Positions 1-64,000 of a stretch of DNA of 64,000 nt are shown here, in pieces. The position numbers and the translations under genes are program-made. The notes under the pieces are model-generated. The model saw nothing but the letters and a program-made list of their open reading frames with translations. It had not been told where the DNA came from and ran no database searches. This DNA comes from Phycisphaerales bacterium (GTDB lineage Bacteria; Planctomycetota; Phycisphaerae; Phycisphaerales; UBA1924): assembly GCA_020849105.1 (NCBI GenBank), contig JADLGW010000012.1, forward strand, positions 1 to 64,000, in the 5' to 3' direction. Position 1 is the stretch's first letter. Each line of letters starts with the position of its first letter.

Positions 1-69
1 CGGGGAGCCGAGGTCGCAGAGGATGGCGGGGACCGCGGACTCGGGGGGCGAGAAGGGGGCGGCGGTCAT
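1..69 (-). CDS. 5' end of an unidentified gene running off the left edge
   Basis: An ATG read leftward from position 69 opens 23 codons with no stop before the window edge. The translation starts MTAAPFSPPESAVPAILCD and then LGSP. The run 'AILCDLG' is reminiscent of the first beta strand of HAD-type hydrolases, but that is far too little to name a family. No clear ribosome binding site was identified. This could be chance, because the GC content is high and stops are rare. Confidence 0.3.
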   Translation of the reverse strand, partial: MTAAPFSPPESAVPAILCDLGSP

Positions 70-119
70 GCGGGAAACGTAGAGGCGTTCGCGGGACAGG
101 CAAGCGGAACCGCGCGCAG

Positions 120-593
120 GTGCCCGATATTGCGCGCGCCGCCGGTCGGTCCGCGCCGGATTCCGGCGGACCGGGGGGGAGCGACGCGGTCGCCGGCGCG
201 TCGGGGACTGTGGCCGGCGATCGTGGCTCGCAGGGGATTCCGGCGCCGGGTCATCGCCTGCTTCACCGGGCCTGCGACGAACTGCGATGGCAGCGGGTGG
301 AGGAATCGACGGCGTGGACGCAGGTGGGCCGCATCCAGCCGGACACGCCCGTGCCCGGGGAAATCTTCGCGTACCACACCGCGATGCAGGATGGTCGCGT
401 GCTGGTGGCCGCGTTCGACAAGATCAGCGGCGGCGCCGCGTACGAGTTCAACCTTCCGGGTGCCATTGCCTGCTACCCCGACTGCAACGCGGACGGGGGC
501 GTCAATCTCTCCGACTTCGGCTCTTCCAGACGAAGCTCGCGCTGGGCGATCCGTACGCCGGGAGACGCGAGGGGGAAAGGGCACAGGGCATAG
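120..593 (+). pseudogene. Decayed secreted protein with a broken GC-type dockerin tail
   Basis: In the frame of position 120 the translation ends in a dockerin-type calcium-binding repeat, ACYPDCNADGGVNLSDFG at about 460-520. It then runs into an unrelated Ser/Arg-rich tail. The expected continuation (FQTKLALGDPYA) is present at once in the next frame, so one base has been lost near 521-523 ('ggctcttccag' where intact copies have 'ggctgcttccag'). The second dockerin half (DCNGDG...) is absent. Intact tails of this type lie at 36240-36398 and 62969-63130. Upstream, about 60 residues (from WQRVEESTAW to KISGGAAYEFNLPGA) look like the end of a secreted protein. No convincing start or signal peptide was found. 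Read as a remnant of a once longer secreted, dockerin-anchored protein. Confidence 0.65.
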
Positions 594-717
594 TCGCTCG
601 GTCGACGTGTTCGGCCCCTCACTGTGCCCTCTGCCCTCGCATCCCTTGTTACACACTCGTGACGGGCCGCCGCCACCGCCCGGGTTACGCTGCGCGACAA
701 CTGAAAGGGGGTCGCGT

Positions 718-1248
718 ATGAAGACGATCGCGCTGGCATTGGTGGCGGCCGCGGCGCTGGACACGGGGCTCGGGCTGCCGAAGAAGGCCGCAGCGCCTGC
801 GGTGATGTGGATGGGCGCCCACAGCCGCGTCACGACGCCGCGGTTCGAGCAGATCACGTCGAAGGAGCGGTGGGAGGAGGTTTGGCACGAGCACACGGGG
901 GAGGGGCGGCGATTCCAGGACCGGCCCTACACGATCCCGCCGGAGGTCGACTTCAGCACGTTCATGGTCATCGCGTACTTCCGCGGGCCGAGCACCAACA
1001 TCGACGGCGAGCGGGTGGAGGCGATCGACCGGGTGGACGACACCCTCCGGATCCGCTTCGACAGCCTGTCGTACCAGACCGCTTCGTTTGACGGAGAGGA
1101 CCACGGCGTCGCGGTCGAGCCGTTCGGCCTGTGGGTCGTGGAGACCTGGCGCGGCCCGGTCGTGATCGAGGAGAACACGCAGGGGCTCATCGGCGGCCCG
1201 CCGATCTGGACCGAAAAGCACCGGTTTGATCGGCGGACCGGGGAGTAG
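718..1248 (+). CDS. Secreted protein of unknown function
   Basis: 176 residues. The ATG at 718 follows a purine-rich stretch (gaaaggggg), and the first ~20 residues (MKTIALALVAAAALDTGLG) read as a signal peptide, so the product is probably exported. The mature part is mixed alpha/beta with many acidic and aromatic residues, including WEEVWHEHTGEG, FMVIAYFRGP, VEPFGLWVVE and GPPIWTEKHRF. This spacing recalls small periplasmic beta-sandwich proteins that start with a 'W..lw..h' motif, but no family is named with confidence. It stands alone between the decayed dockerin gene and the tRNA on the other strand. Confidence 0.75.
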   Translation: MKTIALALVAAAALDTGLGLPKKAAAPAVMWMGAHSRVTTPRFEQITSKERWEEVWHEHTGEGRRFQDRPYTIPPEVDFSTFMVIAYFRGPSTNIDGERVEAIDRVDDTLRIRFDSLSYQTASFDGEDHGVAVEPFGLWVVETWRGPVVIEENTQGLIGGPPIWTEKHRFDRRTGE

Positions 1249-1361
1249 CGGGTGGCTTGGCCGTGGCTCTGGACGGCCACGGCTCGGCGATCTCGATGCT
1301 CCCGCGGCGAGTTTGCGCCGGCACCGGTCGTCGCAAAGCCTCCGGCTGGTGGCACCCGGAA

Positions 1362-1444
1362 AGGCCGCGGTCGGATTCGAACCGACGATGGTTTTACCCA
1401 ACGGATTTGCAATCCGCCCCATTAGTCCACTCTGGCACGCGGCC
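1362..1444 (-). tRNA. tRNA-Cys (GCA) with a long variable arm
   Basis: Folding the minus strand gives a 7-bp acceptor stem (GGCCGCG with CGCGGCC), a 3-bp D stem (CCA/TGG) around GAGTGGACTAA, an anticodon arm GCGGA-TTGCAAA-TCCGT with anticodon GCA, and a 5-bp T stem (GTCGG/CCGAC) around TTCGAAT. The base after the acceptor stem is U, the usual discriminator of tRNA-Cys. CCA is not encoded. The variable region is 14 nt and can form a 3-bp stem (TGG/CCA), so the body resembles a class II (Ser/Leu-like) tRNA more than the usual short-arm tRNA-Cys. Length is 83 nt. Confidence 0.93.
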
Positions 1445-1517
1445 GCGTGGGGGGACGCTACGGGGCGGGAGCGAGCGGGTCAACCCTTGACCCGATCCGG
1501 CCCGATACTGTTGACGG

Positions 1518-2525
1518 ATGCGATCCCGCGCCGCACATGTCGCGCTCCTGCTGGTCCTCGCGGCGGCGTGCCCCGGGCAGGACCAGCCGAAGCCGTCGGA
1601 GGATCCGGCGATCAACGACCCCAGCGTCCCCCGGCGCGCCCAGGACATGGACAACCCGCACGACGCCGGGGCCATGCCGCCGACCGCGGCGCCCAAGTCC
1701 GACCCGGTCGTGCCCAACGACCCCGCCGCCGCGGTCACGGGGCTGGAGGTGGCGGACTACTCGGTCGGCCGGGCCCCCCTGCGGCGGGAAGGGACGTTCC
1801 TGGTCCGGCGCCGCGCGTCGATGATCCACCTTCGCACCGGCGACTGGGCCCTGGTGTTCCACAAGGACGACCGGGGCGATGCGGAGCGGGCGATGCTCAT
1901 CACGCCGTGCACGAACCTGGCTCGAATGGAGCACATGGCCGCGGACAGCGAGGGGCCGATGTCGTTCCTGCTCTCGGGGCAGGTGTATGTGTATGAGGGG
2001 CGGAACTATTTCTTGCCCACGGTCCCGCCGGTGGCGGTGGTGCAGACCGCGGAACCCACGCCCCCGGGCTCGGAGGACGGGGATCTTGTGGAGGGGCCGC
2101 AGCCCGACGAGCGCAACGACCCGGACACCGACGACCTGCTGCGGGAACTTGAGGCCCAGCGGGATGCTCCCAGGTCGATCGGGTCCATCGCGCCCGCGCC
2201 GCCCGCCCCCGCCAACAGCGCACGGACCGACCCGCTGCCCGAGGGGACCGTGATCTCGCGCCGGCGCGGCCGCCTCGTGCGGCAGGCCGACGGCCAGACC
2301 GCCCTGGTGATGAACACGGACTCGGACACCGACCCGGCGGCCGATCCCCCGCTGACCCTTGCGCCGTCGCTGATGCGGGAGCGGATGGAGTCGCAGTCGG
2401 CGCGAACGGGCGACACACTGGTGTTTGAGGTCAGCGGCCGGGTGCTGGCGTACCAGGGGCGGAACTACCTCCTGCCGAGCATGTTCCTGGTGTACCCGGC
2501 GAGCGAACTCCTGCGGCGGGAGTGA
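1518..2525 (+). CDS. Secreted protein with an internally duplicated domain, unknown function
   Basis: 335 residues. An N-terminal export signal (MRSRAAHVALLLVLAAAC) is followed by a Pro/Asp-rich linker; the Cys may be lipidated but the lipobox is imperfect. Two related domains follow, at about residues 75-180 and 240-335. Each starts with an 'EGTxxxRRRxxxxx' strand and ends in a near-identical motif: SGQVYVYEGRNYFLPT in the first and SGRVLAYQGRNYLLPS in the second. The linker between them is rich in Pro, Asp and Glu. The duplication suggests a repeated beta domain with a structural or binding role outside the cytoplasm. Nothing indicates an enzyme. It starts about 75 bases beyond the tRNA on the opposite strand. 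Confidence 0.8.
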   Translation: MRSRAAHVALLLVLAAACPGQDQPKPSEDPAINDPSVPRRAQDMDNPHDAGAMPPTAAPKSDPVVPNDPAAAVTGLEVADYSVGRAPLRREGTFLVRRRASMIHLRTGDWALVFHKDDRGDAERAMLITPCTNLARMEHMAADSEGPMSFLLSGQVYVYEGRNYFLPTVPPVAVVQTAEPTPPGSEDGDLVEGPQPDERNDPDTDDLLRELEAQRDAPRSIGSIAPAPPAPANSARTDPLPEGTVISRRRGRLVRQADGQTALVMNTDSDTDPAADPPLTLAPSLMRERMESQSARTGDTLVFEVSGRVLAYQGRNYLLPSMFLVYPASELLRRE

Positions 2526-2627
2526 GCGTTGCCCGCGAGGACGCGGGCGCAACCGCAGGCGTGTACACTTGGGCCAATCCCGCGCTGGGAAGCGCGGGCG
2601 GTGGTTGACCCGTAACGAGTGAAGCCG

Positions 2628-4025
2628 ATGTCTTCGACGCCCGAGCAGCCCGTGCCGACGCAGACCGCCCCGCGCCCCCCGGCCCCCACGGCCCCCCCGG
2701 TGACCGTCGGCCCCAAGCCGCCGGCGTCCGCGGGGAGTGCCGCGGTGGCGCTCGATGCGACCATGAACGCGGAGATCGAGGCGGCGATGCGGGACCTGGA
2801 GGCGACGGGTGCGGCGCGCCCGCGCCCGGCGCCGAAGGCGGCGGCGCCCGCGCCGGGGACGCGCGGCCCGCGCGTGGTGCAGGCGGGGCGGGAGCACCGC
2901 CCCGGTACGGTCGTGTCCGTCGGCCCGACCGACGTGTTCATCGAGTTCGGCCCCAAGGAACTGGGGGTCGTCCCGCGCATCCAGTGGACCGAGGGGCAGG
3001 AGCCGCCCAAGGTCGGCGAGAAGATCGAGGTCGTCGTCGATCATTTCGAGGCGGGCGAGTCGCTGTTCATCTGCTCGCGCCCGGGCCTGGTCCGCAAGGC
3101 CGACTGGGAGATGCTGGAGCCGGGGCAGGTGATCGAGGCCCGGGTGAGCGGGGTCAACAAGGGCGGGCTGGAACTGGAGGTCGCGGGGCACACGGCGTTC
3201 ATGCCCGCGAGCCAGGTGTCGCTCGACCACATCCCGGACCTGTCCGTGTTCGTCGGCGAGAAGATGAAGTGCACCGTGCACCGCGTGGACCGGGGCGGGC
3301 GCGGCAATATCGTGCTGTCACGCCGCGACCTCCTGGAACAGGAGCGCAAGGAGCACGCCGACAAGATGAAGGCGACCCTGGCCGAGGGGCAGGTCGTCGA
3401 AGGGACGGTCCGGAAGATCATGGCGTTCGGGGCGTTCGTGGACCTGGGCGGCGTGGACGGGCTGGTGCACATCTCCGACCTGTCGCACGAGCGGGTGGGG
3501 CACGGTGAGCGGTCGGTGGGCCGGCATGTGAAGGTCGGCGAGAAGGTCAAGGTCCAGATCCTGAAGGTGGACTGGGCCGCCGGGCGGCTGTCGCTCGGGC
3601 TCAAGCAGGTCCACGCGGACCCGTTCGCGACCGCCGCCGCCGCGGACGTGAAGGAGGGGGCGGAGGTGACGGGGCGGGTCACGAAGATCATGGAGTTCGG
3701 GGCGTTCGTGGAGGTCGCGCCGGGGGTCGAGGGGCTGGTGCACATCTCCGAACTCGCGTGGCGCCGCGTGGGGCGCGTTGAGGAAGTCCTGAAGCCCGAC
3801 GAGGTGGTGAAGGTCAAGGTGCTGAAGGTCGATCCGGAGACGCGCCGCGTCGGGCTGTCGATCAAGGCCCTTACGCCACCGCCGGAGCAACCCAAGCCCA
3901 GCGGGGGGCGTGGCCGGCGCGAGCCCGCGGGGCGATCGCTCGAAGAAATCTCGGCCGTGTCGCCGGAACTCCGCCGCCTGCGCGAGAAGTTCGGCGGGAA
4001 GTCCCTCAAGGGCGGGATCGCGTAG
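2628..4025 (+). CDS. rpsA: S1 RNA-binding domain protein (ribosomal protein S1-like)
   Basis: 465 residues from the ATG at 2628; a GTG nine bases upstream is in frame. A Pro/Ala-rich N-terminal ~90 residues precedes four S1 OB-fold repeats: REHRPGTVVSVGPTDVFIEF, LEPGQVIEARVSGVNKGG, LAEGQVVEGTVRKIMAFGAF and VKEGAEVTGRVTKIMEFGAF. The last two carry the classic GAFVDL/GLVHISDLS signature. S1 proteins bind mRNA and help the 30S subunit load it. Four repeats is fewer than the six of the E. coli protein but common elsewhere. It could be the organism's only S1 or a paralogue in general RNA metabolism; this window cannot tell. Confidence 0.88.
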   Translation: MSSTPEQPVPTQTAPRPPAPTAPPVTVGPKPPASAGSAAVALDATMNAEIEAAMRDLEATGAARPRPAPKAAAPAPGTRGPRVVQAGREHRPGTVVSVGPTDVFIEFGPKELGVVPRIQWTEGQEPPKVGEKIEVVVDHFEAGESLFICSRPGLVRKADWEMLEPGQVIEARVSGVNKGGLELEVAGHTAFMPASQVSLDHIPDLSVFVGEKMKCTVHRVDRGGRGNIVLSRRDLLEQERKEHADKMKATLAEGQVVEGTVRKIMAFGAFVDLGGVDGLVHISDLSHERVGHGERSVGRHVKVGEKVKVQILKVDWAAGRLSLGLKQVHADPFATAAAADVKEGAEVTGRVTKIMEFGAFVEVAPGVEGLVHISELAWRRVGRVEEVLKPDEVVKVKVLKVDPETRRVGLSIKALTPPPEQPKPSGGRGRREPAGRSLEEISAVSPELRRLREKFGGKSLKGGIA

Positions 4026-4026
4026 C

Positions 4027-4079
4027 GAGCCCGGAGGGCACGCGAGGGGCCAGAGCCCGGAGCGCGAGCGACGGGGCTT
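4027..4079 (+). repeat. Tandem pair of small GC-rich hairpin repeats
   Basis: Two successive copies of a motif that begins GAGCCCGGAG and ends GGGGC. The second is clearer: AGCCCGGAGCGCGAGCG then ACGGGGCTT. The ends pair (AGCCC with GGGCT). Similar units lie at 49786-49808 (minus orientation) and 52136-52161 (minus orientation). It sits between the S1 gene and the end of the opposing anti-sigma candidate, just touching the stop codon of the latter. Confidence 0.55.
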
Positions 4080-4440
4080 ATCCTCCGACCTCATCAAACG
4101 ACCGCACGGTGATTGGCTCCGTGACGGAGCCGGTGGCGATCGACGGCAGGCGAAGGTTGTCCGCGTCCATCGCGGGGTTGGCCGCAGAGAGCGCGCGGAT
4201 GGTCGGGAGAAAGTAGTGCGAATCGGCCGCGACGATGTGAGAGCCCGGCGGCGCCGAGTGCGGGCGGAGCCCGACCCAGAGGCCCGCCGCGAGCGCGAGG
4301 GACGCGGCGAGCACGCCGCCGAGCGCGGCCGCGCGGTGGGAGCGGCGGCGGTGACGCAGGGCCGAGACAAGCGCGGGCGGCGGTTCAGCGGCGGCGGGGC
4401 GGACGGCGGCCAGGCGGGAATCCAGGGGGTCAGCGGGCAT
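4078..4440 (-). CDS. Probable anti-sigma partner, single-pass membrane protein
   Basis: 120 residues. The N-terminal half is a soluble Arg/Ala-rich stretch (SALRHRRRSHRAAAL) that runs straight into one hydrophobic segment (GGVLAASLALAAGLWVGL, about residues 42-60). The C-terminal ~60 residues would be extracytoplasmic. It overlaps the end of the ECF sigma gene by 11 bases, so the two are almost certainly co-translated. This layout, with a cytoplasmic N-terminus, one membrane span and a position directly after an ECF sigma gene, is typical of anti-sigma factors. The zinc-binding HxxxCxxC motif of ZAS-type anti-sigmas is absent. The role is inferred from context. Confidence 0.6.
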   Translation of the reverse strand: MPADPLDSRLAAVRPAAAEPPPALVSALRHRRRSHRAAALGGVLAASLALAAGLWVGLRPHSAPPGSHIVAADSHYFLPTIRALSAANPAMDADNLRLPSIATGSVTEPITVRSFDEVGG

Positions 4441-4957
4441 CGGCCACCTCCATCTCTCTTGGCGTGAGCATCTCGCGCAGGCGGGCGAGCGCGGCGCGGT
4501 GCCGGCTCACGATCGTGTTGCGGTTCTTTCCCAGGGCTTCGGCGATCTGCTCGAACGTCAGTCCGGCAACGTGCTTCAGGACGATGAGTTCTCGCTCGCG
4601 TCGGTCGAGCATCGCGAGCGCCCGCGAGAGCGCCTCGTCGTGCGCGACGTACGCCGACGGTCCGGGGGGCGGCTGTCGCCGTGACGCCTCGCGGCGCGAC
4701 GCCCTCAGGTGGTTGAGCGCCGCGTGCCGCGTGAGCCGCGCCAGCCACGCCGCGGGGTCGCGGACACGGGCGACTGCCCGCCGCGGCAGGCGCAGGATCG
4801 AGAGGAACACGGACTGTACTACGTCCTCCGATGCTGATCGCCCCGCCACCGCCCCCGCGTGGGCGAGCATCGCGGGCGAGTGCTCCGTCCAAACGCGACG
4901 GGCCGCGGCCTCGTCGCCGCGGCGCATCGCCAGCAGGATGCGGGTGTCGTGCGTCAT
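4430..4957 (-). CDS. ECF-family RNA polymerase sigma factor
   Basis: 175 residues. Region 2 runs from about residue 8 to 80 (MRRGDEAAARRVWTEHSP, then SEDVVQSVFLSILRLP and PAAWLARLTRHAALNHLR, the classic core-binding and -10 helices). Region 4 is near residues 108-165 (LDRRERELIVLKHVAGLTFE, IAEALGKNRNTIVSRHRAAL), with the helix-turn-helix that contacts the -35 element. It lacks regions 1 and 3, as ECF sigmas do. It would direct RNA polymerase to a small regulon, probably released by a signal acting through the overlapping membrane protein downstream. The regulon is not apparent from this window. Confidence 0.9.
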   Translation of the reverse strand: MTHDTRILLAMRRGDEAAARRVWTEHSPAMLAHAGAVAGRSASEDVVQSVFLSILRLPRRAVARVRDPAAWLARLTRHAALNHLRASRREASRRQPPPGPSAYVAHDEALSRALAMLDRRERELIVLKHVAGLTFEQIAEALGKNRNTIVSRHRAALARLREMLTPREMEVADAR

Positions 4958-4999
4958 CTCCGTGAGGGCTTACCGCCGGGCGGCCCGGCGGTGGCGTCC

Positions 5000-5992
5000 T
5001 TACTTCACTTTCGCGCCCTTCACCGCGGCCAGGGTCTCGGCAAGGTCCGCCTGGGCCTTCAGGTCGCTCGCCCGGGCCCCGCCGAGGGCCGGGGCGAGCA
5101 CCACGGCGAGCGCCCCGTATTCCTTGCCCACATCCTTTGCCAGCGTGTTGAGCTTGTTCACGGGGTCTTTGTCATCCCACGCGACGGTCGCGTCGTCGTA
5201 GTACCGAGAGAGCCCCTCGGTGAGATTCGTGAGGGCTTCGCCGCTCAACCCCCGGAGCGCGGCAGTTTGAGGCTGATCGACTTGCATCCCCGATCTCACC
5301 CTGGCCGCCAGTTCGTCCCCCGCGTTCGTGCCCTTGAGTCGCTTGACCCAGGGAATCATCAGGTCTCGTTCCCCGGCGATGCTGGCGCGGGCCCGGAACG
5401 GGTCCGCCCCTTGAAGCCGCGAAATCGCGGACACCAACTCGTCGCGGCCCGCGGCGGTGAGTGTTCCGGACGCCGCGAGGGCTTTCGCGTCCGCGTTCGC
5501 CGCCGCCGCCATCGCCATCGACACCAGGCTGCTGATGAGGATGTCATCGTGCGACACGTGCTCGGCCATGCGGTAGATGGTGGCGAGCCGCACCGCCGCC
5601 GCCCCGGTGTCTCCCGCGGCAGCCTGCACCCGCGCCGCCGCCCGAAGAACCCGAGCGCCCTTGCGGGCGAGGCCGAGGTGCGGCAGCAGGGCGTCGATAC
5701 CCTTTTCGTACTGAACCTCGAAGTCGCAGCGCTTCAGGCGTGAACCCTCGATCATGAGGGAGATCGAATCACCCTCCTGAGGCCCGAGGAGGTCCGCGAC
5801 CTCCCGTGGGACGCCCGGCTTGTCCCAGTCGACGTCCGCGACCTTCTTGGCGGTCTCGTCGGCGATCATGGTCCACGCGGGCCAGTACACGAGCGCGGCG
5901 TTGCGGTCCTGCGGCGCCGGGTGGCCGGGCTGGGCCGCGGCCAGCGGGGCGAGCAGCAGCACGGCGGCGAGCAGCGGTTTCCAGTTCGGCAT
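5000..5992 (-). CDS. Secreted alpha-helical protein of unknown function
   Basis: 330 residues. A clean signal peptide (MPNWKPLLAAVLLLAPLAAAQP) is followed by an almost entirely helical protein rich in Ala, Asp and Leu. An early aromatic stretch (ALVYWPAWTMIADE) recurs in planctomycete secreted proteins. A central part (AAVRLATIYRMAEHVSHDD) suggests helical-hairpin packing. No catalytic motif was found. The upstream neighbours are the sigma/anti-sigma pair, transcribed the same way, and it ends just beyond the sigma gene's start. It could be a target of that sigma factor, but no promoter comparison supports this. Confidence 0.75.
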   Translation of the reverse strand: MPNWKPLLAAVLLLAPLAAAQPGHPAPQDRNAALVYWPAWTMIADETAKKVADVDWDKPGVPREVADLLGPQEGDSISLMIEGSRLKRCDFEVQYEKGIDALLPHLGLARKGARVLRAAARVQAAAGDTGAAAVRLATIYRMAEHVSHDDILISSLVSMAMAAAANADAKALAASGTLTAAGRDELVSAISRLQGADPFRARASIAGERDLMIPWVKRLKGTNAGDELAARVRSGMQVDQPQTAALRGLSGEALTNLTEGLSRYYDDATVAWDDKDPVNKLNTLAKDVGKEYGALAVVLAPALGGARASDLKAQADLAETLAAVKGAKVK

Positions 5993-6107
5993 CGGGCGGC
6001 TCCTTGGGTGGGTCGGCTCTCCGAGCAGGCACGGGACATTCCCACCGAGCGGACACCGCCGGAGCCGCCGCGTGTGAGGAATCCGCCGCGCTAGGATGGG
6101 CGTTCGC

Positions 6108-6216
6108 TCGGGGCGCGGCCCTTCACCGCTCTGGAGAGCGGTGCCACCACCGTGGTGCCACCCGGCCGCTGAGATGCACCCGTTGAACCTGACGCGGTTC
6201 GGACCGCCGGAGGGAA
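6108..6216 (+). promoter_or_regulatory. TPP (thiamine pyrophosphate) riboswitch
   Basis: The core matches the THI-box: CGGGGC at the 5' side, CTGAGATGCACCCGTTGAAC, then CTGA, a GCGGT-TCGG-ACCGC hairpin and CGGAGGGAA just before the start codon. P3 is a perfect GCGGCC (6115-6120) / GGCCGC (6164-6169) pair. The 43-nt P3 insert holds an extra hairpin (ACCGCTC-TGGA-GAGCGGT, roughly 6125-6142) and a second short one. TPP binding would sequester the ribosome binding region of thiC; only 7 nt separate the core from the ATG, so translational control is likely. Known family: TPP riboswitches upstream of thiC. Confidence 0.95.
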
Positions 6217-6223
6217 CGCGAAG

Positions 6224-8137
6224 ATGCCCGTTTACACACTTCCGCTGCACGGCGCACGCAGTCCGGGCTCGAGCGCGGGCGTGACGACGCCGGGCTCCTT
6301 CGCTAACGCCCCGGACATCGGCGGCCCGCTGGCGTTCTCGTCGCCCGATTCCCCGGGGATGCCGGGGCCGAGCGACAAGACCGCGTGGGACTTCATGCCG
6401 GACGGCTGGGTGGTCGAGGAGGTTCCGCCGGGGCACCGCGGGCCCGCGTCGCCACCCTGCATGGCGTGCGAGTCGTCCACGTTCACGGACTGTCGCGGCG
6501 TGACGCGGCGCGTGACGCCGCCGCCCGGCTTCGCGCCCGTCACGCAACTGGAGTCCGCGCGCCTCGGCATGGTGACGCCGCAGATGCGGCGGGTCGCGGA
6601 GCGCGAGCCGCACTTCGGGGTCCTGTTCCCCGGTCGCGGGGCGGAGGCGGTGCGCGACGAGGTGGCCGCCGGGCGGATGGTCATCCCGGCGAACATCCAT
6701 CACCTGTCGATGAAACTCGATCCGATGGCGATCGGGCGGGCCAGCCTGACGAAGGTCAACGCGAACATGGGGGCCTCGCCGGTCTCCAGCGGCACCGACG
6801 AGGAGGTCGAGAAACTGCGGTGGGCGGAGCGCTGGGGCGCGGACACCGTGATGGACCTCTCGACCGGCGGCGACCTGGACGCCTGCCGCGAGGCCATCCT
6901 GCGCGAGAGCAGCGTGCCCATCGGCACTGTGCCCATCTACTCGATGATCATCGGCAGGCGGCTTGAGGATCTGGACTGGGCCACGGTGGAGGCCACGCTG
7001 CATCACCAGGCGCGGCAGGGGGTGGACTACTTCACGATCCACGCGGGCGTGCGGCTGGCGCACCTGAAACTCGTAAAGAACCGGCTGATCGGGATCGTGA
7101 GCCGCGGCGGGTCGCTGCTGGCCAAGTGGATGCTGGTCCACGGGCGCGAGAACATCATGTACGAGCGCTGGGACGACATCTGCGGCATCCTCCGCGAGTA
7201 CGACGTGACGTTCAGCATCGGCGACGGGCTGCGGCCCGGGGGCCTCGCCGACGCGACGGACGCGGCCCAACTCGCGGAACTCGAAACGCTGGGCGAACTG
7301 ACCGAGCGGGCCTGGCGCCGCGGCGTGCAGGTGATGATCGAGGGGCCCGGTCACGTGCCGTTCGACCAGGTCGAGTACAACGCCAAACTCCAGCGGCGGC
7401 TGTGCCACGGGGCGCCGTTCTACGTGCTGGGGCCGCTGGTGACGGACATCTTCCCCGGGTACGACCACATCACGTCGTGCATCGGGGCGACGGCGATCGC
7501 GTACCACGGGGCGTCGATGCTGTGCTACGTCACGCCGAAGGAGCACCTGGGCCTGCCCAAGCGCGACGACGTGAAGCAGGGGTGCGTCGCGTACAAGATC
7601 GCGGCCCACGCGGCCGACGTGGCCCTGGGCATCCCCGGCACACGCGACCGCGACGACGAACTGACCCGGGCGCGGGCGGCCCTGAACTGGGAGCGGCACT
7701 TCGAGTTGTCGTTCGACCCCGACACGGCCCGGGCGTACCACGACGAGGACCTGGACGTGGACACGGACTTCTGCGCCATGTGCGGGCACGACTGGTGCAG
7801 CGTGCGGATCAGCAAGGAGATCCAGGAGTTCGCCAGCGGGAAGGCCGAGGGCTTTGAGCGCGTGGGCACCGGCGGCCGGGCGGGCGCCCCGGTCCGCTCC
7901 GCGGCCCTGACGCCGGAGCAGCAGGAAATCCTGAAGCAACGCGGCGTGCTGTCGCCGGAGGAGATTCACAAACTGGCAAGCAAGATGCGCAAGGCCGTCG
8001 GCGCCGATACGGGCAAGGCGAGTTGTCACAGCGACTATGTGGACCCCGACACAGCGAGGCGCGTGCAGGGTGGGGTGCTCGTGCCCGTGGATGTGCGACC
8101 GGCACTGGGGATCGCGAAGGAAGACCGCCTCGTATAG
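6224..8137 (+). CDS. thiC: Phosphomethylpyrimidine synthase ThiC
   Basis: 637 residues. ThiC is a radical-SAM enzyme that rearranges 5-aminoimidazole ribotide into the hydroxymethylpyrimidine phosphate of thiamine. Diagnostic parts are visible: the C-terminal cluster motif [13 protein letters not shown] (CxxCxxxxC, binding the [4Fe-4S] cluster), the substrate-binding stretches [12 protein letters not shown] and [11 protein letters not shown], and GPGHVPFDQ. The start at 6224 is fixed by the riboswitch just upstream and the GGAGGG at 6209-6214. The N-terminal ~60 residues and a Cys-containing stretch ([13 protein letters not shown]) precede the catalytic barrel. No other thiamine genes are adjacent. 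Confidence 0.96.
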
Positions 8138-8345
8138 GTTGACGATGGGTATTGCGTCCCATTGCCAGCAGGGCGCTCAGGACGGCAACGCACGGGCGCG
8201 ACAGGCTCATCGGGTCAGCATACCGGGGGTGTGCCTGCCTGAACGGTCCTTCATTCTGCGCCGGCGCATTGACCCCGGCCCGGGGGGGCCGCATCATTCC
8301 GCAGACGAGCACGGGCGCGGAGCGCCCATCTGCAAGGAGTGGGAT

Positions 8346-8657
8346 ATGCGAGTCATCATCCGGCCGTCCACGGCCCCTCACCTGCACATCGACGTCACGA
8401 AACCTCTGGTTGCCGCGATCGCGCATGAACTGTCGCGTGTGCAGGAGGGCAGCGAGATGCTGAACTGGCTGGAGGCCGAGCGGATCCTCGACACGCTTGT
8501 CAATCACGCGCCGACCCGGGCGGGCCCGGTGGCGCCGACGGTTGAGATTCCCGAGGACGAACGGCCGCAGACGCGCGGATCCACCTGGCGTCACGCGGCG
8601 TCTTCGCTCCGCGGCGCGGACGGCGCCGGTGGTCCGGTGTCGGCGACGCGGTCGTAA
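8346..8657 (+). CDS. Small hypothetical protein
   Basis: 103 residues, starting at an ATG with a good Shine-Dalgarno sequence (aaggagtggg, 7 nt upstream). The N-terminal ~65 residues look folded and amphipathic (PHLHIDVTKPLVAAIAHELS, then GSEMLNWLEAERILDTLV). The C-terminal ~40 are low-complexity Arg/Gly/Ala. No signal peptide or membrane span is seen. The first part may form a small helical domain. The strong ribosome site and biased codon use support a real gene. Function is not recognisable. Confidence 0.6.
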   Translation: MRVIIRPSTAPHLHIDVTKPLVAAIAHELSRVQEGSEMLNWLEAERILDTLVNHAPTRAGPVAPTVEIPEDERPQTRGSTWRHAASSLRGADGAGGPVSATRS

Positions 8658-8697
8658 AGGGGGGTTCCGGATCGCCGGTGGCGGTACAGCCGGCACG

Positions 8698-9564
8698 CTA
8701 CGCGGCGGCGCGTGACGCGATTCGCGCGGCCAGGCGGCGCACCAGCGGGTCGTCGCCGGCGGCGCCCAGGGCCTCGGCCAGCGTGGACAGGTACCACGTC
8801 GGGGTCTGGGAGCCCGTGCTGTCCGCTTCCAGGCCGGCGAGTTGCAGGGCGGCAACGGAGCGCCGCGCCATGGCGGATGCCTTCGCGGCCATGTCCAGGT
8901 AGACCTTCGGCGTGCGGCCGCTGGGCGACATCGGCACGGCGCGCAGGTAGGCGGCCTCGTCAAGGGCCGACGCGACGCGGGCGCCGAAGCGCTCCGATGC
9001 TTCCTCCACGCTGATCACGCCGGCTTCGTGGCATTCGATGAGCAGAGCCGCGATGACCTCACGCTCCTCGGAGGCGTGGGCCAGCATGACCGCCGCGGCG
9101 GAAAGCCGGCGGGCGAGGGCGGCGCGGCCCGCGGCCTCGGCCAGGTTCAGGCCGCGTGCGGCGACGGCGAGTGCATCCTCGGCGCGTCCGGCCTGGGGCA
9201 GGTCGCTGGAGGGCACCTGTGCGGGAACGGCCGGGCCCGGGGCTGGTTGCTCGATAAGCGTCGATGGCGCGCTGGAGACGGGGGGCGGTGCGGGCGGCGG
9301 CGGTGCGGCCTCCGGCCTGGGGTGTCGCTGGCCGCGGGGTGCGCGGGGGGTGCGTTTGGGCGTGGGTGCGGCCTCCGCCGGGAAGAGTTTGCGGGCCTCG
9401 TCCAGCAGGCGGTCGGCTTCCTGAAACGAATCGAGCAGGACCGATACCTGCTCGTAGTCGGCCTTGAGCAGGTCGGCGGCGGTCGCGACACCGATGCGGT
9501 TCAGTTGCACCGATGCCGAGGGCGAAGCGCCGGGCAGTTCGCTGATCGGGATGTCCTTGTTCAC
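8698..9564 (-). CDS. Protein with an N-terminal HhH-like domain and a degenerate HD-type (RelA/SpoT-like) domain
   Basis: 288 residues, starting at GTG. Residues 1-60 (ISELPGASPSASVQLNRIGV, then ATAADLLKADYEQV) resemble a helix-hairpin-helix or RNA polymerase alpha C-terminal-like fold. A Pro-rich linker spans about 62-115. The C-terminal ~160 residues follow the layout of the HD hydrolase of RelA/SpoT: AALLIECHEAG, FGARVASALDEAAYLRAVP, KVYLDMAAKASAMARRS. The expected metal-binding HD of LLHD..ED is replaced (LIECHEAG), so catalysis is unlikely. It may bind nucleotides or serve as a scaffold. The next gene on the same strand upstream of it is the HU-like protein. Confidence 0.65.
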   Translation of the reverse strand: MNKDIPISELPGASPSASVQLNRIGVATAADLLKADYEQVSVLLDSFQEADRLLDEARKLFPAEAAPTPKRTPRAPRGQRHPRPEAAPPPPAPPPVSSAPSTLIEQPAPGPAVPAQVPSSDLPQAGRAEDALAVAARGLNLAEAAGRAALARRLSAAAVMLAHASEEREVIAALLIECHEAGVISVEEASERFGARVASALDEAAYLRAVPMSPSGRTPKVYLDMAAKASAMARRSVAALQLAGLEADSTGSQTPTWYLSTLAEALGAAGDDPLVRRLAARIASRAAA

Positions 9565-9698
9565 GTCCTGTCCCCTTTGCGTCCGCCCCGGAACAGGGAT
9601 CGGACAGGCGGGCGGCCGCCTTCACGCGAGCGGCCGGGGGTGGGCCCGTCATGGGTGGTGCACGCGGCGCAGGCCGGTCAGGTTGATGCGCCCCCCGG

Positions 9699-10034
9699 CT
9701 AGCGGTTCACGGCGGGCTTGACCTCCACCCCGCCCAGCGCCGGGGGGGCGTTGCCGTCGATGCGGTCGCGGATGACGCGGCCGACCTTGAACTTTACGAT
9801 GCGGCGTGCGGGGATGACGACGGGCTGGAGCGTGCGCGGGTTCTGGGCGGTGCGGGCGGCGCGCTCCCGCGGCTCAAAGACGCCGAAATGACGGAACTCG
9901 ATGCGGTGGCCGCGGACGAGTTCCTCGGAGATCTGACCCAGGAAATCCTGGACGACGCGGCGCACGAGCAGGCGGTTGACCTTGGTCCGCTGCGCGACGC
10001 GGTCGACGATGTCCTTCTTCGTGACGGTGTGCAT
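9699..10034 (-). CDS. HU/IHF-family DNA-binding protein
   Basis: 111 residues. The whole HU fold is present: VTKKDIVDRVAQRT (helix 1), VVQDFLGQISEELVRGHRIE (helix 2 and first strand), FRHFGVFEPRERAART (the FGxF signature) and ARRIVKFKVGRVI (the arm and last helix). HU proteins bend DNA and organise the nucleoid as dimers. A ~20-residue Pro/Val-rich tail after residue 90 goes beyond the usual ~90-residue length. The Arg-rich arm has NPRTLQPV where HU has NPxTG. Its strand-mate downstream is the degenerate-HD protein, 134 bases away. Confidence 0.92.
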   Translation of the reverse strand: MHTVTKKDIVDRVAQRTKVNRLLVRRVVQDFLGQISEELVRGHRIEFRHFGVFEPRERAARTAQNPRTLQPVVIPARRIVKFKVGRVIRDRIDGNAPPALGGVEVKPAVNR

Positions 10035-10214
10035 AGCGCCGTGCCCTTTGCGCTTCCGATCAGTCGGGAGAAAGCCCGTAAAGAGACCAGCCGTGGCCGC
10101 CGCGGTGGTGCGGGGGGCTGCCCCACGCGACCCGGTGCGCCAGTATCCCAGAGAACCGGCGGAGCGTCAACGCGAAATCTCCGCGGGAAGAAAAAAGAAA
10201 GGTGCCGCGGCGGG

Positions 10215-11087
10215 TCAGTACATGATGGAGAGCCCCACGAAGAGGCCCGCGGTGGCGCCCGTCCACTCAAACTCGTCCGCGCCGTCACCGCTGGAGAGCG
10301 AGAGCGCCAGTTGGCGATAGCCCCCCTGGACGGCGACGTTGCGCACAGGGTACCACCGGAAGCCGGCGACGGAGTCCCAGGAGAACGCCTGGCGCCCGCC
10401 GCCGTCGCTGAAGGCGCCCAGGGTGACGGTGACGTCGATGGAGAAGTCCTCCGCGAGGTCCACGCCGAAGCGCAGGCCCGCGAACGGCTCCGCGAAGAAC
10501 TGGTCGGCGGAGGCGGTGGCCGCGGCGCTGCTCACGTCGAAGGACACGTCGTGCAGGCGGATACCGCCAAGGACCTCGGCGTTGGCGACGTAGTTGAAGC
10601 CGCCCTGCTTGCGGACGGAGAGTTGACGCCGGAAGAAGTCGTAGCCTGCTGACATCTCCACCGTCGTGTAGTCCATGGAGGAGGACAGGGCGTCGCCCGC
10701 GGCGAACGCCACATCGCCGATCCGGCCGGGCGACTCGGCGATGACGCCGCGGTCGTCCGTGGCGAACTGCGAGGCTCCGAAGACGAATCGCCACTTGTCG
10801 TCGCGGAGGCTGACCTCGATGGTCGGGCTGGGGCGCGGGCTGTCGAGGTTGAGTTCCTTGAACCCCATTTTGTCCCCTCCACCGGGCAGTCGCAGTTCCC
10901 CGCCGGGGCACTGGTACCACATGGAGGGTTCGATCAGAAGCACCCAGTCGCTCTGGCTCTTGAAGACCCTGCCGTCGTCGGGCTTGGGCGACTCGACCGC
11001 CTTCTGGGCGACCTGTCCCCGCGCGTGCCCGGCCGTCAGGACGAGGGCGGGCAGAACAGCACAGGCGCGGAGCAGCGGGCGGGTCAT
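10215..11087 (-). CDS. Putative outer-membrane beta-barrel protein
   Basis: 290 residues from the ATG at 11087; a second ATG at 11108 would add seven residues in front of a worse signal peptide. MTRPLLRACAVLPALVLTAG is a signal peptide ending near ARGQ. The mature part alternates hydrophobic and polar residues with many aromatics, the pattern of amphipathic strands (TIEVSLRDDKWRFVFGA, VAVQGGYRQLALSL). It ends in a short hydrophobic strand with a terminal Tyr (FVGLSIMY), a typical BAM recognition C-terminus. It is probably a small porin-like barrel, with no specific substrate indicated. Confidence 0.72.
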   Translation of the reverse strand: MTRPLLRACAVLPALVLTAGHARGQVAQKAVESPKPDDGRVFKSQSDWVLLIEPSMWYQCPGGELRLPGGGDKMGFKELNLDSPRPSPTIEVSLRDDKWRFVFGASQFATDDRGVIAESPGRIGDVAFAAGDALSSSMDYTTVEMSAGYDFFRRQLSVRKQGGFNYVANAEVLGGIRLHDVSFDVSSAAATASADQFFAEPFAGLRFGVDLAEDFSIDVTVTLGAFSDGGGRQAFSWDSVAGFRWYPVRNVAVQGGYRQLALSLSSGDGADEFEWTGATAGLFVGLSIMY

Positions 11088-11108
11088 GGGGGACGGGCAG
11101 GGTAGCAA

Positions 11109-12485
11109 TCAGGGCGTGGCCGTGCCGGGCGCGGCCAGCCGCCGCGTCCACATCGCGGTGACCACCGTCAGCGCGAGCAGGAGCGCTCCGACCGCCTGGT
11201 GGGCGGTGGTGACGGCGGCCTGGAAGGGCGGGGTCGAGATCGCGCCGCCCCCGGGCACCGGATCGGGTAGTCCCGAGTGCCCCGAGAGGAGGATGGTCGC
11301 CAGGGTGATGCAGCCGAGCACGAACTGGAGCAGCACCGTGTGGCGCAGCGCCTTGCCGCAGCGCCGGAGCACTCGGACGGGTCCCGCATCGCCCTCTTCG
11401 GCCGCGGCGACCGCCCGGGCGCCCACGATCATGGCGAGCACGACGATGACCAGCGAGAACGCGGCGTGCGTGTAGACGGCGTGCGGTTCACGCAGGTGGC
11501 GGTAGACGGCGCCCAGTGAGAGTTGCAGCACGGTCGCCGCGACAAGCCACGCCGAGGCCGTTGCCAGCCCGCGGCCGCCGGGGACGCGTGATGCCGGAGC
11601 CCGGAATCCCGGACGCAGCGAGACCGCGATGCCGGCGGCCAGGCCCAGGATGAGTTGGGCCGAGATGCCGTGGACCAGTGCGAGCACGCGCTCGTTCTCG
11701 ATGACCCTCAGGCCGCCGAGCACGCCCTGCGCGATGACCGCGGCCAGGAGCACCGCGGCGGCGGCCTTCACGCGGCCTGACCGGCCAGCGATGAGCGTGT
11801 AGACGAGCAGCGTGATGCACGTCATGCCAACGAGCGACCCGAACAGGCGGTGGGTGTGCTCCAGGAAACGCTGCGGATCGGCCATCAGGCCGATCGGGTA
11901 CAGGAACATGTTGGCGGCGTCGCTGTTCGGCCAGCCCCGGATCGCCATGCCGGAGTTCGTGCTGGTGACGGCCCCGCCGGTCAGGAGCAGCGGGGCGATG
12001 GCGGCCACGGTGACGATGGCGAAGGTGGAGAGCCAGTCACGCCCCGGAGGGGCGGCGCCGCGAGCGGCGAGCCCGGCTCCCAGGCCGATCACAGTGCCCA
12101 GGAGCAGGAACCCGGGTATATAGAGGTATGCCCCCCCTTGCAGGCCGGAGAGCCCGGGGGCCGGCGTCGGGCCGGCCGGCTGCTCTGTGAGCAACGATCC
12201 CAGGATGAGCAGGCCAAGCACCGCGGTCACGATCCCGGCCAAGGCGCCCACGAATACGGATCGTGGTCCGGCGGTGATCCGCCCCCAGTAGACGGCCCCC
12301 AGGAGCCAGCACACCAGGACGGCCGGCCCCGTGACCCGGCTCGGCAGGTCGAGCCACGGGAGGTGCGCCAGGAACGCGGCGCACCACATGACGACAGCCG
12401 TCCCGAACCCGGCGACTAGCACTCGGCCTGTGAGTTGTGTATCTTTCCGCCCCACATCGACGACACTCGTGGAGACCTTGGTCAT
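11109..12485 (-). CDS. ctaA: Heme A synthase (CtaA/Cox15 family)
   Basis: 458 residues with about ten membrane segments. CtaA hydroxylates the C8 methyl of heme O to make heme A for aa3/caa3 oxidases. Conserved parts visible are the GGAVTSTNSGMAIRGWP motif and the paired His ligands in EHTHRLFGSLVG, AHQAVGALLLALTVV and an LVHGISAQL segment. The N-terminal ~150 residues are an extra membrane portion not seen in the short bacterial form. It diverges from the alternative complex III operon. A heme O synthase (ctaB) was not found here. Confidence 0.9.
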   Translation of the reverse strand: MTKVSTSVVDVGRKDTQLTGRVLVAGFGTAVVMWCAAFLAHLPWLDLPSRVTGPAVLVCWLLGAVYWGRITAGPRSVFVGALAGIVTAVLGLLILGSLLTEQPAGPTPAPGLSGLQGGAYLYIPGFLLLGTVIGLGAGLAARGAAPPGRDWLSTFAIVTVAAIAPLLLTGGAVTSTNSGMAIRGWPNSDAANMFLYPIGLMADPQRFLEHTHRLFGSLVGMTCITLLVYTLIAGRSGRVKAAAAVLLAAVIAQGVLGGLRVIENERVLALVHGISAQLILGLAAGIAVSLRPGFRAPASRVPGGRGLATASAWLVAATVLQLSLGAVYRHLREPHAVYTHAAFSLVIVVLAMIVGARAVAAAEEGDAGPVRVLRRCGKALRHTVLLQFVLGCITLATILLSGHSGLPDPVPGGGAISTPPFQAAVTTAHQAVGALLLALTVVTAMWTRRLAAPGTATP

Positions 12486-12652
12486 TGTGCATCCAGAGTA
12501 CGTTCGTCGAGGTGGGATTGTCGCTTGTCCGTTCCCGGGATGCGATGCGGTATGTTGTACGGTTTGACAGGAAGGCCCCTTGACACACGGGGTGCATGGG
12601 GGGCAAATTCCGGCCCCACAGTACCCGGGTTCTCGACACGCGGAGGGTCCTA
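12486..12652. promoter_or_regulatory. Divergent intergenic region between ctaA and actA
   Basis: 167 bases. Two TTGACA boxes (12564-12569 and 12580-12585, plus strand) lie 16 bp apart and could serve as -35 elements for the act operon. No good TATAAT-like -10 sits 17 bp downstream of either; the nearest A/T-rich hexamer is CAAATT at 12604. The start of transcription is thus not defined. A 'ggagg' Shine-Dalgarno at 12642-12646 precedes the GTG of actA. Confidence 0.35.
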
Positions 12653-13420
12653 GTGCCCGCTCTCTTCCCGAAGTGGTTCAACATGGTGCCCACGGCGGGC
12701 GCGATCGGCAGCCTTGGCGCCGCGGTCGCGGTGACGGGGGCGGTGTGGTACTGGTGGACGCCGGAATACTGGGAGGTGGGGTACATGCCCGCCCAGCCGG
12801 CGTTTTCCAGCGAGTACCTGGCGAAATACCGCGAGGCCGACCCGAACCTTCCTCTGCCGGGGGTGGAGTACCCCGCGTTCAGCCACCAGATCCACGCGGG
12901 CAAGCTCGGGCTGGACTGCCGCTACTGCCACACGAAGGTCGAGACGTCTCCCGAGGCGAACGTGCCCAACGTGGCCACGTGCTACGGGTGCCACGCGCCG
13001 GGCCATGTGTCGATGGAGAAGTCTCAGGACGATCGGGTGAAGTTCATCCGGGATGCGTACCTTGAGGACCGCTCGCTGGAGTGGCGGCGCATCCACAAGT
13101 TGCCCGACTATGTCCGCAACTTTCCGCACAACGTGCACCTGAAGGCCGGCGTCAGTTGCTTCTCGTGCCACGGGCAGATCACGGCGATGCCCGTGGTGTT
13201 CCAGCAGTACAGCCTGTCGATGAGTTGGTGCCTGGACTGTCACCGCGGCGTGAAGGCGGGGGATACGACCCGCCTGGTCCCGCATGACAAGGTCACGGAC
13301 CTGTACTGGGTGCAGAACCAGTGGATGGCGAACCCCACCGAGCACGCGGCCGAGGGCCGGAAACTGATCGAGTCGCTCAGGGGCGTGCCGCCCGAGAACT
13401 GCGGCGCGTGCCACTATTAG
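12653..13420 (+). CDS. actA: Alternative complex III subunit ActA, pentaheme cytochrome c
   Basis: 255 residues. The start is set at the GTG at 12653 because it follows GGAGG and opens VPALFPKWFN; an in-frame ATG further upstream lacks such a site. One N-terminal membrane anchor (AIGSLGAAVAVTGAVWYWW) is followed by five CxxCH heme motifs: CRYCH (~89), CYGCH (~110), CFSCH (~169), CLDCH (~193) and CGACH (~250). ActA collects electrons within ACIII, the quinol:cytochrome c oxidoreductase of Bacteroidota, Chloroflexota, planctomycetes and others. First gene of the act-cox run. Confidence 0.95.
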   Translation: MPALFPKWFNMVPTAGAIGSLGAAVAVTGAVWYWWTPEYWEVGYMPAQPAFSSEYLAKYREADPNLPLPGVEYPAFSHQIHAGKLGLDCRYCHTKVETSPEANVPNVATCYGCHAPGHVSMEKSQDDRVKFIRDAYLEDRSLEWRRIHKLPDYVRNFPHNVHLKAGVSCFSCHGQITAMPVVFQQYSLSMSWCLDCHRGVKAGDTTRLVPHDKVTDLYWVQNQWMANPTEHAAEGRKLIESLRGVPPENCGACHY

Positions 13421-13439
13421 TCCCGAACCACGGAACCCC

Positions 13440-16400
13440 ATGAGCGCCCACGACCAATGCCCATCGTCGAAGAAGGCCGGCCTCCCCGGGAAGGGGGCAC
13501 TGGCCCGTCGCCAGCGAGACCTGCCCCGCGTGAGCGGGACCACGGGACGCGCGTACTGGCGGAGCGTGGAAGAGTTCGCGGACACGCCGGAGTTCCGCGA
13601 GGTGCTGGAGCGGGAGTTCCCGGCGGGCGCGTCGGAACTGGCCGAGGGCGCCTCGCGGCGCACGTTCCTTCAGTTCATGGGCGCCTCGCTGGCGCTGGCC
13701 GGGGCGGCGACGATTCCCGGGTGCCGCCGGCCGGAGAACAACATCGTTCCGTTTTCCCGGGTTGTCCCGGAGGACGCGATCCCCGGCAAGCCGCTGTTCT
13801 ACGCGACCTGCATGCCGCTGCCCGGGGGCGGGGCCGAGGGGCTGCTGATCGAGACGCACGAGGGCCGGCCGACGAAGGTCGAGGGCAACCCGCTGCACGC
13901 GATGAGCCGGGGGAAGAGTTCCTCGTGGGCCCAGGCCAGCATGCTGGCGATGTACGACCCCGACCGCCTGATGTTCCCGATGTACCGCCCGGCGGGCCAG
14001 CCGGAGCGGGGGGCGTCCTTCGACGACTTCGTCGTGTGGTGCGGCCAGCACTTTGAGCGCTACGGCGCCTCCGGCGGCGAGGGGCTCGCCTTCCTTGTCG
14101 AGAAGAAGTCCAGCCCGTCGCGCGACTCGATGCGGGCTCGCATCCGGGAGAAGTGGCCCAGGGCCGTGTGGGCGCCGTACGAGGCGTTCGACCCGCGGGC
14201 CGCGGCCGACGCTTCGGTGGTCGCCTTCGGTGCGCCGATGCGTGAGCAACTCGATTTCTCGCGTGCCGGGGTGATCCTGTCGCTGGACTGCGACTTCCTG
14301 GCGGACGGGCCGGCGAGCGTGCCGAACAACCGCGGCTTCGCGGCGACGCGCCGGGTGATGAAGACCGATGACGGCATGAGCCGCCTGTATGTGGCGGAAT
14401 CCACGTTCTCGCTTGCCGGCGGCAAGGCCGACCACCGGCTGCGGCTGGCCCCGTCACGGATCTCGGCGCTGGCCGTGGAGATCGCAAAGGCGGTGCTGGC
14501 CCGGATCCAGGGCGGGAACGCGGAACTGGCCGCGGCGTTGGGCGGCGTGGCCGTTCCGGATGCGGCGGGCCTCGACCGGGCGTGGATCGACGCGGTGGCT
14601 GAGGATCTGGTGAGCGCGGAGGCCGCGGGTGGTCGGGTGACGCGGGAGCCGGGTTCGTCGATGATCCTTGCCGGCCCGACGCAGCCCGTGGCCGTTCATG
14701 CCCTGTGCCACGCCCTCAACGCCGCGCTGGGCAACATCGGCAAGACGATCAGGTACCTGCCCATGCCCGCGGACATGGCCGCGGACAGCGCCGCCGGGAT
14801 CCGCAGTGTGGCGGAGGGCCTGAAGTCGGGCGCGATCAAGACCCTGGTGGTGCTGGAGTGCAACCCGCTGCACACGGCGCCGGCCGACCTTGATTTCGCG
14901 GGCGTGTACGCCCGGGCGGTCACCATCTGCCTGAGCCAGCAGAACAGCGAGACCGCGGCGGCGTCCACATGGTCGCTCAACGGCGCCTCGTACCTGGAGT
15001 CGTGGGGGGACGCCGAGGCGTGGGACGGCTCCGTGGGCCCGACGCAGCCCATGATCGCGCCGCTGTACGACGGGAAGAGCGACCTGGAGGTGCTCTCGGC
15101 CATCCTGGGGGACGCGAAGCCCGACGGGCACGAGATCGTGCGGAACACTTGGCGCGGGCGGCTGGCCGGGGACTTCGAGACGGCGTGGCGCCGGGCGCTC
15201 CATGACGGTTCCTTCCCGCCGGCCCCGCCGGAGACCGCGACGGTGACGGCCTCCGCGCCGGCGGTCGCCGGCGTCCTGTCCAAACTGGAGATTGCGCCGG
15301 CGCCCACAGGCGGGGCGCTGGACGTGGTGTACACCATCGGTCGGGTCCACGACGGACGGTTCGCGAACGTGGGGTGGCTCCAGGAACTCCCCGATCCGGC
15401 CTCGATGGTGGTGTGGGACAACCCGGCGCTGGTGAGCCCCGCGACGGCCGAAGCGCTGAAGGTGATCCCCGTGGGATTCTCCGCGGACGATCCGGCCGGG
15501 GCCTACACAAAGCCGCGGTTCCCCTACGCCGCGATGGCGACGCTGACCATCGGGGCGCGTTCCATGCCGATCGCGGTGTGGGTGCTTCCGGGGATGCCGG
15601 ACAACGTGGTGGCGCTGCAACTGGGGTACGGGCGGACCGAGTGCGGCAAGGTCGGCAACGGTGTCGGCTTCAACACCTACGGGGTCCGTGATTCGGGCAC
15701 GGACGTGACAGCGCGCGGCGCCACGCTGGCGGCGACCGGCGACACGTACATGGTTGCGAGCACGGAGACGAACTGGTCGATGGAGGGGCGCACGTCCATC
15801 GTGCGGTGCGTGGACCTCCCGGCGTGGCAGAAGCACGGCGAGAGCCTGGAGGCCAAGAGCGACCGGCTCTACGGCACCGCGTCCCCGCCGCTGAACTTCG
15901 CCGAGCGCCTCGGCGGCAGCGAGCTGACGCACAGCCCGCCCATCAAGTCGATCTATGAGAACCCGCTGAACGAGTCGCGTGCGGACCCCGCCGCGGGCTC
16001 CGCGTACAGCCAGCGGCAGCAGTGGGGGATGTCCATCGACCTTGCGGCGTGCACGGGGTGCGGCGCGTGCACCATCGCGTGCCAGTCGGAGAACAACATC
16101 CCGGTGGTGGGCAAGAAGGAGGTCGCCAAGGGCCGCGAGATGCACTGGATCCGGGTGGACCGCTACTTCACGGGCGACGACATCAACAACCCGGGGGAGA
16201 TGCTGCACCAGCCGGTGCCCTGCCAGCAGTGCGAGAACGCGCCGTGCGAGACGGTGTGCCCGGTGGCGGCCACGATCCACGGGCCCGAGGGCCTGAACTA
16301 CATGACGTACAACCGCTGCATCGGCACGCGGTACTGCGCCAACAACTGTCCGTACAAGGTCCGGCGGTTCAACTTCTTTGACTACGGCGTCACGAAGTTC

Positions 16401-17054
16401 AACGGGTCGTATGTGGGGGAGGACCTGATGCCCTACTGGGGCACGCGCAACCCGAACCTGGTCCCGCCGCGTCTGCGCCAGAAACTCGACGAGATCAGCA
16501 AGATGCAGAAGAACCCGGACGTGACGGTCCGGTCCCGCGGCGTGATGGAGAAGTGCTCCTACTGCGTGCAGCGGATCAACGCCTCGCGGATCGAGGTCAA
16601 ACTGCACGACCTGAAGTACGTGCCCGACGGGTTCTTCACGACGGCGTGCGCCCAGGCCTGCCCGGCCGACGCGATCGTCTTCGGCGACATCCTGGACGTG
16701 GACACGAAGTACGAGGGCGCCGGCGGCGGGGAGCGGCTGGGCAGCCGGGTGCGCCAGATGCGGAACCACGGGCGGACGTACGCCCTGCTGGGCTTCCTGG
16801 CCACGCGTCCGCGCACGACCTACATGGTCGAGGTCAAGAACCCGAACCCCAAACTCCGGGCGCCGGTCGTGGACCCGTTCCACCACGGCGGGGGGCACGG
16901 GGAGAGTTCGGAGCATGAGGCCCTCGGCGGGGCTCACTCGGACGCCGCCCAGTCGCGTTCGCTCTTCCTCCGCGACGCCGGCCACGCCGCGCTGGACCGC
17001 GGCTACGCCCTGAGCCTCCGCGTGCTGGGCGCGGTCACGGGAGTTCACGCGTGA
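13440..17054 (+). CDS. actB: Alternative complex III subunit ActB, molybdopterin-like/iron-sulfur fusion
   Basis: 1204 residues combining ActB1 and ActB2. A twin-arginine export motif ([15 protein letters not shown], near residue 71) sits in an unusually long leader, as in other ActB proteins. The molybdopterin-oxidoreductase-like part (about residues 90-830) carries no obvious cofactor ligand. The C-terminal part (from about 860) has ferredoxin clusters: [40 protein letters not shown] and KCSYC with ACAQACPA. It moves electrons from the quinol side to the hemes. It overlaps actC by 4 bases (GTGA). Confidence 0.95.
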
Positions 17055-18577
17055 GCAGCATCCACCCGGACCGCATCAACGCCGAGCGTCTTGCGGGCCT
17101 GGCGACGGCCCCGCCGGTGCCGACCCCGGGCTGGGACGCCTCCCTTGAGGACAACCCGGCGGTGCGGCCGCCGCTTGTGCTGAACAACCGGACGTTCACC
17201 GAGGTGACGGACATCATCTGCGGGTACACGGAGAACAAGCCGGGCAAGTGGTGGTTCCCGGTGTTCGGGTTCACCGCGACGGTGGCCGGGTGCGGGACGC
17301 TGCTGATCCTGTACCTGCTCATTACCGGCGTCGGCGTCTGGGGCCTGAACAACCAGGTGGACTGGGCCTGGGACATCACGAACTTCGTGTTCTGGATCGG
17401 TATCGGGCACGCCGGGACGCTGATCTCCGCGATCCTGTGCATCTTCAAGCAGAAGTGGCGGACCGCCATCAACCGGTCGGCGGAGGCGATGACGATCTTC
17501 GCGGTGATCTGCGCCGGGACGTTCCCGGGGATCCACGTGGGCCGCATCTGGATGATCTGGATGGTGTTCCCGATCCCGAACTCCAACAGCATCTGGCCCA
17601 ACTTCCGCAGCCCGCTGCTGTGGGACGTGTTCGCGGTGAGCACATACTTCACGGTGTCGCTGCTGTTCTGGTACATGGGCCTGATCCCCGACCTGGCGAC
17701 GCTGCGCGATCGTGCGCACCAGCGTCTGCTGCGGAGCGAGCAGGGGCCGCGGGTGCCGGTGCTGGGGCTGCGGATCGACCGCATCCGGGCCAACGTGTAC
17801 GGGTTCCTGGCGCTGGGGTGGCGGTTCAGCAGCCGGCACTGGCACCGGTACGAGAACGCGTACCTGCTGCTGGCGGGGATCAGCACGCCGCTGGTGCTGA
17901 GCGTGCACAGCATCGTGTCCTTCGACTTCGCGACCAGCATCATCCCGGGCTGGCACACGACGATCTTCCCGCCCTACTTCGTGGCCGGGGCGATCTTCGG
18001 CGGGTTCGCGATGGTGCTGCTGCTGCTGATCCCGGCGCGGGAACTCTACCCGCACATGAAGGATTTCGTGACGCTCCGCCACATCGAGAACATGGCCAAG
18101 ATCATCCTGGCGACGGGGATGATGGTCAGTTTCGCGTACGCGATGGAGTTCTTCATCGCGTGGTACAGCGGGAGCGAGTACGAGCAGTTCGCGTTCAAGA
18201 ACCGGATCCTCGGTCCCTACTGGTGGGCGTGGGGGACGATGACGTTCTGCAACGTGGTCAGCCCGCAGATCTTCTGGTTCCAGTGGGCGCGGCGCAGCCC
18301 GCTGACCGTCTTCATCATCTCGATCTTCGTGACCATCGGCATGTGGTTCGAGCGCTTCGTGATCATCGTGATCAGCATCCACCGGTCCTACCTCCCCAGC
18401 GAGTGGGGCATGTTCCACCCCACGCCGGTGGACGTGGGGATCTTCATCGGCACCTGCGGCATCTTCCTGACCCTGTTCCTGCTGTTCCTGCGGTTCCTCC
18501 CCGTGTTCGCCATGGCCGAACTGAAGGCCGTGCTGCCGCACGCGGACCCGCACGGTTCTCACGGGATTGGAGCGTAA
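17051..18577 (+). CDS. actC: Alternative complex III subunit ActC, NrfD-like membrane subunit
   Basis: 508 residues, starting at a GTG that overlaps the ActB stop. About ten membrane helices are clear, for example [36 protein letters not shown] and [17 protein letters not shown]. This NrfD/PsrC-type protein carries the quinol site and may form part of a proton path. Length fits the family (about 450-500). The gene is followed directly by actD with no gap. Confidence 0.94.
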
Positions 18578-19222
18578 ATGGGCGCGCTGCTCGGCATCCT
18601 GCACCGCATGGGGGCGCACCACTACTGCCCCCTGGTCCCGGCGCCCCCGCCGCGCTTCGTGACGGAGCGCGGGTGCACGCTGCACGGGATCATGGGGGAG
18701 TTCGACACCGCCCAGGCCGTGTACGCCGCGGCCGAGAAGGTCCGCGACGCGGGCTACCGTCGCTGGGACGTGCACACCCCGTTCCCCATCCACGGGATGG
18801 AGGACGCGATGGGTGTGAAGCCGACGAGACTGCCGATCCTGATCGCGCTCGGGGCGTTCACGGGCGTCGGCGGGGCGTACCTGATGCAGTGGTGGATGGG
18901 CGCGGTCGACTACCCGATGGTCGTCCAGGGCAAGCCCTACGCCGCGTGGGAGCCGTGGGTGCCGATCATGTTCGAACTGGGCGTGCTGTGCTCGGCGTTC
19001 AGCGCCCTGCTGGGGATGCTCGGCCTCAACGGGCTGCCGCGCCACCACCACCCGCTGTTCACCAGCGAACGCTTCCTCCGCTCCAGCCAGGACCGTTTCT
19101 TCGTGGTGATTGAGGCGGAGGACCAGAACTTCAACCCGCAGCGTGTCCGCTCGCTCCTGGAGTCCAGCGGCGCCACGCACGTGGAACTTGTGGAGGACGA
19201 CTCGGTGGAGGTGACGCCATGA
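18578..19222 (+). CDS. actD: Alternative complex III subunit ActD (DUF3341-type)
   Basis: 214 residues. The ATG at 18578 directly follows the actC stop, but the conserved core starts at the internal MGEFDTAQAV (18692). The first ~38 residues (MGALLGILHRMGAHHYCPLV) may be an extension or a mis-called start. Two membrane helices follow (LPILIALGAFTGVGGAYLM and IMFELGVLCSAFSALLGML), with a cytoplasmic DRFFVVIEAEDQNF stretch at the C-terminus. It is a structural subunit of ACIII, and in other genomes the actD product has the same 'Y.RWDVHTPFP' element. Confidence 0.88.
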   Translation: MGALLGILHRMGAHHYCPLVPAPPPRFVTERGCTLHGIMGEFDTAQAVYAAAEKVRDAGYRRWDVHTPFPIHGMEDAMGVKPTRLPILIALGAFTGVGGAYLMQWWMGAVDYPMVVQGKPYAAWEPWVPIMFELGVLCSAFSALLGMLGLNGLPRHHHPLFTSERFLRSSQDRFFVVIEAEDQNFNPQRVRSLLESSGATHVELVEDDSVEVTP

Positions 19223-20121
19223 CGACGGGAGTTCCTCTGCCCGTGCCATCGAGGTCGCCGCTTCGATGGGCACCCAGGTTCCCGGGGCGGGGCTTCGATG
19301 GTGCGCGCCTCGTGTGCCTCGCGCTCGCGGGCGCCGCCCTCGTCCTCCCCGCCTGCCGCGGGGACCGCTCGGCCAAGCGTCCGCACGAGTTCCTGCCCGA
19401 CATGGACAACTCCCCCAAGTGGAAGCCGCAGGTCGGCAGCGACTTCTATGCCGACGGGCGCACCATGCGTCTGCCCGTGGAGGGCACGGTCGCGTACGGG
19501 CGCTGGGGCTTCGCCAGCGGCGAGTCGTGGGCCGCGGACTACAACACCCAGCGCGACGATCTGCTCAGGGAGGGGTCGGAGGTCTACCGTGGAACGTCCG
19601 GCGTCGATGCGCAGGGGAAGCCGATCTATGTGAAGAAGATCCCGATCACGGTGGATGAGGCGCTGGTCGCCCGGGGCCAGGAGCGCTTCAACATCTACTG
19701 CTCCGCGTGCCACGGGTACGCGGGGGACGGCAAGGGCATGGTCGGCCTGCGGTGGGCCACGCCCGTCGCCAACTTCCACGATCCCAAGTACACCGTGCCC
19801 GACCACCCGGATGGCAAGTCCTCCGACGGGTTCATTTTCTATACAGCCCTGCACGGCGTGCCCTCGGCCGATGGGGCGTCGTTCACCATGCCCTCCTACG
19901 CCCACGCGCTGTCGGAGCGCGATGCGTGGGCCATTGTCAGTTACATCCGCGTGCTCCAGGCACGGGATGAGGGGCGTCTCGACGATGTGCCCGCGGACCG
20001 GCGCGACAGCCTGATCGCGTCGCGCACCGCGGCGATCCAGAAACAGGAGCAGGAGGCGGCCGCGGCGCAGGCGCCCGGTGCGACGCCCCCCACACCCGCG
20101 AGCGGTGGAGGCAACCCATGA
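19219..20121 (+). CDS. actE: Alternative complex III subunit ActE, monoheme cytochrome c lipoprotein
   Basis: 300 residues. The leader ends in a lipobox (ALVLPAC), so Cys anchors it to the membrane. One CSACH heme motif (ITVDEALVARGQERFNIY then CSACHGYAGDGKGMVG) and a downstream Met-containing stretch (SFTMPSYAHALSERDAW) complete a class I cytochrome c fold. A Gln/Ala/Pro-rich tail of ~45 residues is unusual. It takes electrons from ActA and passes them to the caa3 oxidase. ATGA overlaps couple it to actD and actF. Confidence 0.93.
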   Translation: MTTGVPLPVPSRSPLRWAPRFPGRGFDGARLVCLALAGAALVLPACRGDRSAKRPHEFLPDMDNSPKWKPQVGSDFYADGRTMRLPVEGTVAYGRWGFASGESWAADYNTQRDDLLREGSEVYRGTSGVDAQGKPIYVKKIPITVDEALVARGQERFNIYCSACHGYAGDGKGMVGLRWATPVANFHDPKYTVPDHPDGKSSDGFIFYTALHGVPSADGASFTMPSYAHALSERDAWAIVSYIRVLQARDEGRLDDVPADRRDSLIASRTAAIQKQEQEAAAAQAPGATPPTPASGGGNP

Positions 20122-21368
20122 GCCACGCCGCGGCACATGAGGGCCCCGTGTCCCTGGCCGAGGGCAACGTTCGTCTGCGGGCCGGCGGCGGGGCGATCGG
20201 GACGGTGCTGATCGCCGCCGGCGTGGTGGCCGCGGTCGCGACGTTCGCGGTCGGGATTGGGCAGGGCAACTTCAAGCACGCGCTCGCGGCGTATCACATC
20301 GGTGCCATGTCGTCGCTGGCGGTCTGCCTGGGCGCCATGTTCTGGGTGATGGCGTTCCACCTGGTCATGTCGGGTTGGTCGGTGTCCATCCGCCGGCAGT
20401 TTGAGAACGCGATGGTGCTGGTGCCGGTCATCGGCGTGCTGGCGGTCGCGGGGATTGCGGCCGACGTGTTCTTCATGCACGGGCAGCTGCTGACCTGGAT
20501 GAACGGCGCGGTTCGCCAGGGCGACTCGCTCTACGAGGAGAAGGCGGCGTGGCTGAACCCGGTGCGCTGGGGCCTGTTCGCGCTCCTCTATCTCTTCATC
20601 TGGGTGTACCTGTCGCAGCGGCTGTGGTGGTACAGCACCGAGCAGGACCGCACCGGCGCCCCGCGCCTCTCCAACAAGGCCAGGTTCACCAGCGCCTGGG
20701 GCATGCCGATCTTCGGCCTGTCGCTGACGTTCGCGGCCTTTGACTGGCTCATGAGCGTCGATTACCGCTGGTTCTCCACGATGTGGGGGGTGTACTACTT
20801 CGCCGGGGCCGCCCTGTCGGGCATGGCCGCGATGATCCTGGTGCTGGCGGCCGTGCGTCGCAGCGGGCGTCTGTCCGGCGCGGTGACGAACGAGCACCTG
20901 CACGACATGAGCAAGCTCGTGTTCGGGTTCGTGGTGTTCTGGGCGTACATCGGGTTCGGCCAGTACTTCCTGATCTGGTACAGCAACATCCCGGAAGAGA
21001 CGAGTTTCATGCTCGCCCGCAAGACCGAGGGCTGGAACGCCCTGAGCACGTTCCTGGTCTGGGGGCACTTCGCGGTGCCGTGGTACATCCTGCTGTGGAA
21101 GTTCGTGCGCCGGTCCTGGGCCCTGATGACGATCGTCTGCGCCTGGGTCATGGTGCTGGAGGTGGCGGACATGTACTGGATCATCCGTCCCATGGTGTAC
21201 GGCGGGACGGGTGTCCACCTGGACATGTGGTGGCTGGACCTCCTGGGCATCGTCGGTGTGCCCCTGATCCTGGCCGGGCTCCTCGTGCGGAAGGCGCACG
21301 CCGGGCCGCTGATGCCCCTGAAGGATCCGCGCCTGCCCGAGGCGCTCCATCACCGGAACTATGTTTGA
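20118..21368 (+). CDS. actF: Alternative complex III subunit ActF, polytopic membrane protein
   Basis: 416 residues with about ten membrane segments, for example IGTVLIAAGVVAAVATFAVG, FALLYLFIWVYLSQRLWWYS and PIFGLSLTFAAFDWLM. It is a paralogue of the NrfD-type ActC (ACIII has two such membrane subunits). A conserved HDMSKLVFGFVVFWAYIGF matches ActF proteins. It starts in a 4-base overlap with actE. The 60-base gap to the next gene is the only break in the run, but a new promoter is not obvious there. Confidence 0.92.
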   Translation: MSHAAAHEGPVSLAEGNVRLRAGGGAIGTVLIAAGVVAAVATFAVGIGQGNFKHALAAYHIGAMSSLAVCLGAMFWVMAFHLVMSGWSVSIRRQFENAMVLVPVIGVLAVAGIAADVFFMHGQLLTWMNGAVRQGDSLYEEKAAWLNPVRWGLFALLYLFIWVYLSQRLWWYSTEQDRTGAPRLSNKARFTSAWGMPIFGLSLTFAAFDWLMSVDYRWFSTMWGVYYFAGAALSGMAAMILVLAAVRRSGRLSGAVTNEHLHDMSKLVFGFVVFWAYIGFGQYFLIWYSNIPEETSFMLARKTEGWNALSTFLVWGHFAVPWYILLWKFVRRSWALMTIVCAWVMVLEVADMYWIIRPMVYGGTGVHLDMWWLDLLGIVGVPLILAGLLVRKAHAGPLMPLKDPRLPEALHHRNYV

Positions 21369-21428
21369 CGTGGCGGCGACGTACGATTTCGTGCGACACA
21401 AGAGCGATTGCGGCCAGACAGTACGACC

Positions 21429-21809
21429 ATGAAGCCCCAACCCCACCACACCCCTGAAGTTCACGAGGAGCCCGATGCGTGGCACCGGCACACGCCGGAT
21501 GAGGGCCCGTCGCAGCCGGAGCACGCGGGGAAGATCAACGTCCCCATCCTCATGGGGGTCTTCGTCTCGACGGTCGTCTTCGTGTCGGCCGCGATCGCCT
21601 TCACCATCGTGTACTTCACCCGCCACCTGACCGACCTGCGGCAGGAGCGGATCGAGACCACGGTGCTGGGCGGCCCGGCGCGGGATTACCGTGACGCGGC
21701 GTTCTCTCACCTGAACCAGTACGAGTGGGCGGACGCCAAGGAGGGCAGGGTCAGCCTCCCGATCGAGGAGGCGAAGAAGCGCGTCATCCGGGGGTACTCC
21801 ACGAAATGA
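21429..21809 (+). CDS. Small membrane protein in the ACIII-oxidase cluster
   Basis: 126 residues. An N-terminal His/Pro/Glu-rich stretch (HHTPEVHEEPDAWHRHTPDE) precedes one membrane helix (VPILMGVFVSTVVFVSAAIA). About 60 residues follow on the other side, ending in KRVIRGYSTK. It overlaps the SCO gene by four bases. The position between actF and SCO suggests an accessory role in assembly of the cytochrome oxidase, possibly as a small subunit. No named family was recognised. Confidence 0.75.
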   Translation: MKPQPHHTPEVHEEPDAWHRHTPDEGPSQPEHAGKINVPILMGVFVSTVVFVSAAIAFTIVYFTRHLTDLRQERIETTVLGGPARDYRDAAFSHLNQYEWADAKEGRVSLPIEEAKKRVIRGYSTK

Positions 21810-22684
21810 GGCGGGGACGTGTCCACCTCGCGGTCGCTCTGGCGGGCCTGGTGCTCGCCGGCGGCGCCGCGGCCCAGCTCAACCAACTCCCGCGCCAACT
21901 CAGGGGCGTGGACGTAGTGGAGCGGCTGGGCCAGGCGGCGGACCTGTCCGTGGAGGTGACGGACTCGACCGGTCGCCGTGGGCCGCTGGCGTCGTTTGCG
22001 GTCCCGGGCAAGCCGGTGATCCTGGTGATGGGGTACTACGACTGCCCGCTGGTCTGCCCGCTTGTGCTGGACAAACTGCTGGAGCGGCTCAACACGATCG
22101 ACTTCACCATCGGCCGGGATTACAGCGTCGTGATGGTCAGTTTCGACCCGGACAATACAACGGCGATGGCGGCGTCGTACGCGGATACCTACCGCACCGG
22201 GTACAGGCCCGGGAAATCCACGCCGACCGTCGCGGCCGGGTTCACGTTCACCACGACGACCGAGGAGGGGGCCCGGGCCCTGGCCGGGAGCATCGGGGAG
22301 CGGTACAACTTTCTGCCGGAGTCCGGCGAGTACAGCCACCCGGTGGTGTTCACCGTGCTGACGCCGGACGGGCAGGTCTCGCGCTACATCTACGGGTTTG
22401 GGTATGTGGCCCAGGACGTCCGCCTCGCGCTCCTGGAGGCGAGCGAGGGCAAGATCGCGCAGGGCGTGATGGACCGGCTGCTCCTGTACTGCTTCCACTG
22501 GGACCCGACGCGGGGCGGGTACTCTCTCACGGCCTTCCGCGTGATGCAGCTGGGCGCCCTGGCGACCACCACGGGCCTGGCGGCGCTGGTCGCCGGGCTG
22601 GTCTTCTTTGATCGCAGGCGGCGGAGCGCGCGCGAGTTGGCGGCGTCGGCTCCCGACGCGGCCTTGACGGGGCACAGCGCATGA
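21806..22684 (+). CDS. SCO1/SenC-family copper chaperone
   Basis: 292 residues. A signal peptide (LAVALAGLVLAGGAAAQ) leads into a thioredoxin-like domain with the copper-binding CPLVC at residues 80-84 (DCPLVCPLVLDKL), a VVMVSFDPDN core strand and a later His (EYSHPVVF). A second membrane helix (ATTTGLAALVAGLVFF) lies near the C-terminus. It delivers copper to the CuA site of cytochrome oxidase. The start is fixed by the ATGA overlap with the preceding gene, and the end overlaps coxB the same way. Confidence 0.92.
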   Translation: MRRGRVHLAVALAGLVLAGGAAAQLNQLPRQLRGVDVVERLGQAADLSVEVTDSTGRRGPLASFAVPGKPVILVMGYYDCPLVCPLVLDKLLERLNTIDFTIGRDYSVVMVSFDPDNTTAMAASYADTYRTGYRPGKSTPTVAAGFTFTTTTEEGARALAGSIGERYNFLPESGEYSHPVVFTVLTPDGQVSRYIYGFGYVAQDVRLALLEASEGKIAQGVMDRLLLYCFHWDPTRGGYSLTAFRVMQLGALATTTGLAALVAGLVFFDRRRRSARELAASAPDAALTGHSA

Positions 22685-23829
22685 CGACGACGTTCACGAT
22701 GGCCGGCCTGGGCGACGCCCTGATCCGGCTGTTCTTCCGCGGGCCGTCGGGCACGGAGATCGGCGGGACGGCCGACGGCGTGTTCATGTTCATTTTCTGG
22801 TGGTCGGTCGTGCTCTTCGTGGGGCTGATGGGCCTGATGTTCTGGTTCATGGTCAAGTACCGGCGCCGCCCGGGCCGGATCGGCCCCCGCAGCGTCAGCC
22901 ACAACACGGCGCTGGAACTGTTCTGGACGATCGTGCCGACGATCTTCCTGGTGTTCATGTTCTTCTACGGCTTCTGGGGCTACGCCGACGCCATCGTCGC
23001 TCCGGCGGAGTCGCTGCTGCTGGACGTGCGGGGGCAGCAGTGGTCCTGGATGGTGACCTACCCCAACGGGGCGATCACGGGCAAGGTGATGTCCACGCCC
23101 ACCGGAGGGGGAGAGGCCTACGACCCGGCCAGGGACAACCCGCAGGCGGCGATCAAGAACCTGGGGGCCAAGTCCATCCCGCTGATCGTCGTCCCGGTGA
23201 ACACTCCGGTGCAGCTGCGGATGATCAGCAGCGACGTGATCCACGCGTTCTGGGTCCCCGACTTCCGCATCAAGTTCGACGTGATGCCCAACCGGTACAC
23301 CAACGTCTGGTTCGAGGCGACGGAGGACCAGATCGGGGACCACTGGGTCTTCTGCGCCGAGTACTGCGGGCAGGACCACTCGGAGATGGCGGCGGTGCTG
23401 CGGGTGGTGCCGATGGCCCAGTACCGCGAGGTGGTGGAGGACAAGTGGGGCCCCAAGAGCCTGCCGCCGGTCGAGTACGGCCGGGTGCTGTACAACAGCA
23501 AGTGCTTCACCTGCCACTCGGTCAACGGCGACAAGAACACCGGGCCCACATGGCTGAACCTGTACGGCAACGAGCACGAGTACACCGACGGCAAGAAGCG
23601 GCTCGCCGATGACAACCACATCCGCGAGTCGATCCTGACCCCCGGCGCGGCGATACGCCTGGGGTTCCCGAACCAGATGACCACGTTCGCCGGGTCTCTG
23701 GGCGAGCACGAGATCTCCTCGATCATCGCGTACATGAAGACGCTGAGCGACAAGGGCGGCCCGGCGGCGGCACCGCCGGCCGGGGCGCCGGCGGCCGCCC
23801 CCGGCGGAACGACAGGCGGGGGTCAGTAG
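22681..23829 (+). CDS. coxB: Cytochrome c oxidase subunit II with fused cytochrome c domain (caa3-type)
   Basis: 382 residues. Two N-terminal membrane helices ([18 protein letters not shown] and [20 protein letters not shown]) are followed by the cupredoxin domain with the complete CuA motif ([12 protein letters not shown], about residues 225-236). A covalently bound cytochrome c follows (CFTCHS, about 275) with a distal Met in QMTTFAG. The Ala/Pro/Gly-rich tail is a linker. A fused heme c makes this a caa3-type subunit, needing no separate carrier between ACIII and the oxidase. Starts in an ATGA overlap with SCO. Confidence 0.95.
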
Positions 23830-23875
23830 CACGGAGGGATGCGCCGCCTGGCGCACGCAGTCTGGAAGGGCAGTC

Positions 23876-25645
<1,770 letters not shown>

Positions 25646-25658
25646 AGAACGCGACGCC

Positions 25659-26441
25659 ATGACCACCATCGACGCCGCCCATCGCCTGCCCCGGCCCGAG
25701 GACCTGCCGCCCCACGAGCGCCATGTGCACCAGCCGCACTGGCGCACCAAGGAGGCGGAGTTCGACGCGGCCAAGTTCGGCATGTGGCTGTTCCTGGCCA
25801 CGGAGGTGCTGCTCTTCTCGGGGATGTTCTGCGCGTACGCCGTGTTCCGGATGCTGCACCCGGACGCGTGGACCAACGGGTCGCACTACCTGGACTGGAA
25901 GTGGGGCGGGCTCAACACCATCGTGCTCCTGGTGTCGTCGTTCACGATGGCCATGAGCATCCACAACGCCCAGAAGAACCAGCAGGGCTGGCTGAAGTTC
26001 AACCTCTGCTTCACCATCCTGTGCGCGCTGGCGTTCGTGTTCATCAAGTTCACGTTTGAGTACACCCCGAAGTGGTCCGGATGGTTCTTCTTCCTGGACC
26101 CCGCCCTGCACCACCATGTGGACAGCGGCAGGACCGCGCTGGGCGGCCTGTTCCACTTCGTGGAGGGATACGGCGGGAAGCGCCCGGGCAGCCTCTTTGC
26201 CTACCCCTTCGCGGAGAGCCCCTACGAGCCGATCTGGTGGAGCGTGTACTACATCTCCACCGGCATCCACGCCCTGCACGTGCTCATCGGCGTCGGGCTG
26301 ATCTCCTGGCTGCTGTGGCGGGCCCAGCGGCGCCACTTCGGGCCGGGGCACTACACCGCGGTCGAGATCGTCGGGTTGTACTGGCACATCGTCGACATGA
26401 TCTGGATCTTCCTGTTCCCCCTGCTGTACCTGATCCACTGA
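25659..26441 (+). CDS. coxC: Cytochrome c oxidase subunit III
   Basis: 260 residues with about five visible membrane segments, for example FGMWLFLATEVLLFSGMFC, TIVLLVSSFTMAMSIHNAQK, and HALHVLIGVGLISWLLW. Conserved ATEVLLFSGMF, and ALHVLIG with VEIVGLYWHIVDMIWIFL, mark subunit III. It starts 13 bases after coxA and is followed by coxD after 15. It supports proton uptake and stabilises subunit I. Confidence 0.94.
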   Translation: MTTIDAAHRLPRPEDLPPHERHVHQPHWRTKEAEFDAAKFGMWLFLATEVLLFSGMFCAYAVFRMLHPDAWTNGSHYLDWKWGGLNTIVLLVSSFTMAMSIHNAQKNQQGWLKFNLCFTILCALAFVFIKFTFEYTPKWSGWFFFLDPALHHHVDSGRTALGGLFHFVEGYGGKRPGSLFAYPFAESPYEPIWWSVYYISTGIHALHVLIGVGLISWLLWRAQRRHFGPGHYTAVEIVGLYWHIVDMIWIFLFPLLYLIH

Positions 26442-26456
26442 CCCCCGCGAGACACC

Positions 26457-27134
26457 ATGGCCCACGCGCACGCACACGCCGCAGACCCCGCCGACCCGCA
26501 CGGGGACCTCGAGGGGCACCACGGCCACGTCATCATCCCGGTCAGCACGCTCCTGGGCGTGCTGGTCGTCCTGCTCTTCTTCACCGTCCTGACCGTCGCC
26601 GCGTCCCGGGCGGAGGTCTGGATCGCCTCCACGTTCAACGTGAACATCCCCCAGTCCGTCAACGTCGGGATCGCGGTCTCGATCGCCGTGATCAAGAGCA
26701 TCCTGGTCGCGTCGTTCTTCATGCAACTGAAGTACGACAGCGCCGTGAACACGCTGGTGTTCCTGTTCTGCCTCTTTGCCTTCGCGCTGTTCCTCTTCAT
26801 CACCATGACGGACCTGGGCGCCCGCTCGGTCGTCTATCCCTACAAGGCGGGGGAGGTGATCCGCGGCGGGACGGGCAACGTGAAGTGGGCCAACCAGCCC
26901 TTCCGGCGCGACATCAAGGGCCCCGTGTACGAGTTCGCGGCCAAGGAGTTCACCGACCGCGTGGGGCCCGCGGAGGTCGCGGTGGTGCGCGAGGACATCA
27001 TGGGCGGGCACGAACCGGGCGGGCACGGGCCGCTCGCCCCCAGCACCGCCAACCAATCCCGGCCCGCTCGCGGCCTGACCGGCGCCCTGGACCCCGTTCC
27101 CGCGGGCGCCGCCGAACCGCACGGCGAGCATTAG
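26457..27134 (+). CDS. coxD: Prokaryotic cytochrome c oxidase subunit IV-like
   Basis: 225 residues. The N-terminus is His/Ala-rich (MAHAHAHAADPADPHGDLEG). Three membrane helices follow: VSTLLGVLVVLLFFTVLTVA, VNVGIAVSIAVIKSILVASFF and TLVFLFCLFAFALFLFITM, a length typical of prokaryotic subunit IV. An unusual long soluble C-terminal part (about residues 125-225) contains KAGEVIRGGTGNVKWANQ and a Gly/Pro-rich end. Last gene of the oxidase set; the next open frame begins 4 bases after its stop. Confidence 0.88.
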   Translation: MAHAHAHAADPADPHGDLEGHHGHVIIPVSTLLGVLVVLLFFTVLTVAASRAEVWIASTFNVNIPQSVNVGIAVSIAVIKSILVASFFMQLKYDSAVNTLVFLFCLFAFALFLFITMTDLGARSVVYPYKAGEVIRGGTGNVKWANQPFRRDIKGPVYEFAAKEFTDRVGPAEVAVVREDIMGGHEPGGHGPLAPSTANQSRPARGLTGALDPVPAGAAEPHGEH

Positions 27135-27137
27135 TCC

Positions 27138-27944
27138 ATGACCACCGGACGCACGCTTGCCGCGGTGCTCGCGGCCGTGTCCGCCGCGGTCATGGGCCTC
27201 AGCGTGTGGCGGATGGCGTCTCGGGTCTCGGCGTACTACGAGGCCACCGGGCACCGGCTGTACGTTTTCCGCGAGGTGCAGGACCGCGCGTTCCGCTTCG
27301 CCGGGCGTCCGGTCACCATCGCGGACACGGACAACCCGCCGGGCGTGATTGTGCGCTACGGCGACCGCGAGTTGCCGATCCCCGCAACCCGTGAGCCCAA
27401 GAGCATCCAACTCCCGGGTTTGGCGCGGCACGCGGATTGGCTCCGGGTTCTGCGGTTCGCCGAGCGCGACCGCATGACCAGCGACGAACTCGAGCGGGCC
27501 ATCGACGAGGGGCGCGTCGCCGACCGCCTGGTGATTGTCGTGCTGGACCCGCGCCGGTGGGCCGACGGCCGCCCGCTCGGCGAGGGCCAGGCCACCGACG
27601 CCCTGTTCACACTCCACGAGCTCGTGCCGGATGGGTCGATCCGGACCGAACAGTACTCCTTCCCGCTCTCCGCCCGGGCCGCGGCCGCGAAGCCGCCCGC
27701 CTGGGGCCCCAAACCGCTGCCGGAAGACACATGGCAGTACTACGCCTCGCTCTGGCTGATGCCGCGGGGGTCCAAGCCCACGCCCCGGTTCACCACCGAC
27801 GCGGTGCGGTCGCTGGGCTGGACGCTGCCCACCGCGGCGTTCTCCGGGCTTGTGCTGACGCTGTGCCTGCCCTTTGCGCTCGCGCCGCGAAGGAAGCCTC
27901 CGGCCGCGGAGAGCGCCGGACCCGCCGCGGGCCACCGCCCGTGA
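27138..27944 (+). CDS. Membrane protein of unknown function downstream of the oxidase
   Basis: 268 residues. An N-terminal helix (LAAVLAAVSAAVMGLSVW) and a C-terminal helix (TAAFSGLVLTLCLPFALA) enclose a ~190-residue soluble domain. That domain has a strand-rich pattern (RFAGRPVTIADTDNPPGVIV) and no obvious catalytic residues. It starts 4 bases after coxD, so co-transcription is very likely. Assembly factor or small associated subunit are both possible. Confidence 0.75.
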   Translation: MTTGRTLAAVLAAVSAAVMGLSVWRMASRVSAYYEATGHRLYVFREVQDRAFRFAGRPVTIADTDNPPGVIVRYGDRELPIPATREPKSIQLPGLARHADWLRVLRFAERDRMTSDELERAIDEGRVADRLVIVVLDPRRWADGRPLGEGQATDALFTLHELVPDGSIRTEQYSFPLSARAAAAKPPAWGPKPLPEDTWQYYASLWLMPRGSKPTPRFTTDAVRSLGWTLPTAAFSGLVLTLCLPFALAPRRKPPAAESAGPAAGHRP

Positions 27945-27970
27945 CGGCGCGGGCCCGTTATCCTTGGGTC

Positions 27971-28993
27971 ATGCGCTACCTGTCCGTCCTGGTGCTGCTT
28001 GCGGCCTTGCCCGCGTGGGGCCAGACATCCCAGTTCACGCTCGGCCCGGACGGGCAGTGGGTGGCGGGTCAGGCCCCCGAGCCCGGCAGCGACGGGGCCA
28101 TCCTGGCCGACGCCCGGCGTCTGCTGGCGGAGGGCGAACCCGGCAAGGCCCTGGACCTGCTCAAGCCGTGGTTGAAGGAGCACGCCCACACGGACAATGC
28201 GCTGCTTCCGGCGATGTACCTGGCCCGGGGCGATGCGTACGTCGCGGATGGTGACGAGTACGAGGCGCTGTACGACTACGAATACCTGTGCCGGCAGTAC
28301 CCCGGGACGCCGGAGTTCATCACGGCGGTGGAGCGCGAACTGGAGATCGCCACGCGGTATGTGAACGGGCTCAACCGCAAGCGGTTCGGGCTGCGGATCG
28401 CCAGCGCAACCTCCGAGGGCGTCGAACTCCTCATCCGCGTGCAGGAGCGCACCCCCGGCAGCGGCCTGGCGGAGCGGGCGCTGCTGGAACTGGCCGACTA
28501 CTACTACCGCAAGCGTGACTACCCGATGTCGGTCGAGAGTTACGACATCTTCCTGAAGAACTACCCGCGGAGCCGCTACCGCATGCAGGCCATGCTCCGG
28601 CTGGTGCGGAGTTACATCGCCAACTACAAGGGGGCGCGCTACGACAACTCCGGCCTGCAGGAGGCCCGGGCCCTCACGCAAGATTTCATGGTCTCCTACC
28701 CCCTGGACGCGCGGCGGGCGAAACTGGACGATTCGCTGGTCAGCCGCATCGACGAGGCCGCGGCAGCGCAGATGCTGGTGCGCGCCCATGCCTACGACCG
28801 GCGGCGCGACCCGGTGTCGTCGCGGGCCACCCTCCGCCGCCTGATCGAGAAGTACCCGGCCACCGCCGGGGCGGAGCGGGCGGCGGGAATCATGAAGGAC
28901 CGGGGCTGGGAGATGCCCGCATCGTCCGCACAACCGGCGGGACCGCCCGCGGTACCCCAACCGTCGCAACCGGACCCGGGGGCCGGGCCGTGA
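27971..28993 (+). CDS. BamD-like tetratricopeptide protein
   Basis: 340 residues. Signal peptide (MRYLSVLVLLAALPAWGQ), then several helical TPR-type repeats: ARRLLAEGEPGKALDLLKPW, YEALYDYEYLCRQYP, LADYYYRKRDYPMSVESYD and LKNYPRSRYRMQAMLRLV. The last two match the outer-membrane assembly lipoprotein BamD. The signal sequence here lacks a lipobox Cys. BamD helps insert beta-barrel proteins into the outer membrane. The Pro/Ser-rich tail is 30 residues. It overlaps the LptE-like gene by four bases, so the two are co-translated. Confidence 0.85.
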   Translation: MRYLSVLVLLAALPAWGQTSQFTLGPDGQWVAGQAPEPGSDGAILADARRLLAEGEPGKALDLLKPWLKEHAHTDNALLPAMYLARGDAYVADGDEYEALYDYEYLCRQYPGTPEFITAVERELEIATRYVNGLNRKRFGLRIASATSEGVELLIRVQERTPGSGLAERALLELADYYYRKRDYPMSVESYDIFLKNYPRSRYRMQAMLRLVRSYIANYKGARYDNSGLQEARALTQDFMVSYPLDARRAKLDDSLVSRIDEAAAAQMLVRAHAYDRRRDPVSSRATLRRLIEKYPATAGAERAAGIMKDRGWEMPASSAQPAGPPAVPQPSQPDPGAGP

Positions 28994-29505
28994 TCCGCGC
29001 CCTCTGCATCATCTCCGGGCTCGCGGCGATGGTGCTCTGCGCGTGCTCCTCCGATCCGCAGAAGGGGTACTCCTTCCAGTCCACCTACAAGGGAGGGCGG
29101 ACGGTCGCGGTGCCCGTGTGGGGGAACAAGACGTACTCGCAGGGGCTGGAGGTCGCGCTCACCCGGGCGATCGTGGCGGAGATCCAGCGCAAGACCCCCT
29201 GGCTCGTCGTCCCGCCGGAGCAGGCGGACACGGTGCTTTCCGGCGTGCTGACGGAGTCGCGGCTGCGCCCGTTGTCGACGGCGCGGGGCACCGGCCTGGT
29301 GCAGGAGGTCGCGGTGGCCCTCACCGTGGACTTCGACTGGCGCAGCAACCGCACGGGGCAGTCACTGGTCTCCCGGCGCGATTTCCAGGCGGTCCAGACC
29401 TTCATCCCGGCACGGGGCACCGGGGAGCGGATCGAACTCGGGCAGGCCGCGGCCGTACAAGAGTTGGCCCACGACATCGTCGCCGAACTCCGGTCGAACT
29501 GGTAG
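28990..29505 (+). CDS. lptE: LptE-like LPS-assembly lipoprotein
   Basis: 171 residues. A lipoprotein signal (IISGLAAMVLCAC) anchors it. The rest is a small alpha/beta fold of LptE type, with VAVPVWGNKTYSQGLEVALT, VVPPEQADTVLSGVLTESRL and the C-terminal GQAAAVQELAHDIVAELR. LptE, with LptD, places LPS at the outer leaflet. The coupling to a BamD-like gene fits an outer-membrane biogenesis unit and suggests a diderm envelope. LptD itself is not in the window. Confidence 0.8.
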   Translation: MIRALCIISGLAAMVLCACSSDPQKGYSFQSTYKGGRTVAVPVWGNKTYSQGLEVALTRAIVAEIQRKTPWLVVPPEQADTVLSGVLTESRLRPLSTARGTGLVQEVAVALTVDFDWRSNRTGQSLVSRRDFQAVQTFIPARGTGERIELGQAAAVQELAHDIVAELRSNW

Positions 29506-29596
29506 CGCGGTCCGCCTAGCGTTTTGCGGACGTTGGGAGGGGCATCAAGCACGCTCCCATCGCGGGCCGAAGAACCTTTGGAAGGTGTTGCCGCGC

Positions 29597-31645
29597 ATGG
29601 CCAAGAGGCGAGAAAACCCGACGCTGGAGGCTCCTTCCCAGGATGCCCGGGGCGACCGTGCCCCGGGTCCGGGCGGCGCGGACGGCAAGAAGCCCCAGGC
29701 GGCCACAGGCATGCCGCCGGCCCGCGGGATGGTCGGCATGATCGCGGTGGTCCTGTCGATCGGCCTGCTGCTGCTGCTCTACAACTCCAACTCGCCGGGG
29801 GCCCGCATCAGCCTCGACCAGTTCGAGACCAAGTGGAAGAATCACGAGATCGTGGAGCCGGTGGAGATCCGTGACACGACGATCATCGCCTGGCAGAAGG
29901 CGGGCCCGGACGGCGACAAGACCAAACTCTCGATCGCCCTGCCGCCGCTGGCCGCGGAGACGATCACCAAGCGCGTCATGGACATCACCGGCGGCAAGGT
30001 GCTGACGGTGCGGAGCCCGGACTGGGTGCCGGTCCTCTGGTTCTTTGCCCCCATCATCCTGCTGATCGTCCTGTTCTGGGTGATCTCCCGCGGGCTGCGC
30101 AACGTCGGGGCGGGCGGGGGGATGCTCGGGTCCTTCGGCAAGTCTCGCCACCGCGTGATGTCGAAGGAGATGACCGGGGTGACCTTCGCCGACGTCGCGG
30201 GCGTCGATGAGGCCAAGGACGAGGTCGGCGAGATCATCGAGTTCCTCAGGAATCCGAAGAAGTTCACGAAACTCGGCGGGCGCATCCCCCGGGGTGTGCT
30301 GCTGGTGGGCGAGCCCGGCTGCGGCAAGACGCTGCTGGCCAAGGCCATCGCCGGCGAGGCGGACGTGCCGTTCTTCTCGATCAGCGGGTCGGACTTCGTG
30401 GAGATGTTCGTGGGCGTCGGCGCCAGCCGCGTCCGCGACCTGTTCAAGCAGGCCAAGGACTCCGCCCCCTGCATCATCTTCCTGGACGAGATCGACGCCG
30501 TGGGGCGGCGCCGCGGCGGCGGGTTCACCACGGGCGGCCACGACGAGCGTGAGCAGACCCTGAACGCGATCCTGGTCGAGATGGACGGGTTCGCGTCCAG
30601 CGACGGCGTGATCGTGATCGCGGCGACCAACCGCCCGGACGTGCTGGACCCCGCGCTCATCCGCCCGGGCCGCTTCGACCGCCAGATCGTTGTGCCGCTG
30701 CCGGACGTCAAGGGACGCCTGGAGATCCTGAAGGTCCACGCCAAGAAGGTCAAACTCGGGCCCAACGTGGAACTGGAGCGGATCGCCCGCGGCACGCCCA
30801 TGTTCAGCGGGGCGGACCTGGCCGCGATCATCAACGAGGCCGCCATCGCCGCCACGATGCAGAACAAGGACTTCGTCGAGCAGGAGGACCTGGAGGAGGC
30901 CCGGGCCAAGGTCAAGTTCGGGCGCGCCAAGAAGTCCCGCGTCCGCGAGAAGGAGGAGAACAAACTGGTCGCCTACCACGAGGCCGGCCACGCCGTGCTC
31001 CAGTGCCTGATCCCCGACGCCGACCCGCTGCACAAGGTCACGATCATCCCGCGCGGCCAGATGGGCGGGGCCACCTTCTCCCTGCCGGAGAAGGACCGCA
31101 TGGGCTACTCGCTCAAGTGGATCTCCGCGACCATGAAGATGGCCTGCGGCGGTCGCATCGCCGAGGAGCGGGCGATGGGCGACGCCTCCAGCGGCGCCGC
31201 CTCCGACATCGCCCAGGTCACGCGCATGGCGCGCACGATGGTCGAGGAATGGGGGATGAGCCCGCGCCTCGGCTTCATCCGCTATGCCGGCGAGGACACC
31301 CGCGAGTCGTTCATCCAGGACAAGGGCTACTCGGAGGACACCGCCCGGGTGATCGACGAGGAGATCCGCAGGATCGTGGACGAGGCGTACCAGGAGGCCG
31401 CGAGGCTCCTCACCGAGAACTGGGAGAAGGTCGAGGTTCTTGCCACCGCCCTCCTGAAGTACGAAACGCTCACCGCCGACGAGGTCCACCGCCTGATGCG
31501 CGGCGAGCCGCTCGACAAGCCGACCGTGAGCGAACTGCTCGCCGCCGAGTCCCGCCGCCGCGCCCGCGAGGAGACCGCCGCGAAGGTGAAGGCCCGCGAG
31601 GAGCCGGGCACGCCGCCGGGCAGCGCCCTGCCCAGGCCGGCGTGA
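29597..31645 (+). CDS. ftsH: ATP-dependent zinc metalloprotease FtsH
   Basis: 682 residues from the ATG at 29597; an in-frame GTG four codons upstream is possible. Two membrane helices ([17 protein letters not shown] and [16 protein letters not shown]) flank a short periplasmic domain. The AAA+ module has Walker A GEPGCGKT (~238), Walker [10 protein letters not shown] and the SRH (RPGRFDRQI). The zinc motif HEAGH (~461) makes the protease. FtsH degrades misfolded membrane and regulatory proteins. Gene order next to BamD/LptE is not diagnostic. Confidence 0.97.
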
Positions 31646-31746
31646 CCGCCTTGTCGCCCGCCGCGACCGGCCGGGCCTGAAGACTTGCGCCCGCCACTCG
31701 GCGGGGCCGACCATCGGCGCCTCTCCGCACGGGTATCCTTCCGCCC

Positions 31747-32991
31747 ATGACGACCGCGACGTTCCGTTCCCTGCCCTTCATGGGCGTCATCCGCGTCAAC
31801 AACGAGGCCATGAAGGTCGGCTGGCGCATGGGCGACCCCGACTGGACCAACCTCGGGCAGGGCCAGCCGGAGGTCGGTGAGATCCCCGGGGCTCCGGCGC
31901 GGTTGTCCCGTATCGACCTTGCCCCGACCGACCATGCCTACGGCCCGGTCGAGGGGCTGCCGGAACTGCGGCAGGCGGTGGCGGACCACTACAACCGGCT
32001 GTTCCGTCACGGCAAGGCATCGCGTTACACCCCGGACAACGTCGCCATCGCGGCCGGCGGGCGTCTGGCCCTTTCCCGCATCGGATCGGCGCTGAACACG
32101 GGGCGGCTGGGCTATTTCACGCCGGATTACACGGCGTACGAGGACATGATGACGACGTTCCAGCGGATTGACCCCGCGTGGATCGAACTGCGCCCGGAGG
32201 CCGGTTTCAGGATCACGCCGGGGGCGCTGGAGGATCGGGTTGTCAGCGGGGGGATCGGCGCACTGCTCATCTCCAACCCGTGCAACCCGACCGGCGTCGT
32301 CATCGAGGGTGATGAACTGGGCCAGTGGGTCGCGATGGCCCGGCGGCGCAACTGCACGCTCCTGATGGACGAGTTCTACTCGCACTATGTCTTCACCGGC
32401 GGGAGGGCCGGCGCGGGCCCGGTGAGCGCCGCGGCGTTTGTGGAGGACGTGGACAGGGATCCGGTGGTGATCGTGGACGGGCTGACCAAGTGCTACCGGT
32501 ATCCGGGGTGGCGCGTCGGCTGGGTTCTGGCCCCGCGCGAGGTCATCCGGACCATGACGGCCGCCGGCAGTTTCCTGGACGGGGGACCGGGGCGGCCGAT
32601 CCAGCGGGCCGCGCTCGAGGTGCTCCGCCCGGAGCGGGCCGACCGGGAGACCGGGGCCGTCCGCGCCTATTTCGCGGAGAAGCAGCACCTGACCGTGACC
32701 CGACTTCGTGAACTCGGTGTCGAGTTCCCCGCCGAGCCCCGCGGCACGTTCTACGCCTGGGGCAGTGTCGCGAAACTCCCGGCCCCGCTCAACGACGGCG
32801 TGGGGTTCATGAAGGAGGGGTTCACGCACCGCGTGCTGACGGTGCCGGGCGAGTACTTCGACGTGAACCCGAACCGTTCGCGCCCTGGCGCCTCACCGCT
32901 GGCCCGGTTCGTCCGGTTCAGTTTCGGGCCGCCGATGGACAACCTGCGCGCCGGGCTCGACCGACTGGCCGCGATGGTGAGAGGGGCGTAG
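31747..32991 (+). CDS. Class I/II PLP-dependent aminotransferase
   Basis: 414 residues of fold-type I aminotransferase layout. The PLP Lys is in DGLTKCYRYPGWRVGW (near residue 250). Upstream are NPCNPTGV (cofactor-Asn motif) and DEFYSHYVF (DEF/Y that holds the PLP). The substrate Arg is in FVRFSFG near the end. This could be an alanine/aspartate-type or a biosynthetic aminotransferase; the window has no pathway partner to decide. Confidence 0.87.
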   Translation: MTTATFRSLPFMGVIRVNNEAMKVGWRMGDPDWTNLGQGQPEVGEIPGAPARLSRIDLAPTDHAYGPVEGLPELRQAVADHYNRLFRHGKASRYTPDNVAIAAGGRLALSRIGSALNTGRLGYFTPDYTAYEDMMTTFQRIDPAWIELRPEAGFRITPGALEDRVVSGGIGALLISNPCNPTGVVIEGDELGQWVAMARRRNCTLLMDEFYSHYVFTGGRAGAGPVSAAAFVEDVDRDPVVIVDGLTKCYRYPGWRVGWVLAPREVIRTMTAAGSFLDGGPGRPIQRAALEVLRPERADRETGAVRAYFAEKQHLTVTRLRELGVEFPAEPRGTFYAWGSVAKLPAPLNDGVGFMKEGFTHRVLTVPGEYFDVNPNRSRPGASPLARFVRFSFGPPMDNLRAGLDRLAAMVRGA

Positions 32992-33002
32992 CGCCGGGAC
33001 GG

Positions 33003-33635
33003 CTACTTCTTCTCCGCGTCCTTCTTCCGCCGGGCCGCGACGCCCGGGTCGGCGTCGATGATCCGCTTGACAATCGTCTCGGTCAGGCGGTCGGCCGGAT
33101 CGAGCGGGAACCCCTGCCACCGCACCACGCCGTCGGTGGAGATCACCAGGACGTGCGGAATCCCTCGCACGTCGATCTCCGTCGCGGTCCGGCTCCGCGT
33201 ATCGATCGCCTGGGTGTAGGCCATCTCGTTGTCTTCCATGAACCGGCGCACCTTCGACGGCTGCTCGTTGCTGATCCCGATCACGACCAGGTCGTCCCTG
33301 AACTTCTTCTGCAGCGCGTTCAGTTCGGGGATGGTGGCGCGGCACGGCGGGCACCACGTCGCCCAGAAGTCAATGAGGACGACCCTGCCCTCCTTCACCG
33401 GGTGGTCGGTCAACATCTCTTCCACAATGAGTTCCGGGGCCTTCCGCCCACGCAGGTCCTTCCCGGCGTGAATGTCCTTTTTCACGATCTCCGGCCATGC
33501 AGGACCGTCGCTCGCGGCGGGGGCCGCGGACGGGGCGTCAGCGGCGGGAGGGTTGGGCGTCGAATCCTGGGCGTGCGTCGCCGTGCCGGCGACACCAAGC
33601 AGCACGCACGCAAGCCACGTCGGTCGGATGCTCAT
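33003..33635 (-). CDS. TlpA-like thiol-disulfide oxidoreductase
   Basis: 210 residues, starting at the ATG at 33635. A signal peptide (MSIRPTWLACVLLGVAGT) places it outside the cytoplasm. A Pro/Ala-rich linker precedes the thioredoxin fold with the redox site WCPPC at residues 94-98 (LIDFWATWCPPCRATIP) and a cis-Pro region (RGIPHVLVI). It probably reduces apocytochrome c or CuA thiols, which would suit the caa3 oxidase to the left. The tail is Lys/Arg-rich (VAARRKKDAEKK). Confidence 0.88.
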   Translation of the reverse strand: MSIRPTWLACVLLGVAGTATHAQDSTPNPPAADAPSAAPAASDGPAWPEIVKKDIHAGKDLRGRKAPELIVEEMLTDHPVKEGRVVLIDFWATWCPPCRATIPELNALQKKFRDDLVVIGISNEQPSKVRRFMEDNEMAYTQAIDTRSRTATEIDVRGIPHVLVISTDGVVRWQGFPLDPADRLTETIVKRIIDADPGVAARRKKDAEKK

Positions 33636-33715
33636 TCGGCGCCTCCTTCGGCGCACCAATCATAGTGCCGTACCGACTTGACACCCGGCACGACCCCGTT
33701 ACCCTGCCGTTGTCA

Positions 33716-33914
33716 TCGGTGCCCCGTGCGCGGACCGCGCGCCCGGGGTGAAAAGGGAAGCGTGGTGAGGTCCGCACGGACCGAATCCACCGCGGACGCG
33801 CCGCCGTGAAGGGCGGGTAGACGGCTACCCACCGGGCACACGCGCCACTGGTCGCCGCGAGCGACCGGGAAGGCAAGCCCGGACAGGCCCGAAGCCGGAA
33901 GACCTGCCGACGAC
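33716..33914 (+). promoter_or_regulatory. Cobalamin (B12) riboswitch
   Basis: The stretch matches the AdoCbl-class consensus element by element: GGGGTGAAAAGGGAAGC, then GGTGAGG with a paired insert (GGTCCGCACGGACC) and GAATCCACC, a GCCGCCGTGA segment, GCCACTGG, CCGGGAAGGC, then AGCCGGAAGACCTGCC. The B12 box (about 33891-33908) and its GGCAAGCCCGG neighbour are intact. Orientation is plus, so it controls the gene at 34108. No other B12 gene is visible in the window. Confidence 0.93.
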
Positions 33915-33918
33915 AACC

Positions 33919-33966
33919 GACCCCGGCGAACCGGGGCCGGGCTTGGCGGCCCCCGCGAACGGGGCG
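33919..33966 (+). promoter_or_regulatory. Two CGAA-tetraloop hairpins in the leader after the B12 riboswitch
   Basis: CCCCGG-CGAA-CCGGGG (33921-33936) and CCCCG-CGAA-CGGGG (33951-33964) follow the B12 box directly. Neither has a downstream T-run, so they are not ordinary intrinsic terminators. They could act as the expression platform, or pair with the riboswitch in the unbound state. The leader continues for about 140 bases before the start codon. Confidence 0.5.
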
Positions 33967-34107
33967 GCTCGAGCGCCGGCGTGCCCGTTCCCGGCCGCCT
34001 CGCACTCCGCCGCATCCAACCCATCGCAAGGGCCCGGTCGTCACGGGACCGTCCCGCGCGCACACGGGACGCTGCTGGCCCCGTCCGGGGGCCGGAGGTT
34101 CGTCCGC

Positions 34108-34884
34108 ATGGTCCGCAGCGTTGTTGTTGTTGTTGTCGCCGCCGCCGCGCCCGCGTTCGGCCAATGGGCCGCGCACGTCGAGTCCTATGTGCCCGGTGCC
34201 GGCGTGCCCGCGGGGTATGAAGAGCCGTCGCACGCCCTGGGGCAGCCCTCACGCATGACCAGTTTCGGGGCCGTGTCCCCGTTCAACCCGCCGTTTGACG
34301 CGTCCGACCTGGTTTCCATCGGCGCGGGCGGTTCGCTCGTCCTTCGCTTCGACGAGCCGATCACCGACAACCCGCTCCACGAGTTCGGCGTAGACCTCAT
34401 CGTCTTTGGCAACACCGGCTACATCGATTCCGCCTGGCCCGGCGGAGTCTGGGGCGGCGTTCTGGGGGACGGCCGCGGCCTGATCGAGGTCAGCGCCGAC
34501 GGGAGCGACTGGCGTGCGGTGACGCCGCTGGCGGATTCACCGTACCCGACGCTCGGGTATTCCGATCTCTCCGACCCTTACGCACCCGGCCCGGGACTGG
34601 TCCCCTCCGACTTCACGCGGCCTGTGAACCCCGCGTTCGAGCCCACCCTGGGAACAACCTTTGACGAGATTCGCGCCGCGTACAGCGGCTCCGGCGGCGG
34701 CACGGGCGTGGACATCGGCGAGTCTGGCCTCGCGTCCATTTCGTATGTGCGGATCACCAACCCCGTCGCCAGCGGGCATGTGGAAGTCGATGCCATCGCC
34801 GCGGTCTCTGTGCCCGGCCCCGGCGGGCTCGCGTGCTTGACGCTGGCGGCGGTCTTCGGCTCGCGTCGCCGGGGGTGCGCGTGA
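34108..34884 (+). CDS. PEP-CTERM-like surface protein under the B12 riboswitch
   Basis: 258 residues. The ATG at 34108 follows a GGAGG at 34094-34098 and opens a signal peptide (MVRSVVVVVVAAAAPAFG). The mature domain is strand-rich, with the conserved run PFDASDLVSIGAGGSLVLRF and DLIVFGNTGY. The C-terminus is a PEP-CTERM-like sorting tail: VPGPGG, a short hydrophobic span (LACLTLAAVFG), then SRRRG. It would be displayed on or released from the cell surface. As first gene after the cobalamin riboswitch it is expected to be off when B12 is plentiful. It overlaps the next gene by four bases. Confidence 0.85.
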   Translation: MVRSVVVVVVAAAAPAFGQWAAHVESYVPGAGVPAGYEEPSHALGQPSRMTSFGAVSPFNPPFDASDLVSIGAGGSLVLRFDEPITDNPLHEFGVDLIVFGNTGYIDSAWPGGVWGGVLGDGRGLIEVSADGSDWRAVTPLADSPYPTLGYSDLSDPYAPGPGLVPSDFTRPVNPAFEPTLGTTFDEIRAAYSGSGGGTGVDIGESGLASISYVRITNPVASGHVEVDAIAAVSVPGPGGLACLTLAAVFGSRRRGCA

Positions 34885-36401
34885 GGCCGGCATGGGTGAC
34901 GGTGTGCGGGATGCTCGCGGCCGCGGGCGCCCGGGCGCAGGACTGGACGCACCTGGCAGGCAACCCGCAGCGGGTGAGCGTGGCCGCGGCCGCGGTTGTC
35001 CCGGACACGCCGCGGTGGGTCGTCACGAGCGACGAACTCGGGCGGCCGGTCACGTTCTACGGGCAGTCGGGTGTCGTGACGCTGGGCCAGCGGGTTTACG
35101 CCCGCGGCGTCTCCGGCGGGGTGTCGCGGCTGCTGGCGGTGTCGCGGACAACTGGTGTGGTCGTGTGGAGCGCGCCGGTTCCCGCGCCCGTGCTGGAGTC
35201 CTGGGCGGCGCCCACGGTGGATGCGGGGAACGCGGCGGTCCTCGTGGCGGATGGGCCGGCCCTTACGGCGATCGACGCGGCGACCGGTGGTCAGCGGTGG
35301 CAGGCTCCCATGCCGCGCCCGCTGGTGAGCGTTTCGCCGGTGGTCACGGGCGACCTGCACCCCCGTGACCGGGCGTTCGTGGTCGATTACGACGGGGTGG
35401 GCGTCGGCGGGCGGCTGCACTGCATCAACGTCGATCCCTTCGACGCCGCGCTCAACCCGCACCAGCCGGGTGATGAACTGTGGTCGGCCCCGGTCGGCGG
35501 CACGTCCGGGAGCACCGCGGCGTACGCTGCCGGCGTCGTCTATGTGGCCTCGGCGTCGGATCCGGCGGGGTCCAGCGCGGGCGTCGTGTACGCGTTTCCG
35601 GCCGGGTCCACATCGTCCCCAGACCCGCTGTGGGCGACGCCGAACACCGAGCCGCTCGGATTCTTCGGCGGTGTGGCGGTGGAGGGCGGCGGGGTGTACG
35701 CCGCGTCGTACGCCTTCTCCGGGGGGATCGACGCGGCCAACCTTGTGAAACTGGACGCCGCGACGGGAGCGCCGTTGTGGTCGGTGCCCTGCAACCGTAC
35801 GTCGTCGATTCCGGTGCCGCTGCCGGGCGGCCTCGTCGCGCTGTCGGGCGGTCTCCGTGGATTCGGGACGGTGCCGAGCGTGCAAGTGTTCCGCGACGAG
35901 GGCCCGTCCGCGGCGCGTCTGTGGGACTCCGCGCTGGGCTCCTGGCATGACGACAACCTGAACGGGCAGATGGACCCGGGCGAGTACCTGCTCGTCGGCG
36001 GGTGGACCCAGCAGCCCGTGATGACCGCGTCCGGGCTGCTGATCGGTGCGCTCCCGGCCGGGCCCAGCACCACGGGCGCGCCCGCGGACCTCTACCTGCT
36101 GGACATCGATCAGCATCCATCCAGCCCGGCGTTCGTGATGGCACACTTCGTCGGCGCCGGGGCCAGCCCCGCGGTCGCGGACGGATGGGCGTTCACCGTC
36201 GGCCCCGCCGGCCTGTACGCATTCGCGCCGCCCTGCGGGCCCGATTGCAACGCTGACGGCTCGCTGAACCTCGCCGACTTCGGCTGCTTCCAGACCCGAT
36301 TCGCACTCGGTGAGCCCTACGCCGACTGCAACGGCGACGGCGTGCGGAACCTGGCGGACTTCGGGTGCTTCCAGACGCTGTTTGCCCTGGGTTGTCCGTG
36401 A
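34881..36401 (+). CDS. PQQ-type beta-propeller protein with a C-terminal GC-type dockerin
   Basis: 506 residues, from the GTG at 34881 inside the preceding stop. Signal peptide (VTVCGMLAAAGARAQ). Residues 25-450 have blade-like repeats: LAVSRTTGVVVWSAPVP, LTAIDAATGGQRWQAP, LVKLDAATGAPLWSVP. The end is two copies of the dockerin unit (DCNADGSLNLADFGCFQTRF and DCNGDGVRNLADFGCFQTLF, then ALGCP). Beta-propellers include BtuG, the B12-binding surface protein of Bacteroides, so a B12-capture role is conceivable. That link is inference from context; the blades do not prove it. Confidence 0.85.
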   Translation: MRPAWVTVCGMLAAAGARAQDWTHLAGNPQRVSVAAAAVVPDTPRWVVTSDELGRPVTFYGQSGVVTLGQRVYARGVSGGVSRLLAVSRTTGVVVWSAPVPAPVLESWAAPTVDAGNAAVLVADGPALTAIDAATGGQRWQAPMPRPLVSVSPVVTGDLHPRDRAFVVDYDGVGVGGRLHCINVDPFDAALNPHQPGDELWSAPVGGTSGSTAAYAAGVVYVASASDPAGSSAGVVYAFPAGSTSSPDPLWATPNTEPLGFFGGVAVEGGGVYAASYAFSGGIDAANLVKLDAATGAPLWSVPCNRTSSIPVPLPGGLVALSGGLRGFGTVPSVQVFRDEGPSAARLWDSALGSWHDDNLNGQMDPGEYLLVGGWTQQPVMTASGLLIGALPAGPSTTGAPADLYLLDIDQHPSSPAFVMAHFVGAGASPAVADGWAFTVGPAGLYAFAPPCGPDCNADGSLNLADFGCFQTRFALGEPYADCNGDGVRNLADFGCFQTLFALGCP

Positions 36402-36421
36402 GAGGACGCGAAGGCCGCGAC

Positions 36422-37360
36422 ATGCGAAGCAGAGATGGAACGCGGAGTTCGGCGGGGATCCGGGGCGAAGCCCAGTTGGCACCGGCATCGCTGCGCCTCC
36501 GGGCTCTTCGCATTCACGGTCTTCTGTCCATCCTCGTTCCCCCGCACCCACCGCGCTCACTCCGCGCCTTCACACTACTCGAACTGCTGGTCAGCATCAG
36601 CGTGATCTCGCTGCTGATCGGCCTGCTGCTGCCGGCCCTCGGCGCGTCCCGCCGCACCGCGCACACGGTTCAGTGTTCCTCGAACCAGCGGCAACTCGTC
36701 CTCGCCTGGACTCTCTACGCCGCCGACTACCGCGGCTTCTGTGCGCCGGCGGCGCGCGAATCCGACCCGGCGGGCCCCGTGTACTGGTGGGGGCGCGTCG
36801 CCGGCGGCGCGACTCCCACGGTCATCCGTGACGACGGCCTGCTCTCGCCGTACCTCGCCGATTCCCTGCACGAGGGCTCCGTGCTCGAGTGTCCCGCGCA
36901 GCCCTGGGGGTCCTACCGTGCCCAGCCCATGTCCATCCCGGCCCCCGGACAGCCGACGAGCACCTACGGGTACAACGGGTACGGCCTTTGCCCACCGGCG
37001 GCTCCCGGGTGGAACCTCTCCATCGGTGCGCAGCGATGGCAACGCGTCGACGACCTCGCGCAGCCCAGCGGCGTGTTTGTGTTCGCCGATGCGATGCTCC
37101 CCGGCACGCCCATCCGAAACTCCGCACTCCTGGACCCGCCCTTGTTGTTCACCGGTGGTGCCTGGTCCCCCAACTCCTCGCCCACGACGGTCTTTCGCCA
37201 CCTGGGCGGGCCCTTTGGCTCCGTGTCCGCCGGTCGCGCCGACGGCAGCGCCACGCTGGCCGCGGCCGAGGGCGCCTGGCTCACGCATCCGAACCTGCGC
37301 ATAGGCTCCGTCGGCATGGACAACGAGCACTACGTTCCGGGCTGGGTTCTGTGGCGCTGA
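36422..37360 (+). CDS. Prepilin-type (DUF1559-like) secreted protein in the B12 operon
   Basis: 312 residues from the ATG at 36422. A type IV prepilin-like motif, RAFTLLELLVSISVISLLIG, lies at residues 48-67, so the leader would be ~49 residues, much longer than usual. No closer ATG/GTG is in frame; the start is uncertain. The mature part contains an H-x9-DG-like arrangement (FRHLGGPFGSVSAGRADG) and a VFADAMLPG element common in planctomycete 'DUF1559' proteins, plus PYLADSLHEGSVLECPA. It follows the propeller gene by 20 bases and overlaps the next gene. Probably extracellular, with unknown role. Confidence 0.75.
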   Translation: MRSRDGTRSSAGIRGEAQLAPASLRLRALRIHGLLSILVPPHPPRSLRAFTLLELLVSISVISLLIGLLLPALGASRRTAHTVQCSSNQRQLVLAWTLYAADYRGFCAPAARESDPAGPVYWWGRVAGGATPTVIRDDGLLSPYLADSLHEGSVLECPAQPWGSYRAQPMSIPAPGQPTSTYGYNGYGLCPPAAPGWNLSIGAQRWQRVDDLAQPSGVFVFADAMLPGTPIRNSALLDPPLLFTGGAWSPNSSPTTVFRHLGGPFGSVSAGRADGSATLAAAEGAWLTHPNLRIGSVGMDNEHYVPGWVLWR

Positions 37361-37602
37361 GTCCTGATGACCTGCCTGATGGGCCGGTGGACCGCTGCCT
37401 GTGCGCCGGCGTCACGTTTGCCGAGTTCAAGAGGCGCGCCGACCGGACCGGTGCGACCATGGATGAACTCCAGCGTGCCACCGGATGCGGCAGAGGCTGC
37501 GGCCTCTGCCGGCCCTACCTGGTGCTGGCCCTCAGGACCGGCAGGACACGGCTGCCGGTGCTGAGCCCCGCCCAGTTCAGTGACCTGGGCGTGTCGCCTT
37601 AG
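37351..37602 (+). CDS. BFD-like [2Fe-2S]-binding small protein
   Basis: 83 residues from the GTG at 37351, which overlaps the preceding stop by 10 bases. A CLCAGVTFAEFKRRADRTGA stretch followed by TGCGRGCGLCRPY fits the BFD-type (bacterioferritin-associated ferredoxin-like) fold, with Cys pairs CxC and CxxC and ~32 residues between. Such domains hold a [2Fe-2S] cluster and regulate iron or redox enzymes. As the last gene of a B12-riboswitch operon it is unexpected. It could form a cytoplasmic partner for an as yet unlinked transporter or reductase. Confidence 0.75.
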   Translation: MALSPDDLPDGPVDRCLCAGVTFAEFKRRADRTGATMDELQRATGCGRGCGLCRPYLVLALRTGRTRLPVLSPAQFSDLGVSP

Positions 37603-37610
37603 CGCCACAA

Positions 37611-39095
37611 TCAAGGGGTGCGTGGCCGCAGGTCCACGACGATCGGCAGGTGCTCGCTGGCGCCGGTATCGCCGCGATCGAGGCCGATGCGGGCCAGTGC
37701 GCCCTCGGTCAGGCGGGTGGTGTCGAAGGCCAGAGCCTGGGCGGTGGTCGCAAACGCATCGCTGAACAGGACGTAGTCCACCCGGGCGGGCAGGGCCGAC
37801 CCGCCGGGTTGCCGCCAGGTGGACAGCACGGAATCGCCGAGGACAAAGGCGTCGGCCACGGTCAGGTCCGTTCCGTCGTCGTCGAGGCCGGCCCGCAGCG
37901 TGTCGAGCGGCCCTCGCAGGGCAAGATTCAGGTCGCCCCCGATCACCCGGAGCCCGGGTCCCGACCCCGTGAGGGCCGATTTCAGGGCCCGGTTAATGGC
38001 CGCGGCCTGGGCCGCACGCTGCGCCTCCATGTCCGGGCTTTCCCCCGGGGCCAGGCTGATGCTGGCCACGGCCGCATCACCCAGGGGCGTGTGGACGGTC
38101 GCCGCGATGAAGCGGGGTGCGCCGCCGGTCTCGGTCGCAGCCGAGAGCGGGTCAGTTCCCAGCGCATCCATCGGGAAGCGTGAGATGATCCCGACGCCGG
38201 CCTCCGGGAGCGAACGCGCGTGCCACTCGCCCTCGCCGGTGACCAGTGCGGTACACCAGGCTTGGAGCGTGGCCGCGTCCGATTTCCATCCCTGGACCAG
38301 GATGATGTCGGGCGAGAGGGCGGTGAGCACGTTGGCGAACGGACGGGCGTTGGTCTCCGGCCCCTGACCCGCGGCACCCCCAACGTTCCACGAGACGACG
38401 CGGATGTCGCCCGTCTGTTTGGCTGTCACGCCCGCATCGAACATCGCCGGGGCCTTCGCGGCGGCAGGCTTCGGGAAGACCTCCGGGTCCGACCAGCCGA
38501 CGATCGTGCCGTTCTCCGTCAGTTCCAGCATGGTGCGTCCGGACTGCGACCCGGCCATGACCTCCGTGAGCGCGGGAGCGGCCCAGGGCAGGCGCGACAC
38601 ACGCACCTCGTACCATTGTGAGGCGTAACTCGGCGCGACCTGAAGGCCGATCTGCTCCGCGGTCAGCGGTGTGCGGTTGCCGTCGGAGTCCAGTGCGAAG
38701 GCGCGGACGCCGCCCGTGCCGTCCTGCGGTGAGAACTCGATCAGAAGGTCCACGCCCAGCGACATCGCCGCGGCAAGACCGGGGAAACGCCCGCCCGTAT
38801 TCGTCCGCCCGTCCGCGTCCAGCAGGAGCGTGGTGGTGGCGGGGGCGTGGACCAGGTCCGCCTCGGATTCGAGGCCAACTTTGAAGTAGAGGTAGTTGGG
38901 GTCGGCGAGGGAGGCAACCCCGTCGGGCCACTCGGCCGTCTGGCCGTCGAGGATGACCCGCGCCGGGACGGCGGGCCGCGCGCCCGCCTGCTGGCGCGGG
39001 CGGGGCTGAGACTGGTGTTGGCTCGAGGCGCAGCCGGCAAGACAGATAAGGATCGCGGCCGCGGTGGCGGCTGCACGAGGGCTCGATGGGGTCAT
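37611..39095 (-). CDS. Lipoprotein with endonuclease/exonuclease/phosphatase-fold domain
   Basis: 494 residues. A lipobox (ILICLAGC) anchors it. Residues 45-230 form a beta-rich part (ILDGQTAEWPDGVASLADPN, LDADGRTNTGGRFPGLA), reminiscent of a sugar-binding or DOMON-like domain. The C-terminal domain has EEP-fold signs: RVVSWNVGG at its start, VIGGDLNLAL (Asp/Asn of the active site), RVDYVLFSDA and SEHLPIVVDLR (SxH) at the end. The catalytic set is largely present, so a surface phosphoesterase or nuclease is likely. It ends 8 bases after the BFD gene on the opposite strand. Confidence 0.82.
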   Translation of the reverse strand: MTPSSPRAAATAAAILICLAGCASSQHQSQPRPRQQAGARPAVPARVILDGQTAEWPDGVASLADPNYLYFKVGLESEADLVHAPATTTLLLDADGRTNTGGRFPGLAAAMSLGVDLLIEFSPQDGTGGVRAFALDSDGNRTPLTAEQIGLQVAPSYASQWYEVRVSRLPWAAPALTEVMAGSQSGRTMLELTENGTIVGWSDPEVFPKPAAAKAPAMFDAGVTAKQTGDIRVVSWNVGGAAGQGPETNARPFANVLTALSPDIILVQGWKSDAATLQAWCTALVTGEGEWHARSLPEAGVGIISRFPMDALGTDPLSAATETGGAPRFIAATVHTPLGDAAVASISLAPGESPDMEAQRAAQAAAINRALKSALTGSGPGLRVIGGDLNLALRGPLDTLRAGLDDDGTDLTVADAFVLGDSVLSTWRQPGGSALPARVDYVLFSDAFATTAQALAFDTTRLTEGALARIGLDRGDTGASEHLPIVVDLRPRTP

Positions 39096-39242
39096 ACCGG
39101 TACTATCGCGGAAAAGGTCCGCCGCGGCAAGCCCAATACCGGCCAATGGCAATAGTTGCGCTCCGCCCGATCGAGTCCGCCCGATCAGTTTTCGCGTCGA
39201 TGCCGGGCGGCGGGCCGCCCGGACCCCGCGTAGTGTGTCCGG

Positions 39243-41165
39243 ATGCAGGTTCCAGACCCAGCCGAGTGGCTTGAGGCCGACGGCCTCGGCGGGTTCGCGT
39301 CGGGGACTGCCGGTGGCCCGCGGACGCGACGGTACCACGCGCTGCTGCTGGTGGCGGTGACGCCGCCGACGGGGCGGATGGTGCTGGTGAACGGGGCCGA
39401 GGTCTATGTCAGCACCTCGCGGGGCACGTTCCCTCTGTCCACGCAGAACTACTCGCCGGGGGTTCTGCACCCGGGAGGCTCGGAGTTCATCCAATCGTTC
39501 GGGCACCGACCCTGGCCGCGCTGGGTGTACCGCCTGCCGGACGGCACGGAGATCGTGCACGAGGTGTTCATTTCCCGCCGTGCCGCCGGCCCCGTCACCG
39601 TGATGACCTGGCGCGCCGAGCGCAGCCGCGGTCGCGTGTCCGTGAGTGTGCGGCCGCTGATGTCGGGGCGCGACTACCACTCGACTCATCACGAAAACGC
39701 GGTGTTCAACTTCGCGATGGAGTCACGCGGGCCACGGGTGACGTGCCGGCCGTACCCCGGCGTGCCGGCCACGACGATGTCGTCCAGCGGGGTGTACCGG
39801 GCGGATGCGGCCTGGTACCGCAACTTCCAGTACGACCGGGAACGGGAGCGCGGGCTGGCCTTCACCGAGGATCTGGCAAGCCCCGGCGAGTTTGCGCTGG
39901 AGATCGAGGATCAGGAGGGCGTGGTGATGCTCAGCGCCGGCGGGCCTGACCTGGCGCCCGCCCCGGGCGAGGCCGGTGCGCTGCGTGCGATGGAGGCGGC
40001 GCGGCGCGGGGCGCTGGGGGAGGGGCTCGGGCGCAGCGCGGAGGACTACCTGGTTCGGCGGGGGCGGGGGCGGACGATCATCGCCGGGTATCCGTGGTTC
40101 ACAGACTGGGGGCGGGACACGTTCATCTCCGTGCGCGGGCTGTGCCTGGCGACCGGGCGGCTGGAGGAGGCCGGGCGCATCCTGTGCGAATGGGCGGAGG
40201 TGGTCTCGGAGGGGATGGTGCCGAACCGGTTCCCGGATGGGAGCGGCGAACCCGAGTACAACTCGGTGGACGCCTCGCTTTGGTTCGTGATCGCGACCCA
40301 CGAGTACCTGGAAGCGAGCGGGGCCAAGGGCAAGGAGCGCGCGGCGCTTCAGCGGGCGGTGCGGGAGATCGTGGAGGGGTACGAGGGTGGGACACGGTTC
40401 GGGATCCGCGCGGACCGCGACGCGCTGCTGGCGGCGGGCACGCCGGGCGGGGGGGTGCAACTGACGTGGATGGACGCGAAGGTGGGGGATTGGGTCGTGA
40501 CGCCGCGGGTAGGGAAGCCCGTGGAGGTTCAGGCACTGTGGATCAACGCGCTGCGGATCGCCGGGACGCACAACCCGAGGTGGCTGGATCTGGCGGCGCG
40601 GGCGACGCGGAACTTCGAGGCGAGGTTCTGGGATGAGGCACGCGGGCAGCTCCACGACGTGGTGGATGTGGACCACGAGCCCGGCAAGGTGGATCCGGCG
40701 TGCCGGCCGAACCAGGTGTTTGCCGTGGGGGGCCTGCCGCAGGCGATTCTGGAGGGGTCCAAGGCGCGGAAGGTTGTGGACACGGCCGTGGCGAAGTTGC
40801 TCACGCCGATGGGCCTGCGGACGCTCGCACCGGGTGAGCCCGGGTACTGCCCGCGGTTCGACGGCGGCCCGCTGGAGCGGGACGCGGCGTACCACAACGG
40901 GACGGTTTGGCCATGGCTGATGGGACCGTTCATCGAGGCGTGGGTGCGTGTGCGAGGGTCCACGACGCCGGCGAAGGAGGAAGCGCGGCGGCGGTTCCTG
41001 GAGCCGCTGCTGCGGGCCGGAGCCAAGGCCGGGCTCGGGCACTTGCCCGAGGTTGCGGACGGGGAGGCGCCGCATCGGCCGGGTGGGTGCCCGTTCCAGG
41101 CGTGGTCGGTGGGGGAGAGCGTGAGAATGGGGGCGGTGCTGGGGTCCGCTCGAGCATCTCAGTGA
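39243..41165 (+). CDS. Glycogen debranching enzyme (amylo-alpha-1,6-glucosidase, GH133-like)
   Basis: 640 residues. The N-terminal domain (WLEADGLGGFASGTAGGP, RRYHALLLVA) is typical of bacterial/archaeal debranching enzymes. The catalytic domain carries IIAGYPWFTDWGRDTFI, SVDASLWFVIATHEYL, LTWMDAKVGDWVVTPR and NGTVWPWLMGPFIEA. It hydrolyses alpha-1,6 branch points in glycogen in the cytoplasm. Length and motifs fit. No glycogen synthase or phosphorylase is adjacent. Four-base overlap with folK. Confidence 0.92.
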   Translation: MQVPDPAEWLEADGLGGFASGTAGGPRTRRYHALLLVAVTPPTGRMVLVNGAEVYVSTSRGTFPLSTQNYSPGVLHPGGSEFIQSFGHRPWPRWVYRLPDGTEIVHEVFISRRAAGPVTVMTWRAERSRGRVSVSVRPLMSGRDYHSTHHENAVFNFAMESRGPRVTCRPYPGVPATTMSSSGVYRADAAWYRNFQYDRERERGLAFTEDLASPGEFALEIEDQEGVVMLSAGGPDLAPAPGEAGALRAMEAARRGALGEGLGRSAEDYLVRRGRGRTIIAGYPWFTDWGRDTFISVRGLCLATGRLEEAGRILCEWAEVVSEGMVPNRFPDGSGEPEYNSVDASLWFVIATHEYLEASGAKGKERAALQRAVREIVEGYEGGTRFGIRADRDALLAAGTPGGGVQLTWMDAKVGDWVVTPRVGKPVEVQALWINALRIAGTHNPRWLDLAARATRNFEARFWDEARGQLHDVVDVDHEPGKVDPACRPNQVFAVGGLPQAILEGSKARKVVDTAVAKLLTPMGLRTLAPGEPGYCPRFDGGPLERDAAYHNGTVWPWLMGPFIEAWVRVRGSTTPAKEEARRRFLEPLLRAGAKAGLGHLPEVADGEAPHRPGGCPFQAWSVGESVRMGAVLGSARASQ

Positions 41166-41641
41166 TTCCCACCGCCCTCATCGCCATTGGTTCCAACCTC
41201 GGCGATCGTGCCGCTCACCTGCGCACCGCCACAAGCGCCCTGCGCACACTGCCCGAGTCCCGCCTCGTCGCTGTCTCGCCCGTGTTCGAGACCGCCCCCA
41301 TCGGCCCCGTTGCGCAGGGCCCGTACCTCAACGCCGCCGCCGCGCTCCAGACCACCCTCGGCCCGCGCGCCCTCCTGGGCGCGCTCCTGGCTATCGAACG
41401 CGCCGCGGGGCGCGAGCGGAGGGAAGGCGAGCGGTGGGGCCCCCGCACCCTCGACCTCGACCTGCTCATCTACGAGAACCTCATCGTGAACGAGCCCGGC
41501 CTTACCCTGCCGCACCCGCGCCTGCACGAGCGGGCCTTTGTCCTGGAACCCCTCTCCCACATCGCCGCCGCCGCCGTCATCCCCGGCAAGAACCTGACGA
41601 TCGTCGCGGCCCTGGCGGCGCTCCGCTCCCCCGCCCCGTAA
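41162..41641 (+). CDS. folK: 2-amino-4-hydroxy-6-hydroxymethyldihydropteridine diphosphokinase
   Basis: 159 residues from the GTG at 41162, inside the stop of the debranching enzyme. IAIGSNLGDRAAHLRTATSA, SPVFETAPIGPVAQGPYLNA, and RWGPRTLDLDLLIYE are the hallmark HPPK strands, with PRLHERAFVLEPL at the end. It transfers pyrophosphate from ATP to the pterin in folate synthesis. FolB or folP were not seen nearby; a tight link to the debranching enzyme is unusual and may only reflect packing. Confidence 0.95.
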   Translation: MIPTALIAIGSNLGDRAAHLRTATSALRTLPESRLVAVSPVFETAPIGPVAQGPYLNAAAALQTTLGPRALLGALLAIERAAGRERREGERWGPRTLDLDLLIYENLIVNEPGLTLPHPRLHERAFVLEPLSHIAAAAVIPGKNLTIVAALAALRSPAP

Positions 41642-41650
41642 GATCGGGCG

Positions 41651-42934
41651 ATGCAGTTCTCCGCGTGCGTTGCGATCTTCATCCTCTCGGGCGCCGCTCT
41701 CGCGCAGGACCAGCCGCCGCTCCCCATCACGCCGGAGATCGTGCTCGGTGATCTTCGCGCCGCGTACCGCAAGGCTCCGGTGGCCGACGAGGTCCGTGTT
41801 ACGCTCCGCACGCCGGCCGGCCCCGTTCGCTCGGATCGCGTCGTCATCCGCGCCGACGCCGCCGGAGTGCGCACCGACGACGGCCCGCGCTCCGTGCTCC
41901 TCACTCTTGGCCCGCTCTCCATCTGGGTCGGCGGTGGCCGCGTCGTGGCGACCCATGAGGCCGAGCCCGGCGCCGCGTTCGTGCGGGAGTTCACCGGGCC
42001 GATCGAGCCCGCGGCGCTCCGCGACATCCTTCCCCCGATCCCGCTCCCGCAACTGGCCGCCCTCGCGCCTGATGCCGCCGCGATGAGCGACCCCACACCG
42101 TACACCCCGCACGTCACCTGGACGGGCGCCTCGCTCGACACCGAAGCCAAGCCGCCGACCGCCACCGTCACCGGTTCCTTCCCGGGCGGCCCGGTGACGA
42201 TGACCATCGATGCCCAGAGCGGCCGGCTCACCTCCTTCCGTGCCGATACGACCGGCCCGGACGGCCCCGTCACGCTGGAACTGACCTCAAAGCCGATCGA
42301 CCCCGGCACGCCCGCGTCGTGGAAGATCGACGCCGCGGAAGGGGGGCGTGAGGTTGTCACGTCGCTCGCCGAACTGCGCACCGGGCGTGTGCCCCCCGTC
42401 CTCAGGGCCGGCGACACCGTCCCCGATGTCGCCCTGCTCGGCCCCGACCTTTCCGCGTGGTCGCTGCACGATGCGCTCGCCTCCGCTGCCCGCGAGCGCC
42501 CGGGTGAACCCGCGGCGCCGGCCGTCCTCATTCTCTTTCGTGCCGAGCGTGTCGGCCCCGCGCCCATGAACAATGCCAGGACCGCCGCGGCCGCCCTCCG
42601 CGTGCTCGCCACCGCTCAACCGCCGACGCGGTTTATCTCCCGCGCCGGCGTCGTCATCGACCTCGGCGAGTTCAGCCGCGATCGGTTCCAGGCCCTTCGC
42701 CGGCAATGGGCCGAAGGCGCCCCTCCGGACTCAGACGGCCTTCTCTGGGCCTCCTCCGCCGCTCAGACCATCGATCGCTTCTCCAGGGAGGCTGCCGCGA
42801 TCGCGGCCATCATCGGCCCCGACCGGACCCTTCGCGCCGTGATCGTCCTTGACGCCAACCCCGATATCCCTGCCGCGATCTCCGCGGTCCTCGCCCCGCC
42901 CCCGCCACCGTCCCCGGGGCCTTCGACAGGGTGA
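41651..42934 (+). CDS. Secreted protein with LolA-like N-terminus and degenerate redoxin-like C-terminus
   Basis: 427 residues. Signal peptide (MQFSACVAIFILSGAALAQ). The N-terminal ~200 residues are strand-rich and recall LolA-type sheets (DEVRVTLRTPAGPVRSDRVV, TMTIDAQSGRLTSFR). From about 255 a redoxin-like opening appears (AGDTVPDVALLGPDLSAWSL, APAVLILFRAE), but the catalytic Cys is missing, so it is not a peroxiredoxin or thioredoxin enzyme. Pro/Ser-rich end. Starts 9 bases after folK. Function unknown. Confidence 0.75.
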   Translation: MQFSACVAIFILSGAALAQDQPPLPITPEIVLGDLRAAYRKAPVADEVRVTLRTPAGPVRSDRVVIRADAAGVRTDDGPRSVLLTLGPLSIWVGGGRVVATHEAEPGAAFVREFTGPIEPAALRDILPPIPLPQLAALAPDAAAMSDPTPYTPHVTWTGASLDTEAKPPTATVTGSFPGGPVTMTIDAQSGRLTSFRADTTGPDGPVTLELTSKPIDPGTPASWKIDAAEGGREVVTSLAELRTGRVPPVLRAGDTVPDVALLGPDLSAWSLHDALASAARERPGEPAAPAVLILFRAERVGPAPMNNARTAAAALRVLATAQPPTRFISRAGVVIDLGEFSRDRFQALRRQWAEGAPPDSDGLLWASSAAQTIDRFSREAAAIAAIIGPDRTLRAVIVLDANPDIPAAISAVLAPPPPPSPGPSTG

Positions 42935-43106
42935 CCACCGGGGGTTGGGCGTTCGGGCGCTCCACGGGCTCCACCCGGTTCACGGGGCGCAGCAGGGAAT
43001 GGCGCCGGAGAGTCTGCTTGCAAGGCAGGGAGGAATCGCGGTCGCCGAAGCCTTGAGGCTCGTCGCGTGCCGGGATTCGGACGGAAGGCCCGCCGGGAGC
43101 GGCGGA

Positions 43107-44357
43107 TTACACACACGTTGCCGGCGGCGTGAGCGGGGCTGGCCCGAGCGTCTGGATCGTGACCCGCCCAAGAGAGCGGTGCCGCAGGTACGCCGCGACC
43201 TGTTCGAGAGTGACGCCGTCGATCTGTGCGGCCATCTCCGCCAATCCCCGTGCCCGGCCGAGCCTGTGCAGGTCCGACGCCAGGCCTGCGGCCCGTGCCG
43301 CCGTGGACTCCCCCGCGAACACCAGTCGCGACTTCATGCCGACGACCGCCCGTTCGAACTCCTCCCGGCTCACCGCGCCGTCAGGCGTGCCGATCCGCGC
43401 CAGTTCCGCCCACAGGACGTCCAGTGACTCCTGGGCCCGCTCCGGCGTCGTGCCAACATACGCCGTGACGGACCCGAAGTCCCGCCCGGATGCGTAGCCC
43501 GCGCTCACGGAATAGCACAGGCCCCGCTTCTCACGCACCTCGGTGAACAGCCTTCCCGCCATGCCGCCGGAGAGCACCGACGCCGCGACCTTCTCCAGCA
43601 CGCTGCCGGGCTCGGGCTCCGCCGGTGCATCGTGCAGGAGAAAGATCTGCACCTGGTTGGTCTGGTCCTGCTCGTGGGCGTACCCCCGCGGCGGCGCCGC
43701 TGCGAGCGAGAACGCCGGGGCGGCCCCGTCCCAGCCTTTGAGCAGGTCGTTCAGTTGCCTGCGCAGCGCGTCCGCCCGCACCGCGCCCGCGAATGCCAGG
43801 AAGCACCCGCGCGGGCGTGCCCGCTCCCGCCAGCCGTTCACCAGTTCGTCACGGGTCACCGCCTCCACGCCGTGCCGCGTCCCCGTGGCGGTCCGGTTGA
43901 GGGGGACCGGGTAGTGCCGGCTCCGGGCGGCGTTCGATGCCCTCTGCTGCGGATCGTCCTTCAGGGCATCGATCGCCTGCAGCGCCAGGTCCCGCGTCGG
44001 CTCGATCGCCTCCTGGTCCATCCGCGGACGCAGGATCATGTCCGTCAGCAGGGGCAGTGCATCGCCGACCCGCGCCCCGATCATGGTTGCCGACAGTCGC
44101 AGGTGATAACTCGCGGCATCCGTGGACTTCGATACACCGAGGCGGTCGAGCGCATCGGCGTGGTCGCGGGAGGCCAGGGCGCCCGCACCCCGCATCAGGA
44201 GTTCGGCCCACATGGACGACACCCCCTGACGGTCCGCCGGTTCGGTCGCCGTCCCCGCGGGCACCAGCCAGGTCATCGCGGCCGACCGCACCCCCGGCAT
44301 CTCCTCGACCACCAGGGGCATGCCGCAGTCGAGGGTCTGGAGTTGGATGCTGGTCAT
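43107..44357 (-). CDS. M16-family peptidase homologue lacking the zinc motif
   Basis: 416 residues. Start at the ATG at 44357; an in-frame ATG at 44378 adds seven residues. Typical M16 beta/alpha halves: GVRSAAMTWLVPAGTATEP, a helix where catalytic M16 proteins have HxxEH but here reads SSMWAELLMRG, and in the second half FTEVREKRGLCYSVSAGY with the SVTAYVGTTPERAQE pattern. Without HxxEH it is most likely the non-catalytic partner of an active M16 protease, as in PMP-type heterodimers. The partner is not in this window. Confidence 0.88.
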   Translation of the reverse strand: MTSIQLQTLDCGMPLVVEEMPGVRSAAMTWLVPAGTATEPADRQGVSSMWAELLMRGAGALASRDHADALDRLGVSKSTDAASYHLRLSATMIGARVGDALPLLTDMILRPRMDQEAIEPTRDLALQAIDALKDDPQQRASNAARSRHYPVPLNRTATGTRHGVEAVTRDELVNGWRERARPRGCFLAFAGAVRADALRRQLNDLLKGWDGAAPAFSLAAAPPRGYAHEQDQTNQVQIFLLHDAPAEPEPGSVLEKVAASVLSGGMAGRLFTEVREKRGLCYSVSAGYASGRDFGSVTAYVGTTPERAQESLDVLWAELARIGTPDGAVSREEFERAVVGMKSRLVFAGESTAARAAGLASDLHRLGRARGLAEMAAQIDGVTLEQVAAYLRHRSLGRVTIQTLGPAPLTPPATCV

Positions 44358-44480
44358 GGGGCCGCGGAGTGTAAGCACCGGACGGCCGCGCAGGCGTCAC
44401 AGACCGACCCCGTGCTGCGACCGCTGTCTTTTCTCCCCAACCCGTGCCCGGCGCGGGCCGACGCTAGGGCAAGCAGCCCT

Positions 44481-45143
44481 ATGGCCCCAAAGCCGACCCC
44501 CAAGCCGACGACTCTTCGCCGTACTGTGGACGTGGTCACGGGTCTGGCGGTTCTCGGCCTGTTCACCGGGCTCGGGATGTACCAGTACCAGCACCGGCAG
44601 AAGGAGGTCGCTGTTGCCGCGGCCGCCGACGACCTTGTGCGGTTTCAGCAGATGATCCAGTTGCGTGCGGCGACCAAGGACGTTCCGCTGAACGCCCGCG
44701 GCTGGCCGCAGACGATCGATCCCGCGTGGTTCGGGGAATCTCCGCCGCGGAACCACTTGGTGTCGTCCGTGCATCCGTGGCTGGAGGTTGCGGCGGCGGA
44801 GGAGGCCGACCTGCAGGATCCGTTTGTGCGGATGACGATCGACTCCAAGAAGGCAGGGTACTGGTACAACCCCAACCAGGGGATCGTGCGGGCCCGCGTG
44901 CCCGTGGGCATCAGCGACGAGCGTGCGCTGGCGCTCTACAACAGGATCAACGGGACGGCGCTCACGACGATCTATTCGAAGGAAGTGCTGCCGGCACCCG
45001 GCGCTGTGGCCGGGCAGCAGCCGGCTGAGGCGTCCGCGCCGGTGACAACGGCGTCGGTCCCTGAGCCGGTGCCCGCCGGCGGGGACACACCGCCGGCTGC
45101 TGAACCGTCGAAATCTTCACCGTCGCCGCCGCCGCCGCGCTAG
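44481..45143 (+). CDS. Single-pass membrane protein of unknown function
   Basis: 220 residues. The first ~25 contain KPTPKPTTLRRTVD, then one membrane helix (VVTGLAVLGLFTGLGMYQY). A ~110-residue domain follows (ADDLVRFQQMIQLRAATKDV, GWPQTIDPAWFGE, VHPWLEVAAAEEADLQDPF, GYWYNPNQGIVRARVP), then a Pro/Ala/Ser-rich tail. The helix position and Gly/Trp-rich continuation recall type II-secretion pseudopilins, but the prepilin FTLxE motif is missing. Function unknown. Confidence 0.75.
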   Translation: MAPKPTPKPTTLRRTVDVVTGLAVLGLFTGLGMYQYQHRQKEVAVAAAADDLVRFQQMIQLRAATKDVPLNARGWPQTIDPAWFGESPPRNHLVSSVHPWLEVAAAEEADLQDPFVRMTIDSKKAGYWYNPNQGIVRARVPVGISDERALALYNRINGTALTTIYSKEVLPAPGAVAGQQPAEASAPVTTASVPEPVPAGGDTPPAAEPSKSSPSPPPPR

Positions 45144-45167
45144 CGGACTGCTGCAACTGGCGTCGAT

Positions 45168-45962
45168 TCAGCGTGGTCCTGCGCCGATCCGGAGGACATC
45201 TTCGATGGTGTACCACCCCGCTGCACGCCCGTGCAGCCAGCGTGCGGCGCGCAATGCGCCACATGCGAAGACGTCCCGCGACGTTGCGCGGTGGGTGAGT
45301 TCAAGGTACTCCCCCGGCCCGGCGAGGCGCACAGTGTGTTCACCGACGACGTCGCCGGTGCGGATCGACAGCACCTGGTCGCCGCGCACCGCGCCGCCGG
45401 CGGATTCCACCGCCCGCACCAGGCGTCCGGCGGTGCCGGACGGCGCATCCTTCTTTGCCGCGTGGTGCGCCTCGACAATGGAAACTTCGTAGCCGGGCAG
45501 GCCCGCGGTCGCGCGGGAGACCAGATCGGCGAGCACGGCGATGCCGAGCGACGTATTGGGCGCGACGAGGACGGCGCGGTGACGCGACGCGGCGCGGATC
45601 GATTCGGCGGCCGGCGGGCTGAGCCCGGTGGTTCCGACGAGCAGCGCGGCGCCGCACTCCGCGGCCAGCGCGAGCGCCGCGAGCGCACCCGCATCGCTGG
45701 AGAAGTCGGCGACTACATCGGCGCGGAAACCCCTCGAAACCGAGGCTGTTTCGGCAATGCGGGGTGAGCCGTCGCCGGCGCACGGGGCGCCGACTGCTGG
45801 GCTGCCGGTGCGCTCCACCGCCGCGACGAGCGCGAACGCGGGGTCGCCCGCGGCGAGCGTGCAGAGGCGCGCGCCCATGCGTCCGGCGGCGCCGTGGATG
45901 ATGATGCGCGTCGCGCTACCGACAGACTGTTGTTGCGGTGGAGTTGACACGAGTGCGTCCAT
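45168..45962 (-). CDS. dapB: 4-hydroxy-tetrahydrodipicolinate reductase
   Basis: 264 residues. The NAD(P)-binding start is IIIHGAAGRMGARLC, followed by VVADFSS and LLVGTTGLSPPA. Active-site motif EAHHAAKKDAPSGTA (catalytic His pair and Lys) is complete. DapB converts 4-hydroxy-tetrahydrodipicolinate to tetrahydrodipicolinate for lysine/meso-DAP. It stands alone, diverging from the microprotein gene. Confidence 0.93.
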   Translation of the reverse strand: MDALVSTPPQQQSVGSATRIIIHGAAGRMGARLCTLAAGDPAFALVAAVERTGSPAVGAPCAGDGSPRIAETASVSRGFRADVVADFSSDAGALAALALAAECGAALLVGTTGLSPPAAESIRAASRHRAVLVAPNTSLGIAVLADLVSRATAGLPGYEVSIVEAHHAAKKDAPSGTAGRLVRAVESAGGAVRGDQVLSIRTGDVVGEHTVRLAGPGEYLELTHRATSRDVFACGALRAARWLHGRAAGWYTIEDVLRIGAGPR

Positions 45963-46117
45963 CGTTCATGCTGAGCGCGCTCGCAGGTCCTGCGCGTTTG
46001 CTCAAGCGATCGGTCAGCATAGTCCGATACAGAGCACGCAGGTGATGCGGCGCGGTGCTTGTGGCAACCCGCTCCGCCCGATTCCAAACGCCTGCGCGAG
46101 CAACTTAGGAGAATCAC

Positions 46118-46186
46118 ATGGCGAAGAAGACCAAGAAGAAGGCGAAGAAGGCCGGTCGGAAGACGAAGAAGAAAGCCCGTCGGTAA
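46118..46186 (+). CDS. 22-residue Lys/Arg-rich microprotein
   Basis: An ATG at 46118 opens 22 codons to a TAA at 46184-46186. It has a strong ribosome site (TTAGGAGAATCAC, spacing about 8). The peptide begins MAKKTKKKAKKAG and ends RKTKKKARR; 15 of 22 residues are basic, with Ala as the main spacer. The composition recalls histone H1-like tails or very small basic ribosomal proteins. Just beyond the stop is a hairpin (46188-46202) followed by a T-rich run, so the gene has its own unit. The ribosome site and terminator support expression. Function unknown; nucleic acid binding is likely. Confidence 0.7.
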   Translation: MAKKTKKKAKKAGRKTKKKARR

Positions 46187-46187
46187 G

Positions 46188-46213
46188 GCCCGCCTTTCGG
46201 GCGGAGTTTCCTT
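46188..46213 (+). terminator. Probable terminator after the microprotein gene
   Basis: GCCCG (46188-46192), loop CCTTT, CGGGC (46198-46202) is followed within a few bases by 'gtttccttt'. A short GC stem plus a T-rich run resembles an intrinsic terminator, though the run is interrupted. It starts two bases after the stop codon. Confidence 0.5.
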
Positions 46214-46335
46214 TCACGAAGACAACGTGCCCCGGGCCTGACGCTCCGGGGCGGGACAAGAGTGCCACCGATCACGGGGCCGGCCCAGCCGGCCTCGCGG
46301 TCGTTTTGGGGGTGCGGCGCGCCGACAATCAGGGC

Positions 46336-46926
46336 GTGACGGGTCCAGCGGACATCCTCCGTTCCAACCGCACGGGCGTGCTGATGGCGGGTGAGCGGGC
46401 GTTCCCCGTGCTGTTCGTGACCGCACACGACGGCGCACTCGTGGCCCCGCTGGAGGGCGGGGCGATCGAGGCAGGCGGGCACACCCTGTTCGTTCCGGAG
46501 GAATCGGTCGATGCGCTGCAACTGCTCGTGCGTGTGGCCCGCCTCGGGCCTGACCCGGCGGCCGCTGATCGGTGGCGGGCGTACCACGGCACGGCGCGGT
46601 CGGCGCGGTGGTGCGCGATGTCGGTCGAGTCGGGGCGGCGCGGTGCGGAGGTGGTCGACGGCGCAGGACTCATGCTCGTCAACCCGCTGGCCGACGCCGA
46701 GGGCGCCCTGTGCCGGCGGGTCAACTCCGACGCCGCGGCGCTGCGGCGCGCCGTCCTGGGCGCGGCCGGCGTGGACGTGCCGCACCCGCTGTGCGTCGGC
46801 GTGGACGATCACGGCATGGACGTGCGGGCGCGCTTCGGGATCGTGCGGGTCGGATTCGAGCGGCCGGCCGGGAGCGCAGGGGAGGCGATGCGGGTGATCG
46901 AGGGGCTGCTCGGACTGCGGGGGTGA
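46336..46926 (+). CDS. Putative FMN-binding split-barrel/DUF2470-like protein
   Basis: 196 residues from the GTG at 46336; an ATG at 46384 (MAGERAFPVLFVTAHDG) is an alternative. The first half is strand-rich (VLFVTAHDGALVAPLEGG) and could be the split barrel of the pyridoxamine oxidase-related group. The second half (ALCRRVNSDAAALRRAVLGA, VGVDDHGMDVRARFGIVRVG) resembles the DUF2470 heme/FMN-utilisation domain. Confidence in the family is low. No signal peptide. Confidence 0.55.
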   Translation: MTGPADILRSNRTGVLMAGERAFPVLFVTAHDGALVAPLEGGAIEAGGHTLFVPEESVDALQLLVRVARLGPDPAAADRWRAYHGTARSARWCAMSVESGRRGAEVVDGAGLMLVNPLADAEGALCRRVNSDAAALRRAVLGAAGVDVPHPLCVGVDDHGMDVRARFGIVRVGFERPAGSAGEAMRVIEGLLGLRG

Positions 46927-47104
46927 GAGCGGGTGGTGGGGTGTGGACCGGCGGTCATGATGCGACCTCGTTTCTCGTGAGAATCGCGCCCATTCCATCG
47001 CGCGGAACGGAACGCCGCCGCCCGGTGCGGCAGGGCACGCGCTTGGGGGCGGCATGTCGAAGCGGAGTGGGCACATGTGCCACGGGCGTGGGTAGGATGC
47101 GGGC

Positions 47105-48415
47105 ATGATGACCGGGCTGCGGGAAGCGCATGCGCACATCGTGCACCACGCCCGGGCGGCGGAGATGGTGCGGCTGGAGGGGTGCGGGAACAAGGCCGAA
47201 CTCCTGGATCGCGTGCGCGAGCGGGCCGGGGTGATGCAGGGCGAGCCGCCGGAGCGGTGGCTGCTCGGCAGCGGGATGCGGGTGCAGGGCTGGAGCGATC
47301 CGGAGTGGCCCGACGTCGCCGAACTCGACGCGGCGGCGGGGGCGCGGCCGTGCTGCGTGTGGTCCTTCGATCTGCACGCGCTGGCTGCGAACACGGCGGC
47401 CCTGTCGGCGGCTGGGTTCAACGAGTCGAGCGGCGATCCGGAGGGCGGGAGGATCGCCCGCGACCGCCACACGGGCCGGATGACGGGGGTGCTGCTGGAG
47501 TCGGCGGCCAAGCGGCTGTGGTCGGCGGTGCCCGAGCCGCGGGGGGAGGAGCGCGTGCGGCTGGTGCGGAAGGGCCTGGTTGACCTTTCACGGCACGGGT
47601 TTACGGGGATTCACGACCTGGTGTCGGAGGCGTGGCTGGGGCCGGTGCTGGCGGACCTTGCGGACCGTGGTGAGTTGCCCGCAAGGGTGACGGTCTACCC
47701 GCCTCTGGCGATGCTGGAGGACGTGGCGCGGACGGCGCCCGCGTGGGAGCGGGAGGAGGTTCGGCTCGGCGGCGGGAAGGTGTTCGCGGACGGGACGCTC
47801 AATGCGAGGACGGCGTGGATGCTGTCGGCGTACGCGGACCCGTTGCCGGGGCTGCGGTTCGGGCAGTGCATGATGACGGCGGCGGCGCTGAAGGACGCGA
47901 TGGGGAAGGCGTGGTCGCTGGGCGTAGGGCTGGCGGTGCACGCGATCGGTGATGCGGCGGTGCGGGCGACGCTGGACGCGTTCGAACAGAGCCCCGAGCG
48001 CAGGCGAGCGGGCCGGGGCGGGCTTGTGCGGGGCGGACTCCCGTTGCTTCGCATCGAGCACGCGGAGATCATCGACGAGACGGACGTGCCGCGGTTTGCC
48101 AGACTCGGCGTGGCGTGCAGCGTCCAGCCGTGCCACCTGCTGACGGACATCGAGGCGCTGCGGCGGGGCCTGCCTCACAGGCTGGACCGGGTGCTGCCGC
48201 TGCGGGAACTGATCGACAGCGGGTGCGAGCCGGGTCGGCTGCTGTGGTTCGGGTCGGACACGCCGATTGTGCGGCCGGACCCGGGGGACAGCGTGCAGGC
48301 GGCGGTGCATCGGCGGCGGGCGGGGGACGGGGACTTGCAGGCGATCGCGATGGAGCAGGCGATCACGGAGGAGGAGGCGTGGGCGGCGTTCAGAAGTGGC
48401 GGAGTGACGGAGTGA
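47105..48415 (+). CDS. Amidohydrolase family protein (YtcJ-like)
   Basis: 436 residues. A metal-binding start is compatible with LREAHAHIVHH (HxH near residues 9-11). Later parts include GKVFADGTLNARTAW, LAVHAIGDAAVRATL (a further His), LLRIEHAEIIDE and ACSVQPCHLLTD, with LLWFGSDTPIVRPDP near the end carrying the metal Asp. This is the Amidohydrolase_3 group, hydrolysing amide bonds of unknown substrates. The start at 47105 is one of two adjacent ATGs (ATGATG). Confidence 0.83.
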   Translation: MMTGLREAHAHIVHHARAAEMVRLEGCGNKAELLDRVRERAGVMQGEPPERWLLGSGMRVQGWSDPEWPDVAELDAAAGARPCCVWSFDLHALAANTAALSAAGFNESSGDPEGGRIARDRHTGRMTGVLLESAAKRLWSAVPEPRGEERVRLVRKGLVDLSRHGFTGIHDLVSEAWLGPVLADLADRGELPARVTVYPPLAMLEDVARTAPAWEREEVRLGGGKVFADGTLNARTAWMLSAYADPLPGLRFGQCMMTAAALKDAMGKAWSLGVGLAVHAIGDAAVRATLDAFEQSPERRRAGRGGLVRGGLPLLRIEHAEIIDETDVPRFARLGVACSVQPCHLLTDIEALRRGLPHRLDRVLPLRELIDSGCEPGRLLWFGSDTPIVRPDPGDSVQAAVHRRRAGDGDLQAIAMEQAITEEEAWAAFRSGGVTE

Positions 48416-48434
48416 CGGAGAGTGTCCCAAGAAA

Positions 48435-48458
48435 CCGCCGCGGAGCGGCGGGCCACCC
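48435..48458 (+). repeat. Hairpin repeat, family A
   Basis: CCGCCGC-GGA-GCGGCGG followed by GCCACCC. A second copy at 49751-49774 has CCGGCGC-GGA-GCGCCGG and the same GCCACCC tail. The stem bases changed in pairs, keeping perfect pairing. The tail reaches the stop codon of the small minus-strand gene. Confidence 0.65.
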
Positions 48459-48688
48459 TAGAGCGGGCGATTGTTCTCGCGCTCGCGATGGCGGTCCTTG
48501 AGCCAGAAGAAGAGGTTGCCCCAGATTCCGGGCAGGCGGCTCACGCGCATGCCGCCGCTGAAGCCCTTGGGCATGGCGTCGCGATCCTGTTTGGCCTTCG
48601 CGTTCTGGGCCAGGACTTTGCCGAGGCGTTCGTACGGATCGCCGCTGCGGCCGCTGTATTTCTGATAGAGCATCGGGTCGATGGCCAT
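48458..48688 (-). CDS. Small hypothetical protein
   Basis: 76 residues from the ATG at 48688. A Tyr/Arg-rich N-terminus (DPMLYQKYSGRSGDPYERLG) and a central helix (KVLAQNAKAKQDRD) lead to PGIWGNLFFWLKDRH near the end. It overlaps the hairpin repeat at its stop. It is divergent from phenylalanine hydroxylase. Function unknown; the codon use and clean boundaries favour a real gene. Confidence 0.55.
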   Translation of the reverse strand: MAIDPMLYQKYSGRSGDPYERLGKVLAQNAKAKQDRDAMPKGFSGGMRVSRLPGIWGNLFFWLKDRHRERENNRPL

Positions 48689-48763
48689 GGGTCGTCCTTC
48701 CGTTGCCCCGGTCCCGTGTGTTCGTAGAATACCCGGTATCCGTGCCCTTGCAAGGAGGCCGAA

Positions 48764-49711
48764 ATGCAGCCGTCCATCCGGTACAACAACGTCATCGACG
48801 GTGACGAGGCCCGCATCGCGCAGGCCGCGGCCGACAAGGCCCCGGAGACGCCGGCTGCGGAGATTGATCCGGACAGGTTCTACATCACGCAGCACTACCA
48901 CAAGTACACCCGGGAAGACCACGAGGTGTGGCGGGATCTGTTTGACCGCCGGTGGACGGTCCTGGAGCAGCAGGTGAGCCGCCAGTTCATCGAGGGGATG
49001 AAGATCCTGAGGCTGACACGGGACCGGCTGCCGCTGCTGGACGACGTGACGCTGGACCGGGATATCACGGTGGCGGGCGGGGCCGTGATGAAGAAGGGAA
49101 CGCGGCTGGACGGGATCAACCGGTTCCTGAAGCAGACGAGCAACTGGGCGAGTTACGGCGTGCCGGGGTACCTGCCGGCCAAGGCGTTCTTCGCGTGCCT
49201 GGCGCAGCGGGAGTTCCCGACGACGGTTTTGATCAGGCCGCGGGAGGTGATGGACTATCTGCCGGAGCCGGACATCTTCCATGATGTCTTCGGGCATGTG
49301 CCGCTTCACGCCTTGAAGGTGTTCGCGGACTTCTTGCAGACGTACGGCCAGGCGGCGCTGCGGTGCGAGGATGAGGTGCACGTGAAGCGGCTGGCGCGGC
49401 TGTTCTGGTTCACGGTGGAGTTCGGGCTGATCAAGGAGGACGGGAGGGTCAAGGTGTACGGGTCGGGGCTGGTGAGCAGCCACGGGGAGAGCAAGTACTC
49501 GCTGGAGGGGAAGTGGGAAGCGGGGCGGCCGGCCGCGGACTGCGCGGAGCGGCCGGTGGCGGAGTGGAGGGCGTTTGACCTGGAGCGGGTGTGCAACACG
49601 GACTTCGAGATTCATCATTACCAGCCGATCTACTACGTGCTGGAGTCGTTCGAGCAGTTGCGTGACGCGATGAACGAGTACGCGGAGCGGGTGCTGGGGG
49701 CTGCGGTGTGA
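48764..49711 (+). CDS. phhA: Phenylalanine 4-monooxygenase (aromatic amino acid hydroxylase)
   Basis: 315 residues, with a strong ribosome site (AAGGAGG) nine bases upstream. The iron-binding 2-His-1-Glu set is in EPDIFHDVFGHVPLHA (about residues 168-178) and FWFTVEFGLIKEDGRVK. YLPAKAFFACLAQREFPTT is also typical. It hydroxylates phenylalanine to tyrosine with tetrahydrobiopterin and O2. The N-terminal ~60 residues differ from the bacterial type and may be regulatory. No pterin-recycling gene is nearby. Confidence 0.92.
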   Translation: MQPSIRYNNVIDGDEARIAQAAADKAPETPAAEIDPDRFYITQHYHKYTREDHEVWRDLFDRRWTVLEQQVSRQFIEGMKILRLTRDRLPLLDDVTLDRDITVAGGAVMKKGTRLDGINRFLKQTSNWASYGVPGYLPAKAFFACLAQREFPTTVLIRPREVMDYLPEPDIFHDVFGHVPLHALKVFADFLQTYGQAALRCEDEVHVKRLARLFWFTVEFGLIKEDGRVKVYGSGLVSSHGESKYSLEGKWEAGRPAADCAERPVAEWRAFDLERVCNTDFEIHHYQPIYYVLESFEQLRDAMNEYAERVLGAAV

Positions 49712-50066
49712 CCGGGTGGGCCGCCGCTCCGTGGTGGTTCTTTCGAGAGACCGGCGCGGAGCGCCGGGCCACCCGAGAAAGGAATCCCGCTCGCTCGCGC
49801 TCGGGGCTTGTGCTATCTTTCTTCTGCTCTCCGCGCGCCGGACGCGTCGGCGCGTGATGCGGGAGCGGGCGGCGGCGGGCGGCAGGAGGCGGCCCGTTGA
49901 GTGGCACCGGCGTCAAGCCGGTGGTGATCCGCCCACAGCGCGATCGAGCGAAGGGCCGGAGTGCCCGAGAGTTCGGCGGCCGCGACGCTCCGGCCGCACC
50001 ATCGGGGCGGGGCCTTTCAGGCCCCGAGCGGGGACCTGGAAAGTTCCCGCCCCAGAAGAATTCACA
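49712..50066. other. 355-base intergenic region with small hairpin repeats
   Basis: Between phenylalanine hydroxylase and speA. It holds one hairpin of family A (49751-49774) and one of the AGCCCCG family (49786-49808). The remainder is GC-rich with no clear promoter. A strongly basic translated stretch (RRTRRRVMRERAAAGG) in frame with speA begins at 49716 but lacks a start with a ribosome site, and it is not homologous to arginine decarboxylases. Confidence 0.6.
49751..49774 (+). repeat. Hairpin repeat, family A
   Basis: CCGGCGC-GGA-GCGCCGG plus GCCACCC. Compared with the copy at 48435, both arms have changed to complementary bases, so the fold is conserved while the sequence is not. Confidence 0.65.
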
Positions 50067-52061
50067 ATGGCGACCATCTCCTCCTCGCGCAGCGCGTTTC
50101 TTCACGGACAATGGACGGCCGCGGAGTCCGCGGGGCTGTACGGGATCCCCGATTGGGGCAAGGGGTATGTGGGCGTCAACGCGCTGGGCAACCTGACCGT
50201 GCTGCCGACGAAGGAGCCGGGCAGGCAGATCGACCTGCACGAGGTCGTGACGGGGCTGAAGGAGCGGGGCATCCACACGCCGCTCCTGATCCGGTTCAAC
50301 GACATCCTGGATCACCGGATGCGGGAGTTGCGGAAGGCGTTCGACGACGCGATGGGCGAGCAGTCGTACACGGGCGGGTACGCGTGCGTGTACCCGATCA
50401 AGGTGAACCAGCAGCGGCATGTGTGCGAGCAGATCGCGTCGCTGGCGGTGGAGCTGAACTTCGGGCTCGAGGCCGGTTCCAAGCCGGAGTTGCTGGCGGT
50501 GCTGGGCCTGTCTGCGGTGGCGGGGGGGCCGGGCGTCAACGGGATGCCGATCATCTGCAACGGGTTCAAGGACGACGAGTTCATCGAGACCGTGATCCTG
50601 GCGACGAAACTGGGCCGGAACATCATCCCGGTGGTCGAGAAGTTCAGCGAGATGGAGCTGATCGTCAAGCACGCGCAGCGGTACAACGTGCGGCCGAGGA
50701 TCGGGATCCGGGTGAAGTTGTCCAGCCGCGGGGCCGGGCGGTGGGAGAGTTCGGCCGGGGCGCGGTCGAAGTTCGGGCTGTTCGTGTCGGAGGTGCTGCG
50801 GGCCGTCGAGTACCTGCGCGGGCACGGGATGCTGGACTGCCTGAACCTGCTGCACTGCCACGTGGGGAGCCAGCTCTACGACATCCGCGTGCTCAAGAAC
50901 GCGGTGAACGAACTCACGCACATCTACACGGAACTGGTGCGGCTGGGGGCGGGGCTGAACACGATCGACATCGGCGGCGGGATGGGGGTGGACTACGACG
51001 GGTCGCAGTCGGCGTGGTCGTCATCGATCAACTACACGCCGGCGGAGTACGCCCGGGACGTGGTCTATCGCATCAAGGGCGTGTGCGACGCGGCGGGGGT
51101 GGCGCACCCGCAGATCATCAGCGAGTCCGGGCGGGCGATGGTGGCGTACTCGAGCGTGCTGGTGATGGACGTGCTGGGGACGAGCCGGTTCCCGTCGTCG
51201 CCGGACCTGGCGCGGATCGAGGCGGACCTGAAGGCCGAGGCGGAGCCGCCGCAGCCGGTGCTGGACCTGCTGGACGCGTACAACGCGATGACGGACCGGA
51301 ACCTGCTGGAGGCGTACCACGACGCGACGCAGGCGCGGGACGAGGCGATGAGCCTGTTCAGCCTGGGGTACATGTCGCTGCCGATGCGTGCGGCGGCGGA
51401 GGAGTTGTTCTGGGCGATCGGGCACCGGATCCTGGAGAAGGCGTCGCGGCGGGGCGGGGAGTTGCCCGAGGAGTTCGAGAGCCTGCCGGACCTGCTGAGC
51501 GACATCTACTTCTGCAACTTCTCGCTGTTCCAGTCGATGCCGGACTCGTGGGCGATCGACCAGTTGTTCCCGATCTGCCCGATCCACCGGCTGAATGAGC
51601 AGCCGACGCGGCGGGGGATCCTGGCGGACATCACCTGCGACAGCGACGGGAAGATCGACCACTTCGTGGACAAGCGGGAGGACAAGAAGGCGCTGGAACT
51701 GCACGAGGTGCGGGACCTGCCGGGGGAGGGGGCGGGGGTGGAGCCGTACTACCTGGGCGTGTTCCTGCTGGGGGCGTACCAGGAGATCCTGGGCGACCTG
51801 CACAACCTGCTGGGGGACTCGCACGCGGTGCACATCTCGGTGGACAGGGCAGGGGGCTGGGTGATCGACGAGGTGATCGAGGGGGACACGGTGGAGGAGG
51901 TCCTGCAGTACGTGCAGTACGACATCGCCGACATGAAGCGGGCGATGCGGCTGGACGTGGAGGCGGCGTGCCGCCAGCAGCGGCTGACGCTGGGCGAGGG
52001 CAAGGCGCTGCTCAAATACTTCGACGATGGGCTGGAGGGGTATACATACCTGGAGGGCTAA
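50067..52061 (+). CDS. speA: Biosynthetic arginine decarboxylase
   Basis: 664 residues, from the ATG at 50067. The fold III PLP domain begins with ACVYPIKVNQQRHVCEQI (Lys near residue 113). GLEAGSKPELLAVLGL and RIGIRVKLSSRGAGRWESS are strictly conserved in SpeA, as are NLLHCHVGSQL and the catalytic ISESGRAMVAYSSVLV. It makes agmatine from arginine, the first step of the ADC route to putrescine and spermidine. No speB is adjacent. Confidence 0.95.
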   Translation: MATISSSRSAFLHGQWTAAESAGLYGIPDWGKGYVGVNALGNLTVLPTKEPGRQIDLHEVVTGLKERGIHTPLLIRFNDILDHRMRELRKAFDDAMGEQSYTGGYACVYPIKVNQQRHVCEQIASLAVELNFGLEAGSKPELLAVLGLSAVAGGPGVNGMPIICNGFKDDEFIETVILATKLGRNIIPVVEKFSEMELIVKHAQRYNVRPRIGIRVKLSSRGAGRWESSAGARSKFGLFVSEVLRAVEYLRGHGMLDCLNLLHCHVGSQLYDIRVLKNAVNELTHIYTELVRLGAGLNTIDIGGGMGVDYDGSQSAWSSSINYTPAEYARDVVYRIKGVCDAAGVAHPQIISESGRAMVAYSSVLVMDVLGTSRFPSSPDLARIEADLKAEAEPPQPVLDLLDAYNAMTDRNLLEAYHDATQARDEAMSLFSLGYMSLPMRAAAEELFWAIGHRILEKASRRGGELPEEFESLPDLLSDIYFCNFSLFQSMPDSWAIDQLFPICPIHRLNEQPTRRGILADITCDSDGKIDHFVDKREDKKALELHEVRDLPGEGAGVEPYYLGVFLLGAYQEILGDLHNLLGDSHAVHISVDRAGGWVIDEVIEGDTVEEVLQYVQYDIADMKRAMRLDVEAACRQQRLTLGEGKALLKYFDDGLEGYTYLEG

Positions 52062-52135
52062 GAGACGCGACCGTGAGGGAGCGTTCAAGGCCCCTCGTGG
52101 AAGCGATGGGTCATGCGCGGGAGTCGGTGACAGGA

Positions 52136-52161
52136 CCCCGCGCTTGCGCTTGGGGCTCTGA
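52136..52161 (-). repeat. Hairpin repeat, AGCCCCG family
   Basis: On the minus strand: AGAGCCCCAAGCGCAAGCGCGGGG. The same pattern (AGCCCC, then GAGCGCGAGCGA) occurs at 49786-49808 (minus) and in a tandem pair at 4027-4079. Arms AGCCCC / GGGG can pair. Confidence 0.5.
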
Positions 52162-52174
52162 TTACACTCCCCGC

Positions 52175-53164
52175 ATGACCCGACTCCTCGCACTTTGCCT
52201 CGTCGCCGCCTTGGGGCTCGCAGGCTGCACCCCCGTCACGCTCTCGTTCACGTTCGGCAAGGAGTCGCGGCTGCTGTCGGAGACGACGGTGGTCGCGGAC
52301 GACGCACCGGGCAAGGACAAGGTGGCGATGATCGACGTGCGGGGGTTGATCGCCGACCGCGGCGAGGACAGCCTGTTCTCGTCGAAGCCCAACCCGGTTG
52401 ATGCGCTGACGGCCCGGCTGGAGAAGGCGGAGAAAGACCCGGCGGTGAGGGCGGTGATCCTGCGGATCAACTCCCCCGGCGGCGGGGTGACGGCCAGCGA
52501 CATGATGTACCGGGAGGTGCGGCGGTTCCGCGAGCGGAGCGGCAAGCCCGTGGTGGCATCGCTGGGGGAGGTGGCGGCCAGCGGCGGGTACTACCTGGCG
52601 CTGTCGGCGGACCGGATCATCGCGGAGCCGACGAGCATCACCGGGTCGGTGGGCGTCATCATCCCGACGATCAACGTGAGCGAGGGGCTCGGGAAGATCG
52701 GCATCCACGCGCGGAACCTGACCAGCGGGCCGAACAAGGACATGGGCGACCCGCTGACCCCGCCGAAGGAGCAGCACTACGCGCTGCTGCAGGGGCTGGT
52801 CAACGAGTTCTACGCGAAGTTCAGGGGGCTGGTGGTGGAGCGCCGGCCGGGGCTGGTCGCGGCCACGGCCGACGAGGTGACGGACGGGCGGGTCGTCAGC
52901 GGGGCGCGGGCGGTGGAGGTCGGGCTGGCGGACGCGACGGGCGGGGTGCGGGACGCGTTCGAGGCGGCCAAGACGCTGGCCGGGGTGCGGGCGGCGCGGC
53001 TGGTGAAATACCACTCGCGAGATCCCGGGCCGCGGTCGCCGTACGGGACGGCGGCGACGAACATCCCGGCCCCGGCCGAGTTCAACCTGATCCGCCTGGA
53101 CACGCCCGGCTTCCTCGAGTCCGGGAGCCCCGCGGCGTACTACCTGTGGTCGCCGCAGCCGTAG
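52175..53164 (+). CDS. SppA-like S49 signal peptide peptidase, lipoprotein form
   Basis: 329 residues. A lipobox is clear (LVAALGLAGCTP). S49 core: VAMIDVRGLIADRGEDS, VRAVILRINSPGGGVTASD, VVASLGEVAASGGYYLALS (Ser near 134) and the catalytic Lys in LTSGPNKDMGDPLTP (~188). Only one S49 domain, unlike E. coli SppA. It would cleave leftover signal peptides, here with an outer location. C-terminal ~50 residues (from NIPAPAEFN) are extra. Confidence 0.87.
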   Translation: MTRLLALCLVAALGLAGCTPVTLSFTFGKESRLLSETTVVADDAPGKDKVAMIDVRGLIADRGEDSLFSSKPNPVDALTARLEKAEKDPAVRAVILRINSPGGGVTASDMMYREVRRFRERSGKPVVASLGEVAASGGYYLALSADRIIAEPTSITGSVGVIIPTINVSEGLGKIGIHARNLTSGPNKDMGDPLTPPKEQHYALLQGLVNEFYAKFRGLVVERRPGLVAATADEVTDGRVVSGARAVEVGLADATGGVRDAFEAAKTLAGVRAARLVKYHSRDPGPRSPYGTAATNIPAPAEFNLIRLDTPGFLESGSPAAYYLWSPQP

Positions 53165-53240
53165 GACGGGAACGCTGTATACGGGAGGGAGCCGGCTCGG
53201 TACGTTGTGCAAACCGATTTGGGCCTCAGGAGGACTCGCC

Positions 53241-54155
53241 ATGCAGACTCGTTGCGCGTTCACTCTCGTGGAACTGGTTGCCTGCCTGGCCGGGAGCGCG
53301 GTGGTGCTCGCGGTGACAGCGGGTTTAATCGGCCAGCCGGCGGGGAACGGCTCGGGGGTCAGGCCCGGGGACGTGATCAAGAAGGATCAGACGCAGATTC
53401 GCGGCATCACGCAGGCGTTCATCGTGTGGGCGCAGAACAACGGGGACAGGTACCCGTTGCCGTCGGAGATCGACAAGGGCGACACGACGGTTGCTGAGAG
53501 GGGTGCGGCCAAGAACACGAGCGCGAACATCATGTCGCTGCTGGTGTACAACGGGTTCGTCCCGGTGGAGATGCTGGTGAGCCCGGGGGAGCGCAGCCCG
53601 GGGATCAGGGCGTGTGAGGTGTACGCATTCGACAGGCCGCCGTCCGCCGTGGAGCCGGGCAAGGCGCTCTGGGACCCGGCTCTCAACGCAGATTTCACCG
53701 GCGGGAAGACCGGGAACCTGAGTTATGCGCACCTTCAGCCGTCGGGGAAGCGGAAGGGCCGGTGGGGCAACACGTTCGTGTCGGATGAGGCCGTGGTGTC
53801 CGGGCGCGGGCCGGAGGTCGCGAGTGTTCTGCAGAACGCGGACGGCTCCGTGACGCCGGCGCTCGCCAACCCGGCGAGCCTCGCGCTCGGGTGGTTCGGC
53901 GGCGCCGCGGACGGGTGGTCGGGGAACACGGGGTACAACGACAACCACGTGGGGTTCCACAAGGACACGCTGCGGCCGGGCCTGAGCATCGCACCCACGC
54001 CGACGGGGCGGAAGTACGCCGGGGCGCAGGCGAAGGAGTGGCCGGACGTGTGGTGCTACGACGAGCCGGACGACCCGGACTCAACAAACGACTTCCTCGG
54101 CATCTTCATCAAGGCCGGCGGGGCGCCCAAGGACTTCAAGGCGATCTGGGATTGA
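53241..54155 (+). CDS. Prepilin-type secreted protein
   Basis: 304 residues, with CAGGAGGA eight bases before the ATG. A type IV prepilin-like N-terminus (QTRCAFTLVELVACLAGS) carries the cleavage and methylation site before Phe7. The mature part has ITQAFIVWAQNNGDRYPLPS, NIMSLLVYNGFVPVEMLVSP and an H-rich GYNDNHVGFHKDTL. This matches the 'prepilin-type processing' family common in planctomycetes. Likely secreted or assembled into pseudopili, role unknown. Confidence 0.85.
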   Translation: MQTRCAFTLVELVACLAGSAVVLAVTAGLIGQPAGNGSGVRPGDVIKKDQTQIRGITQAFIVWAQNNGDRYPLPSEIDKGDTTVAERGAAKNTSANIMSLLVYNGFVPVEMLVSPGERSPGIRACEVYAFDRPPSAVEPGKALWDPALNADFTGGKTGNLSYAHLQPSGKRKGRWGNTFVSDEAVVSGRGPEVASVLQNADGSVTPALANPASLALGWFGGAADGWSGNTGYNDNHVGFHKDTLRPGLSIAPTPTGRKYAGAQAKEWPDVWCYDEPDDPDSTNDFLGIFIKAGGAPKDFKAIWD

Positions 54156-54167
54156 GAGGCCCGCGGC

Positions 54168-54698
54168 GTGGGGAACGACCCGGACATGCTGGTGGACCTG
54201 ACGACGGCGCGGTCGGACTTCGAGGCGCAGGTGATCGTCGAATCGCTGCGGGGGCAGGGGGTCCCGGCGGAGGCGTTCACGACGGCGGGGATCGCACTGC
54301 CGCTTGATTTGGGCTCGACGCAGCCGTTCCGCATCGCGGTGCGCCGGCGTGACCTGGCGTCGGCGAGCGCGGCGCTGCGGGCGATCCGGGCGGAATCGGT
54401 GGACATCGACTGGGACGAGGTGGACGTGGGGCAGGGGCCGGAGCCCGCCGCGGTTGCTGCACCCTCGGCCGGGCAGTCGCGGCGACGGCGGTGGCGCGTG
54501 GTGGTCACGGTCACGCTGTACGGGCTGTGCGCGGTGGCGCTGGGCGGCCCGGTGTACTCGGCGAGCATGTTCCTGGTTTCGAAGTACGACCCGGCGATCC
54601 TGGCGCACTGGACGCCCGGGCGGTTCATCGTGGCGTACCTGGTGCTGGTGGGGGTCTTGGGCGTGTTGCTCTCGGCGCTCTCACGACGCGGGGGCTGA
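54168..54698 (+). CDS. DUF2007-like membrane protein
   Basis: 176 residues from a GTG at 54168; an ATG at 54186 is possible. The first 75 residues (MLVDLTTARSDFEAQVIVES, LRGQGVPAEAF, PFRIAVRRRDLASASAALRA) fit the DUF2007 fold seen in putative signal-transducing proteins. Two membrane helices follow (VVVTVTLYGLCAVALGGPVY, FIVAYLVLVGVLGVLL). It lies 13 bases after the prepilin gene. Confidence 0.7.
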   Translation: MGNDPDMLVDLTTARSDFEAQVIVESLRGQGVPAEAFTTAGIALPLDLGSTQPFRIAVRRRDLASASAALRAIRAESVDIDWDEVDVGQGPEPAAVAAPSAGQSRRRRWRVVVTVTLYGLCAVALGGPVYSASMFLVSKYDPAILAHWTPGRFIVAYLVLVGVLGVLLSALSRRGG

Positions 54699-54726
54699 CA
54701 GTGCCGCGCGGGAGCCGGGTATCGGC

Positions 54727-55110
54727 GTGGTCCAGCTTCCCGGCGGCGGCTTTCCATCCGGCCTCGCCGGTGGCTGGGCGGTGACCTTGAATGGCGCCCC
54801 GGTGTTCTACGTCATCAACGCTCACGGCCCCTACGTCCCGGATGCGGCGGCGGAGAGCCGGAAGTTCACGGACCCCCGTCAGCGCGAGGCATTCTCAAAC
54901 CACCGAGCCTGGGTCTCCGTGGATGTTGTCGGCGGGCAACCCGACGGGAGCATCAGGACGATTGTCCTGGGCGCCCTCGGGGTCATCGCCGCGTCGCTGA
55001 TGGACCGAGAGACTTCGCTGGTGTACTCCACATGGCGCGACGAGGCGATGGTGCCCGGGCCGGGGCTCAGCGAACGCCTCACGCGGTGGATGGAGACTCC
55101 GGCGGAGTGA
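54727..55110 (+). CDS. DUF4261-like protein
   Basis: 127 residues from a GTG at 54727. Two strands at the start (GWAVTLNGAPVFYVINAHGP), a central NHRAWVSVDVVGG, a helix (TIVLGALGVIAASLMD) and LVYSTWRDEAMVPGPG near the end follow the DUF4261 arrangement, but the match is by eye. No signal peptide. Its start 28 bases after the previous gene suggests co-transcription. Confidence 0.55.
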   Translation: MVQLPGGGFPSGLAGGWAVTLNGAPVFYVINAHGPYVPDAAAESRKFTDPRQREAFSNHRAWVSVDVVGGQPDGSIRTIVLGALGVIAASLMDRETSLVYSTWRDEAMVPGPGLSERLTRWMETPAE

Positions 55111-55142
55111 TCGCGGCCGCACGGGGACGCCCCGGGGTGCGC

Positions 55143-56603
55143 TCAGAACTCGCACTGGCCCGGGGCGCGGGGGAAGGGGATGACGTCGCGGATGTTCTGC
55201 ATGCCGGTGACGAACTGGACGAGGCGCTCGAAGCCGAGGCCGAAGCCGGCGTGCGGGACCGTGCCGTAGCGGCGCAGGTCGCGGTACCACCAGTACTCCT
55301 TGATCGGGAGTTTCATCTCCTCGATGCGGGCATCGAGGCGGTCCGGGCGCTCCTCGCGCTGCGAGCCGCCGATGATCTCGCCGATGCCGGGGACGAGCAC
55401 ATCCATGGCGGCGACGGTCCGCGAGCCTGGCGGAACGTTCGGTCCGGTCGGCGCGTCGTCGTCCTGGCGCATGTAGAACGCCTTGATCTGCTTCGGGTAG
55501 TTGGTGAGCACGACGGGCTGCTTGAAGTGCTGCTCGGTAAGGTAGCGCTCGTGCTCGGACTGGAGGTCCAGGCCCCACTTGACGGGGAACTCGAAGGGCT
55601 TGCCGGAGGCCAGGAGGATGTCGATGGCCTCGGTGTAGGGCAGGCGGCGGAAGGGTTTCTCGATGATGCCCCTGAGGCGTTCGATGATGCCCCTCTCGAT
55701 GCGCTGCTCGAAGAAGGCCATGTCGTCGGGGCGCTGCGTGAGCACGGCGTCGAAGAGTTCCTTGAGCATCGCCTCGGCCAGGGCGGCGTTGGACGCCAGG
55801 TCCGCGAACGCGACCTCGGGCTCGATCATCCAGAACTCCGACAGGTGCCGGCTGGTGTTGGAGTTCTCCGCCCGGAAGGTGGGGCCGAAGGTGTAGACAC
55901 GGGACAACGCGCAGCAGTAGGTCTCGACGTTGAGTTGGCCGCTGACGGTGAGGTGGGTCTCCTTGCCGAAGAAATCGCGTGAAAAATCAACGGCTCCCGG
56001 AGCGGGTGGCGCCCCGCCGACCGAGGGGCCCGGGGCGGCCCCGGGCCGGGGCGGGTTCACCAGGTCCAGGGTGCTGACGCGGAACATGTGCCCCGCGCCC
56101 TCGCAGTCGGATCCGGTAATGATCGGCGTGTGGACGTAATAGAAACCGCGCGCGTCAAAGAACCTGTGGACGGCCATGGCCAGGCAGTGGCGCACGCGGG
56201 CGACGGCGCCAAACGTGTTGGTGCGGACGCGGAGGTGGGCGACCTCGCGCAGGTACTCGAACGAGTGCTGCTTGGGCTGGATCGGGTAGTGGTCCGGGTC
56301 ATCGACGAGGCCGACGATGCGGACGGCGGTGGCCTGAATCTCGTTGCCCCCCTTGGGCGTCGGGCTGATCGTGCCGTCCACTTCCACGGCGCAGTGGGTC
56401 GTGAGCCTGGCGATCTCGGAGTAGTTGGGGAGGGCAGCCTTGGCCACGGCCTGGATGGCGTCGAAACATGTGCCGTCGTGGACCGAGAGGAACGAGAGCC
56501 CCCCGTCGGCCTTGGAGTCGCGGCGGGTGCGCAGCCACCCCTTGACCGTGACCTGCGTTCCGACCGGGGCCTTGAGAGCGTCCGCAACACGAAGCCAGGG
56601 CAT
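55143..56603 (-). CDS. asnS: Asparaginyl-tRNA synthetase
   Basis: 486 residues, from the ATG at 56603. OB domain ([20 protein letters not shown]) then the class II core: [20 protein letters not shown], motif 2-like [20 protein letters not shown], and motif 3 [20 protein letters not shown]. Joins Asn to tRNA-Asn. Length and motifs exclude AspRS. An insert after TLDLVNPP is Gly/Pro/Ala-rich, as in other AsnRS. Present alone. Confidence 0.96.
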
Positions 56604-56670
56604 GAGGGGTTTCCTGTGAGGCTGGGGCCAATGGTATGAGCGGCCGCGGAGCCGCACCTACACTCCGCCC

Positions 56671-58179
56671 ATGCGTTTCCAGGAGATCGCGGCCCGGCTG
56701 GGGATCGACGGTGATCCGCGGCTGGCGCCCGCCGAGGGTGAACCACCACCCGGAGTCGCGCACAGCGAGAACCCGGCGACGGGCGAGCCGATCGCGGGCG
56801 TGCGGCTGGACGACGCCGCGTCGTGCGAGCGGACGATCGCCCAGTCGGTGGAGACGTTCCGGAAGTGGCGGATGGTGCCGGCGCCGGCTCGCGGGCAGGT
56901 CGTCCGCGCGATCGCCGACGAACTGAGGCGGCACCGCGATGCGCTGGGCGAACTCGTGAGCCTGGAGGTCGGGAAGATCCGGGCCGAGGGGCTGGGGGAG
57001 GTCCAGGAGACCATCGACGTTGCCGACTTCGCCGTGGGACTGTCGCGGCAACTGCACGGGCTGACGATGCCGAGCGAGCGCCCGGACCACCGCCTGCTGG
57101 AGCAGTGGCACCCGCTGGGGCCCGTCGGCGTCATCACCGCGTTCAACTTTCCCAACGCCGTGTGGGGCTGGAACGCGATGCTCGCCGCCGTGTGCGGCGA
57201 CGTGACGATCTGGAAGCCGAGCCTGCTGGCCCCTCTGACGGCCGTCGCGACGAACGCGATCGCCGAGCGTGTGGCGGCCGCGGCGGGGCACCCGGGCGTG
57301 TTCCGGCTGCTGATCGGGACGGACGACGTGGCGGGGGAGCGGCTGGTCGCCGACCGGCGTGTGCCGCTGATCTCCGCGACGGGTTCATGCCGCATGGGGC
57401 GCCGGGTGGGCGAGGTCGTGGCCCGGCGGCTGGGGCGGACGCTGCTGGAACTCGGGGGGAACAACGCGGTGATCGTGCACCGCGACGCCGACCAGGACCT
57501 GGCCGCGAAGTACGTCGTGTTCGGGGCCGTCGGCACGGCCGGGCAGCGGTGCACGAGCACGCGACGGCTGATCGTCCACGAGGAGATCGCGGCAGGGTTC
57601 ACGGCGCGGCTGGTGGCGGCGTACGACACGATCAGGGTCGGCGATCCGCTGGCGGAGGGAACGCTGGTGGGGCCGCTCATCAGTTCCCGTGCGGTGGAGG
57701 GATTCGAGGCGGCGGTCGCGAAGGCTGCGCAGCAGGGGGGCCGGGTGCTGGCGGGTGGGGCGCGCGTCGCCGGACGCGGGCACTTTGTGCGGCCGACGAT
57801 CATCCGGGCGCCGGACAACCTCCCCATTGCGATGGAGGAGACGTTCGCCCCCATCCTCTACATCTTCGCGTACAAGGACATCGAACAGGCCATCGCCATG
57901 CAGAACTCGGTCGACCAGGGGCTCAGTTCGGCGGTCTTCACCTCGGACGTGCGGGTGTCTGAGCGGTTCCTGTCGGCCGCGGGGAGCGACTGCGGGATCG
58001 CCAATGTCAATCTGGGGACAAGCGGGGCGGAGATCGGCGGGGCCTTCGGTGGGGAGAAGGATACCGGCGGCGGCCGGGAGTCCGGTTCGGACGCCTGGAA
58101 GGCGTACATGCGCCGCCAGACGGCTACGATCAACGCAGGGGCGGGAATGACTCTGGCACAGGGGATCCGCTTTGAATGA
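56671..58179 (+). CDS. ALDH7-type aldehyde dehydrogenase
   Basis: 502 residues. NAD-binding GPVGVITAFNFPNAVW, the Glu in RTLLELGGNNAVI (~260) and the catalytic Cys in GTAGQRCTSTRRL (~294). Late NVNLGTSGAEIGGAFGGEK and TGGGRESGSDAWKAYMRR are hallmarks of ALDH7 (alpha-aminoadipic semialdehyde/piperideine-6-carboxylate dehydrogenase). It overlaps rpiA by eight bases. Lysine catabolism is the best guess. Confidence 0.9.
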   Translation: MRFQEIAARLGIDGDPRLAPAEGEPPPGVAHSENPATGEPIAGVRLDDAASCERTIAQSVETFRKWRMVPAPARGQVVRAIADELRRHRDALGELVSLEVGKIRAEGLGEVQETIDVADFAVGLSRQLHGLTMPSERPDHRLLEQWHPLGPVGVITAFNFPNAVWGWNAMLAAVCGDVTIWKPSLLAPLTAVATNAIAERVAAAAGHPGVFRLLIGTDDVAGERLVADRRVPLISATGSCRMGRRVGEVVARRLGRTLLELGGNNAVIVHRDADQDLAAKYVVFGAVGTAGQRCTSTRRLIVHEEIAAGFTARLVAAYDTIRVGDPLAEGTLVGPLISSRAVEGFEAAVAKAAQQGGRVLAGGARVAGRGHFVRPTIIRAPDNLPIAMEETFAPILYIFAYKDIEQAIAMQNSVDQGLSSAVFTSDVRVSERFLSAAGSDCGIANVNLGTSGAEIGGAFGGEKDTGGGRESGSDAWKAYMRRQTATINAGAGMTLAQGIRFE

Positions 58180-58858
58180 GCCGCACACCGCCGACGCCCT
58201 GGCCGATGCCGCCGTCGCCGAGATCAAGTCCGGGATGACCGTCGGGCTGGGGACCGGCCGCACCGCCGCCCGCGCGATCGCCGCGCTGGGTGAGCGCGTG
58301 CGCGACGGCGGGCTGGAGGTGCGGTGCGTGCCCACCAGCCACGCGGCCGAGACCTGCGGCAAGTTCCACGGCCTGAAGATGGTCGACTTCGCGATGATCG
58401 ACCGTGTGGACTACCTCTTCGACGGCGCCGACGAGGTGGACAGCAAACTGCGGATGATCAAGGGCGCGGGCGGGGCGATGGCCCGTGAACGGATCGTGGC
58501 GCACGCCGCGGCCCGGCGCGTGTACATCGTGGACGAGTCGAAACTGGTCGAGAAACTGGGCCAGCGGGCGACGCTGGGCGTGTGCGTGCTGGCGTTCGGG
58601 CTGTCCACGGTGCGGGCCCACCTGCGGGACCTGGGGCTCCAGGGCGTGGTGCGGCGGACGCTTGACGGGCACCTGTTCCTGACCGACAACGGCAACCTGA
58701 TCATTGACGTCACGCTCGGGGAGCGCAACAACCTCGCCGATCTGGCGAACAGCATCAAGCAGATCGCCGGCGTCGTGGATCACGGGCTGTTCCTGACCGA
58801 GGCCGACGAGGTGCTGGTGGAAACGCAGGGCGGCATCGAGCGGATGGAGCGGAAGTAG
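58172..58858 (+). CDS. rpiA: Ribose-5-phosphate isomerase A
   Basis: 228 residues. Initiation would be at a TTG at 58172, inside the end of the ALDH gene; no nearer ATG is in this frame. VGLGTGRTAARAIAALGE (usual GTGST, here GTGRT), YLFDGADEVDSKLRMIKGAG and IVDESKLVEKLG with TDNGNLIIDV are diagnostic. Interconverts ribose-5-P and ribulose-5-P. The Ser-to-Arg change in the phosphate loop is unusual. Confidence 0.93.
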   Translation: MNEPHTADALADAAVAEIKSGMTVGLGTGRTAARAIAALGERVRDGGLEVRCVPTSHAAETCGKFHGLKMVDFAMIDRVDYLFDGADEVDSKLRMIKGAGGAMARERIVAHAAARRVYIVDESKLVEKLGQRATLGVCVLAFGLSTVRAHLRDLGLQGVVRRTLDGHLFLTDNGNLIIDVTLGERNNLADLANSIKQIAGVVDHGLFLTEADEVLVETQGGIERMERK

Positions 58859-58938
58859 GCGCGTGCCGTCGAGAGCCGGACGTGCGGCTCCGATGGCATC
58901 GATGACACCCGGGCGGGCTTCGATGGCGCACCACCCGC

Positions 58939-59499
58939 CTACAAACCCTTCAGTTTCCCCGTCCGCCGGACCTTCTCGTAGCGCTGCAGCGAGTCCTCGA
59001 TGATGGCGTGGGCGGCCTCGGCGGGCATGACCTCGTCCACGGCCACGTCCTTTCCCTCCAGTTGCTTGTAGTCGCGGAAGAACCGCTGGAGCATCTTGAA
59101 GATGTGGCTGGGGAAGTCACTGGCCCGCTCAAACTCGCTGTAGATCGGGTCCTGCCGGAGCACCGCGATGATCTTGTGGTCCGGCTGGCCCTGGTCGATC
59201 ATGGACATGAGCCCGACGGCCCGGGCGTCACAGATGGTCAGCGGCGGGATCTCCTCCGTGCAGTAGACCAGGACATCGAGCGGGTCGTCGTCCTCGGCCA
59301 GGGTCTGCGGGATGAACCCGTAGTTGGCGGGGTAGTAGACCGCCGACGACAACACCCGGTCGAGTCTCAGCAATCCCGTCTGCTTGTCAAGTTCATACTT
59401 GAGGTTGGATCCGCGGGGGATCTCGACGATGGACCGGAAACACCCCGGGAGGGGTGCATCGTCGAGTCCTGGTGTCACGCCGTGCCACGCGTGGGTCAT
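58939..59499 (-). CDS. ppa: Inorganic pyrophosphatase (family I)
   Basis: 186 residues. IVEIPRGSNLKYELDK, SSAVYYPANYGFIPQTL and the metal-binding DDDPLDVLV with DHKIIAVLRQDP are all present. It hydrolyses pyrophosphate to phosphate, pulling biosynthesis forward. Typical of bacterial family I hexamers. It is alone on the minus strand between rpiA and the 3-hydroxyacyl-CoA dehydrogenase gene. Confidence 0.96.
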   Translation of the reverse strand: MTHAWHGVTPGLDDAPLPGCFRSIVEIPRGSNLKYELDKQTGLLRLDRVLSSAVYYPANYGFIPQTLAEDDDPLDVLVYCTEEIPPLTICDARAVGLMSMIDQGQPDHKIIAVLRQDPIYSEFERASDFPSHIFKMLQRFFRDYKQLEGKDVAVDEVMPAEAAHAIIEDSLQRYEKVRRTGKLKGL

Positions 59500-59508
59500 C
59501 TGTGGTAC

Positions 59509-59556
59509 CCGCCGCTGCGGCGGTCCTTTCCTCGGCAGCCCGCCGCACCGCGGCGG
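59509..59556 (-). repeat. Two hairpin units of family A, back to back
   Basis: CCGCCGC-T-GCGGCGG (59509-59523) and CCGCCGC-ACC-GCGGCGG (59540-59556). On the minus strand the second reads CCGCCGC-GGT-GCGGCGG-GCTGCC, one loop base from the copy at 48435. The first lacks the loop GG. Between ppa and the next minus-strand gene. Confidence 0.6.
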
Positions 59557-59562
59557 TCGTGC

Positions 59563-60432
59563 TCACTTGGTTGGGTATTCAAACACGCCCCGGCCGGACT
59601 TATCGCCGAGCCGTCCGGCCGCCACGAGTTGCTTCAGGAGTGGGCACGGTCGGTAGCGGTCGCTGTTGAGCCCGTCGGCCATCACCTCCATGATGTGGGC
59701 GCAGGTATCGAGGCCGATGAAGTCGGCCAGGCGCAGCGGACCCATCGGGAAGTTGCAGCCCAGTTTCATGATCTCGTCCACATGGGCGGGCTCGGCGACC
59801 CCCTCCATCCAGGCATAGAACGCCTCGTTGATCATGGGCATCAGCACGCGGTTAGAGATGAATCCGGCGCGGTCGTTGGCGGGGACGGCGGTCTTGCCCA
59901 GCGCGGCGGCCAGGGCCGCTACGCGACCCGTCGTGCCCTCGGCCGTCTGGCGGCCGCGGATGACCTCGACCAGTTTCATCACCGGGACGGGGTAGAAGAA
60001 GTGCATCCCGATGACGCGGTCCGCCGCCGGCCCCGCTGCCGCGGCCAGTTCCGTGATGCTGATCGAACTGGTGTTGGAGGCGAGGATGGTCTGTGAATCG
60101 GCGCCGAACTGCTTGCCGAGTTTAGCGAAGAGGTCCTTCTTGACCCTGGCGTCCTCGACGATTGCTTCGATCACGATGTCGCACGCCTTCATGTGATCCA
60201 GGTAGTGGATGTAACTGATGCGGCCCAGTGTCTTTTCCACATCTGGCTGCTGCATCCGGCCCTTCTCGACCTCGCGGGCCAGCCGCTTGGCGTGTTGGTC
60301 CTTGCAGCGGGCGAGGGACTCGTTGTGCGAGTCGAAGACGATGGTCGTGAACCCGGCGGCCGCGGCAACCTGGGAGATGCCGCCGCCCATTTGCCCTGCC
60401 CCGACGATGCCGATGGTCTTGATGTTGTGCAT
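59563..60432 (-). CDS. 3-hydroxyacyl-CoA (3-hydroxybutyryl-CoA) dehydrogenase
   Basis: 289 residues. Rossmann start IKTIGIVGAGQMGGGISQVA. The catalytic region is TSSISITELA and IGMHFFYPVPVMKLVEVI (catalytic His), followed by NDRAGFISNRVLMPMINEAF and PMGPLRLADFIGLDTC. It oxidises 3-hydroxyacyl-CoA with NAD+, typical of butanoate or beta-oxidation pathways. No thiolase or crotonase is adjacent. Divergent from the TPR gene. Confidence 0.93.
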   Translation of the reverse strand: MHNIKTIGIVGAGQMGGGISQVAAAAGFTTIVFDSHNESLARCKDQHAKRLAREVEKGRMQQPDVEKTLGRISYIHYLDHMKACDIVIEAIVEDARVKKDLFAKLGKQFGADSQTILASNTSSISITELAAAAGPAADRVIGMHFFYPVPVMKLVEVIRGRQTAEGTTGRVAALAAALGKTAVPANDRAGFISNRVLMPMINEAFYAWMEGVAEPAHVDEIMKLGCNFPMGPLRLADFIGLDTCAHIMEVMADGLNSDRYRPCPLLKQLVAAGRLGDKSGRGVFEYPTK

Positions 60433-60445
60433 GAGAACTCCGACC

Positions 60446-60530
60446 GTGCCACCGACCGTTGGCTTTGCACGGTCGGTGCTCTCTGGCTGTGGCAACCACA
60501 CCGACCACGCAAAGCAGCGGCCGGTGGCAC
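60446..60530. repeat. Inverted pair of 32-33 base hairpin elements
   Basis: Element D (minus, 60446-60478): CACCGACCGT-GCAAAGCCA-ACGGTCGGTG-GCAC, a perfect 10-bp stem. Element E (plus, 60499-60530): CACCGACC-ACGCAAAGCAGC-GGCCGGTG-GCAC. They share ends and the GCAAAGC loop and face each other across 20 bases, filling the divergent intergenic region. Confidence 0.7.
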
Positions 60531-60547
60531 CCATGATAAACTGCTCC

Positions 60548-60859
60548 ATGCCCAGCGTCGCCGACCTCGAAAAACTCCTCGCGGCCGCCCCCGGCGATAC
60601 CTTCCTCCTCTACGGGCTGGCCCAGGCGCACGCCGGCAACGGCCGCCATGACCTGGCCCTGGCCTGTTACGACCGGTGCCTGGCCGCGGACCCTTCGTAC
60701 TGCTATGCGTACTTTCACAAGGCCCGCTCGCTGGAAGCGCTCGCCCGTCCCGCTGAGGCCGCGGCGACGCTCCGGGCCGGTGCCAGCGCGGCCCGTGAGG
60801 CCGGCGACCTGCACGCGCTTGCGGAGATTTCATCGTATCTGGACGAGATCGCTCCATGA
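60548..60859 (+). CDS. Small TPR protein
   Basis: 103 residues. Two or three helical pairs follow the TPR pattern: DTFLLYGLAQAHAGNGRHDL with ALACYDRCLAADPSYCYAYF, then HKARSLEALARPAEAAATL. It is likely a protein-protein adaptor. It overlaps the recX-like gene by four bases, a coupling that suggests a shared role or only shared expression. Confidence 0.85.
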   Translation: MPSVADLEKLLAAAPGDTFLLYGLAQAHAGNGRHDLALACYDRCLAADPSYCYAYFHKARSLEALARPAEAAATLRAGASAAREAGDLHALAEISSYLDEIAP

Positions 60860-61341
60860 CCGGGCCTTCCGGCGACTCCGGCCGGGCGATGAAGGCCGCG
60901 GTGCGTGCCCTGGCCCGTGGGCCGCTGACCGTCGCGGACCTGCGTGAGCGGCTGGCCGCCAAGTTTGCGGCCGGGGTCGCGGACCGCGTGATCGCCGATC
61001 TGCGGCGGCAGCGGTTGCTCTCCGATGAAGCGGCCGCGGACGCCATCGCCCACGCCCGCCGCCGACGCGGGTACTCAAGCGCGGACATCGAGCGGCGGCT
61101 CACGGACCGCGGCATCGACCGCGCCACCGCGCAGGGCGCCGCCCGGGCCGCGGCCGAGTCCCGGGCGGACGGGCCGCTGGCCTTTGACCTCGCGCTAGCC
61201 CGGGTCCGCACAGCCCCCGCGGACCTGGCGCCGGACGTGATCCGTCGGCGGGTGTTTGCGTGGCTGGCCCGACGCGGCTACCCGGAGGACCTGTGCCGCG
61301 ACGCGGTCGAGCGGGCGATCGAGCGTCTTACACGGTCCTGA
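60856..61341 (+). CDS. recX: RecX-like regulatory protein
   Basis: 161 residues. Helical repeats fit RecX: AAVRALARGPLTVADLRERL, GVADRVIADLRRQRLLSDEA, YSSADIERRLTDRGID and VRTAPADLAPDVIRRRVFAW. RecX modulates RecA filaments. RecA is absent from the window. Somewhat longer N-terminus than usual. Start fixed by ATGA overlap with the TPR gene. Confidence 0.82.
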   Translation: MTGPSGDSGRAMKAAVRALARGPLTVADLRERLAAKFAAGVADRVIADLRRQRLLSDEAAADAIAHARRRRGYSSADIERRLTDRGIDRATAQGAARAAAESRADGPLAFDLALARVRTAPADLAPDVIRRRVFAWLARRGYPEDLCRDAVERAIERLTRS

Positions 61342-61359
61342 ACGGGCTACCATCGTGCT

Positions 61360-61872
61360 ATGAGCCGCCGCACGATCTTCGCCGCCGCTGTGTCGCTCGC
61401 GTTCTGTGCGGGCTGTGTGCATACGGAGAACGACAACATCGCGATCGGCGGGCGGGTCGGGCTGCCCGCGATCGTGGGCCAGGCGGAGCCCGCGCCGGCG
61501 TGGCCGGAGGGGGCGTCCGTGGTCGGTATCGACCGCTCCAACTGGGGGAGGACGACGATCGAAGTGCCCGTGAACGGCGTCGGTCACGGGCCGCTCTATT
61601 ACCAGACCCGCCAGTGGACAGAGGCGGTGCGCCGGCAACGCGGCCAGTACCCGACGCCGGAGTCATCGCTGGACCTGGTCGAGGGCTCGACAGGCTGGCA
61701 GCGCACCGAGGCCCTGGCCGCGCCATTCATCAGCATTGGGCAGATCGTCGCCATGGTGCCGAAGATGTTCTTCGCGCCGCCGTGGTCCGACCACTTCAGC
61801 CCCCGCGAGGCCTATGACCGGTACTGGCATCCGCAGGGGCCGGAGGCCCCGACCCCGAAGGGTGGGGGATGA
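61360..61872 (+). CDS. Lipoprotein of unknown function
   Basis: 170 residues. Lipobox (AVSLAFCAGC). The mature part has SVVGIDRSNWGRTTIEVPVN, GPLYYQTRQWTEAVRRQRGQ and APPWSDHFSPREAYDRYWHP. These look like a small folded domain found in planctomycete lipoproteins. It overlaps the rhodanese by four bases. Function unknown. Confidence 0.75.
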   Translation: MSRRTIFAAAVSLAFCAGCVHTENDNIAIGGRVGLPAIVGQAEPAPAWPEGASVVGIDRSNWGRTTIEVPVNGVGHGPLYYQTRQWTEAVRRQRGQYPTPESSLDLVEGSTGWQRTEALAAPFISIGQIVAMVPKMFFAPPWSDHFSPREAYDRYWHPQGPEAPTPKGGG

Positions 61873-62276
61873 GCCGGACGGATGCCAACCTCGATGAGCG
61901 GGGGCTGCCGCCGGGGTACCCGTTCAAGCCGGACCTGGAAGTGACGCCGCGGCGCGCACGGGCGATGGTGCGCGAGTTCCCGGCGCAGGCGGTTCTGATC
62001 GACTGCCGCACCCCGGACGAGGCAAGGGTTGCCCGCATCGCCGAAGCGACGCTCGTGCCGCTCTCCGAGATCGAGTCTCGGGCCGAGGAAATCGCCGAGA
62101 TGGCGAAGGAAGCGGGCGATGCGCAGGTGATCGTCCACTGCCACCACGGCGGGCGGTCGATGAAGGCGGCACTCGCCCTGCGGGCCAGGGGTCTGAAGGA
62201 AGTGTTCTCGATGGCGGGGGGGATCGACCTGTGGTCCCTGGCCGTGGACCCGGCGGTGCCGCGCTACGACAAGTGA
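61869..62276 (+). CDS. Rhodanese-like sulfurtransferase
   Basis: 135 residues. LIDCRTPDEARVARIAEA then the active loop HCHHGGRSMKAALALRARG, with Cys as nucleophile and HHGGRS forming the loop, and FSMAGGIDLWSLAVDPAVPR at the end. A single-domain rhodanese, passing sulfane sulfur to an acceptor. Start in the stop of the lipoprotein. Confidence 0.88.
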   Translation: MSRTDANLDERGLPPGYPFKPDLEVTPRRARAMVREFPAQAVLIDCRTPDEARVARIAEATLVPLSEIESRAEEIAEMAKEAGDAQVIVHCHHGGRSMKAALALRARGLKEVFSMAGGIDLWSLAVDPAVPRYDK

Positions 62277-62288
62277 CACCGGCCACCC

Positions 62289-62861
62289 TTACACGAGCCA
62301 TCGCAGCGCGACGATGGCGGCCGCGGCAACAACGATCAGTGTGATTCCGCCGACGACCAGAGCGCGGCCGAGGCGATCCTTGCGGCGTTTCTCCAGGGCG
62401 GCGGCGATGAGCGGAGCCGGATCGATCGCGTCGGCCTCTCGGCGCAGGGCCGCAACGCACCTGTTCAGGGCATCGCCGAGGCGGTGTCCCATCTGTTCAT
62501 CGGCGGCCTTCAGATGGCGGGCAACGGCGGTCCGGGAGCAATCCATCGCCCGGCTGACACGGAGTTCGTCAAGGCCGTCCAGACGTGTCAGCACCCACGC
62601 CTCCCGCGGCTGCTGCGGGAGCGCCAGCAGGACGCCCATCCCGCGGGCTGCCTCCGCGCCCATGCCCACAGCCGGCACCGTCCCCCTGGGCACTTCCCTG
62701 GCGTGCAGGATGATGAGGCGGTCGAGCCTTCCGGCGTCTACTCCCTCCGGGTGCGGCTGGTCGCGGAGGACCGTCTCTATGACCCCGGCCGCACGTTCCG
62801 CATCCCCCGTCAGGAGGAACGCAAGCCGCCAGATGCGTCGCTCGTACCCCTGAGCAGCCAT
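62289..62861 (-). CDS. Sigma-like protein with a C-terminal membrane anchor
   Basis: 190 residues. RRIWRLAFLLTGDAERAAGV resembles the ECF region 2 start; the rest of region 2 is weak. Region 4 is recognisable (LPQQPREAWVLTRLDGLDEL and RVSRAMDCSRTAVARHLKAA, a helix-turn-helix). After it, a membrane helix (ALVVGGITLIVVAAAAIVAL) ends the protein. A tethered sigma-like regulator is unusual; it might act as its own anti-sigma or need proteolysis. Confidence 0.75.
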   Translation of the reverse strand: MAAQGYERRIWRLAFLLTGDAERAAGVIETVLRDQPHPEGVDAGRLDRLIILHAREVPRGTVPAVGMGAEAARGMGVLLALPQQPREAWVLTRLDGLDELRVSRAMDCSRTAVARHLKAADEQMGHRLGDALNRCVAALRREADAIDPAPLIAAALEKRRKDRLGRALVVGGITLIVVAAAAIVALRWLV

Positions 62862-62900
62862 AGACCGGAGTCTACGGGTCTCTTCCGGCCGGCGGGGTTC

Positions 62901-62932
62901 AAAGAAAAGACCCCGGCCGCGGGGCCGGGGTT
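62901..62932 (-). terminator. Intrinsic terminator of the dockerin-tailed gene
   Basis: On the minus strand: ACCCCGGCC, loop CCGC, GGCCGGGGT (9-bp perfect stem), followed by CTTTTCTTTG. Correct orientation and about 35 bases after the stop at 62966. It also separates this gene from the sigma-like gene. Confidence 0.85.
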
Positions 62933-62965
62933 CATTGGGTCAGTCAGCGGCTCGTTCCCGGAGCC

Positions 62966-63793
62966 TTACGGGCAACCCAGGGCGAACTTCGTGGTGAAGC
63001 AGCCGAAGTCCGACAGGTTGCGGATGCCGTCGCCGTTGCAGTCGGCGTAGGCGTCACCCAGCGCGAACTTCGTGGTAAAGCAGCCGAAGTCGGACAGGTT
63101 CAGCACGGAGTCCCCGTTGCAATCGGGGTAGCAGGCGGCGGCGCCGACCGTGCCGGTCAGGTCCAGAATGATCATCATGTTCGGGAACCCGATGGTCGTG
63201 GTGTTGGTCGGGTTCGCGATGCCGCAGGGCACGGCGCTGAGGTAACTCGGGTCCGTCTCGCCCAGGTTGTTGGAGCCGATGAAGAACCGCGCGCTCACCG
63301 TCGTGGGCGATGGGAAGGCAAGCTGCCAGTCCTGGGAGTCCACGGAGACGACGATCGTGTCCGTCTGGGCGAAGTTCGCGACGATCGGGCAGGTGATGAA
63401 CTGGGCCTGACCGTCCGGCACGGCGACGAGGGCCTCGGCGACCTGGGTCAGGTCGGTGCCCACGGCAGTCGGGACGCCGCCGTCGGTGTCCTTGTACAGG
63501 CGCACGCGAACGTCCTGCGTGAGGGTCGGGTGGGCCGCATCCTCAACGCCGAACGTCACCGACTGGACGTTGAACGGCCCGGTGACCGCCGGGAAGTCCG
63601 AAAGTTTGTAGGACCGCCAGTAGAAGTTCGAGGTGGTCCGCTGCGGGGGGTCGCCGGCGGCCGTCGCGCAGGCAACGGAGTTGCCGGCGACGATCAGGTT
63701 GTTCACGGTGGACCGCGACAGGGTAATCTGCGCGGACGCCGCCCCGGCGAGCCCACAGGCCGCCATGAGGCACGAAATCGTCCCGATCTTCAT
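62966..63793 (-). CDS. Secreted protein with a GC-type dockerin tail
   Basis: 275 residues. Signal peptide (MKIGTISCLMAACGLAGAAS). Middle part (TLSRSTVNNLIVAGNSVACA, FPAVTGPFNVQSVTFGVEDA, RVRLYKDTDGGVPTAVG, TIVVSVDSQDWQLAFPSP) is a beta-sandwich type, of unknown binding. Tail: ACYPDCNGDSVLNLSDFGCF and DCNGDGIRNLSDFGCF, then ALGCP, both calcium loops present. Such tails anchor proteins at the surface in this group. Confidence 0.85.
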   Translation of the reverse strand: MKIGTISCLMAACGLAGAASAQITLSRSTVNNLIVAGNSVACATAAGDPPQRTTSNFYWRSYKLSDFPAVTGPFNVQSVTFGVEDAAHPTLTQDVRVRLYKDTDGGVPTAVGTDLTQVAEALVAVPDGQAQFITCPIVANFAQTDTIVVSVDSQDWQLAFPSPTTVSARFFIGSNNLGETDPSYLSAVPCGIANPTNTTTIGFPNMMIILDLTGTVGAAACYPDCNGDSVLNLSDFGCFTTKFALGDAYADCNGDGIRNLSDFGCFTTKFALGCP

Positions 63794-64000
63794 TCTTCTG
63801 TTCCTCCCGGCCTCAATCGGGCCGCTCTCTAGGCCCCCGGCGTCCGCGGGCGCACAGGGACAAATGCATGACGGCTGACCAGTTCGCGGGGTCTCCACTC
63901 CATACGCCCATCCGCCGAACGCGGATGCAGGGCTCCGCACAGGTTGTAGCACGGTTTCCGGCCCCCGGCCACCGAGAACAACACTTTTGTTCCGCATGAT
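63794..64000. other. Right-edge intergenic region, no gene seen
   Basis: 207 bases upstream of the dockerin-tailed gene. It would hold that gene's promoter on the minus strand, with 'cttcctcccgg' providing a GGAGG ribosome site on the minus strand. No other feature was recognised. Confidence 0.5.

Follow-up and report, generated by a model that had tools for sequence, protein, structure and literature searches.

Introduction

Vitamin B12 has a mass of 1355 Da, and in Gram-negative bacteria a TonB-dependent receptor is thought to be necessary for its uptake. The closest described counterparts of the system considered here come from Bacteroides. B12 binding is described for BtuH, a surface protein domain of Bacteroides (PMC8941943), with structures solved for BtuH of Bacteroides thetaiotaomicron (7biz) and for the BtuG-BtuH fusion BtuG1/BtuGH (8blw; PMC8941943, PMC12751083), and also for DUF4465 proteins (PMC13398666). 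For planctomycetes, dextran is reported to have bound to the pili-like fibres of crateriform structures in Planctopirus and Gemmata (PMC5394234), and a planctomycete in culture that has MetH but lacks B12 synthesis had no need of B12 in the tested medium (PMC10509075). Within the open-licence literature, we found no work linking the cobalamin riboswitch with planctomycetes, the pairing with BtuH being found for B. thetaiotaomicron; for pilins and vitamin B12 uptake, only work on Clostridioides was found. In the current study, we characterized a riboswitch-led operon in a window of Phycisphaerales DNA, by which we mean the whole stretch of 64,000 nucleotides.

Results

Organization and recurrence of the operon

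The window holds a full-length cobalamin riboswitch aptamer (RF00174, model positions 1-189) at 33700-33925 of the + strand, detected by cmscan at 61.3 bits against a gathering threshold of 31.5 (E 1e-12). A genome-wide search found this to be the only copy in the assembly, and it lies ahead of four + strand genes: g1 (34108-34884), g2 (34881-36401), g3 (36422-37360) and g4 (37351-37602). The first of these overlaps the second, which has a GTG start, by 4 bases at its stop; g3 begins 20 bases past the g2 stop, and g4 overlaps g3 by 10 bases. The first-pass annotation had described a near-complete riboswitch beginning at 33716, which is 16 bases inside what proved to be a complete aptamer, followed by four genes with overlaps or a gap of at most 20 bases, an arrangement that the coordinates of all four confirm. 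It had also stated that none of the four is a known B12 enzyme or a TonB- or BtuCD-type transporter, and family searches agree (no BtuCDF). The riboswitch and its four-gene block are therefore real. As to a possible expression platform, no intrinsic terminator was found, and the region 3' of the aptamer folds no better than shuffled sequence (z -0.16). A divergent TlpA-like gene was rejected as part of the system, since a relative of it occurs at only one other locus, 4 kb off.

Leave-one-out tblastn was run on 40 riboswitch places (two of them scoring under gathering), which come from 38 genomes of the order; g1 was found at 33/40 (34 matches, one to a dockerin only and not counted), g3 at 36/40 and g4 at 20/40, the last probably an undercount from a short query. 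No count is given for g2, whose class mixed two types of propeller, or for a further class into which a g1 had been misfiled. Approached from the g1 side, a riboswitch is present at 74 of 75 testable loci (80 loci, five having too little upstream sequence), 56 being recognized by a B12-box pattern, 17 by cmscan and one (L134) by the pattern plus a sub-gathering match of 27 bits; L137 is the only testable locus where no riboswitch was found upstream of g1. cmscan agreed with the pattern in all eight pattern loci checked, and elsewhere in 1,073,390 bases the pattern turned up only once, at L134 on the + strand, and never on the - strand. The absence of the riboswitch from relatives, named in the first-pass annotation as evidence that would count against its reading, was thus not observed. 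Throughout the order the block is met again after riboswitches, and the association of the two is not due to chance.

The content of the cassette varies among genomes. In genome G013 the set is split behind two riboswitches, one leading g2 and g3 and the other g1 and g4. In G037 a DUF4465 domain (3.5e-33, also matching solved DUF4465 chains) occupies the g1 slot before g3 and g4; the four window genes gave no match to this family (PF14717). In G036 a TonB receptor stands behind the riboswitch in place of the cassette. ORFs in the relatives were chosen by homology; high-GC antisense frames mislead plain gene finding. For the comparisons below, set A4 comprised 39 of 80 g1 sequences plus that of the window, A5 22 of 23 g2 sequences (without L095), A6 36 of 74 g3 sequences and A7 25 of 29 g4 sequences (without L079, L082, L090 and L133), and sets A1 to A3 were hand-picked by motif among further relatives.

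A BtuH-like protein and a propeller

The 258-aa product of g1 has a signal peptide and a PEP-CTERM-like C-terminus that were seen by eye; the window's protein itself matched neither PF07589 nor TIGR02595, PF07589 was matched by 4 of the 40 A4 sequences, and dockerin or PEP-CTERM tails occur on some g1 homologues. Pfam gave nothing for it at E 1, and NCBIfam gave a match at chance level only (E 0.13). A direct profile search with its subfamily did not reach BtuH, so that the assignment depends on longer homologues and on a predicted model. The profile of those longer homologues (A1) matched the two BtuH-domain structures at E 2e-38 and 2e-29, and the A1 and A2 profiles matched each other at E 1e-36. 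The model of g1 (pLDDT 91.6), when realigned, was closest to both solved BtuH-domain chains (7biz, Z 12.9; 8blw, Z 12.2), followed by PAPP-A (Z 10.5) and by CBM/lectin-type chains at 10.2 and below. Foldseek also put 8blw at the top, although the superposition was loose (TMq 0.36); 7biz was not among the best 50 matches listed. The jelly-roll is a common fold. By homology and by the predicted fold of the C-terminal B12-binding domain, g1 is a distant relative of BtuH.

The B12 contacts of BtuH2 (Gln333, Asn399, Phe401, His476, Tyr510, Trp511, Trp577 and Leu578) were compared using equivalences taken from the A1-BtuH alignment by residue counting. The equivalent of Asn399 is invariant (40/40 in A4, 15/15 in A1), and that of Gln333 is Gln in 12/15 of A1 and not Gln in the window's group. 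The loop with His476, Tyr510 and Trp511 could not be aligned in the window's subfamily and the remaining contacts are variable or not alignable, leaving Asn399 as the only placeable contact kept there. B12 capture is a candidate function of g1 that is well supported by inference. The first-pass annotation had proposed a system that captures or handles corrinoids at the cell surface, with the PEP-CTERM-like and the propeller protein exposed; surface capture gains support from the BtuH likeness, and the likely binder is g1 rather than the propeller.

That propeller, g2, is a BamB-type PQQ beta-propeller (PQQ_2, 2e-14) with a signal peptide seen by eye and a C-terminal GC-type dockerin tail at about 36237-36395 of the + strand (dockerin_GC, 1.4e-7). 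Its profile led to BamB (E 4e-9) and to PQQ enzymes, and among its 46 matches at E 0.1 in this sequence comparison neither YncE nor BtuG appeared. Matches of this kind rule against g2 being BtuG, to which it had earlier been likened. The propeller of the other cassette type reached YncE only at E 0.12 and has almost no Pfam family.

A pilin-like and a ferredoxin-like protein

The third gene, g3, encodes a type IV pilin-like protein with a large globular domain (N_methyl, 23.6 bits vs. a cut-off of 21.2); its start codon is uncertain, about 48 residues preceding the prepilin motif. Its match to DUF1559 (PF07596) is below the cut-off (17.9 vs. 23.3 bits), and across A6 DUF1559 was found in 32/37 sequences at E 0.01 and the prepilin N-terminal motif in 31/37. 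In a fold search with the g3 model (pLDDT 86.1), pilins were the best matches yet weak ones (Z 5.1). A search of the genome with the g3 profile gave 48 matches, of which the operon copy scored 311 bits across the whole model and the remaining 47 at most 96 bits, nearly all over the N-terminal part only. Judged by these scores, the globular domain is peculiar to the operon copy. In Lacipirellula, the first gene after the riboswitch is a DUF1559 pilin frame (5.3e-40). The type of g3 motif tracks the presence of g2 over 74 loci (22/22 with and 52/52 without), but this was set aside as evidence, since it follows clades as well and since at one locus of a second set (L031) g2 accompanies a g3 without the motif.

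The last gene, g4, codes for an 83-aa Bfd-type [2Fe-2S] protein (Fer2_BFD, 28.4 bits vs. a cut-off of 26). Its cysteines C16, C18, C50 and C53 (CxC...CxxC) are invariant in the 26 A7 sequences, 25 of which match Fer2_BFD, and its profile leads to bacterioferritin-associated ferredoxin at E 1e-5. There is no bacterioferritin gene among the four operon genes.

B12 supply and import genes

The window's genome encodes MetH, and CbiC was found in none of 41 genomes of the order, this one included, so the host apparently cannot build the corrin ring. Neither the barrel (PF00593) nor the plug (PF07715) of TonB-dependent receptors had a match in the window's genome, an assembly of 61 contigs that is ~94% complete. 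The two models agree in placing a receptor in the same 16/41 genomes. Of the 25 receptor-free genomes, 23 have a BtuH-like gene and a pilin-like gene behind a riboswitch; a g1 gene is also present in 10 of the 16 genomes with a receptor, which indicates that the cassette is not only a receptor replacement.

For the inner membrane, the window holds a FecCD gene that stands alone. With no binding-protein or ATPase gene adjoining it and NCBIfam scores that leave B12 and iron undecided, it was rejected as a sure BtuC. The only PF01497 match in the genome (42.2 bits, cut-off 27.5) is on another contig, and no convincing FecCD was found in four cassette genomes (G007, G018, G019 and G022).

Discussion

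A riboswitch followed by this four-gene set in a genome where no TonB importer was found points to an unusual route of B12 uptake. We consider it probable that the locus is a B12-repressed operon for surface capture of B12 in a planctomycete that apparently does not make corrin. When B12 is scarce, the riboswitch would permit expression of the operon. The g1 protein would be exported, stay attached to the cell surface through its tail and bind B12 in the manner of BtuH, with the dockerin-tailed propeller as its exposed partner, filling a role like that of BtuG from a different family. The g3 protein may be a pilin-like protein dedicated to this system, forming the body or the tip of a short filament that displays g1, g2 and their ligand or passes them on. 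As a cytoplasmic electron carrier, g4 would most simply serve cobalt reduction of the imported corrinoid before its adenosylation or methylation, and import across the inner membrane might use a FecCD-type permease encoded elsewhere. The cassette occupies the position that a BtuB-type operon holds in one relative.

How B12 would cross the outer membrane divides the possible readings. A bold extension of the capture model, which we regard as doubtful, is a TonB-independent route in which the B12-repressed g3 filament carries or pulls g1, g2 and ligand through the envelope, perhaps at crateriform complexes; in many Phycisphaerales, and in some planctomycetes outside the order, it would replace BtuB. 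There is about an even chance that the cassette only captures and concentrates B12 at the surface, that entry is through an outer-membrane channel so far unrecognised, with its gene outside the operon, and that g3 helps to export or display the g1 and g2 proteins. Pilin-like proteins also form the pseudopili of type II secretion, which would suit such a role, as would an operon without a channel protein and the dockerin or PEP-CTERM tails of g2 and some g1 homologues. DUF4465/BtuJ proteins are vesicle capture proteins in B. thetaiotaomicron (PMC12751083). Set against this, searches for TonB receptors identified no candidate channel, and porins are said to pass only ~600 Da (PMC5394234), less than the mass of B12. 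A BtuB may have been overlooked through incomplete assembly, and the draft state of the genome leaves some room for one; we nevertheless rate this the least probable of the explanations considered, as plug and barrel agree throughout, eight of the 25 genomes without a receptor have a stated completeness of 97-100%, and the single-record chromosome of Lacipirellula has a cassette and no TonB receptor.

Other readings concern what the proteins do and how many of them belong together. B12 scarcity could be a mere cue for attachment to algae or other partners that produce B12, with g1 as a sugar-binding jelly-roll; CBM/lectin-type chains do match the g1 model at Z of about 10, and Phycisphaera-type bacteria are associated with algae (PMC11136935). 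This is improbable, however, given that the BtuH-domain chains lead the fold list (Z 12.9 and 12.2), that homologues match them at 2e-29 and 2e-38, and that a DUF4465 domain substitutes for g1 in G037. Slightly less probable again is that riboswitch control extends no further than g1, or than g2, and that the genes for the pilin and the Bfd-type protein are bystanders. The detection of g4 at only half of the riboswitch places and the many pilin-like genes in the genome would fit such an arrangement. It is harder to reconcile with g3 at 36/40 places and its locus-specific globular domain, with the overlapping genes of the window, with the occurrence of g3 and g4 behind two separate riboswitches in G013, and with the Lacipirellula pilin frame that comes first after the riboswitch.

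With the BtuH proteins of Bacteroides, the g1 family shares the domain fold and, via the longer homologues, profile likeness; both have a cobalamin riboswitch upstream and are apparently surface-directed. The window's subfamily is shorter, has only part of the published contacts and belongs to an operon without BtuB, and where BtuH has a lipoprotein signal, the tails here are of the PEP-CTERM-like or dockerin kind. In BtuGH, propeller and BtuH domain are fused, whereas here they are encoded by adjacent genes, and the likeness to BtuG, a beta-propeller beside a BtuH-like domain, ends at the family, since by sequence g2 is of the BamB/PQQ_2 type with a dockerin. DUF4465/BtuJ (PMC13398666, PMC12751083) has its counterpart before the pilin and Bfd genes in the riboswitch operon of G037 and is absent from that of the window. 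The BtuB-type TonB operon is represented in the same order by G036, where receptor, diphthamide-synthase-like, DUF6580 and DUF5522 genes follow the riboswitch; DUF5522 recurs in the Lacipirellula cassette, and the window's operon differs in having no TonB receptor, with none found in its genome.

With planctomycete DUF1559/prepilin-like proteins, g3 has in common the prepilin motif and a beginning that resembles DUF1559, the Lacipirellula pilin being a true DUF1559 protein. Compared with these and with the pili-like fibres, g3 lies behind a B12 riboswitch and has a globular domain of its own. The g4 protein shares the [2Fe-2S] domain and cysteine pattern of Bfd, here in the context of a B12 capture operon. 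The proposal that this is an undescribed planctomycete system for surface capture of corrinoids is thus supported as to capture, by the BtuH-like g1 and the DUF4465 domain of G037, and less so as to novelty, BtuH and DUF4465 being known in Bacteroides and elsewhere. As a candidate mechanism by which planctomycetes might move large molecules through their outer membrane, the cassette is concrete and regulated. It also widens the range of BtuH-type and DUF4465 capture proteins, adding a type of planctomycete operon to the gut Bacteroides. The novelty lies in joining a capture protein with pilin-like and Bfd-type proteins, often in genomes without TonB receptors.

Results

RF00174 matches the assembly (3.29 Mb, ~94% complete) only once, in the window: a cobalamin riboswitch of full length at 33700-33925 (forward strand; 61.3 bits vs. 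a gathering score of 31.5). Downstream of it, also on the forward strand, are four genes, with neighbors overlapping or 20 bases apart: g1 (34108-34884), to which a database family search of the window protein assigned no family; g2 (34881-36401), a PQQ_2 propeller whose tail is a GC-type dockerin; g3 (36422-37360), with a prepilin motif; and g4 (37351-37602), with a Bfd-type [2Fe-2S] domain. Signal peptides of the window proteins were assessed by eye. A divergent TlpA/ResA-like thioredoxin gene (33003-33659, reverse strand) lies upstream of the riboswitch; it was not seen adjoining the riboswitch in relatives.

Conservation of this cassette was examined from both ends. RF00174 matched in 38 of 41 genomes, a set made up of the window's own genome and 40 others from its family and order; the matches fall at 40 places, two of them below the gathering score (27.3 and 27.1 bits). 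When the genes downstream of all 40 places were read by leave-one-out tblastn, the g1 family was present in 33 (34 matches, the one in L065 apparently to dockerin only), g3 in 36 and g4 in 20. Three arrangements recurred, with Bfd detected in some cases and not in all: that of the window (g1, BamB-type propeller, pilin, Bfd); a different propeller followed by a longer g1 homologue, pilin and Bfd; and g1, pilin and Bfd without a propeller. In one genome (G013; L064, L068) the set is split, with one riboswitch before g2 and g3 and a second (27.3 bits, below gathering) before g1 and g4. The seven places without a g1 match comprise the g2-g3 portion of this split set (L064); the second riboswitch of G038 (L065); a contig that stops 844 bases downstream (L045); a TonB receptor (L048) or a DUF4465 gene (L056) instead of g1; a pilin-like gene alone (L049); and a remote g1-like gene overlooked by tblastn and included in the longer-homologue alignment, A1 (L032).

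Starting from g1, its alignment was scanned, pattern-limited, against 84,980 species genomes and the best 80 of 272 relatives were retained: by title 71 planctomycetes, including cultured Lacipirellula limnantheis I41, 5 unnamed bacteria and 4 other names. For these last, titled Leptolyngbya, Caulobacteraceae, Limnohabitans and Bacteroidia (L074, L113, L146, L150), mislabeled or mixed MAG bins are a likelier explanation than transfer. Judging by length, a few contigs (e.g., L077, L097, L134) are common to both sets, which makes the two counts partly dependent. In 56 of the 80 loci, a B12-box pattern lay no more than 1.2 kb upstream of the g1 frame; elsewhere in the 1,073,390 bases scanned, it occurred once more on the forward strand (in L134) and never on the reverse. 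Cmscan agreed with the pattern in all eight pattern-bearing loci run and found a riboswitch in 17 loci lacking it; in L095 and L099 the riboswitch is ~2.3 kb upstream of g1, with other cassette genes in between. Leaving out as untestable five loci with <350 bases upstream, pattern and cmscan together placed a riboswitch upstream of g1 in 74/75, the search being negative in L137. A g3 homologue was found in 74/80 loci, upstream of g1 in one (L095), and not in L078, L082, L089, L099, L134, or L139.

The profile of A1 (15 longer g1 homologues) matches solved Bacteroides proteins, namely 7biz (BtuH2; E 2e-29) and the C-terminal domain of 8blw (the BtuG1/BtuGH lipoprotein; E 2e-38), and is homologous to the window's subfamily A2 (hhalign 99.9%, E 1e-36); the A2 and A4 profiles of this subfamily on their own did not match BtuH. 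The predicted structure of window g1 is confident (pLDDT 91.6). With 987 chains realigned, 7biz ranked highest (Z 12.9, rmsd 2.7, 139 aligned) and 8blw next (Z 12.2), followed by PAPP-A (Z 10.5) and carbohydrate-binding jelly-rolls (Z ≤10.2). Foldseek alone put 8blw at the top (E 4.8e-7, TMq 0.36), with 7biz absent among the best 50 matches listed. Of the BtuH2 contacts, Asn399 has an invariant equivalent in 40/40 A4 sequences, the Gln333 equivalent is retained in 12/15 long homologues and differs in the window group, and that group either lacks the loop bearing His476, Tyr510, and Trp511 or cannot be aligned over it.

The g2 profile matches BamB (4e-9) and dockerins; a BtuG identity was considered and rejected, the match by sequence being to BamB and not to BtuG. 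For g3, the only full-length profile match in the genome is the operon copy (311 bits), and the 47 other places score ≤96 bits, almost all limited to the pilin N-terminus. Its model (pLDDT 86.1) combines a pilin-like helix with a large globular part for which the PDB offered no strong match (PilA4 scored highest, Z 5.1). In the frame as delimited, ~48 residues (36422-36564) precede the prepilin motif; usual prepilin leaders are far shorter, and the true start codon is probably further in than 36422. In g4, four Cys are invariant across 26 aligned sequences, 25 of which match Fer2_BFD. Directly after Bfd in one locus (L041:6424-7841, reverse strand) come genes for MoeA (MoeA_N 3.9e-34) and for a ThiS/MoaD-like protein (1.7e-7); in L067:5994-8010 (reverse strand) there is a MoeA-like gene belonging to the same cluster and, by eye, a small ThiS/MoaD-like one.

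CbiC, the sole probe for the corrin pathway, was found in 0/41 genomes and in 7/14 control genomes. The window's genome encodes MetH (Met_synt_B12, 141.6 bits; TIGR02082, 964.3 bits for a truncated piece against a cut-off of 1010.85) and has no TonB-dependent receptor by barrel or plug model. Both models found a receptor in the same 16/41 genomes. Among the 25 receptor-free genomes, 23 have a g1-family and a g3 gene behind riboswitches, the exceptions being G005 (no riboswitch match) and G029 (contig ends); g1 occurs in 10/16 receptor-bearing genomes. Only one of these 16 (G036) has the receptor behind a riboswitch, followed by Diphthami_syn_2 (diphthamide-synthase-like), DUF6580, and DUF5522 genes (L048:3659-7335). 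Among the 80, 36 named cassette genomes were examined for receptors: nine had a match, seven above cut-off, and none was found on the L. limnantheis chromosome, a single record. On this chromosome the first gene behind the riboswitch is a DUF1559 pilin frame (5.3e-40); a dockerin-tailed protein, a DUF5522 frame and g1 come next, in that order. DUF5522 is thus common to the G036 operon and the Lacipirellula cassette (L099), and this small Cys-rich protein may be a counterpart of g4.

FecCD matched in 38/41 genomes, strongly (E <1e-50) in 35; the cassette occurs without convincing FecCD in G007 and G019 (no match) and G018 and G022 (weak match only). The sole FecCD gene of the window's genome (L071; G000:C7:9839-10741) is isolated, with no adjoining binding-protein or ATPase gene and one PF01497 match on a different contig. 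By eye, its neighbors are GNAT-like, PilZ-like, and ATP synthase epsilon-like genes.

A PEP-CTERM- or dockerin-tailed family lies directly behind or inside cobalamin-riboswitch operons (L045:1-654 and L061:3541-4578, reverse strand; L099:6784-7749; L095:6734-7609). It has no Pfam domain of its own, shares by eye the motif WVGxGxNxAxLVIDWxDG...WGYRWDG, and is a candidate further corrinoid-handling surface family.

Discussion

The reading of g1 as BtuH-like is well supported. This domain is the one through which BtuH2 binds B12, and efficient B12 transport requires BtuH2 (PMC8941943). Window g1 is a candidate B12 binder, its contacts partly kept and a BtuH-like mode putative. In G037, which encodes a TonB receptor elsewhere, the position preceding the pilin and Bfd genes codes for a DUF4465 domain (3.5e-33) that matches solved DUF4465 chains, BtuJ1 (9fct) included; PMC13398666 reports B12 binding for eight diverse DUF4465 proteins. 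Two distinct B12-binding families, BtuH-like and DUF4465, are thus found in one position upstream of g3 and g4, an independent sign alongside the BtuH likeness of g1.

Operon anatomy and homologies alone are what the analysis shows, and the following scheme is the most likely one for the cassette. B12 scarcity would relieve the riboswitch and allow operon expression; g1 and g2 would be exported and anchored at the surface, where g1 would capture B12; a dedicated pilin-like filament might display the complex or pass it on; a FecCD-type system would import B12 across the inner membrane; and g4 could reduce cobalt. According to PMC5394234, porins pass ~600 Da, and in two planctomycetes gold-labeled dextran was seen on pili-like fibers at crateriform structures, with a role in uptake speculated. 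Because of this porin limit and these dextran-bearing fibers, a pilin-based route across the outer membrane is a hypothesis worth testing, not an established one.

No such regulated combination was found in the literature searched (open-licence papers). BtuH, DUF4465, and the cobalamin riboswitch are already known; what appears to be new is their riboswitch-regulated combination with locus-specific pilin-like and Bfd-type proteins, often in receptor-free genomes.
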